NCBI GenBank assembly: GCA_013696965.1
Contig: JACCXN010000106.1
Coordinates: 1-33,025 of the forward strand
DNA length: 33,025 bases
Direction: 5' to 3'
Source of the DNA: Bacteroidota bacterium
GTDB taxonomy: Bacteria > Bacteroidota > Bacteroidia > JACCXN01
Each line of letters begins with the position of its first letter. Position 1 is the stretch's first letter. The position numbers were made by a program, and so were the translations under genes. This document shows, in pieces, positions 1 to 33,025 of this stretch. The notes under the pieces are model-generated. The model was not told where the DNA came from. It made no database searches and saw nothing but the letters and a program-made list of their open reading frames with translations.

Positions 1-92
1 TCAATGCAAAAATAAAAGCTTTTAGGTCTGCTTTTAGAGGAGTTAGAAATGTAAGTTTTTTCTTGTTCAGATTAGCAAATATTTATGCTTAG
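1..92 (+). CDS. Transposase C-terminal fragment, ISL3 (IS204/IS1001/IS1096/IS1165) group, ISAon1-like
   Basis: The open frame begins at base 3 and ends at TAG 90-92, giving 29 residues that start NAKIKAFRSAFRGVRN and end FFLFRLANIYA. The 'NAKIKAFR..FRGVRN..FFLFRL' pattern is what I know as the extreme C-terminus of Bacteroidota ISAon1-like transposases, part of the DDE enzymes of the ISL3 group, which cut and paste the element. The 5' part of the gene, with the catalytic residues, lies outside the window, so whether this copy is active cannot be judged. The frame has no internal stop in the visible part. Confidence 0.78.
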   Translation, partial: NAKIKAFRSAFRGVRNVSFFLFRLANIYA

Positions 93-102
93 AAATTTGC
101 AG

Positions 103-125
103 CCCCCAACTTTTCCGCTTGATCC
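103..125 (+). repeat. IS right terminal inverted repeat
   Basis: The complement of 103-125 reads GGATCAAGCGGAAAAG followed by TTGGGGG. It is identical over 23 bases to 32901-32923 on the plus strand. It lies 10 bases after the transposase stop and ends exactly where host gene sequence resumes, as expected of an IRR. Weaker similarity continues inward: an AATATTT..TGC..AGAAAT pattern occurs beside both copies. Confidence 0.8.
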
Positions 126-193
126 ATTTTATTTCTTCCGTTAACGCAAATGATTACAGAACTGCTCAAAGAGTGGCGATTAATAAATATTAA
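126..193 (+). pseudogene. Decapitated T9SS cargo gene: last ~20 codons of a type A C-terminal sorting domain
   Basis: Reading from 128 the frame gives FISSVNANDYRTAQRVAINK plus Y and a TAA stop at 191-193. This aligns with the final residues of the intact T9SS protein ending at 3445 (LISSVDTNGN then RTAQRVVINK). By eye about 50 of 61 nucleotides agree between 129-189 and the corresponding stretch near 3383-3443. Similarity stops abruptly at the insertion-sequence boundary at 125, so the rest of this gene was separated from its tail by the insertion or lies beyond the element. The remnant has no start and should not be expressed as a protein. It was probably a paralogous neighbour of the gene at 890. 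Confidence 0.75.
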
Positions 194-417
194 ATCCTAA
201 ATACTTTTCCATAAAAAACGCCTCGGCAAATACCCGGAATTTTTAAAGAGAAATTTAAAAATATTGATCCGTTTTTTTCTCTGTCATTCTTTTTCGGATC
301 AAGCCTATTTTTCCTTTCACAAACAAATTTATTGATCCTTTAAGGATTTAGAGTTTTTTATAGGCATTAATATACAGTTAATTTAAGATAAAAAGCAATT
401 AATAGAATAAATATTTA

Positions 418-448
418 TTGACATTTTAATAATTTAAATGTAATATTG
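418..448 (+). promoter_or_regulatory. Possible Bacteroidota-type promoter for the 475/890 gene pair
   Basis: TTG at 418-420 is followed after 20 bases by TAATATTG at 441-448, one mismatch from the TAnnTTTG -7 consensus. The ATG at 475 lies 26 bases downstream. The rest of 194-474 is very AT-rich and I see no gene in it. It contains a short inverted repeat (TTGATCCG at 264-271 and CGGATCAA at 295-302). Confidence 0.4.
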
Positions 449-474
449 TCCCCTAAAAAAATAAAAACCTAATT

Positions 475-870
475 ATGAAGAAAACAAATTACTTTAAAAT
501 TGCGGCATTTTCGGCAGTCTTTATTTTAGCTTCTCAAGGGGTATTTTCGCAAGAAAGAACTGCCTCACGATCTGAATCAAAAGGTGATGTGAAAATTGAA
601 GATCGCCTGGCTTATACTTCTGATGATGAAGTAAAACAATTTATGAAAGAGGTAATAGCCTCAGATTTACCAGCAGATTATAAAGTTCCTGCTTATGTGA
701 AAAATGCTAAAAGTATGCAAGATGCTTCTAAAGCAGTGGGAGCCTATTTTCCGGAGTTTTACGGAAAGTATAGTAATGAACTGCTATTGGCTATTCGCAG
801 AAATCCGGCTAGATACAAACAAATGATGTTTGATTCTAAAGCCATCAGAAATCAATTTCCGTTAAATTAA
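475..870 (+). CDS. Small secreted protein of unknown function
   Basis: 131 residues. The N-terminus (MKKTNYFK, then a hydrophobic run about residues 9-24, then VFSQ) is a typical signal peptide, with likely cleavage near residue 25. The mature part is about 105 residues, charged and probably helical, without cysteines or a motif I recognise. It ends only 19 bases before the start of the large T9SS cargo gene, so the two are probably co-transcribed and may work together at the cell surface. It lacks a T9SS sorting domain of its own. The ATG was chosen because it puts the signal peptide at the very N-terminus. Function unknown; no family recognised. Confidence 0.75.
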   Translation: MKKTNYFKIAAFSAVFILASQGVFSQERTASRSESKGDVKIEDRLAYTSDDEVKQFMKEVIASDLPADYKVPAYVKNAKSMQDASKAVGAYFPEFYGKYSNELLLAIRRNPARYKQMMFDSKAIRNQFPLN

Positions 871-889
871 ATCTATAAAAGAAAAAGAT

Positions 890-3445
890 ATGAAATTTTT
901 ATTAAAACTTATATTGCCTGTCCTTCTTTTAGGAGGATTTAATGCAATGGCGCAGCCATTTTGTGACCAGCCACAATCTGGCCCTGGCTTTTCAACTTCA
1001 CCTTCTTGTGAAAGTTCTATTTGTGCTTCTGATCCTTATTGCTGTAATACTCAATGGGATGGTATTTGTGCTTCATCAGCTACAACCAATGCAAATTGCA
1101 CAACGTGTCTATCTACCTACCAACCTCCATGTTCTACACCTCCCGCTATTATAAGTAACTTTGTTATAACACTTACAGCTGGGGGTTTTCAAGATGAAAT
1201 CGGATGGAATTTTGCTGATGGCAGTAGTACAATTTTGGTATCGGGAGGCCCAAATACTGCAGGAACTTATAACGTATCCAGTGGAAGCGGCCCCTTTAGC
1301 TTTTCTTTAGAAACTCAGGGAAGTTGGAACGATAATGTAATAAGTTATGAGATAAGCTGTAATGGAACTGTTGTTTTATCAGGAACTATGGTGGGAGGAA
1401 ATGCTAATACATTTTCTGTGCCTTCCTGCACTAACTTGCCTGCAGCAGCAGTTCAATGTGGTGGCTCGGTTACTGCACCAACTGCACAAAGTGCTTGCTA
1501 CGGAACAATAACAGGTACTACAAGCAATGCTACTACTTTTACATCAGTGGGTTCATATACTATAAACTGGACTTTTAATGATGGCGCCAGTGGTGTTTCT
1601 AACTATCCTCAAACAGTGACGGTTACTGATAATACCGCCCCGGTTGCGGATGTTGCTACTTTAACAACAATTACTGCTCTGTGTGAGGTTACTGCACTTA
1701 CTGCGCCAACAGCAACTGATAACTGCGATGGTTCAATCACAGCTACGCATAATGCTACTTTACCAATTAGCAGCAATACTACCATTACCTGGACGTACAC
1801 AGATGCCAGCACTAACTCATCAACTCAAACCCAGGACGTAGTTATTAATGATAACACTGCTCCAATTGAGGATGTTTCTACTTTAACAACAATTACTTCT
1901 CAGTGTGCTGTTACTGCACTTACCGCACCAACAGCAACTGATAATTGCACTGGTTCAATCACAGGTACGCATAATGCTACTTTACCAATTAGCAGCAACA
2001 CTACCATTATCTGGACGTACACAGATGCAAATGGTAACAGCGCAACTCAAACCCAGGACGTAGTTATTAATGATAACATTGCCCCGGTTGAGGATGCTGC
2101 TACTTTAACAACCATTACTGCTCAATGTGAGGTTACTGCACTTACTGGCCCAACAGCAACTGATAACTGCGATGGCCCAATCACAGGTATGCATAATGCT
2201 ACTTTACCAATTAGCAGCAATACCACCATTATCTGGACTTATACAGATGCAAACGGTAACAGTGCAACTCAAACCCAGGAGGTAGTTATTAATGATAACA
2301 TTGCCCCGGTTGAGGATGTTGCTACTTTAACAACCATTACTGCTCTGTGTGAGGTTACTGCACTTACTGCGCCAACAGCAACTGATAACTGCGATGGTTC
2401 AATTACGGGTATGCATAACGCTACTTTACCAATTAGCAGCAACACCACCATTACCTGGTCTTATGAGGATGCTAACGGTAACATAACAACCCAAACACAG
2501 GATGTGGTTATAAATGATAACATTGCTCCGGTTGAGGATGTTGCTACTTTAACAACCATTACTGCTCAGTGCGAAGTTACTTCACTTACTGCTCCAACTG
2601 CTACTGATAATTGCACTGGTTCAATCGCAGGTACGCATAATGCTACTTTACCAATTAGCAGCAACACCACCATTACCTGGTCTTATGAGGATGCTAATGG
2701 TAATATAACAACTCAAACCCAGGATGTAGTTATGAATGATGACATTGCTCCTGTAGCTGATGTTGCTTCGTTGCCAACTATTAATTCTTCATGTGAGGTT
2801 ACTTCACTAACAGCACAAACAGCAACTGATAATTGCGATGGTTCAATTACAGGTACGCATGATGCTACTTTACCTATTAGCGGAACTACAGGACCTACAA
2901 CTGTTACCTGGACCTATACAGATGCAAATGGAAATACATCAACACAAACTCAGGATGTGATTATTAACATGGTAAGTGTTAATGTTGTAGTTGATGCAAC
3001 TGGTAGCGAGCTTACTGCCGATTATACTGTATCAGGTGCTACTTACCAGTGGTATAATTGTACAACTCAGCAACCAATAGCAGGAGAAGTTGGTGTTTCT
3101 TATGTTCCAACAACAAACGGTAATTATTCTGTTGAAGTAATAGACGGAAACTGTATCTTTATGTCGAATTGTGAACTTATATCTACAGTAAGTATTAAAG
3201 AAACTGCAGCAAACAATTTATTCAGAATTTTTCCAAATCCAAACAACGGAAACTTTACAATAGAAACCGGGACTGCGGTTATAATTGAAATGGTTAACGC
3301 TGTTGGTCAGGTGGTTTTAAATAAATCATTTACTGCAGGAGTAAACCAGATTAACATTGAAAATGTAAGCAGCGGATTATATTTAATTTCTTCTGTTGAT
3401 ACAAATGGAAACAGAACTGCCCAAAGAGTAGTGATTAATAAATAA
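890..3445 (+). CDS. T9SS cargo protein with tandem HYR-like repeats and a type A C-terminal sorting domain
   Basis: 851 residues. Signal peptide about 1-21 (ending AMAQ). Next comes a cysteine-rich module about residues 25-75 with the pattern CASDPYCCNTQWDGICAS, seen in many secreted bacterial proteins. After a less regular region and one divergent repeat (about 188-246), six near-identical ~74-residue units fill residues 247-693. Each has two cysteines, an ATDNC(D/T)GSI core and an NATLPISSNTTI..W strand, resembling HYR-like immunoglobulin-type domains. The last ~75 residues (LFRIFPNPNNGNFTIE ... SSGLYLISS ... AQRVVINK) are a T9SS type A sorting domain, so the protein should be exported through the type IX system and either anchored on the surface or released. 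No catalytic domain is visible. An adhesive or structural role is inference. Confidence 0.88.
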   Translation: MKFLLKLILPVLLLGGFNAMAQPFCDQPQSGPGFSTSPSCESSICASDPYCCNTQWDGICASSATTNANCTTCLSTYQPPCSTPPAIISNFVITLTAGGFQDEIGWNFADGSSTILVSGGPNTAGTYNVSSGSGPFSFSLETQGSWNDNVISYEISCNGTVVLSGTMVGGNANTFSVPSCTNLPAAAVQCGGSVTAPTAQSACYGTITGTTSNATTFTSVGSYTINWTFNDGASGVSNYPQTVTVTDNTAPVADVATLTTITALCEVTALTAPTATDNCDGSITATHNATLPISSNTTITWTYTDASTNSSTQTQDVVINDNTAPIEDVSTLTTITSQCAVTALTAPTATDNCTGSITGTHNATLPISSNTTIIWTYTDANGNSATQTQDVVINDNIAPVEDAATLTTITAQCEVTALTGPTATDNCDGPITGMHNATLPISSNTTIIWTYTDANGNSATQTQEVVINDNIAPVEDVATLTTITALCEVTALTAPTATDNCDGSITGMHNATLPISSNTTITWSYEDANGNITTQTQDVVINDNIAPVEDVATLTTITAQCEVTSLTAPTATDNCTGSIAGTHNATLPISSNTTITWSYEDANGNITTQTQDVVMNDDIAPVADVASLPTINSSCEVTSLTAQTATDNCDGSITGTHDATLPISGTTGPTTVTWTYTDANGNTSTQTQDVIINMVSVNVVVDATGSELTADYTVSGATYQWYNCTTQQPIAGEVGVSYVPTTNGNYSVEVIDGNCIFMSNCELISTVSIKETAANNLFRIFPNPNNGNFTIETGTAVIIEMVNAVGQVVLNKSFTAGVNQINIENVSSGLYLISSVDTNGNRTAQRVVINK
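1628..2968 (+). repeat. Six tandem in-frame 222-base repeats within the T9SS cargo gene
   Basis: Units begin GATAA(C/T)A or GATGACA (Asp-Asn/Asp-Ile/Thr-Ala-Pro) at 1628, 1850, 2072, 2294, 2516 and 2738. The five intervals are each exactly 222 bases (74 codons). The sixth unit is 231 bases because of a GTTGPT-type insertion. Units are nearly identical in DNA as well as protein, which suggests recent duplication or gene conversion. Confidence 0.93.
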
Positions 3446-3461
3446 AGTTAAAGTTTCTCTT

Positions 3462-3495
3462 AAAAAAGCCCGGGCATTTGCCCGGGCTTTTTTTA
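3462..3495 (+). terminator. Strong intrinsic terminator after the T9SS cargo gene
   Basis: The stem pairs GCCCGGGC (3468-3475) with GCCCGGGC (3480-3487) around an ATTT loop. It is flanked by six A's on the left and seven T's on the right, so it can act in both directions. It starts 16 bases after the stop codon at 3445. Confidence 0.9.
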
Positions 3496-4440
3496 TGGAG
3501 TTTTGATTTTTTTTCCTATACGAAGGCAATAAAGCACGGACTATTCAAAATGTAACAAGCCCGTACTTTTAGCTATGAAATGTTAGCAACTGTTTTTATT
3601 ATTCAACAATTAATTTCACCACCCTTATAACTGTCTTTTCTGATTAAATATTTTTTAAATATATAAGGCAGAATAAAGATCATTCGTATTAATCACTTTT
3701 TTAATTCTTTCAATTATCCTTTATTTCAATTCATCCCTCAAAAGACTAAAAAGTTTGAAATAAAAATATTTATTTTCTTAATTACCAACTCTGATTTAAT
3801 TTCCTTTTCGCACCGGATTAGTGTATATAATTAAATCTAAATAGGTTTCATACACTGGGGTGGAGCAAAAGAATTCCAGGTTCCACATTAAGCACTGCCC
3901 TTTGGCTTGCGCTTCATCTTAGCGCCCAAAGAGCTTCAACTTAGCTCGGACAGGGTCGTTTTCAAAAAAGGCGAAATAGTTTTAGACGCAAATAATATTT
4001 GCACAAATAGTTATTTCATTAACAATGGAAGAATCAAAACTTAAATCCTTTGACTTTATAGTCATAAATAACAAGCAGATCCTGATAAAAAACAATGACC
4101 TGAAAGTTGCTGATTTATTTAAACGTTTGAATTTACCTTTCGGAAACAATATAGGTTTATCCAAATATATTTTTTGCATGTATGCTTTCATTTACTATGC
4201 CTAAGAAAAATTCAAAAGTGCATATTTACACTAATCAAAAAAGCCTTTCAAAGAAAAAAGATCTTTACCCTTCCAATACGGGAAAGACAAAAGTTTATCA
4301 ACCAATTTAGTATTAATTTAAATGTATTAAATTACTACAAAACACTTGTGTAACGAATTATTACAGAATGCAAAAAAACGGCTTAAAACAGCATACTTTT
4401 TTTGTTTGTACTTTCGTGGGGGACAAATAATTCAAATTCC
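3496..4440. other. Long AT-rich intergenic stretch with one GC-richer hairpin
   Basis: About 945 bases lie between the terminator and the next convincing gene. Most is AT-rich without coding signals. A GC-richer island about 3850-3960 contains an imperfect hairpin at 3900-3931 (CTTTGG..GCGC, a 9-base loop, GCGC CCAAAG). It resembles a repeat or gene remnant more than a terminator, because no T-run follows. A weak small frame at 4025-4204 is listed separately. Confidence 0.5.
4025..4204 (+). CDS. Doubtful 59-residue reading frame
   Basis: The frame starts at ATG 4025 (MEESKLKSFDFIVINNKQ) and ends at TAA 4202-4204. The first 45 residues have ordinary composition (KNNDLKVADLFKRLNLPFGN). The tail is aromatic and looks less genuine. 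No clear ribosome-binding site or promoter is visible, and I know no family. It could be a small gene, or a gene remnant in an otherwise decayed stretch. It is listed because its amino-acid usage looks more protein-like than the overlapping minus-strand frame. Confidence 0.22.
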   Translation: MEESKLKSFDFIVINNKQILIKNNDLKVADLFKRLNLPFGNNIGLSKYIFCMYAFIYYA

Positions 4441-5562
4441 ATGAAACTACTTTTTATTTTCTTTTTTCTCTTTACTGGTTCTGTTTCGGCACAGCTTCAG
4501 GTTGAATCATTCAGAAATGACCTGAATCAAAACAATGATGCTGCAGTAATACAAGCATCAATGGATGCTTTGGCAAACCAAGGCCATGGGTCTTTGAGTT
4601 TTGATGGTTCCAGAACATATAAAATAAACAGAAGTATAGAACTTCCCCGCTATACTGGGGAGGGCAGAAAAATTTATGTAATTAATGGAAATGGAGCAAT
4701 AATACTTGCAGGCAGTGATACCCTAAATATATTTAACCGAATTCCCCAGAATCAGAAAGAGGCCTTGGGCAAAATGATTGGAACAAGGTTTATCATACAG
4801 GATTTATCATTTATAGGTGGTGCAAAGGGCATTAATTTAGGAGGCACATTAGGTTCTTCCATTTTACGCTGCAATTTTACCAATATCCGTATTGCTGCAA
4901 TTGATATACAATTTGGACTACAAACTGTAATTAGCCATTGCTATGCCACCAATTGTTTTGAAGATAATTTCATTTTGCGAACAGGGGAAGATTGGGGAGG
5001 AAATTCAAATAATTCACAAAGCAATCATTCTGTAATTGAATATTCAAGGGTGTATGCAAGGAAAGAATCAAAAACAGGATATAAAATTTTAGGTTCTGGA
5101 GGAATTGTTTTAAGGGATATTATTTCTGAGGGGAGCCATGAAATTGATTATGCAATTTTTGCTGACAGATTGAAAAGTACAACTGTAAGGTATTTCAAAA
5201 TTGAAAACCTTCACCTGGAACATGCACCTTTAAAAGCAGGCATTTATTTAAGTATTACCGGAAACACTGAAATTAACGGGATTTTTTATCAGCATGCCCG
5301 AAAAGTTGGTGAATTTACATTGATTCATGCAGGTGAAGGTTCAGGATTAATAAATGTTGCTAGTATTCCCCATTTTGTTACTGGCACAGTTATGCGCTTA
5401 GAAAGCCCAGGATGTGGTTTTTGGAACCTAAATTTCAGCGCAAAGGAATTTTATTTGAAAGAGAACTGGAGAATCAAAAAAGCCGATGATACTTATGAAT
5501 CCAAACTACCCTTTTATTTCTCTGGTCAAGGAGGAGGAGCTCAGGTAAAGATAAAATATTGA
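4441..5562 (+). CDS. Secreted right-handed beta-helix (pectate-lyase-like fold) protein
   Basis: 373 residues from ATG 4441. A TTG 39 bases upstream would add residues before the signal peptide, so I reject it. Signal peptide MKLLFIFFFLFTGSVSAQ, cleaved about residue 18. The N-terminal part (NDAAVIQASMDALANQG ... LSFDGSRTYKI) is typical of parallel beta-helix proteins of the pectate lyase 3 type. Repeated short strands follow with hydrophobic and Asn positions (IIQDLSFIGGAKGINLGG, SSILRCNFTNIRIAAIDI, TVISHCYATNCFEDNF). No T9SS tail is visible. Such folds bind or cleave polysaccharides, but no catalytic residues can be assigned, so the substrate is unknown. It stands alone, with a long non-coding stretch upstream. 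Confidence 0.75.
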   Translation: MKLLFIFFFLFTGSVSAQLQVESFRNDLNQNNDAAVIQASMDALANQGHGSLSFDGSRTYKINRSIELPRYTGEGRKIYVINGNGAIILAGSDTLNIFNRIPQNQKEALGKMIGTRFIIQDLSFIGGAKGINLGGTLGSSILRCNFTNIRIAAIDIQFGLQTVISHCYATNCFEDNFILRTGEDWGGNSNNSQSNHSVIEYSRVYARKESKTGYKILGSGGIVLRDIISEGSHEIDYAIFADRLKSTTVRYFKIENLHLEHAPLKAGIYLSITGNTEINGIFYQHARKVGEFTLIHAGEGSGLINVASIPHFVTGTVMRLESPGCGFWNLNFSAKEFYLKENWRIKKADDTYESKLPFYFSGQGGGAQVKIKY

Positions 5563-5653
5563 CTTTATTGATTAGAATAATTTAAAACCAAAAATTCAAA
5601 GAAACATTACTGAAACATTTATTTAATGGGATTGAATCCATTAAAGATTTCAA

Positions 5654-6010
5654 TTATTTTATTTTTCCAGCTACTAATTTTCCAGCTAAATAACTCATGG
5701 GAATATAAGCCACTGTTAAATCTAAAACCGCAAACCACAAAGGGGAGGGAAGCATTAAAACACTGGCATTTCCTCCTATTAGGAAAAACACTCCTACAGC
5801 AAGCGCAAATTTCATTTTATGACTTGCTGCTATTAAAGCTGCAAGAAAAGCACCGACAAAAGTTCCTAAAGCATGGGCTAAAAAAGGAAAAATAAAATGT
5901 TTTAATTCAAATAATTGCATGGTAGCTTTTAATCCTTCCATTGTAGTAATATCAGCTGCTTCGGGAGGAGGAATAATTGAACCACTAAGCTTAATAATTC
6001 CCATATTCAC
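5654..6010 (-). CDS. Small inner-membrane protein, start codon uncertain
   Basis: From the GTG at 6010 the frame gives 118 residues with about three hydrophobic segments. A conserved-looking loop reads GSIIPPPEAADITTMEGLK, followed by FELKHFIFPFLAHALGTFVGAFLAALIAA and a last helix near VLDLTVAYIPMSYLAGKL. I recall similar uncharacterised small membrane proteins in Bacteroidota that begin with a short Lys-Asn and a hydrophobic helix. Here that helix (LKNIAAIVSGIIFGSIV) is encoded in frame upstream, back to a TAG at 6074-6076, but there is no ATG, GTG or TTG in front of it. Either an unusual start is used, or the start codon has been lost and the gene is decaying. The plus-strand frames over the same bases are shadows. 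Confidence 0.6.
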   Translation of the reverse strand: MNMGIIKLSGSIIPPPEAADITTMEGLKATMQLFELKHFIFPFLAHALGTFVGAFLAALIAASHKMKFALAVGVFFLIGGNASVLMLPSPLWFAVLDLTVAYIPMSYLAGKLVAGKIK

Positions 6011-6143
6011 TATACTGCCAAAAATAATACCTGATACGATGGCCGCAATGTTTTTAAGTATTGGATTAATTTTCTATAGTTTGAGTTTACTTCTTTTCTT
6101 TTTATTGATCCTTGAAATGAATTATAGCAGCGAAGTTAGCTGA

Positions 6144-6479
6144 ATATACGGAAGTTGCAAATAACAGCAGAAATGAAAGCCAAAGATATAAAGGTTAATA
6201 AATAAAAAGTAGCAAGATTTGGTTATCGCTTGGTTTGCTGCAAGGGTAACTAAAAGTTACCAGCCAGGTGCTACACTAAGGTTATTTGACTTAAAATGAG
6301 CATAGTTAAAACCAATAAAAAAAATTAAAACCATTCTGATTCAGACTTAAAGGAACAAATTAAATCGATCGAAATCAATTTAAAAACAACAGATACAAAG
6401 CTTAGGGAATTCTGATTAAAATCATAAGTAATTGTTCTAAATATTTCTTAATTTGCGGTAAAATTTTAAGTTAGGATCC
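6144..6479. other. Intergenic region, no gene seen
   Basis: This is AT-rich sequence between the minus-strand membrane gene and the barrel-like cluster. The only structure noted is a perfect 7-base hairpin, GGTAACT AAA AGTTACC, at 6245-6261. It has no T-run on either side, so it is not a clear terminator. A promoter for the gene at 6480 should lie here, but I could not find a full consensus match. Confidence 0.45.
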
Positions 6480-7136
6480 ATGAAACACTCAAAAATTATT
6501 TTAATCCTGGTTTTTCTCAATATAATTGCAGTTAAAACCATTTTAGGCCAGGGAATTAAATTTCCTGTAAATGACACCGTAAAATACATTATAAAAAATG
6601 AACCATTGCGGTTCTTTGGAGGTACTTTCTGGACAGGAATTGAAATTCCCATTCAAAATAAAAATTCAGTCTATTTCGCTGGAATAGTGACTTATGGTTC
6701 ACCGGTAAATAATAACAAGCATTTAGCCGGATGGGGTGCAGAGGTGCAATACAGAAACTATCTGGGAAAAGGTACTTTCTCCACCAATTTCCCAATATAC
6801 CTTGCCCCCCAGTTGATGTACAGGAGAACTGAAGAATACACACTTCTACAGGTGTACCAAACCATTTACAATGAGTACGGGGGTTACATCGATTACAACA
6901 ACCCAACATTTATTGAAACCAAAAAGTTTTCCAATGTTTTTTATGGAGGCTTATTGTTAGGCGGACAAATTTTTATTAATCATATGTTTACTGTGGATGT
7001 AAATTTTGGGGGTGGTTTAAGATTAGTTCAAATTGATGGGGAAAGCGGCTTTTCAAAATATAAAAGCATAACCTCCCTTGATTATTCAGGCGTTGTGCCC
7101 CGTGCAAGTATAATAATTGGTATTATCCGGAATTAA
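6480..7136 (+). CDS. Secreted outer-membrane beta-barrel-like protein
   Basis: 218 residues. N-terminal signal peptide (hydrophobic residues 6-20, ending ILGQ). The mature protein alternates polar and aromatic residues in short strands (VYFAGIVTYGS, GWGAEVQYRNYLG, FYGGLLLGGQIFINHMFTVDV, FGGGLRL) and ends RASIIIGIIRN, typical of small Bacteroidota outer-membrane barrels. No enzymatic motif. Its stop overlaps the start of the next gene (TAATG at 7134-7138), so the pair is translationally coupled. The two proteins share layout: a middle block with YRNYLG or FRKYLG, then a GG-rich strand and a closing LDYSGVV/VDYTGFY segment. They are probably ancient duplicates. Function unknown. Confidence 0.72.
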   Translation: MKHSKIILILVFLNIIAVKTILGQGIKFPVNDTVKYIIKNEPLRFFGGTFWTGIEIPIQNKNSVYFAGIVTYGSPVNNNKHLAGWGAEVQYRNYLGKGTFSTNFPIYLAPQLMYRRTEEYTLLQVYQTIYNEYGGYIDYNNPTFIETKKFSNVFYGGLLLGGQIFINHMFTVDVNFGGGLRLVQIDGESGFSKYKSITSLDYSGVVPRASIIIGIIRN

Positions 7137-7810
7137 TGCGTTTACATTTTCTTGTTTTCTTTTTTGTTGCTTTTTTGCCATTGAAAATCAAGGCACAGGA
7201 ATTTGATACGCTAAAGCCAAAGGAAGAAATAAAAAGTTTATATAAATTAGACCTTGTACGAACTGTGCAGGGCACCATGCAATTGTCGCGTGAGGCAGCA
7301 ATGAAAAACAACTGGACTTATCAAATTGGTTTGATGGGGACTTACGCCTCAACACGCGGGTTGGCAAAGCCTTATTTAGAGGCCCAGGATTTTTCTTATA
7401 CTGATGCACAAAACTTTACCTATTATCTTGATAATGTTGAAGCCAGGGGTTATGGAATTAATTTGCAATTCAGGAAGTACCTTGGGAAAAATGCTGAAGA
7501 ATTTAAAGGCTTTTATGCTTCTCCTGAACTTTTTTTCAGACAATTATCCATTTCCTCTTTGATATTCGATAATTCAGTAAATGAACAAAAAGAAATTAAA
7601 AGAAATTTATACCTGGGATATGCTGGCTATATGCTAGGTTTTCAGAAAATAATTTTAAAAGTGGTTAGCCTTGACCTTTATTTTGGTGGTGGCTTTTTTT
7701 ACAGCCAGTATGATGATTCTTCTTCCCCTACCCGCTTTCGAAAAAGTTATCAAGTGGATTATACCGGGTTTTACTTAAATTCAGGAGTTTTGATTGGGGT
7801 TGTAAAATAA
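7136..7810 (+). CDS. Secreted outer-membrane beta-barrel-like protein, paralogue of preceding gene
   Basis: 224 residues. The ATG at 7136 shares one base with the TAA of the gene before it. Signal peptide MRLHFLVFFFVAFLPLKIKAQ. Strand-like segments match the upstream protein in order: YGINLQFRKYLGK, then YASPELFFRQLSI, GYAGYMLGFQKIILKVVSLDLYFGGGFFY, and a final VDYTGFYLNSGVLIGVVK. This fits a small barrel of 8-10 strands in the outer membrane, by inference from pattern rather than a named family. Coupled translation suggests that the two are made in equal amounts. No binding or catalytic motif can be named. Confidence 0.72.
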   Translation: MRLHFLVFFFVAFLPLKIKAQEFDTLKPKEEIKSLYKLDLVRTVQGTMQLSREAAMKNNWTYQIGLMGTYASTRGLAKPYLEAQDFSYTDAQNFTYYLDNVEARGYGINLQFRKYLGKNAEEFKGFYASPELFFRQLSISSLIFDNSVNEQKEIKRNLYLGYAGYMLGFQKIILKVVSLDLYFGGGFFYSQYDDSSSPTRFRKSYQVDYTGFYLNSGVLIGVVK

Positions 7811-7845
7811 TTTTAGTTAAGGAATTACGTAATTCAAGTTATGTT

Positions 7846-7853
7846 TATCTTTG
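7846..7853 (+). promoter_or_regulatory. Probable -7 element (TATCTTTG) for the gene at 7886
   Basis: TATCTTTG matches the Bacteroidota TAnnTTTG -7 consensus exactly and lies 32 bases before the ATG. The -33 TTTG is not well matched (AATT-like). It suggests that the third barrel-like gene has its own promoter rather than relying only on read-through. Confidence 0.5.
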
Positions 7854-7885
7854 AATAAATAAATTATATTACTATACAACCAAGA

Positions 7886-8365
7886 ATGAAAAAATTATTT
7901 TTTTGCATCTTTTTTTTCCTGTTGTTGACTCATGTACAAGCGCAAAACGGCCAAACCTGGATGTTTGGACCAATGGTACATGTTAATTTTGGTGGCGAAA
8001 AAACCAGTGTTTCCTATGCCCTTGAATTTTCCTATTGGAATTACAGAAGTTTCCCCTACAGTTTTGATTTTGCTTTTGAACTAGAAAAAGGAAAAATGCG
8101 CATTTACAGTGAGGCCCAAACAGGAGTTGGTTTTGCAGGTATTGCTGCAGGCCCTGTTTTGGAATATTCTTCAATCGCACAGAAGTTAAATCTTGGATTT
8201 CAGGGATCTGTATGGGGAAATTACTTTTGGGGTTTTGATATGCGGGTAAGAAATGTTGGCGGGGAAACTTATTTCTCACCAGGAACTTATTTGAAACTTC
8301 CAACGGCTATTTTTACCAGCGAATTTTACGAAAACAACAACAGTTCCGGATGGGATTGGGATTAA
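7886..8365 (+). CDS. Small secreted, probably outer-membrane protein
   Basis: 159 residues. Signal peptide MKKLFFCIFFFLLLTHVQAQ, then a mature chain rich in aromatic and glycine residues in alternating strands (WMFGPMVHVNFGG, SVSYALEFSYWNY, FDFAFELEKGKMRIYSEAQTGVGFAGIAAGPVLEY, GFQGSVWGNYFWGFDMRVR). It is shorter than the two preceding proteins but similar in style. It lies 75 bases after them with its own -7 element. The tail (NNNSSGWDWD) is polar rather than the usual closing aromatic strand. Function unknown; no known domain recognised. Confidence 0.68.
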   Translation: MKKLFFCIFFFLLLTHVQAQNGQTWMFGPMVHVNFGGEKTSVSYALEFSYWNYRSFPYSFDFAFELEKGKMRIYSEAQTGVGFAGIAAGPVLEYSSIAQKLNLGFQGSVWGNYFWGFDMRVRNVGGETYFSPGTYLKLPTAIFTSEFYENNNSSGWDWD

Positions 8366-8410
8366 ATGAAAAGGGTTAATTAAAGCAATACTGCGAACAA
8401 ATTTTTATTT

Positions 8411-8710
8411 TCAAGGTTTTATTTTTTCAACCTCAATCCAACCTTCATTTGGATGATACATTAAACAAACAATCTCATCCATTGCTGAACCCCTGCATAC
8501 TTTAATTTTTTTGAACGTTGCAATTACCACATCTCCATCATTAAATGGAGAAACTTTCTCAAGATTACACACATGGTAATCTTTTCCTTGAAATTGAAGG
8601 TAAGTTCCTGTACAGTCTCTTACAACTTTTACTGTTTGATTTCTTTCTTTGCTGCATGCAAACAGTGTAACAAAGCAAACAAAAATTGTAAGGCAAATTA
8701 TCTTTCTCAT
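8411..8710 (-). CDS. Small lipoprotein
   Basis: 99 residues. The N-terminus MRKIICLTIFVCFVTLFACSK has a lipobox (LFAC, Cys19), so the mature protein should be lipidated and membrane-anchored. The mature part carries three further cysteines (DCTG, HVCNLEK, KVCRG) plus EIVCLMY, enough for disulfides. The spacing 'DCTGTYLQFQGKDYHVCN' and 'ADGDVV'-like 'FNDGDVVIATFKK' suggests a compact beta fold. I do not recognise the family. It converges with the plus-strand gene ending at 8365, and 45 bases separate the two stops. Confidence 0.72.
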   Translation of the reverse strand: MRKIICLTIFVCFVTLFACSKERNQTVKVVRDCTGTYLQFQGKDYHVCNLEKVSPFNDGDVVIATFKKIKVCRGSAMDEIVCLMYHPNEGWIEVEKIKP

Positions 8711-8814
8711 TTAATTCTATTTAACTTTATATTTCACTTTTATAAGAGTTTCATGTGAAGATAACTAAAATAAAAGCAATGTAAGGTTTGACACTTGTAG
8801 AATCTATTTCTGAA

Positions 8815-9540
8815 TTAATAAGAAATCCATAATCCAAAGGCTGCATAATGAAAAAAAGAAAAAGTATACACGCTTTTATTGTCTGCACCACCTTCTAAGA
8901 ATCGGTATCCTGCTTTAATCCACACATGTTTGTATATTTTTTGGTTGTAGAAAAAGGCAACATCTAACGCCCTTCCTTGAGGAGAAGCTAATGCATCACC
9001 ATCTATGGTAAGGGAAATGTTTTCAACGGGCATCCAAGCGCCATAAAAATTTATTAATGGAACCACTCCCAAATCAGAGGATACTGCTTTTTTATCATCC
9101 GAAGAAAAGGCAATTGAAGCATCACGAACTTTGGCTGTAATACCTGCACCCGCAAAAAACCTTTCTTTACGGATAAAATTATACCGATAGGTCAACCGGT
9201 ATGAATCGAAACGGTATAAAACATTCAGATTTTCTCCTGCAAAAAATTCGGTATCCTCGAATTTTAAATCATAAGGAACTATTCCATTGTATTCAAGCTG
9301 AAGGGGTGCTGCTAAAATGGAAACGCTATGTTTTTCAAAAAAGGTTAGGGAAGTTCTTGCCCTGTAAAAACCGGATAAATTTTGAGAAAGGGCTGAATTT
9401 AAACTAATGAATGTACCCGTATTTCCTGGTATGCGAACATGGTTGTAACCTGTAAATACTATTCCGCTTTCAAAATCTATTCGTATTTGGGCTGTTAAAT
9501 GAGTAGAGTAGAATATTAGAATTGACAACAATATTTTCAT
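8815..9540 (-). CDS. Secreted outer-membrane barrel-like protein
   Basis: 241 residues. Signal peptide MKILLSILIFYSTHLTAQ. The mature protein is built of alternating strands with aromatic residues (IRIDFESGIVFTGYNHV, LNVLYRFDSYRLTYRYNFI, FFAGAGITAKVRDASIAF, HVWIKAGYRFLEGG) and ends FFHYAAFGLWISY, a classic aromatic-terminated final strand. The motif FFAGAGITAKVRDA resembles proteins annotated only as hypothetical in Bacteroidota. It probably sits in the outer membrane. No ligand can be predicted. The gene starts about 220 bases downstream of the hutD-like gene and is separated from it by the palindromic element at 9606-9713. Confidence 0.7.
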   Translation of the reverse strand: MKILLSILIFYSTHLTAQIRIDFESGIVFTGYNHVRIPGNTGTFISLNSALSQNLSGFYRARTSLTFFEKHSVSILAAPLQLEYNGIVPYDLKFEDTEFFAGENLNVLYRFDSYRLTYRYNFIRKERFFAGAGITAKVRDASIAFSSDDKKAVSSDLGVVPLINFYGAWMPVENISLTIDGDALASPQGRALDVAFFYNQKIYKHVWIKAGYRFLEGGADNKSVYTFSFFHYAAFGLWISY

Positions 9541-9605
9541 TCAATTAGCTATAAATAGAAATCAAGTTAAGTTTTTTTTACAGTAATGTCCAGTAAAAGA
9601 TTAGA

Positions 9606-9713
9606 AGATTCCTCTTTTCACTTCGTTACTCTCGGAAAGACATTGTTATTCAATAGCAACCCCAAAACCATGTAAAAAACTGTTTTTTCCGAGCCAAAGC
9701 GAGGAATCTTTTG
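9606..9713. repeat. Imperfect ~108-base palindrome between two minus-strand genes
   Basis: The left arm (about 9607-9640) contains GATTCCTC, then CTTCG, then CTCGGAAA. The right arm (about 9684-9712) is its complement with GAGCCAAAGCGAGGAATC, so the arms pair as GATTCCTC...CTCGGAAA. The spacer is about 45 bases. The CCTCGCTTTGGCTCGG sort of sequence is common between genes in Bacteroidota, so this is likely a dispersed palindromic intergenic repeat. It may also act as a transcription stop for the sigma/hutD operon. Confidence 0.65.
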
Positions 9714-9762
9714 TTTTTAACGTACAACAGTGTTTTTTTTTATTAAATTTTTAGTGTCTGAA

Positions 9763-10359
9763 CTATTTTTCTCCTTGTTTGATATTTGTTATCCGACAAA
9801 CAATCACCTGGCAAAAGTTTAAAGCAGCAATAAAAAAAGAAGAATTAGTGAAACCATTCATTAAAACAAAATCACCTTTTTCAAGTGTAACAACTTGTTG
9901 GTTGTAATTAAAATCAAGCTTACCATTTAAGAGATAGATTCCCATGTAACTCTGCTGCTTTTCCAATAAAACTTTATCTGTTTCTCCCTCATTTAATTCA
10001 AGGAGTTCGAGTTTTCCCTGAGTTAAACCCCTTGTCATTAAATTAAAATCCCTAATCTTTCCTTTGGCTTTGGTTGGCCATTCGCCAAAAAAAGTAGTTG
10101 TGTCGAATTTATTGAGTACTATTTTATTCCTGTTAATGTGTTCAAGTTCAAGGCTTCCGTCAAGTACCATTAAATGTCTGGTAACACCAGGCATAAAAGT
10201 AAATGTTGATTCCTCAACCTCAACAGTTGCAAAACTTATTCTGAAATCAAAATCAAACTTTTGGTATTCCGCCCGTTTAGGAAAAATGGCTAATTGTGTA
10301 GTAGTTCCTCCGGCCCAGTTGGCTGTTTTCAATTCCGATTGTTTTGTTAATTCGAACAT
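9763..10359 (-). CDS. HutD/Ves-family cupin-like protein
   Basis: 198 residues. The N-terminal block TANWAGGTTTQLAIFPKRAEY, then FDFDFRISFATVEVEES and FTFMPGVTRHLMVLDGSLEL, matches the HutD signature (W.GG.T..L..P; F.FR.S.A.V; F..PG..R.L..L.G). Members fold as double cupins and often sit near histidine-utilisation genes, but their biochemical role is unsettled. None of the histidine genes is here. Instead the gene starts 7 bases after the stop of the anti-sigma-like gene, so it is the third member of the sigma-factor operon. The C-terminal part (YLLNGKLDFNYNQQVVTLEKGDFVLMNG) repeats the cupin pattern. Family call good; function in this operon unknown. Confidence 0.82.
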   Translation of the reverse strand: MFELTKQSELKTANWAGGTTTQLAIFPKRAEYQKFDFDFRISFATVEVEESTFTFMPGVTRHLMVLDGSLELEHINRNKIVLNKFDTTTFFGEWPTKAKGKIRDFNLMTRGLTQGKLELLELNEGETDKVLLEKQQSYMGIYLLNGKLDFNYNQQVVTLEKGDFVLMNGFTNSSFFIAALNFCQVIVCRITNIKQGEK

Positions 10360-10366
10360 GTTGCTT

Positions 10367-11575
10367 TTATTCCAGGTCTTTTAATAAATTTTCAGCCTTT
10401 TTCTTGTATTCTCCATTTTGACTGACAATTTTTTCAAGTAATGCTTTTGCATCAATTTTTCTATTCAAATTAATAAATGCCATGGATTTGTAATAATTAG
10501 TTTGTTCAATATATTGGGAGTTTCCATTTTTTAAAACAGTTTCGAGCAAAGGCAATGCCTTGTCTGATTTTCCAACTTTAAGATAAGAAATAGCGCAATA
10601 CAGGTTAGCCTGAGGATTATCAGCATTGTTTACAAAATACTTTTCGAAGGAAGAAATAGCGGAAGGATAATCTTCCTTTAAAAAAAATTGCTTGCCTTGA
10701 TTAAAATCAGGATTAGTATTGGTCTCTTTTTTTGTAAAATCTTCACTAGAAGTCCCTGAATTAAGAGCCGGTGAACTTGAAGAAGTTTTAGCTTTATCTG
10801 ATTGGCTTGATAGCTCATTCCTTTTTAAGGGTGTTGATTCCTCAAGCGATTTGGTTTTAATATTCTTTGATTCATAAACCTGGGCAATTTCCTGTTCAAT
10901 TGGAGCAGCGCTTTTTTCATTCTCGCTCAAAGGGATTGATGCATCTGCAACTTGAACTTTATCAATAGTGGCCAAAGTTACATCATCCATAAAATTGCTT
11001 TTTGTTTTTTCTTCTGCTACTGAAATCGTTGTTTCTTCCCCGTGTTTATGATTTTCTTCTTTCTTTTCATCTTTGTAGGCAATCGACTCCGCCCGATTAC
11101 TCGAAGGTGGAACCATACTGTTTACTTTTTCATCTTTTAAAGCAGCAGGTTGTTCTATTTTATTATTTGTACTGTCTACAACTAGCTCTGATTTTATATT
11201 TTCAACGATTATTTTTTTATCCTGCTCTCTGTTTATTAAGGTAATAATCCCCGAAAGCCCTATTATAAACAATACGCTGGCGGCAATGGCAAATTTGGCC
11301 TTATGCACATCCCATAGGGTATAAACTCTTGTTTTATTTGATTTTTTGGGGTTTATTATTAAATCAATGCGCGTTCTGGTTTCAGCAATTTTTTCCCTGT
11401 TTTTCAATAAAGACAATCCATCCAAGGCATCTTCACACATACTGCAATCCAACAAATGCTTTTCAATAACATGCATTTGAGAGGTACTGAGGGTATTATC
11501 CAAATAACCATACATTGCCTGTTCGCTTATGCAATCAGAATCTTCGTTGAAGATTATATGTTTATCACTGTTCAT
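10367..11575 (-). CDS. Membrane anti-sigma-like protein with zinc-finger N-terminus and TPR C-terminus
   Basis: 402 residues. Cys15, His40, Cys44 and Cys47 form a C-x24-H-x3-C-x2-C pattern (HLLDCSMC), the zinc-binding anti-sigma motif that holds ECF sigma factors. A single membrane helix spans about 95-114 (FAIAASVLFIIGLSGIITLI). Residues about 115-285 are a long, charged, low-complexity periplasmic linker. The last ~115 residues (QGKQFFLKEDYPSAISSFEKYF; CAISYLKVGKSDKALPLLE) are TPR-like helices that may sense or bind envelope partners. The ATG overlaps the sigma gene stop by four bases (ATGA), a coupling typical of sigma/anti-sigma pairs. It probably tethers the sigma factor at the inner membrane until an envelope signal arrives. 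The fused TPR sensor is the less usual part. Confidence 0.82.
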   Translation of the reverse strand: MNSDKHIIFNEDSDCISEQAMYGYLDNTLSTSQMHVIEKHLLDCSMCEDALDGLSLLKNREKIAETRTRIDLIINPKKSNKTRVYTLWDVHKAKFAIAASVLFIIGLSGIITLINREQDKKIIVENIKSELVVDSTNNKIEQPAALKDEKVNSMVPPSSNRAESIAYKDEKKEENHKHGEETTISVAEEKTKSNFMDDVTLATIDKVQVADASIPLSENEKSAAPIEQEIAQVYESKNIKTKSLEESTPLKRNELSSQSDKAKTSSSSPALNSGTSSEDFTKKETNTNPDFNQGKQFFLKEDYPSAISSFEKYFVNNADNPQANLYCAISYLKVGKSDKALPLLETVLKNGNSQYIEQTNYYKSMAFINLNRKIDAKALLEKIVSQNGEYKKKAENLLKDLE

Positions 11576-12141
11576 TCTTTATTTGTTAAATAATTTTTCA
11601 GATTTCGTTTACCGTTTTGTATATAGCTTTTTACCTCATTTAAGGAATAACCCGTGATAGTGACAATTTCAGCGTAACACATCTCTTTTAAATAAAACAA
11701 TTCTATACATGATTTCTGCTGGTTGTTTAATAATTGAATTCCACTTTCCAGCAAGGTTAACTTGTTTTCTTTTTCATTATCACCATTTAGATGCATAGAA
11801 TAACCAGATTCCATAAACTCGAATTCATTTTTATTTATTTCCTTAAATTTATCAATCCTGCCCCCTTCATTACGCAAATATGTTAAACAATGATTTTTAC
11901 TTACAGTATATAACCAGGATTTGAAGTAAGAAATTTCATGCTTTAATAAGTCTGAAATTAATTTTTCGAAAATTGCCATCACAGCATCCTTACAGTTTTC
12001 TTCATCTTTGAGATATTTCATACAAACACCAAATACAAGGTGGGTGTGCCTTTGAAAAAGCATTCCTACAAATTCTTTATCACCGGTTTCTTTGTATTTT
12101 AAAACAAGTTCATTATCAGAAAAGTGAACTAAGGACGCCAA
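11572..12141 (-). CDS. ECF-type RNA polymerase sigma-70 factor
   Basis: 189 residues. Region 2 is recognisable in FVGMLFQRHTHLVFGVCMKYL, then DEENCKDAVMAIFEKL and YFKSWLYTVSKNHCLTYLR. Region 4 lies at LNNQQKSCIELFYLKEM, then YAEIVTITGYSLNEVKSYIQNGKRNLKNYL, the helix-turn-helix that reads the -35. The domain order and size fit ECF factors. The frame back from region 2 contains no ATG before an in-frame TAA. The best start is TTG at 12141 (xASLVHFSDNEL), so translation probably begins at TTG. It is the first gene of an operon with the anti-sigma-like and HutD-like genes, and faces the DUF4139 gene across 132 bases, so it may control itself and that gene. Confidence 0.85.
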   Translation of the reverse strand: MASLVHFSDNELVLKYKETGDKEFVGMLFQRHTHLVFGVCMKYLKDEENCKDAVMAIFEKLISDLLKHEISYFKSWLYTVSKNHCLTYLRNEGGRIDKFKEINKNEFEFMESGYSMHLNGDNEKENKLTLLESGIQLLNNQQKSCIELFYLKEMCYAEIVTITGYSLNEVKSYIQNGKRNLKNYLTNKE

Positions 12142-12171
12142 ATTTGTTGTTTAATGTGCTGTAAAATTAAT

Positions 12172-12203
12172 CCAAGATAATCTATGGATATTAAAATTGC
12201 AAA
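12172..12203 (-). promoter_or_regulatory. Probable promoter of the ECF sigma operon
   Basis: On the minus strand TTTG (12203-12200) is followed after 20 bases by TATCTTGG (12179-12172), one mismatch from TAnnTTTG. The TTG start at 12141 lies about 30 bases downstream. The divergent DUF4139 gene begins at 12274, so its promoter must share this 132-base gap. I found no clean consensus for it. Confidence 0.45.
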
Positions 12204-12273
12204 AATTATTTTATGTGTGTTTATGGAATTCTGATTTTTCAAACATCTAAATGAAAAACTAAAAAACAAAACT

Positions 12274-13923
12274 ATGAAAAACATGACTTTAGTATTGATG
12301 GTTTTCCTATCGGGAAATCTCTATGCAGTAAATGAGAAAATCACAAAATCTAAAATAGATAAAGTTACGGTATTTCTCCAGGGAGCCCAGGTTTACAGGA
12401 GTTGCAGTCTTACCTTAACCCCCGGAATTACAAATATCGTTATTGAAAACCTTGAACAAGGCATTGATTCCAAAAGTTTACAAGCCTCAGGAACTGGTAA
12501 TTTTATTATACTCGATGTTAAGCAAAATGTAAAATACCCTGATGCAAACCAGAAAATCAAGGTTTTCTCAAAAAATTCAAAAGAAATACTATTACTGGAA
12601 GATTCTCTATTGGCCCTTGGTTATGACATAGAAGAATTTGCAAACAGGAAGGATGTATTAAATATAGAAAAGCAAACCTTGCTTAACAATAAGATTATAA
12701 AAGGAGAAGCAAAAAACGACACACTCCCACAATTAAAGGAGGCACTTATTTTCCTGAGAGAAAAACTAAATAACATTAATTCGGAATTACTAAGGCTCAA
12801 AAAAGAAAATCAAAAGTTAATGGTTAAGCAAAACAGGATTCAGATAAATTTGAATGAGTTAAAAGCTTTGGATAACCAGGTTGCATCTAACCAAAAAAGC
12901 AATATCAACTACCAGCTTATAGTGATGGTTTCATGTGAAACTGCAAATACGGCAACAATAAACATCAACTACCTTTTACAAAATGCAGGCTGGACTCCCT
13001 CTTACGACTTAAGAACCAAAAGCACAAACTCGGCCATGATGCTTACTTATAAAGCGAACGTATACCAATCAACAGGAACAGATTGGGATAATGTAAAGCT
13101 TACGCTATCCACCAACAATCCGAACCTTGGCAATGCAATTCCTGTGCTTTCGCCATTTTACCTGAATTATTACAATGAATACCAAAATAAAAGAAATAAA
13201 TATGCTGAAGAAAAAGAATTAACAAAGGCCGAAAAAACCATTTCTGCAGCCCCTTCTATGCTCAGCCAAAATGATGCTTTTACAACAGCTGATTACACTT
13301 TAATGGAAAAGACCATGCTGAGTTTTGAATATGTAATCAAACTTGCCTACACTATACCTTCTGACGGACAAACACATATTGTTGCCGTTCAGAATAAGGA
13401 AGTACCGGCCAATTTTGAACATTTCGCCATTCCTAAGCTTGATAACAATGCTTTTTTACTTGCCCGTTTAACCGGCTGGGACGATTTAAATTTAATTCCC
13501 GGAACTGCCAGTGTATTTTTTGATGATGCTTATGTAGGAGCAACTTATATTGATCCAAACAATACAAACGACACCCTGGATCTTTCTATGGGCAGGGATA
13601 AAGGCATTGTAGTAAAGCGAATTAAATTGAAGGACAAAACAAAGGAGAAAATATTTGCGGATTACAAAACCAACACGGTTACTTATGAAATAACATTGCG
13701 AAACACCAAAGAAAACAAGGCGATGTTTACCCTGGAAGACCAAATTCCTTTTTCTCAAAATCAGGAAATAAAAATTGAATTAAAAGAAGGCTTTGGTGCT
13801 AAACTTGATGAAAACACAGGAAAACTGGTTTGGAAATTCAATTTAAAACCCAAAGAAATTAAGACAATTATTATAAGTTACGAGGTTAAATATCCGGCAA
13901 ATAAAACAATCGCCAATTTATAA
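12274..13923 (+). CDS. DUF4139/DUF4140 family protein (mucoidy-inhibitor MuiA-like)
   Basis: 549 residues. Signal peptide MKNMTLVLMVFLSGNLYA. The N-terminal domain (KIDKVTVFLQGAQVYRSCSLTLTPGITNIVIENL) is DUF4140. A coiled-coil stretch about 110-205 (LLLEDSLLALGYDIEEF ... LNELKALDNQVASNQ) follows. The C-terminal two thirds (YLLQNAGWTPSYDLRTKS; GTDWDNVKLTLSTNNP; IPGTASVFFDDAYVGATYID; LRNTKENKAMFTLEDQIP) is DUF4139. Length is normal and the end is complete. The exact role is unknown: homologues are secreted or envelope proteins. Its position opposite the sigma/anti-sigma operon suggests that it belongs to that envelope response, which is inference. It ends at a clear terminator region. Confidence 0.9.
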   Translation: MKNMTLVLMVFLSGNLYAVNEKITKSKIDKVTVFLQGAQVYRSCSLTLTPGITNIVIENLEQGIDSKSLQASGTGNFIILDVKQNVKYPDANQKIKVFSKNSKEILLLEDSLLALGYDIEEFANRKDVLNIEKQTLLNNKIIKGEAKNDTLPQLKEALIFLREKLNNINSELLRLKKENQKLMVKQNRIQINLNELKALDNQVASNQKSNINYQLIVMVSCETANTATININYLLQNAGWTPSYDLRTKSTNSAMMLTYKANVYQSTGTDWDNVKLTLSTNNPNLGNAIPVLSPFYLNYYNEYQNKRNKYAEEKELTKAEKTISAAPSMLSQNDAFTTADYTLMEKTMLSFEYVIKLAYTIPSDGQTHIVAVQNKEVPANFEHFAIPKLDNNAFLLARLTGWDDLNLIPGTASVFFDDAYVGATYIDPNNTNDTLDLSMGRDKGIVVKRIKLKDKTKEKIFADYKTNTVTYEITLRNTKENKAMFTLEDQIPFSQNQEIKIELKEGFGAKLDENTGKLVWKFNLKPKEIKTIIISYEVKYPANKTIANL

Positions 13924-14028
13924 AAAGGAACTTCGGGAGCAGGTAATTATTGAAGCGCTTGCTCCAATTTCCACATTTGTAAAAACAAAAAGGAATAATT
14001 AAAAACGAGTTAAAAATTTGAACTAAAA

Positions 14029-14055
14029 AAAGGCTGTCCGCTTGGATGGCCTTTT
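14029..14055 (+). terminator. Intrinsic terminator after the DUF4139 gene
   Basis: The stem pairs AAAGGCTGTCC (14029-14039) with GGATGGCCTTT (14044-14054), including two G-U pairs, around a GCTT loop. It is preceded by A's and followed by TTTTGTTAT. It lies about 105 bases after the stop at 13923; the bases between show no gene. Confidence 0.75.
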
Positions 14056-14088
14056 GTTATTTATAGCATTTAAAAAAATTAATACATG

Positions 14089-14096
14089 TATATTTG
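14089..14096 (+). promoter_or_regulatory. Probable -7 element (TATATTTG) of the helicase gene
   Basis: TATATTTG matches the Bacteroidota -7 consensus exactly and lies 44 bases before the ATG at 14141. No good TTTG is seen 19 bases upstream. Confidence 0.5.
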
Positions 14097-14140
14097 GCTT
14101 TTGATAATTCAACTAAACCCTTATATACTAGAAAGCAAAA

Positions 14141-15283
14141 ATGGATTTTACTTCATTGGGTTTGTCACCTTTTTTATTAAAAGCAATAGCCCAACAAAAT
14201 TACGATCAGCCCTACCCCATTCAACAACAGGCCATACCTGCCATATTAAAGGGTAAAGATATTTTAGGAATTGCACAAACAGGATCGGGAAAAACCGCAA
14301 GTTATGTACTGCCGGTATTAATGAATTTACAGGCCAAACCGCTTTCTAAAAACAGGTTTGTTAATGTATTGGTGTTGGTGCCTACACGTGAACTTGCAGA
14401 ACAGGTTAAAGAAGTATTTAAACTATTTTCTTCCGCACTTCCTGAGCGTATTAAAACTTTGGCTGTTTATGGTGGAGTTTCAATAAACCCGCAAATGATG
14501 GCTTTGCAGGGTGTAAATATTTTAGTTGCAACTCCTGGCAGGCTTTTGGAATTGGTTGAATCAAATGCAGTTCATTTATCCCAAATTGATACCCTTGTTT
14601 TGGATGAGGCAGATAAAATGCTCAACCTTGGCTTTAAGGAGGAAATGAATCGAATTTTTGCACTTTTGCCAAAAAAACGTCAAAACCTGTTATTTTCTGC
14701 AACTCTGAGTAATGACTTAAGCAACATTAATCAAATTTTATTGCATAAACCTGTTGTAATAAAAATTGAAACAGAAGGTGTTAATGTTGATTTAATCACT
14801 CAGCTTGCCTACGCTGTAACTGAGGAGAAAAAAGGCCCCTTGCTACGTTATTTAATTAAGCACAATGAATTAACCCAGGTTCTGGTTTTTACATCTTCTG
14901 TTTTTCAGGCTGATACTGTTGCTGCCAAACTCCGAAAGAATGGAATTGATGCCATGGCAATTCACAGTAAAAAAAGTCAGGGTGCCAGAACGGAAGCCCT
15001 AAGGAGATTCAAATCAGGACAGCTTCGCGTATTGGTAGCAACCGATTTAATATCCAGAGGTATTGACATTAAATTTTTGCCCTATGTTATTAATTATGAA
15101 CTACCGCGTTCTCCTAAAGATTATGTGCATAGAATTGGAAGGACAGGACGCGCAGAATCACCAGGGCAGGCCATTTCCCTTATTAGCCCCGAAGAGGAAC
15201 ATCACTTTAAAATTATACAAAAAAAGATGGGCAAAATGGTGGAAACAATTAATGGTGAAAGCATTAATTTACACGGATATTAA
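14141..15283 (+). CDS. DEAD-box ATP-dependent RNA helicase, RhlE-like
   Basis: 380 residues, essentially just the two RecA-like domains. Motifs in order: Q motif (YPIQQQAIPAI), Walker A (AQTGSGKT), Ia (PTRELAEQ), GG, Ib (TPGRLLE), II (DEAD), III (SAT), IV (LVFTSSVFQ), V (ATDLISRGIDI) and VI (HRIGRTGRA). It unwinds short RNA duplexes using ATP. Members in Bacteroidota help ribosome assembly or cold growth, though the RNA target cannot be read from sequence. It lacks the long basic C-terminal tail found in many RhlE proteins and ends SINLHGY. It stands alone between two convergent regions. Confidence 0.95.
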   Translation: MDFTSLGLSPFLLKAIAQQNYDQPYPIQQQAIPAILKGKDILGIAQTGSGKTASYVLPVLMNLQAKPLSKNRFVNVLVLVPTRELAEQVKEVFKLFSSALPERIKTLAVYGGVSINPQMMALQGVNILVATPGRLLELVESNAVHLSQIDTLVLDEADKMLNLGFKEEMNRIFALLPKKRQNLLFSATLSNDLSNINQILLHKPVVIKIETEGVNVDLITQLAYAVTEEKKGPLLRYLIKHNELTQVLVFTSSVFQADTVAAKLRKNGIDAMAIHSKKSQGARTEALRRFKSGQLRVLVATDLISRGIDIKFLPYVINYELPRSPKDYVHRIGRTGRAESPGQAISLISPEEEHHFKIIQKKMGKMVETINGESINLHGY

Positions 15284-15392
15284 AGAGGTAAATTTAGCAA
15301 GGATCCCTATTCCAGGTTCAATAAAAATCAAATTCAAATAGCTTGTTTTAGTGCAGTTATTGAAGGAAAAAAAATTAAAATTCTTTCTCAGC

Positions 15393-16058
15393 TTACACTA
15401 TGGAGGGCTTACTCAGCATACTGGCCCCTTTATACATAAAATAAAGGCTTAGCATAGTTATTACATGTCCAATATCATTGTAGTTAAACCAATGAGTTAA
15501 GGAAATTTTATTTACAAATATCAAAGCCGAAGAAAATGAGATCAGAATTCCTAAGGCAATTAACATTCCACCAAAGTTTCTGTTTTTGACATAATCTCTG
15601 TAAAAAACAACCATAACGGGAATTAAACCTAAAGCAATATTTACAACTACAACTAAGAAATTTTGAAACACTAGTATTAAAATGGCGGTAATTGCAACTT
15701 TAGTAATAAACAAGTATCTGAATTTAATAAGCATTTCCTGCTTAAAAAAATATTTAGCAGTGGCAGATTCAGCAAAGTAAATTGAGCTTACAATCAAAAT
15801 TTGCATTATTAGCCATAAGTTAAGCTGAATATATTCTCCGGTATAATAAACAAAACCATGAACAACTGCTCCAAGCAAAGTGGAAATTCCCATAATACTG
15901 AAATAATTTTTCCAGGCACGCTGGAAAGGATTCCTACCTATTAATTTATAGGTCCAGAAAAAACACAACAAAGCCATTATAACATTGGTTAAAATAGTCA
16001 TTGGTTCATAGAGGATTAATCCTGCTATTTCTATCCAGAATTTATTGCTTTGAGTCAA
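15393..16058 (-). CDS. Seven-helix integral membrane protein (DUF6962-like)
   Basis: 221 residues, about seven hydrophobic helices (near 12-34, 52-72, 80-95, 112-132, 134-152, 160-178 and 188-207). The opening IAGLILYEPMTILTNVIMALLCFF, and the histidines in LGAVVHGF and in HWFNYNDIGHV, resemble a Bacteroidota family I know as DUF6962. Its first 17 bases overlap the end of the kinase-like gene, so the two form an operon and are translated together. His-rich loops on one face recall membrane hydrolases of the ceramidase (CREST) type, but that is only a suggestion. Function unknown. Confidence 0.72.
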   Translation of the reverse strand: MTQSNKFWIEIAGLILYEPMTILTNVIMALLCFFWTYKLIGRNPFQRAWKNYFSIMGISTLLGAVVHGFVYYTGEYIQLNLWLIMQILIVSSIYFAESATAKYFFKQEMLIKFRYLFITKVAITAILILVFQNFLVVVVNIALGLIPVMVVFYRDYVKNRNFGGMLIALGILISFSSALIFVNKISLTHWFNYNDIGHVITMLSLYFMYKGASMLSKPSIV

Positions 16059-16908
16059 ATTCCCCCAGGTGATATAAAGTTAATCCCGCAATTGGTGATT
16101 CAATAATTTTATCTGTTTCCAGCCCTCTTTCCAGTGCAATTCGGGTTAAATAATTACTGAAATAAAAACCAACCGAACCAACTACATTTAATTTCAGTTG
16201 ATTATTTGGTTGATATTTGCAAATATGTTTGTCAAAAAACTGATTCAAGCAAAGAGTTACAAGGTCTGATATATATTGATCTTTTAAATTTTGATAAATA
16301 AATTTACTAAAGCCCGCTAAAAACCTGTTTGGGAAAGGTTTTTTATAAACCGCATCTAAAATATCTTCCTTGGATAATTTAAAACGGGTAATAAAGCGCT
16401 GGGCTATATGCTCTGGTACTTCCTTGTTTAAATAATCCTTTATAAAAGTTTTACCCATGTGAGCCCCGCTTCCTTCGTCTCCTAATATAAAACCAAGGGC
16501 AGGAATATTTTCAACAATGTTTTTTCCATCATACCAACAGGAATTAGAACCTGTACCTAATATTGCAGCCAGCCCGGGATTTGTGCCACAGGTTGCTCTT
16601 GCCGCAGCTAACAGATCATGATTCACCTCAACATTAGCCTCTGGGAATACTTTTTTCAGCCCCTCTTGCACAACAGCACACTTTATCTCAGAAGAACAAC
16701 CAGCCCCATAAAAATAAATGTCAACTCCGCCTAAATCAATTCCAGAAGGAAGTTGATGAAAAAATTCATTTTTTAAGATGCTTGAAATATCTTCTGAATC
16801 CTGAAAAAAAGGATTAAAACCCTGGGTTTTTAGCTGATGTATTTTAGAATTATTATCAACAAGTCTCCAGTCTGTTTTTGTAGAACCGCTATCTGCAATT
16901 AAAAGCAT
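16042..16908 (-). CDS. BadF/BadG-type ATPase, N-acetylglucosamine-kinase-like
   Basis: 288 residues from ATG 16908 (MLLIADSGSTKTDWRLVD). A longer frame would add 11 residues before the conserved start. Motifs of the ASKHA sugar-kinase fold: phosphate 1 ADSGSTKTDW, FYGAGCSSE, adenosine-loop ILGTGSNSCWYDG, and LGDEGSGAHMGK. This fits N-acetylglucosamine or N-acetylmuramate kinases that phosphorylate amino sugars from cell-wall recycling. The exact substrate cannot be fixed. The gene overlaps the membrane-protein gene by 17 bases. A terminator-like hairpin ends two bases before the ATG, which could mean attenuation. Confidence 0.85.
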   Translation of the reverse strand: MLLIADSGSTKTDWRLVDNNSKIHQLKTQGFNPFFQDSEDISSILKNEFFHQLPSGIDLGGVDIYFYGAGCSSEIKCAVVQEGLKKVFPEANVEVNHDLLAAARATCGTNPGLAAILGTGSNSCWYDGKNIVENIPALGFILGDEGSGAHMGKTFIKDYLNKEVPEHIAQRFITRFKLSKEDILDAVYKKPFPNRFLAGFSKFIYQNLKDQYISDLVTLCLNQFFDKHICKYQPNNQLKLNVVGSVGFYFSNYLTRIALERGLETDKIIESPIAGLTLYHLGEFDSKQ

Positions 16909-16910
16909 AG

Positions 16911-16948
16911 GTAAAATAAAAAGCGGCCCTGGAAAATCCAAAGCCGCT
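16911..16948 (-). terminator. Terminator-like hairpin abutting the kinase start
   Basis: On the minus strand AGCGGC (from 16948) pairs with GCCGCT (to 16922) with an inner TGGA/TCCA pairing, followed by TTTTTATTTTAC up to 16911. The ATG begins at 16908. It has the form of an intrinsic terminator. It could end transcripts from the broken receptor gene upstream (its stop is at 17033), or act as an attenuator in the kinase leader. Confidence 0.7.
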
Positions 16949-17032
16949 GTAAATTTAATAAAATTAGTTTTAAGAATTTACTGTAAAAATCAAACTGAAT
17001 TCAAAGTAAAAACAACACAGAATGCAATCCTG

Positions 17033-17460
17033 TTAAATGTTGATTTTTATACCAGCATTAATTTGTCTGAAACCATCGGGCATAATACCTGATGAAACTC
17101 TATGAAGTCTTGAACCCTGGTAGATTTCATAATGTTTTTACCTGTAGCAAAAAGTGTTATTCCTTTAACAAATTTATTTTTTGAACCAGCAAATGAATAG
17201 GAAGGATTCACATCAACAGTTGAGAAAGCTTTAAGTTTTCCAACTGCACCTTCGCCTGTTTCATTTTCAAAATTAAGGTAATCGGTGTATTGGGTTCCAA
17301 CCATGTTATAATTTGCACCTATGTTGAATCCTTTAAAACCATAGTTAATGGAAAAGTCCATAATTGTAGCAGGAATGTAAGGGGCTGCATTGGCTGAAAT
17401 GCCATCTTTTCCGAATTTGTAATCCAGTTTCTTGATTTTAGAAAAATCATCGGAACAACC
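17033..17460 (-). pseudogene. TonB-dependent receptor, C-terminal remnant with frameshift
   Basis: Minus-strand reading gives a receptor-like barrel end: LDYKFGKDGISANAAPYIP, FSINYGFKGFNIGANYNMVG, YTDYLNFENETGEGAVG, and FVKGITLFATGKNIM. Near 17126-17127 the frame shifts: the +1 frame continues IYQGSRLHRVSSGIMPDG, FRQINAGIKINI and stops at TAA 17033-17035, the expected end of FecA/TBDR proteins. A single lost base in an A-run would explain it. Upstream the frame is closed by TGA about 17480, so perhaps only 140 of some 700 or more residues remain. No TonB box or plug is present. It is a decayed outer-membrane uptake gene. Confidence 0.85.
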
Positions 17461-17544
17461 AGATTTTATACAAAATAATCAAAAAAAGTGAAAATGGAAT
17501 AGGTTGTTTCAAAAACAGATAAAGACCCAATTAAAGAAAAATCC

Positions 17545-18234
17545 TTAATTGCTGGTTGATGAGAAAAGATATTTATTGGGGCTAATAATTTCTTTTTTGA
17601 TTGCGTAAATTACAATTCCTGCTGTATTGTTTACACCTATTTTATTCATGATGTTTTTGCGGTGGGTATTAATTGTATGCGGACTTAAAAAGAGCAGGTC
17701 TGCAATTTGTTTATTCGAATAGCCCTCTGCAATAAACTTAATGATTTCTTCTTCTCTATCAGATATGTTAATGCCCTCACATGTTGCAAAGGAACTAATG
17801 CTTAATGGATTTGCATTCTCTGTTTGGTTTACAATTACATCCAAAACCTTGCTGCAGTAAAACTTCTCTGCTTTTGAAGTGGAATAAATAGCCTCAATTA
17901 TCTCCTCTCTGTCACAGTTCTTTAAAAGTATACTAGTTACACCTATTTTTATTGAAGAAACAAAAAACATTTTGGTTTGATCCTGAATAATAGCCAGTAT
18001 ATTGATTCCTGGAGCCAAAGCTCTTATTTTTGAAATATCATCCAATTGAAATGCTGATGAGGCATGGTCAATTATTAAAACATCTGGACAGCAAGAGCTA
18101 AGATATTCATATAATTCAGTTGAATTTTCTGCTACTCCGATGAAAGAAAATCCTTTTACAGACTGTACCAGGGATTTCAAGCCCTCGGCAGCAATAAACT
18201 GATTATCAGCAATTAGAACTTTTATAGCAGGCAT
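17545..18234 (-). CDS. LuxR/NarL-family response regulator
   Basis: 229 residues. Receiver domain about 4-120 with acidic pocket D10-N11 (second acid replaced by Asn), phospho-acceptor D56 (PDVLIIDHAS) and K105 (SILLKNCD). The beta-4 Ser/Thr is not obvious (ILAIIQDQ). The C-terminal LuxR helix-turn-helix (NISDREEEIIKFIAEGYS, NKQIADLLFLSPHTINTHRK) binds DNA as a dimer. It probably responds to a histidine kinase encoded elsewhere, since none is adjacent. A full consensus promoter lies upstream (18274-18304). It is divergent from nothing and sits between the broken receptor and an outer-membrane gene. Confidence 0.9.
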   Translation of the reverse strand: MPAIKVLIADNQFIAAEGLKSLVQSVKGFSFIGVAENSTELYEYLSSCCPDVLIIDHASSAFQLDDISKIRALAPGINILAIIQDQTKMFFVSSIKIGVTSILLKNCDREEIIEAIYSTSKAEKFYCSKVLDVIVNQTENANPLSISSFATCEGINISDREEEIIKFIAEGYSNKQIADLLFLSPHTINTHRKNIMNKIGVNNTAGIVIYAIKKEIISPNKYLFSSTSN

Positions 18235-18273
18235 TCCTTTCTTTGCTATTTAGAATGTTTTTAAATAACGATA

Positions 18274-18304
18274 CAAACATACAGAGTAAACAGCAATAAT
18301 CAAA
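18274..18304 (-). promoter_or_regulatory. Consensus Bacteroidota promoter of the response-regulator gene
   Basis: On the minus strand TTTG (18304-18301), exactly 19 bases, then TATGTTTG (18281-18274). Both elements and the spacing match the TTTG-N19-TAnnTTTG consensus. The ATG at 18234 is 40 bases downstream. Confidence 0.75.
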
Positions 18305-18373
18305 ATGTTAATATCAACATATACTAATTAATTCAAAAATAATTAAAAGCATTTAATTATTCATGAATCAGCA

Positions 18374-19201
18374 TTAGCTTGCCCTAAAAACTCCACCACC
18401 AAATTTAAGCCTTAGAAAGGGTCCTCCCAGATTAAAAACAGGACCTCCGGGGATATTTGCATTAAACTTATACCAACCCTCTGTAGGCAGAGAGAGAACA
18501 TAACCAAGGGAAACACCAAAATGAAAACCATTTAAATGAATAGGCGTTGTGAAATAATTCATGTTCAATGAAAAACTAAGTAAAAAACTATTGGTAGAAA
18601 GTTCAAGTGAAGGGCTAGGGCTTGCTAATAATTGATTAAACAAAACTCCATTTGCTTTTTCTGCAATCTTCAAATTCGATCTTCCCCTTCCAATACCAAT
18701 AAGCGGGTATGCCAGCACTTTGGATGAAGCAATAGTTCTGTAACCTAAGTTAAAAAACATATAACCTGAATTAAGGCTGGCATCAAAATCTGTTTGGTTT
18801 TTTGTTTCTGTGAAAATAAAATACCCCTCGGCTCCTACTAAAAAACAACTGTTCATACGTAAAAAATTACCTCCAAATGCTACTGCATAATCTGAGAAAA
18901 CTGGATAGTTATTGGAATTTAGCGTCTGGTTTAAGTCATCTATATTCAAGAGTGACCAACCATAGGAAAATGAGCCCATAATACCCGTATATTTCCTAAA
19001 AATACCTGTTGTATCTATTGGATCAGCACTGTTATTAAGTGTAGTATCCTCTTGTGTTTCAAGCCTTATTTGTTCAGTTTCTTTAATTGGTGTTTGTTCC
19101 TCATTTTGTTTCTGAAATGATTCAGTTTGTTGTGCAAGACTACCAAAAGGAATTATAGCAATTAAAATTATATAAAAATAATTCAATAAGGATTTTTGCA
19201 T
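18374..19201 (-). CDS. Secreted outer-membrane-like protein
   Basis: 275 residues. Signal peptide MQKSLLNYFYIILIAIIPFG then SLAQ. Residues about 25-65 are a Gln/Glu/Thr-rich linker (QTESFQKQNEEQTPIKETEQ). The rest forms alternating strands (YTGIMGSFSYGWSLLNID, MFFNLGYRTIASSKV, FLLSFSLNMNYFTTPIHL, FHFGVSLGYVLSLP) and closes with GGPFLRLKFGGGVFRAS, the pattern of an outer-membrane barrel. No known family recognised. The neighbouring TPR/OmpA gene points the same way, in a different transcript since 230 empty bases separate them. Confidence 0.7.
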   Translation of the reverse strand: MQKSLLNYFYIILIAIIPFGSLAQQTESFQKQNEEQTPIKETEQIRLETQEDTTLNNSADPIDTTGIFRKYTGIMGSFSYGWSLLNIDDLNQTLNSNNYPVFSDYAVAFGGNFLRMNSCFLVGAEGYFIFTETKNQTDFDASLNSGYMFFNLGYRTIASSKVLAYPLIGIGRGRSNLKIAEKANGVLFNQLLASPSPSLELSTNSFLLSFSLNMNYFTTPIHLNGFHFGVSLGYVLSLPTEGWYKFNANIPGGPVFNLGGPFLRLKFGGGVFRAS

Positions 19202-19431
19202 AGCTTTCCAAACTTTAAAATGTCTTTTATTAAAGTTCGGAAAATTTCAAGAATTGCACAACAGGGAATTTAAATTCAGGTAAATTGATAAAGTTTATTG
19301 GAAATACTGGAAGTATCCGTTGATTGGAATACCAAAAAAAATGAATTAACCTATTTGAAAAAAGGATATAAATGAATAAAAGGGATTTAAAATCCAAGTG
19401 AATTCATTAAAATTCTGAAACTAACCCTACC

Positions 19432-21387
19432 CTATTTTGAAATTACTTTAAACTCAGTTCTCCTGTTCAAGGCTCTTCCTTCTGGGGTAGTGTTATCAGC
19501 TACGGGCATGGTATCCGAATAACCCTTATAACTTAAACGATCAGAAGAAACATTGTTTGTAACCAGGAAATTATAAACAGCTTTACCCCTGCCATCTGAA
19601 AGAGCGATGTTTGATTTTTTATCACCAACATTATCTGTATGTCCGCCAATTTCAATTTTAATTCCCGGATTTTTAACCATGAAGGTAACCAGTTTATTAA
19701 GTTCCACTTTTGATTCATCTTTTAATTCTGAGGAAGCAGTTTCAAAAAATACATTTTTCAAAACAACGATCTCACCTTCTTTAATGGAATGAAGAGGAAT
19801 ATCTTTTTTAGCAGGTTTTGTCAATGTACCTTTTTCTTTGAGGGAAAAATTTTCAGAATAAAAAAGGTAACCTCCTTTAGAAACATTTAAAGCATAATTT
19901 TTATGAATTGGAAGTGAAACCAAAAACTCTCCATTGCCAGGATTTGAGAAGGATTCAACTACAAGTTGTCCAGTTTCCAAATCGATGAGTTCAAACATGG
20001 CTTCAAGAGGCTTTTTGGTTTGGCTGTCAAACACAATCCCTTTAAAATAAGTAACCATTAATGGTTTATGCTGATCAGGCATTTCAAAAGAATAAATATC
20101 CAAACCTCCAAAGCCGCCTTCACGATCGGATGCAAAATAAGCGATATCACCACTAGCACCAACAAGGAGACTGTTTTCATCCTTAAAAGTATTTATGGGA
20201 AAACCAAGATTTACTGCCGGTCCCCAATCCCCGTTTTTATCCTTTCTTGAAACATACAAATCCATCCCTCCCATTCCTGGATGGCCATTTGAAGAAAAAT
20301 ACAAGGTTTGATTATCGGGATGAATAAAAACAGATTCCTCTTTTTCGGGTGTATTTATTTTACTTCCAAGATTTACAGGATTCGTCCATGTTCCGTTTTC
20401 TTTAATTTGACTCATCCAAATATCAGCCTCACCCAGGCCCCCATTTCGGCTACTTGTAAAATAAAGTGATTTTCCATCCGAAGAAAAAGAAGGTTGTGAT
20501 TCCCATTTAGAAGAATTAATTGGTTGGCCCATATTAAGAGGTTTGCTCCAATTTTCACCATTCTTTTTGGAATAAAATATATCACAGCTTCCATATCCTT
20601 TTCTTCCAGGTCCATATTCACCATACATATCACAGGCGGTAAAAATAAGGATCTGGCCATCGGCAGAGAGTGTAGGAGCACCCTCGTTCATTATTGTATT
20701 GATAGGAGGCCCCATATTAAAAGAAGGTAACCATTTCCCCTGATCTTTAAATGAAATGTAAAAATCCTCCTGGCTTCCCTGCATAGCTTTTTCATCTCTT
20801 CTGTTTCTTGTAAAAAGCAGGGTTTGTTCGTCTGCTGTAATAGCTGGAAAATATTCATGTTCAGCAGTATTGATACTACCGGCAAGGTTAATCGGATTAA
20901 ATGGAACAGGAGATTTAACAGCCAGAGCTCCAAATTCACAGGTTACCATTTCTTTTTTTGCAAGCTTTTCCATATCCGGGTGCAGTTTCCCAAAGGCCAG
21001 CAATGCTTTATAGCTTTCCAAAGCCTTTTCATACTGCCCGGTTTTCAATAAGGCTAAACCAAGCGTATAATATAAACTTGAGGTATATCGTGGATTAATT
21101 TCAAGGGCTTTTTCAAAATATTCTATGGCTGATTTAAAATCTTTGCCATCGAAATAAATAGTCCCCAAAATTATGTATGGATCAATAAATAAGGCATCCG
21201 CGTTAATTGCCTTTTTCAATTCAACAATCGCTACTTCATCATTCCTGCTTTCATAGGCTGTTTTACCAGCATTAAAATGTTTAATCGCTTTTTTGTTTTT
21301 GCTTTGAAATTCCTTTACCTGGGCAAATACACACATATTTAATGACAAGGCCATTATTAGTAACAGAGATGAAAACTTAAAAGCCAT
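19432..21387 (-). CDS. TPR / beta-propeller / carboxypeptidase-regulatory / OmpA protein (PorE-like architecture)
   Basis: 651 residues. Signal peptide ending VFAQ (about 23). Domains: TPR repeats about 30-150 (GKTAYESRNDEVAIVELKKA; AIEYFEKALEINPRY). A PD40-like propeller follows about 165-420, with repeats such as LLFTRNRRDE, LIFTACDMYG, LYFTSSRNGGLGEADIWM, LYFSSNGHPGMGGMDLYV and AYFASDREGGFGGLDIYS. A carboxypeptidase-regulatory-like domain spans about 440-520 (GIVFDSQTKKPLEAMFEL). An OmpA C-terminal domain spans about 540-651, with the peptidoglycan motif IEIGGHTDNVGDKKSN and LNRRTEFKV. This order matches PorE of the type IX secretion system, but similar paralogues are common, so the assignment is tentative. 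It would link the outer membrane to peptidoglycan. Confidence 0.88.
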   Translation of the reverse strand: MAFKFSSLLLIMALSLNMCVFAQVKEFQSKNKKAIKHFNAGKTAYESRNDEVAIVELKKAINADALFIDPYIILGTIYFDGKDFKSAIEYFEKALEINPRYTSSLYYTLGLALLKTGQYEKALESYKALLAFGKLHPDMEKLAKKEMVTCEFGALAVKSPVPFNPINLAGSINTAEHEYFPAITADEQTLLFTRNRRDEKAMQGSQEDFYISFKDQGKWLPSFNMGPPINTIMNEGAPTLSADGQILIFTACDMYGEYGPGRKGYGSCDIFYSKKNGENWSKPLNMGQPINSSKWESQPSFSSDGKSLYFTSSRNGGLGEADIWMSQIKENGTWTNPVNLGSKINTPEKEESVFIHPDNQTLYFSSNGHPGMGGMDLYVSRKDKNGDWGPAVNLGFPINTFKDENSLLVGASGDIAYFASDREGGFGGLDIYSFEMPDQHKPLMVTYFKGIVFDSQTKKPLEAMFELIDLETGQLVVESFSNPGNGEFLVSLPIHKNYALNVSKGGYLFYSENFSLKEKGTLTKPAKKDIPLHSIKEGEIVVLKNVFFETASSELKDESKVELNKLVTFMVKNPGIKIEIGGHTDNVGDKKSNIALSDGRGKAVYNFLVTNNVSSDRLSYKGYSDTMPVADNTTPEGRALNRRTEFKVISK

Positions 21388-21438
21388 AATTTACTTTTTT
21401 TTGAAAACGAAAAACAATTCAATAAATTCTTAAAATCG

Positions 21439-22356
21439 CTACAATTTTATTTCAAAAGATTCGCCTTCAATAGCAGGAAGGGTTTTCTTAAACACTTTTT
21501 GTGCCTCCAACACAAGTGGCTCTACGTCCTTGTACCTTGCGGAATAGTGTCCGATAATAAGTTTTTTCACATTTGCTTTTGCCGCAATTGTTGCCGCCTG
21601 TTCAGCCGTACTATGAAAAGTTTCTTTTGCCCTTTGCACAAAATCCAGTGTAAAAGTAGCCTCATGGTACAATAAATCAACGTTTTTTATTTGTTCAATT
21701 ATGGCTTCATTGTATGCTGTATCAGAACAATAGGCATAAGAACGGGCAGGAGGGGAATCGTAAGTGAATTCACCATTTGAAATTACCTTTCCCTGTGGGT
21801 CTATAAAATCTTTGCCTTCTCTTAAATTTCTAATATCCGTTATTGACAAGCCATATGCTGCTAATTTTTCTTTCTTCAGTTTCTTTAACCTGGGCTTTTC
21901 CCTAAAAAGAAAACCACAACAGGGAATTCTATGTTTTAAAATAATGGTTTCAACTGTAAAATAGGGATCATCAACCAGTAAAATACTTTTATCAAACTTT
22001 AAATAATTAAAATTAATTTGATAGTTAAGCCTGGTATCTGAGGCTTTCAACTGAAGGTTAATGATATTTTCTAAATCAGCATGGGCATGAATTGTGAGGC
22101 TATTTTTTCTTCCAAGTAAATGCATGGTAGAAAGCAATCCAATAAGCCCAAAGTAATGATCGCCATGCAAATGACTGATAAAAACATGGTTAATGCGTTG
22201 CATTTTAACTTTGTATTTTCTCAATTGCATTTGAGTTCCCTCCCCACAGTCAATCAAAAAAAATCGCTCAAGTATATTAAGCACTTGAGCGGTAGGGAAT
22301 CTGTTTGAGGTTGGAGTGGCTGAACTGCAACCCAAAATTGTCAGTTCAAATTTCAT
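21439..22356 (-). CDS. rnz: Ribonuclease Z
   Basis: 305 residues. Metallo-beta-lactamase fold with the zinc motif H62-L-H64-G-D66-H67 (ISHLHGDHYFGL), the N-terminal ILGCSSATPT, the IDCGEGTQMQL strand, and later YHEATF and a C-terminal HYSARYKD, all as in RNase Z. It trims the 3' trailers of tRNA precursors. The tRNA-Lys in this window lacks an encoded CCA, so it would need this enzyme's product plus CCA addition. It follows the STAS gene by 18 bases, so the two may be in one transcript. The length is normal. Confidence 0.95.
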   Translation of the reverse strand: MKFELTILGCSSATPTSNRFPTAQVLNILERFFLIDCGEGTQMQLRKYKVKMQRINHVFISHLHGDHYFGLIGLLSTMHLLGRKNSLTIHAHADLENIINLQLKASDTRLNYQINFNYLKFDKSILLVDDPYFTVETIILKHRIPCCGFLFREKPRLKKLKKEKLAAYGLSITDIRNLREGKDFIDPQGKVISNGEFTYDSPPARSYAYCSDTAYNEAIIEQIKNVDLLYHEATFTLDFVQRAKETFHSTAEQAATIAAKANVKKLIIGHYSARYKDVEPLVLEAQKVFKKTLPAIEGESFEIKL

Positions 22357-22374
22357 AGTCTTTGGATGAATTTC

Positions 22375-22740
22375 CTATTCAAGATCGCGTTCTATTTCCT
22401 CCATAAAAAGTAAATCCATAGCCTCATTTAGAGTAGGAGTTATTTTAAGAATCGTATCAAGCTGCGAAATTGCAATTAATTTTTTTACTGAGCTTTGTAA
22501 TCCTGTAACGATAAAAGTACCATTGGCATTCTTACACAAACGATTTCCTACCAAAATAGCACTCAATCCAGATGAATCACAATAACGTGTATCGCTAAGA
22601 TCAAGAATTATATTTTTTTCTCCATTTGAATTAATAACCACTAATTCAGATTTTAAAATCGGAGATATGCTACTATCAAGTCTTTCTGCTGTTGATTTAA
22701 TCAGCGTAAATTTTTCATTTTTGTCGTAAACAAAGCTCAT
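22375..22740 (-). CDS. STAS-domain protein (anti-sigma factor antagonist type)
   Basis: 121 residues, a single STAS domain. The segment NIILDLSDTRYCDSSGLSAILVG carries the Asp-Ser-Ser-Gly motif with the Ser that partner kinases phosphorylate in SpoIIAA-like proteins. The tail (NEAMDLLFMEEIERDLE) is acidic. No partner kinase or phosphatase gene is adjacent. It lies between pyrB and rnz with its own consensus promoter, and in several Bacteroidota it is likewise next to rnz. It may serve in a partner switch with distant genes, but the target is unknown. Confidence 0.88.
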   Translation of the reverse strand: MSFVYDKNEKFTLIKSTAERLDSSISPILKSELVVINSNGEKNIILDLSDTRYCDSSGLSAILVGNRLCKNANGTFIVTGLQSSVKKLIAISQLDTILKITPTLNEAMDLLFMEEIERDLE

Positions 22741-22759
22741 AGTACCTATTTTATTTAAG

Positions 22760-22790
22760 CAAATTTAATTAAAAATAATTACATGGCAAA
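22760..22790 (-). promoter_or_regulatory. Consensus promoter of the STAS-rnz unit
   Basis: On the minus strand TTTG (22790-22787), exactly 19 bases, then TAAATTTG (22767-22760). The ATG at 22740 is 20 bases downstream. It sits just beyond the end of pyrB at 22800, so STAS and rnz can be transcribed independently of pyrRB. Confidence 0.72.
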
Positions 22791-22799
22791 CTCTTAAAA

Positions 22800-23744
22800 T
22801 CATTGCTTGTAGCTGCTTGAGTCTATTTTACCTGCCAACAAATATAAAACTGCCATGCGCACTGCAACTCCATTCTCCACTTGGTCCAGAATAATTGATT
22901 GCTTTGAATCAGCAACATCACTGGTGATTTCAACCCCTCTGTTTATTGGACCTGGGTGCATAATTGTAATTTCTTTATTAAGACTATCAAGTAATTTTTT
23001 ACTTACCCCATATTGCATGGTATATTCTCTTATTGATGGAAAAAATCTTATGTCCTGCCTTTCCATTTGTATGCGCAGCATGTTTGCAATATCACACCAT
23101 TCCAATGCTTTTCTCAGATTATATTCCACCTTTACATTTAATTGCCCAATGTATTTTGGGATTAATGTTACAGGTCCGCAAACCATAACTTCTGCCCCCA
23201 ATTTCTGAAGACAAAAAATATTAGAAAGTGCAACCCGAGAATGCATAACATCGCCAACTATTACAATCTTCTTACCAGCCACATCTCCATATTTTTCCCT
23301 TATTGAATATGCATCCAATAAGGCTTGGGTTGGATGCTCATGTGCCCCATCTCCTGCATTTATAATTTTTGCTTTTACGTTTTTGGAAAGAAATACTGCT
23401 GCTCCTGCATTGGGATGACGCATTACCACAATATCCACTTTCATTGCAAGGATATTATTTACCGTGTCTATAAGTGTTTCGCCCTTGCTTACCGAGGAGG
23501 AGGAGGATGCAAAATTTATAATATCAGCAGAGAGCCTTTTCTCTGCAAGTTCAAAAGATAATTTTGTTCGGGTTGAATTTTCAAAAAAAAGGTTTGCAAT
23601 GGTAATGTCCCTTAAAGAAGGTACTTTCTTCATCGGGCGATTGATAATCTGTTTGAAATTATCGGCAGTTTCAAAAATAAGGTTAATGTCATCGGAAGTA
23701 ATTTCTTTTATTCCCAAAAGATGATTAACACTTAATTTGCTCAT
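22800..23744 (-). CDS. pyrB: Aspartate carbamoyltransferase catalytic subunit
   Basis: 314 residues. Carbamoyl-phosphate site FFENSTRTKLSFE (Ser57-Thr60) and the HPTQALLDA motif, plus the aspartate-side MHPGPINRGVEI, mark the catalytic chain. It makes carbamoyl-aspartate, the first committed step of de novo pyrimidine synthesis. Its ATG overlaps the pyrR stop by four bases (ATGA), so the pair is coupled. No pyrI regulatory chain is present in the window, so it may work as a simple trimer, or pyrI is elsewhere. The length matches the PyrB family. Confidence 0.97.
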   Translation of the reverse strand: MSKLSVNHLLGIKEITSDDINLIFETADNFKQIINRPMKKVPSLRDITIANLFFENSTRTKLSFELAEKRLSADIINFASSSSSVSKGETLIDTVNNILAMKVDIVVMRHPNAGAAVFLSKNVKAKIINAGDGAHEHPTQALLDAYSIREKYGDVAGKKIVIVGDVMHSRVALSNIFCLQKLGAEVMVCGPVTLIPKYIGQLNVKVEYNLRKALEWCDIANMLRIQMERQDIRFFPSIREYTMQYGVSKKLLDSLNKEITIMHPGPINRGVEITSDVADSKQSIILDQVENGVAVRMAVLYLLAGKIDSSSYKQ

Positions 23745-24295
23745 ATTTTATCTGTGTTTGGGGTATATAATAAAACTTTGTCTTCGCCTTCTAATTCCCT
23801 CCATTCTACTTTAACTTTTTCGGTGGAAATGGTATCTACTGTTTTTCCTATATAATTGGGTTGGATTGGTAAATCCCTGCTAAAGCGGCGGTCAATTAGC
23901 ACTAAAAGTTCAACCTTTTCTGGTCTTCCAAAAGCAAGCAAGGCATCAAGGCCCGACCTTATTGTTCTGCCGGTAAAAAGAACATCATCCACAAGTATTA
24001 CTTTTTTTTCCTCAATGATAAAATCCATTTGGGTTGAATTTGGAATTAACACCTCATCTCTTCTCCTGAAATCATCCCTGAAAAAAGTAACATCAAGGTT
24101 ACCGCATTTTATGTCCTTAATGTTTAGTATTTTTTTTAATTCTTTATGGATTCTCAATGAAAGGTAAATTCCCCGAGGCTGCAAACCAACAATTACAGTG
24201 TTGGAAAAATCGTTGTGGTTCTCAATAAGCTGATAACAGAGCCTTTTTATGGTGAGTTCAAAGGATTTACTGTTTATGATAACTACTGGCTCCAT
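23741..24295 (-). CDS. pyrR: PyrR-like uracil phosphoribosyltransferase / regulator
   Basis: 184 residues. Type I phosphoribosyltransferase fold with the PRPP loop VILVDDVLFTGRTIRSGLDAL, and the LVLIDRRFSRDLPIQPNYIGK block typical of PyrR. In Bacillus PyrR binds pyr mRNA and also has uracil phosphoribosyltransferase activity. Here it heads the pyrRB operon. The likely -7 element lies only 15 bases from the ATG, which leaves little room for an RNA attenuator leader ahead of it, so the RNA-binding role at this site is doubtful. Enzymatic or other targets remain possible. Confidence 0.9.
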   Translation of the reverse strand: MEPVVIINSKSFELTIKRLCYQLIENHNDFSNTVIVGLQPRGIYLSLRIHKELKKILNIKDIKCGNLDVTFFRDDFRRRDEVLIPNSTQMDFIIEEKKVILVDDVLFTGRTIRSGLDALLAFGRPEKVELLVLIDRRFSRDLPIQPNYIGKTVDTISTEKVKVEWRELEGEDKVLLYTPNTDKI

Positions 24296-24309
24296 TTTTT
24301 TTAGTTGTG

Positions 24310-24317
24310 CAAATATA
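24310..24317 (-). promoter_or_regulatory. Probable -7 element (TATATTTG) of pyrRB
   Basis: The minus strand reads TATATTTG from 24317 to 24310, an exact match to the Bacteroidota -7 consensus, 15 bases before the ATG at 24295. No TTTG occurs at the expected 19-base distance. The 24318-24540 stretch shows no gene. Confidence 0.5.
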
Positions 24318-24540
24318 ATTTATTTTATACTCATTTTACCTTTGATGCATCGATAATAAATTTACCGCTGTTTTTTTTCTTTTCCAGGGGTATTTATTTA
24401 AAAAATCATAAGTAGGTGTTAACCTGTTCATCAGGGCTTATGCTTCAGCCTATGAAGGCACTGTTTCATTATTTATTACTTATTGTGATTTAATGGTTTA
24501 CTGGATTTAGCCATTGTCGAAATTATTGATTTTTTGTAAA

Positions 24541-24572
24541 AAAAAAGCCCGGTCAGTTGACCGGGCTTTTTT
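24541..24572 (-). terminator. Intrinsic terminator after rpsA
   Basis: A perfect 14-base stem (AAAAAAGCCCGGTC / GACCGGGCTTTTTT) with an AGTT loop, 18 bases after the rpsA stop at 24591. A-runs on one side and T-runs on the other allow termination in both directions. Confidence 0.92.
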
Positions 24573-24590
24573 AATTTTAAACCAGAATTT

Positions 24591-26432
24591 TTATTCTTCA
24601 GTCTTAGGCTTTTTTGTAGAAGCCTTTTTCTCGCTCTGCTCTAATTGGTCTTTCAGATTAGAAAGTACGTTAATGTCACCCAATGTAGTTTTTTCTACAT
24701 TTTCCTTCACTTTTTTAACGGTTTTCTTTTCTGATTTTTGTTGTTCTTTCTCCGTATAATCTTCAGAACGGTTGCCAGATACAGCATCCTCATGAATACG
24801 TGAATGAGAAACGATTATTTTCTTGTTTTCTTTATTGAATTCAATCACTTTGAAATCCACTGTTTCTTCAACCTGTGCGGTTGATCCATCAGCTTTTACC
24901 AAATGCTTGCTAGGGGCAAATCCTTCAACACCGTATGGTAATGAAACAATAGCGCCTTTTTCAGCCATGCTTGTGATAGTTCCAGGGTGCAATGAATCTA
25001 ATGTAAATACAGTTTCAAATACATCCCAGGGATTTTCTTCCAATTGTTTGTGACCAAGACTCAATCTTCTGTTTTCTTTATCAAGTTCCAAAACAATAAC
25101 ATCTATTTTATCACCTATTTTGGTAAATTCAGAAGGATGCTTTATTTTTTTAGACCATGAAAGATCAGAAATGTGAATTAAGCCATCAACACCTTCTTCC
25201 AATTCAACAAATACGCCAAAATTGGTAAAGTTTCTAACAGTTCCGCTGTGCTTGGAATTAACCGGATATTTCTGGTCAATTTCAGCCCAAGGATCTGGAA
25301 TAAGTTGTTTAATACCCATTGACATTTTTCTATCTTCTCTATCAAGCGTTAAAATGACAGATTCGATCTCATCACCAACTTTAAGGAAGTCCTGTGCACT
25401 GCGTAAATGTTGCGACCATGACATTTCAGATACGTGGATTAATCCTTCAACACCCGGAGCAATTTCAACAAATGCTCCATAATCTGCAATAACTACCACT
25501 TTACCTTTTACTTTGTCACCGATTTTCAAATTTTCATCAAGTGCATCCCATGGATGAGAAGTAAGTTGTTTTAAACCAAGTGCAATTCTTTTCTTGTCAT
25601 TGTCAAAATCAAGAATAACCACATTGATTTTTTCATCCAGTTTAACAACTTCTTCCGGATGATTGATTCTGCCCCATGAAAGGTCAGTAATATGTATAAG
25701 GCCATCAACACCACCAAGGTCAACAAATACACCATATGAGGTAATATTTTTAACTGTTCCTTCAAGCACTTGCCCTTTTTCAAGTTTAGAAATAATCTCT
25801 TTTTTCTGTTGTTCAAGCTCCTCTTCAATAAGTGCTTTGTGAGAAACTACAACGTTTTTAAACTCATTGTTGATTTTCACAACTTTGAATTCCATTGTTT
25901 TTCCAACATAAACATCATAATCCCTGATTGGCTTAACGTCAATCTGTGAACCTGGAAGGAATGCCTCAATACCAAACACATCAACGATTAATCCACCTTT
26001 TGTTCTGCATTTTACAAAACCTTTAAGGATTTCATCTTTTTCAAGTGCTGTATTAATTCTTTCCCAAGCCCTAAGCGATCTTGCCTTACGGTGAGAAAGC
26101 AATAATTGACCGCCTTTGTCTTCTTGTTTTTCAACATAAACCTCAACAATATCGCCTACTTTCAAGTCAGGATTATACCTGAATTCAGATAAAGCAACAA
26201 TACCATCTGATTTATAGCCTATATCAACAAGTACTTCCTTGGTGTTTTTTGCTACTACTTTTCCGTCAACAACCTCATGCTCATCAACTGTTTTAAGTGT
26301 TTGTTCATACAAACTCTCAAGCTTTGTTCTTTCTTCTGAGGAGTATATTTCTGATCTTTTACTAAGACCACTCCAATCAAAATTCTCTAATGTCACAGTT
26401 TCTTCACTGCTTTTTTGTTCATTTTCTGCCAT
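24591..26432 (-). CDS. rpsA: 30S ribosomal protein S1
   Basis: 613 residues from ATG 26432 (MAENEQKSSEETVTLENFDW). A longer frame adds 15 residues rich in Lys/Pro that do not belong. Six S1 RNA-binding domains follow: about 35-105 (VVDGKVVAKNTKEVLVDIG), 120-190 (LKGFVKCRTKGGLIVDVFG), 205-280 (LEGTVKNITSYGVFVDLGG), 290-365, 380-455 (GTVRNFTNFGVFVELEEGVD) and a more divergent sixth near 465-540. The tail is Glu/Lys-rich. S1 brings mRNA to the 30S subunit, which matters in Bacteroidota because many of their mRNAs lack Shine-Dalgarno sequences. The gene ends at a strong terminator. Confidence 0.97.
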   Translation of the reverse strand: MAENEQKSSEETVTLENFDWSGLSKRSEIYSSEERTKLESLYEQTLKTVDEHEVVDGKVVAKNTKEVLVDIGYKSDGIVALSEFRYNPDLKVGDIVEVYVEKQEDKGGQLLLSHRKARSLRAWERINTALEKDEILKGFVKCRTKGGLIVDVFGIEAFLPGSQIDVKPIRDYDVYVGKTMEFKVVKINNEFKNVVVSHKALIEEELEQQKKEIISKLEKGQVLEGTVKNITSYGVFVDLGGVDGLIHITDLSWGRINHPEEVVKLDEKINVVILDFDNDKKRIALGLKQLTSHPWDALDENLKIGDKVKGKVVVIADYGAFVEIAPGVEGLIHVSEMSWSQHLRSAQDFLKVGDEIESVILTLDREDRKMSMGIKQLIPDPWAEIDQKYPVNSKHSGTVRNFTNFGVFVELEEGVDGLIHISDLSWSKKIKHPSEFTKIGDKIDVIVLELDKENRRLSLGHKQLEENPWDVFETVFTLDSLHPGTITSMAEKGAIVSLPYGVEGFAPSKHLVKADGSTAQVEETVDFKVIEFNKENKKIIVSHSRIHEDAVSGNRSEDYTEKEQQKSEKKTVKKVKENVEKTTLGDINVLSNLKDQLEQSEKKASTKKPKTEE

Positions 26433-26531
26433 TTTATTTTTTTTTGGCTTTAATTGCACTTGTTCTCCGGAAAACAAGCGGGTTTAACATATCTGCCCCG
26501 GTAACGCAGATTTTCCTCTAAAAAAGGACGG

Positions 26532-26539
26532 CAAAGATA
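26532..26539 (-). promoter_or_regulatory. Probable -7 element (TATCTTTG) of rpsA with ~95-base leader
   Basis: The minus strand reads TATCTTTG at 26539-26532, an exact -7 match. The coding start is 100 bases downstream. The leader contains a hairpin (CTTGTT..TCCGGA..AACAAG, 26459-26478) just before the start, which could fold over the start region. S1 is known to control its own synthesis in other bacteria, so the leader may be a regulatory site, but that is inference. Confidence 0.5.
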
Positions 26540-26750
26540 CTGTTAATCATTGAAAAAAAGAAATTTTCAGTGCTAATTAAATAATGGCCTACTTTTATTT
26601 CGAGTTGTTTTTATAACTGAATGACTGTTAATATATTGTAAATAACTTAGAGTTAAATGGACTTAAGGTTAATTTTTAGTAAAAAGCATTGTTTGATTTT
26701 TTTTAGAATCCTTATTTAAAAGACTAATTTGGTTTTATTGGATACATTTA

Positions 26751-27000
26751 ATTTCACTCAAAGGGCGCAGAGAAAAAAAACGCAAAGACGCAGAGAATTT
26801 TCTTTTATGGCTTAATAGGATTCGAAAAACACTTGATTTCACGCAAAGGGCGCAAAGAAAAAAAATACGCAAAGAGGTAGAGAATTTTCTTTTATGGCTT
26901 AATAGGATTCGAAAAACACTTGATTTCACGCAAAGGGCGCAGAGAAAAAAAAACGCAAAGACGCAGAGAATTTTCTTTTATGGCTTAGTGTGATTCGATT
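26751..27000. repeat. Three tandem ~86-base repeats beside ispH
   Basis: Units begin ATTTCAC at 26751, 26836 and 26923 (periods 85 and 87). Each has CGCAAAG-type runs (AAAGGGCGCAGAG, AAACGCAAAGACGCAGAG), then ATTTTCTTTTATGGCTTA and a GATTCGA end. They are near-identical apart from small substitutions. Similar 'CGCAAAGACGCAAAG' repeats occur between genes in many environmental bacteria. The last unit runs up to the ispH stop codon at 26999. A minus-strand frame here (26735-26929) is only the repeat read as protein. Confidence 0.85.
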
Positions 27001-28222
27001 AACATTTAATTTCACTAATAACCTCATCAATGCTCCTTGCGGCTTCAAAAAATGAAAGAAGTTTTTGAATTACATTTTCAACAACACTATCAGGACAAGA
27101 TGCTCCGCTGGTAACGATTATTGTAAGCGGGGATTTTGAAGGGAGGAAATTATTTGTTTTTAGTTGCTTTTGATTGTGATAATCAAAATGATTGATTGTT
27201 TCCCTTGATTCAATTTCTTTATGGGATGAAATAAAATAGGTGGCAAATTTTCTTTCGCATAATTCAACTAAATGAGAGGTATTTGAACTGTTATATCCTC
27301 CTACTACTATGGCTAAATCGGCATGTTCTTTTAATAAGCCATAAGTAGCATCCTGGTTATCATTGGTAGCATAACACAAAGTATCCCTTGTGTCAGAAAA
27401 ATGGTCTTTATAGTCTACTGCGCCATATTTCTTTATCATTGTGTTTTTAAGAAAGTCAGCAATTTGTTGTGTTTCAGTGGCAAGCATGGTTGTTTGATTT
27501 ACCACACCTATTTTTTGAAGGTCTTTTTCACAGTCAAAACCATTTGAAAAACGACCTCTAAAAGCTTCATAAAAGTCATTTGCAGAAACTTGGCCAAGAA
27601 TATAACTTTCTATTTTTTTGGCATCCTCCAAATCCTTTATCACTAATGAAGGTCCGTGAACCTGGCTATGTGAAAAAGTAGCTTTGGTTTCCTCATGGTT
27701 GTGCTTTCCGTGAATAATGATAGTATGCTTATCGCTTCCTAATTTTTCAGATTTTTTCCAAACACGTTCCACAAAAGGACAGGTAGTATTGTATTTTTGG
27801 GTTTCAATGCCCTTTTCCTTAAGTATTTTTTCAGTTTCAAGGGTAGTGCCAAAGGCTGGAATTAAAACAATATCATCAGAGGTAATTTCTTTCCATTCGA
27901 TTAACTGCTTGCCTTGAGTATCCATAATAAAATTAATCCCTTTTTCTTGCAAATCAGCATTTACATCTGGATTGTGGATCATTTGAGAAAGCAAGAAAAT
28001 CCTTTTTCCAGGGTTTTCTTCAACGGCACTCTGTGAAATTTCTATTGCGTTTTCTACCCCAAAACAAAAACCGAAATGCCTGGCAATTAAAAATCTAACT
28101 GGTCCAAAATCCAGCAATGCAGGGGTTAAATCTTTTTTCTTTGGATCCTGAATTTTACGAAGTTCTTTTATCCGGGATATAATTGAACTTTTGTAATGAG
28201 CAGGAATATTGAAAGTTTTCAT
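26999..28222 (-). CDS. ispH: 4-hydroxy-3-methylbut-2-enyl diphosphate reductase
   Basis: 407 residues, longer than the ~310 of E. coli but usual for the Bacteroidota/cyanobacterial type. The iron-sulfur cysteines sit at HFGFCFGVENA (Cys53), TTCPFVERVWKK and SGASCPDSVVE. Other conserved blocks are SQMIHNPDVN, FGTTLETEKIL, HGKHNHEETKAT, VVNQTTMLATET and ATNDNQDATYGLL. It carries out the last step of the methylerythritol phosphate route to isoprenoids. The order aroK-porQ-cmk-ispH on one strand suggests an operon, with 81 bases between cmk and ispH. The stop lies at the edge of the repeat array at 26751-27000. Confidence 0.97.
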   Translation of the reverse strand: MKTFNIPAHYKSSIISRIKELRKIQDPKKKDLTPALLDFGPVRFLIARHFGFCFGVENAIEISQSAVEENPGKRIFLLSQMIHNPDVNADLQEKGINFIMDTQGKQLIEWKEITSDDIVLIPAFGTTLETEKILKEKGIETQKYNTTCPFVERVWKKSEKLGSDKHTIIIHGKHNHEETKATFSHSQVHGPSLVIKDLEDAKKIESYILGQVSANDFYEAFRGRFSNGFDCEKDLQKIGVVNQTTMLATETQQIADFLKNTMIKKYGAVDYKDHFSDTRDTLCYATNDNQDATYGLLKEHADLAIVVGGYNSSNTSHLVELCERKFATYFISSHKEIESRETINHFDYHNQKQLKTNNFLPSKSPLTIIVTSGASCPDSVVENVIQKLLSFFEAARSIDEVISEIKC

Positions 28223-28303
28223 TCTTAAAATTAAGTAAGTGGTTGTTAAATTACCGCTTGGTATTTAAAACATCTTTGCAGATTTAAGGCGTATTTATTA
28301 CTC

Positions 28304-29035
28304 CTACTCTCTTATTAACTGCATGTCTTTAACCAACCTTAAAACGTAATCAAGCTGTTGTTGCTTGTTCAAATCAGTGTTATCCAGAACTATTGCATCA
28401 TCAGCCTTAATTAGCGGATTTTCTTTTCGGTTTGTATCATCAAAATCTCTCTGGAGTAAATTCTCCTTGATTTCATCCTTAGAAACCTTCACTCCTTTTG
28501 AAGTGAGCTCATCATACCTTCTGTAAACACGAATTTCAGGATCAGCAGTCATGAAAATCTTTAGTTCTGCATTTGGGAAAACAGCGGTGCCAATATCTCT
28601 GCCATCCATTACTATTCCTTTGCCCATTCCCATTTCTTTTTGCAAGGCCACCATTCGTTTTCTTACTTGTTTTATCTGGCTAACCTTACTAACCTGTTCG
28701 GAAACATCCATCATACGTATGGGTTCCTCAACATCCTCATCATTTAAATAAATATCCGATTTTTTAGTCACTGAATTGTAATGAAAACTCAAATGAATCC
28801 TGTCCAGGTTTTCTATTAGCTTTTGGATGATCAGTTCTCCGGCATCATTAATAAATCCCTCACGCATTGCAAAAAGAGTGATTGCCCTGTACATTGCTCC
28901 TGAATCAACATATTTGTACCCCAGTTCTGATGCCAAGGCTTTTGCTATGGTACTTTTTCCACAGGAAGAATACCCGTCAATGGCTATGTTTATCTTATTC
29001 AAGGTTTGAGCTGCTTTGTCTGCAATATTAATCAA
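28304..29035 (-). CDS. cmk: Cytidylate kinase
   Basis: 243 residues. P-loop IAIDGYSSCGKSTIAKALA near residues 17-35. Other nucleotide-binding blocks are YKYVDSGAMYRAITL, the VMDGRDIGTAVFPNAELK loop and the ITLxx..DF..RRYDEL region. It phosphorylates CMP and dCMP to the diphosphates for RNA, DNA and phospholipid precursor pools. It begins 18 bases after porQ ends and is in line with it. porQ next to cmk is a neighbourhood I recall from many Bacteroidota. Confidence 0.95.
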   Translation of the reverse strand: MINIADKAAQTLNKINIAIDGYSSCGKSTIAKALASELGYKYVDSGAMYRAITLFAMREGFINDAGELIIQKLIENLDRIHLSFHYNSVTKKSDIYLNDEDVEEPIRMMDVSEQVSKVSQIKQVRKRMVALQKEMGMGKGIVMDGRDIGTAVFPNAELKIFMTADPEIRVYRRYDELTSKGVKVSKDEIKENLLQRDFDDTNRKENPLIKADDAIVLDNTDLNKQQQLDYVLRLVKDMQLIRE

Positions 29036-29053
29036 TAGCTTTTAAAAGAAAAA

Positions 29054-30088
29054 TTAATTTCTTGAAAAACTTGAAATATTGGTTGTTATTGTAAAATGGT
29101 TGGATGCTCCGGCTAAATGATAGGCGGCCCTAGCATAACTCAAATGGAATTTTGAGATTCTAAAACCAAAACCCCACGAAAGACCTATGGTTCCTGGTTT
29201 GCTGGCAACTTTCAATTCTTGTGATCTTTGTACATTATAACCAAACCTGACACTAAAACTCTTGGTTGGCATAATCTCAACTCCTGCAACTAAATGTCTT
29301 AAAGTATTTCCAAAAAAACCAGGACTCTTTGTTTGTTCATCTCCAGTTACGGTGTTAAAGTTTGAGGTTGTATCCTTTGGAACCATTCTTAGTCTTTGCA
29401 TGTTATCAAAGGCAAGGGAAAAGCGAAAAGGGGCATGAGAAAGCTTTTTTGACACCTCAATTTTCATTTCAGTTGGCAAGGGCTCAGTATTTCCTTTTCT
29501 ATAGGCTACTATTTGAGTTCCAATGTTTTTTGCAAGAATTGCAGCACCAAAACCATCTTCCTCATTAAAATATGTACCTGCCAAATCAAGTGCCATTCCA
29601 AAGGATTGATAACTTTCCAAGGCCGAATAAAGCAACTTTACATTGGTTCCGTATGACAAATGTTTTCCAAATCCTCTACCCCATCCAAAATTTAAAGCAT
29701 AATCACCAGCAGAAAATTCACCTGTAATTTCACCATTTGGATCTGCACGGGTAAACCGACCATAGTTCATATATTGCATACCCAGACTAAAGCTTCCCTT
29801 GTCCTCATAATTTTTCGAAAAACCAACAAACCCGGAATTTATATCCGAAAAATAATTCAAATAAGTCATTACAAGGGAATTATCCATTAACTTATTCAGC
29901 AATGCAGGGTTTACAATGCCAAGAGATAAATCATTGTCTTTTACTGAAATAAGGTCCCCACCAAGTGCTGCAGTTCTTGCAGAGGAAGGGAGGTTTAGAA
30001 ATTCATAAGAGGAGCTTCCACCCACCTGAGCAAAGGTGCTGATTGCAAAATTTAATGAAAGAAAAAGCAACAGCAGTGACTTTGACAT
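29054..30088 (-). CDS. porQ: Type IX secretion system protein PorQ
   Basis: 344 residues. Signal peptide MSKSLLLLFLSLNFAISTFA. The start of the mature protein (GGSSSYEFLNLPSSARTAAL, then GGDLISVKDNDLSLGIVNPALL) is the PorV/PorQ family signature. Repeated barrel strands follow (FVGFSKNYEDKGSFSLGMQYMNYG, YALNFGWGRGFGKHLSYGTNVKLLY, FSVRFGYNVQRSQELKV), ending FSRN. It is an outer-membrane partner of the T9SS, needed for export or modification of cargo such as the protein encoded at 890. The neighbours aroK and cmk fit the usual gene order. Confidence 0.93.
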   Translation of the reverse strand: MSKSLLLLFLSLNFAISTFAQVGGSSSYEFLNLPSSARTAALGGDLISVKDNDLSLGIVNPALLNKLMDNSLVMTYLNYFSDINSGFVGFSKNYEDKGSFSLGMQYMNYGRFTRADPNGEITGEFSAGDYALNFGWGRGFGKHLSYGTNVKLLYSALESYQSFGMALDLAGTYFNEEDGFGAAILAKNIGTQIVAYRKGNTEPLPTEMKIEVSKKLSHAPFRFSLAFDNMQRLRMVPKDTTSNFNTVTGDEQTKSPGFFGNTLRHLVAGVEIMPTKSFSVRFGYNVQRSQELKVASKPGTIGLSWGFGFRISKFHLSYARAAYHLAGASNHFTITTNISSFSRN

Positions 30089-30161
30089 AGGAGAAAATAT
30101 CTCTCTTAACGTTCTTAATGTTCAATTATTGTTTTTGAAGGATGGCAACAAACAGCATTAT

Positions 30162-30683
30162 TTACGCCTCAGGTTGCAGCACCTTTTCCAGGAGAAAAGC
30201 AGAAAGTTCTTCCAGATTTAAATCCTTTGCTTTTACTTTATAAGTTGATAGTGCGTAAAAGGGTTCTCTCTCTGCCAGTTTAGTTCTTATAGCCATTCTT
30301 AGTTTTTCACCCTCCAGATTATCGAGAAGTGGCCTTTGGTGTTTTGCGTTTTTTAATCGCACAAAAAGAGCATCAACACTTAACTTTAAATAAATTGAAA
30401 CTCCTGAGGCATTAATTAAATTCATGTTATGGTTAAAACAAGGTGTGCCTCCACCTGTCGAAATCACAACATTACTTTTAGATGCAAGTTCTGCAAGGCA
30501 TGCAGTTTCAATATTTCTGAAATATTCCTCACCCTTTACATTTAATATTTCAGCAATTGTGCTTTCATGTCTTTGTTCGATGTACTGATCAAGGTCTATG
30601 AACTCAAAACTGAGTTTACCTGCAAGTTTTTTACCTGTTGTGCTTTTTCCGCACCCCATGAATCCTGTTAAGAATATCAGCAT
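30162..30683 (-). CDS. aroK: Shikimate kinase
   Basis: 173 residues. Walker A FLTGFMGCGKSTTGKKLA at the start. Shikimate-binding DLDQYIEQRHESTIAEI, then EYFRNIETACLAELA, STGGGTPCF, and an adenine-side LxxRHxxxxY-like RPLLDNLEGEKLR. It phosphorylates shikimate in aromatic amino-acid synthesis. Length is normal. It is the first gene of the aroK-porQ-cmk-ispH row, 73 bases upstream of porQ. No other aro genes are in the window. Confidence 0.95.
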   Translation of the reverse strand: MLIFLTGFMGCGKSTTGKKLAGKLSFEFIDLDQYIEQRHESTIAEILNVKGEEYFRNIETACLAELASKSNVVISTGGGTPCFNHNMNLINASGVSIYLKLSVDALFVRLKNAKHQRPLLDNLEGEKLRMAIRTKLAEREPFYALSTYKVKAKDLNLEELSAFLLEKVLQPEA

Positions 30684-30825
30684 AAATGTATGTTTTAGTT
30701 TAAATGAAATTTGAAATTTACATGTAACAAAATACTGGTTTAAGTATTATTCTCTTTATTTCATTTATCATTGTTTTTTAATTTACTTTAATTATGAAAA
30801 ATCCATAACAAGTAAAAAATCCAGT

Positions 30826-31284
30826 TTAATTTGGCCAAACAGCGATTTCAAAATCATTGATAAAAACTCCATAATTTATGCTATTGAGTTCACCTTCTTC
30901 ATAATAAAGATCAACCATAGCATCATCAAAACTAATTCGCTTTTCGCCCCACTCCTGTTCTTCAATATCTATTTCCTTAAAACCTTTGCTTTTAAACAAT
31001 TCAATTATTTCCTTTTCTTTCAAATTAAAAATCATCTGTCCCCATAAAGTAACCATATTGTTATCTACTTCAATGGATGTTAATTTAAGGTCATTTTCCT
31101 CATCAAAAAATAGAGAAATACCATTTGACCAATAATGCCAGATAAGGGTTCTAATTTCGCTTTCAGGTTCCATTTCCTCAACTTCCTCAGGTTCACCCAT
31201 TATTTGAACAACCTCTTCCGTAGAAATACCAAAATTAAGTTCTCCAAGACCTTTCATTGGATTTATTTCTAAATTTACATTCAT
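30826..31284 (-). CDS. Acidic cytoplasmic protein of unknown function
   Basis: 152 residues, strongly acidic, no signal peptide. The N-terminus MKGLGELNFGISTEEVVQIM then GEPEEVEEMEPES resembles the 'G.s.eev...G.P' pattern seen in SmpA/BamE- and BLIP-like folds. The rest (HYWSNGISLFFDEENDLKLTSIEV; WGQMIFNLKEKEIIELFKSKGF; DLYYEEGELNSINYGVFIND) is a mixed alpha/beta chain. Small acidic proteins of this sort are often immunity or housekeeping unknowns, but no toxin gene is beside it. It stands alone between aroK and the GNAT-like gene. I do not recognise the exact family. Confidence 0.65.
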   Translation of the reverse strand: MNVNLEINPMKGLGELNFGISTEEVVQIMGEPEEVEEMEPESEIRTLIWHYWSNGISLFFDEENDLKLTSIEVDNNMVTLWGQMIFNLKEKEIIELFKSKGFKEIDIEEQEWGEKRISFDDAMVDLYYEEGELNSINYGVFINDFEIAVWPN

Positions 31285-31440
31285 ATTGCCCTTGTTTTTG
31301 TATTACACAATAATAAAGTTATTTTCGCAAAAATGAAAGACAAATAAAATATTCTTGCAAATATCATTCTTTATCAAACTATTTCATTTGACTATAGAGT
31401 TAATTAACAATTAAGAAGTTTCGGTTTTAAAATAAAATCA

Positions 31441-32604
31441 ATGAAAATTATAGCAGTAAATTCTCCAGACACCATAAGAGATTTTCATAAAGTGCCTTTT
31501 ATAATTTATAAAGACGACCTTAATTATGTACAACATTTAAAAAATGATATTGAGGGTGTGTTCGACAAGAATAAAAACAAGTTTTTCAGACATGGGGAAG
31601 CAACTAGGTGGATTTTAAAAAATGAAAAGGGTGAATTACTGGGAAGGGTGGCCGCATTCCTAAATAAAAAGGACATCAAACCCAATAAAATTGCAGTTGG
31701 TGGAATGGGTTTTTTTGAATGTATCAACAACAAGCAGGCTGCCTTTACACTTTTTGATCAATGCCGCGAATGGCTCTCATCTAAAGACATTCAGGCTATG
31801 GATGGACCAATAAATTTTGGAGAACGAGATAAATATTGGGGATTGATAACAGAAAACTTTACCCTTTCACCCTATTATGCACAGAATTACAATCCGGAAT
31901 ACTATATTTCTTTTTTTGAATCCTATGGTTTCCAGGTGTTTTTCAAGCAATTTATTTACCACCGTAGTGTTAAAGATGCTTTGCAGGAAAAATTCATTCA
32001 GCGTGCAGAGCGCATTGCAAGAGATTCGAGGTACAGTATACAAACAATTAAAAAAAACAACCTTCCCAAATATGCTGAAGATTTCCGGACCATTTACAAC
32101 CGGGCATGGGTAAAACACGACAACCACAAGGGTATGCCTTATCCGCAAGCTATGGCATTAATGAAAAAAATAAAGCCGGTAATTGATGAAGACCTTGTGT
32201 ACTTTGTCTATTTTGAAGACAAACCAGTTGCTTTTTATATTTCGCTTCCTGAAATTAATCAATTGTTTAAATACGTAAATGGCAATTTCAACTGGCTGGG
32301 AAAATTAAAATTTCTTTACCGCAGGTGGCGTGGAGCTTGCACCACATCTTTTGGAGTAGCCTTTGGAATTGATCCTGATTTTCAGGGAAAAGGACTTGAA
32401 GGAGCTATTTTCAATGAATTGGGTAAACGCATACAGCCAACCATGAAGTACCAGGATATAATTATTACATGGATAGGTGATTTTAATCCTAAGATGATTC
32501 AGATAATAGAAGGACTTGGGGCAAAAAAGATAAGAACAATGGCTACATTAAGGAAATTATTTGACGAATCTGCTCATTTTGAAAGAGCTCCAATAATAAA
32601 ATAA
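31441..32604 (+). CDS. GNAT-fold acetyltransferase-like protein
   Basis: 387 residues, no signal peptide. The N-terminal half has RWILKNEKGELLGRVAAFLNKK and a GGMGFFECINNKQAAFTLFDQC pattern, and DGPINFGERDKYWGLI, which I know from Bacteroidota GNAT-family proteins. The C-terminal half (DLVYFVYFEDKPVAFYISLPE; FGIDPDFQGKGLEGAIFNELGKRI; IITWIGDFNPKMIQIIEGLG) carries a Q-G-K-G acetyl-CoA loop, typical of a GNAT fold. So it probably has two related domains. The substrate is unknown. The gene stands alone before tRNA-Lys. Confidence 0.82.
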   Translation: MKIIAVNSPDTIRDFHKVPFIIYKDDLNYVQHLKNDIEGVFDKNKNKFFRHGEATRWILKNEKGELLGRVAAFLNKKDIKPNKIAVGGMGFFECINNKQAAFTLFDQCREWLSSKDIQAMDGPINFGERDKYWGLITENFTLSPYYAQNYNPEYYISFFESYGFQVFFKQFIYHRSVKDALQEKFIQRAERIARDSRYSIQTIKKNNLPKYAEDFRTIYNRAWVKHDNHKGMPYPQAMALMKKIKPVIDEDLVYFVYFEDKPVAFYISLPEINQLFKYVNGNFNWLGKLKFLYRRWRGACTTSFGVAFGIDPDFQGKGLEGAIFNELGKRIQPTMKYQDIIITWIGDFNPKMIQIIEGLGAKKIRTMATLRKLFDESAHFERAPIIK

Positions 32605-32665
32605 AATTAATTATGTTTGATTTTCAGCAAGCTAAGTACTAATTAAACATTTTTTAACAAAGGAT

Positions 32666-32696
32666 TTTGTATTATTAAATATTGATTATATATTTG
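32666..32696 (+). promoter_or_regulatory. Consensus promoter of tRNA-Lys
   Basis: TTTG (32666-32669), exactly 19 bases, then TATATTTG (32689-32696), a full match to TTTG-N19-TAnnTTTG. The tRNA starts 25 bases downstream at 32722. Confidence 0.82.
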
Positions 32697-32721
32697 CACT
32701 CCCAAAAAAAACAAAGGGAAT

Positions 32722-32794
32722 GATTCCGTAGCTCAGCTGGTAGAGCATTACACTTTTAATGTAGTGGCCCTGGGTTCGAATCCCAGCGGGATCA
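32722..32794 (+). tRNA. tRNA-Lys (anticodon TTT)
   Basis: 73 bases fold into a cloverleaf. The acceptor GATTCCG (32722-32728) pairs with CGGGATC (32787-32793) with one G-U, and A is at the discriminator 32794. The D stem is GCTC/GAGC with loop AGCTGGTA. The anticodon stem is TTACA/TGTAG with loop CTTTTAA, giving anticodon TTT (Lys). The T stem is CTGGG/CCCAG with TTCGAAT. CCA is not encoded (the next bases are CAG), so it must be added after trimming. Confidence 0.95.
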
Positions 32795-32828
32795 CAGAAG
32801 GAGTTTCAACTAACTTCAATATGATTCA

Positions 32829-32864
32829 AAAGCCTGTAAATCAGAAGATTTACAGGCTTTCTTG
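32829..32864 (+). terminator. Intrinsic terminator after tRNA-Lys
   Basis: A 14-base stem (AAAGCCTGTAAATC / GATTTACAGGCTTT) with an AGAA loop at 32843-32846, followed by CTTGTTT. It starts 35 bases after the tRNA. Confidence 0.8.
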
Positions 32865-32900
32865 TTTCAGGATAATTCAGAATAATTCAGGAATCTTCAG

Positions 32901-32923
32901 GGATCAAGCGGAAAAGTTGGGGG
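32901..32923 (+). repeat. IS left terminal inverted repeat
   Basis: It reads GGATCAAGCGGAAAAG then TTGGGGG, the exact complement of 103-125. With that copy it defines the tip of the element family. Confidence 0.8.
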
Positions 32924-32944
32924 GAATGAACAAAAATCATTTCT

Positions 32945-33025
32945 TTGCAAAAAATATTCTACGTGCAAAGAGATGAAAACCACAGCTTGGCAAACTTGAT
33001 TTTGCCAGAAGGGATCTTGGAATTT
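32945..33025 (+). CDS. Transposase N-terminal fragment, ISAon1-like
   Basis: A frame closed upstream by TGA (32927-32929) can start at TTG 32945 or GTG 32963 and runs to the window edge: 27 residues at most. It ends NLILPEGILEF, the 'LLLPEG.L.(Y/F)F' opening that I know from Bacteroidota ISL3/ISAon1-like transposase N-terminal domains. No ATG is available in this frame. An overlapping ATG frame at 32926 gives 16 residues and stops at 32976, so the true start may involve a non-ATG codon or a frameshift. Confidence 0.6.
   Translation, partial: MQKIFYVQRDENHSLANLILPEGILEF

Follow-up and report, generated by a model that had tools for sequence, protein, structure and literature searches.

How did the final 21 codons of a T9SS cargo gene come to stand alone beside the tip of an insertion sequence (IS) at the edge of a contig? 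The window we analyzed, 33,025 nucleotides, is the whole of contig C106 in a 3.86-Mb Bacteroidota genome assembly of 106 contigs, and the left flank of its first IS copy falls beyond the contig, which stops inside the IS. On the plus strand, positions 1-91 encode the 3' end of the gene for an ISL3-family DDE transposase (the C-terminal ~29 amino acids, ending in NAKIKAFRSAFRGVRNVSFFLFRLANIYA, with the stop codon at 89-91), and the left tip of an ISAon1-type IS, a terminal inverted repeat (CCCCCAACTTTTCCGCTTGATCC), occupies positions 103-125 of the same strand. Positions 1-125 were 100% identical to the other left ends of the same IS in the genome. The 23-bp tip CCCCCAACTTTTCCGCTTGATCC was present genome-wide in 18 exact copies and two mismatched ones (20 at ≤3 mismatches), while its reversed control had none. 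Since the genomic copies of the tip were located mostly at contig ends, it was IS copies that broke the assembly, including at both ends of the window, and the identity of the IS ends among copies marks the IS activity as recent.

The family assignment draws on other copies of the element. A longer stretch (38 amino acids) of the same transposase C-terminus on contigs C17 and C60 matched PF01610 (DDE_Tnp_ISL3) above the cut-off, and the piece in the window is identical to its last part. A separate N-terminal open reading frame at the opposite end of the IS, found in a right-end fragment on C1, matched NF049916, the model for the ISAon1 family transposase N-terminal region (72 bits; cut-off 55). 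Together with the terminal inverted repeats and 8-bp target duplications, these matches liken the element to ISAon1-type/ISL3 elements, and the contig start belongs to an ISL3-family, ISAon1-type IS, of which it is the left end. In contrast with a full element of this type, the copies in this genome are broken at contig ends, and none was recovered at full length. The contig closes (32901-33025, minus strand, with the inverted tip at 32901-32923) in a further copy of this IS, represented by its right end, which has no target-duplication partner; this copy sits directly behind what reads as a tRNA-like gene.

Directly after the left tip, positions 126-193 (plus strand) hold what is left of a T9SS cargo gene at its 3' end: 21 terminal codons of a type A sorting domain, reading FISSVNANDYRTAQRVAINKY up to the stop at 191-193. 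In a local alignment, homology to the intact cargo gene farther along the window began exactly at 126, the base after the IS tip, which aligned with position 3381. Over 3381-3444 of the intact gene, 53 of 64 bases were identical (83%), gapless to the stop and with the frame kept, and 6 of the 11 differences fell at third codon positions. The translated remnant, FISSVNANDYRTAQRVAINKY, corresponds to LISSVDTNGNRTAQRVVINK at the end of the intact protein, with one additional residue (Y) preceding the remnant's stop. This alignment scored 84, compared with a maximum of 34 among 2000 dinucleotide shuffles, and the coding part alone scored 73, compared with a maximum of 34 among 5000 shuffles. The intact neighbor has the C-terminal domain of T9SS type A cargo proteins (Por_Secre_tail, TIGR04183/PF18962) above the cut-off; the remnant tail, unlike a complete cargo protein, keeps only the last 21 residues of the ~72-position domain and was assigned to it via its DNA identity with that neighbor.

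A profile search yielded 148 T9SS sorting-domain hits in this genome, and yet the only genome-wide match to the remnant tail was the intact neighboring gene (E about 3e-12). Because the tail is closest to the gene beside it, a tandem paralogue of that gene most likely stood at the remnant site, and the remnant itself is most likely a dead tail. These results bear out an earlier note on this DNA, which had placed a sorting-domain tail directly after an IS tip ending at 125 and had given the tail as four-fifths identical to the end of the intact gene; its further suggestion, that a paralogous cargo gene stood beside the intact one, was a fair inference given that the tail matches this neighbor alone.

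The intact gene (890-3445, plus strand) encodes an 851-amino-acid protein with HYR_4C repeats and a sorting domain (PF23237, E 5.5e-38; PF18962, E 1.8e-11; TIGR04183 above the cut-off), the type A sorting domain being encoded at 3227-3439 on the plus strand (TIGR04183, 38.4 bits, E 4.2e-9). Between the remnant and this gene lies an open reading frame for a small secreted hypothetical protein of 131 amino acids (475-870, plus strand), which had no Pfam match above the cut-off, no NCBIfam match and no match among the other relatives searched. Behind the intact gene, an intrinsic terminator hairpin is preserved (3462-3493, plus strand), and the region around it (3446-3496) had a predicted folding energy of -24.9 kcal/mol (z -5.3), compared with -4.1 kcal/mol (z 0.05) for the aligned region behind the remnant (196-250, plus strand), where the hairpin is no longer predicted. 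Past the stop, the alignment between remnant and intact gene continues through the terminator region only with gaps (several indels). We considered this homology as evidence of duplication and rejected it, since hairpins resembling this terminator are present elsewhere in the genome and the part past the stop is thus uninformative.

The terminator that no longer folds would nevertheless fit a different history, in which no full second cargo gene stood here when the IS inserted, its target being instead a 3' remnant that had already decayed or a partial duplication of the neighbor's tail. The visible coding homology amounts to only 68 bp, and a search of the assembly with the whole intact protein gave no other HYR-repeat match, so that a similar second gene of this kind was not found. 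We nonetheless regard a degraded target as improbable, because the tail runs in frame with no interruption, six of its 11 differences from the intact gene are at third positions, and the homology breaks off right at the IS tip, not within the flank.

To pair the IS ends in this genome, we used the short direct repeats that arise from transposition, comparing 7 left ends with 10 right ends. Six of the seven intact left ends had exactly one right-end partner, five through 8 bp (C64-C81, C97-C21, C17-C104, C41-C85 and C45-C38) and one through 10 bp (C90-C103); 8 bp is the classical target-duplication length for the ISL3 family (PMC7643977). The 8-bp duplication was thus seen for this IS at paired copies and not at the window's own copy, whose putative 8-bp target-site copy, ATTTTATT (126-133, plus strand), matched none of the 10 right ends and has no partner in the assembly, making this the sole unpaired left end. 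The unpaired right ends numbered three (the C55 start, the C105 end and the C106 end), and this excess over unpaired left ends indicates that some flanks are absent from the assembly. A draft assembly is enough for this approach: pairing contig ends within an IS by their 8-bp target duplications separates clean insertions from rearrangement ends.

The 5' part of the paralogue was not found in the 3.86-Mb assembly with the sorting-domain profile, a nucleotide query from the 3' end of the intact gene, the whole intact protein or the sorting domain minus its tail, and the next-nearest sorting domains in the assembly were just 42-44% identical. We also sought a cargo-gene flank at every contig end bearing an IS tip and found none at the unpaired right ends, whose flanks read as a REP-type transposase-like gene (C105) and tRNA-like genes (C55 and C106). 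The assembly thus does not hold both gene halves with a matching target duplication, as a simple disruption would leave them. The locus had previously been described as a clear gene disruption, with the 5' part of the cargo gene and a short target duplication expected to the left of the IS. That description holds for the junction, where the IS gives way to cargo-gene homology to the base, but not as a clean insertion, since neither the 5' part nor the partner duplication was found in the assembly.

A simple insertion could still account for the locus if the cargo gene had been split and both halves survive, the 5' half on DNA missing from the assembly. In its favor, the three unpaired right ends show that the assembly does lack some IS flanks, and contigs are broken at nearly all copies of the IS. 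However, assembly completeness is estimated at 100%, the explanation demands that an entire gene body, its sorting domain close to 80% identical at the DNA level, be missing, and more missing flanks are required than for a rearrangement; we therefore hold this explanation to be possible but rather unlikely. The contig breaks also bear on whether the junction could be an assembly chimera, with an IS end wrongly attached to a foreign flank, since misjoins usually arise at repeats such as the ~125 bp of IS sequence common to the contig ends. Such an error is extremely unlikely here, given that tip and flank meet as they do at the other left ends, six of which are validated by target duplications.

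The reading we prefer, at a probability of roughly 0.55, is that the IS entered the upstream member of a tandem pair of cargo genes, whose body was then lost by recombination between IS copies or by an adjacent deletion. Two related T9SS cargo genes would once have lain here in the same orientation; a recent copy of the ISL3-family (ISAon1-type) IS would have entered the 3' end of the upstream gene, ~20 codons before its stop; and the rest of that gene would then have been lost, either via homologous recombination between two IS copies or through an IS-adjacent deletion, leaving its last 21 codons alone beside the IS. Recombination or adjacent deletion is suggested because the gene is truncated on one side, no matching repeat is present and the genome holds several near-identical IS copies. 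Consistent with loss of a paralogue, the tail is in frame and uninterrupted to its stop, while the region past the stop carries several indels; the remnant is just 68 bp long and its left flank is out of sight. Two points of this reading are inferred: the missing part was the bulk of a complete cargo gene, and it disappeared by deletion or rearrangement, not through a gap in the assembly.

A similar pattern has been described for CLJ-ISL3 in Pseudomonas aeruginosa, where recombination deletions and unmatched 8-bp repeats were reported (PMC7643977). As in that system, an ISL3-family copy in the window is bordered by a truncated gene and unmatched 8-bp repeats, and surface-component genes were among the losses in P. 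aeruginosa. The recombination there is backed by related clones, however, whereas only one side is visible in the window. Taken together, the locus is an ordinary IS-associated truncation, in which one member of a tandem pair of T9SS cargo genes was probably lost. It shows a recently active ISL3-family element that is reshaping a Bacteroidota genome, with at least one secreted-protein gene probably lost beside the IS, and the remnant leaves the understanding of T9SS and of IS elements unchanged.

Also in favor of a lost tandem paralogue, tandem cargo genes are common in this genome, whose sorting domains are clustered: 40 of the 148 have another on the same strand within 4 kb, compared with 20 expected from uniform placement and a maximum of 37 in 500 trials. 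The locus itself was absent from the 60 genomes searched, its own genome excepted. Among GTDB representative genomes, the 3' end of the cargo gene had no near relative, the best match being ~35% identical over the full length. The nearest homologue of the intact cargo gene among 40 genomes was 51% identical, and the nearest homologues in this set had no look-alike cargo gene upstream in the DNA available, which in one case is cut by a contig end. A search of the literature for sorting-domain genes disrupted by an IS returned nothing to the point.

The earlier note had also raised IS movement as a route to surface variation. When the flanks of the paired insertions were joined, none of the six lay within a cargo gene; one was inside a response-regulator-like gene, and the others appeared to lie between genes or in short frames that are questionable as genes. 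The unpaired copy on C105 lies, by our reading, in a REP-type transposase-like gene, and across about ten sites no IS copy other than the window's was found in a cargo gene. For the share of the genome taken up by cargo genes, we used the open frames of the top thirty of the 148 sorting-domain hits, which average ~640 amino acids; extended to 148 cargo genes, this estimate gives ~0.29 Mb, or ~7% of the genome. At that share, a single cargo gene hit among about ten sites is no more than chance predicts, and these sites gave no indication that the IS prefers surface-protein genes. With no cargo gene among the six paired sites, hits at chance and no sign of reversibility, surface variation through IS movement is not supported. 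The broader idea that IS movement or recombination repeatedly prunes tandem T9SS cargo arrays, producing strain differences in the secreted surface repertoire, appears very doubtful.

Several other IS-associated sites were noted in the genome. What reads as the 5' part of a VOC/glyoxalase-like gene abuts, near C60:58148, an IS left end whose match breaks off after 82 bp; this is apparently a second IS-associated truncation. The IS on C105 (4368-4793) interrupts a REP-associated-transposase-like gene, to which the IS end adds an in-frame C-terminal tail (DQAEKLGGMNKNHFFAKNILRAKR, followed by a stop). On C9 (1109-1546), the last residues of a small secreted protein (QAEKLGGRNKNH) are encoded by an IS-tip remnant, and a related gene follows. 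Fragments of the two open reading frames of the IS are adjacent and in opposite orientation at about 5780-6184 on C1, an arrangement explained by an inverted, nested copy or by an error of assembly. Finally, the sole IS-tip palindrome in the genome, GGATCAAACGGAAAAGTTGGGGGGAAGAAAATCTCACCAACTTTTCCG (C44:18929-18976), lies ~11 bp behind a T9SS cargo gene and represents a minimal derivative of the IS or else a tip that has taken on the role of a terminator.
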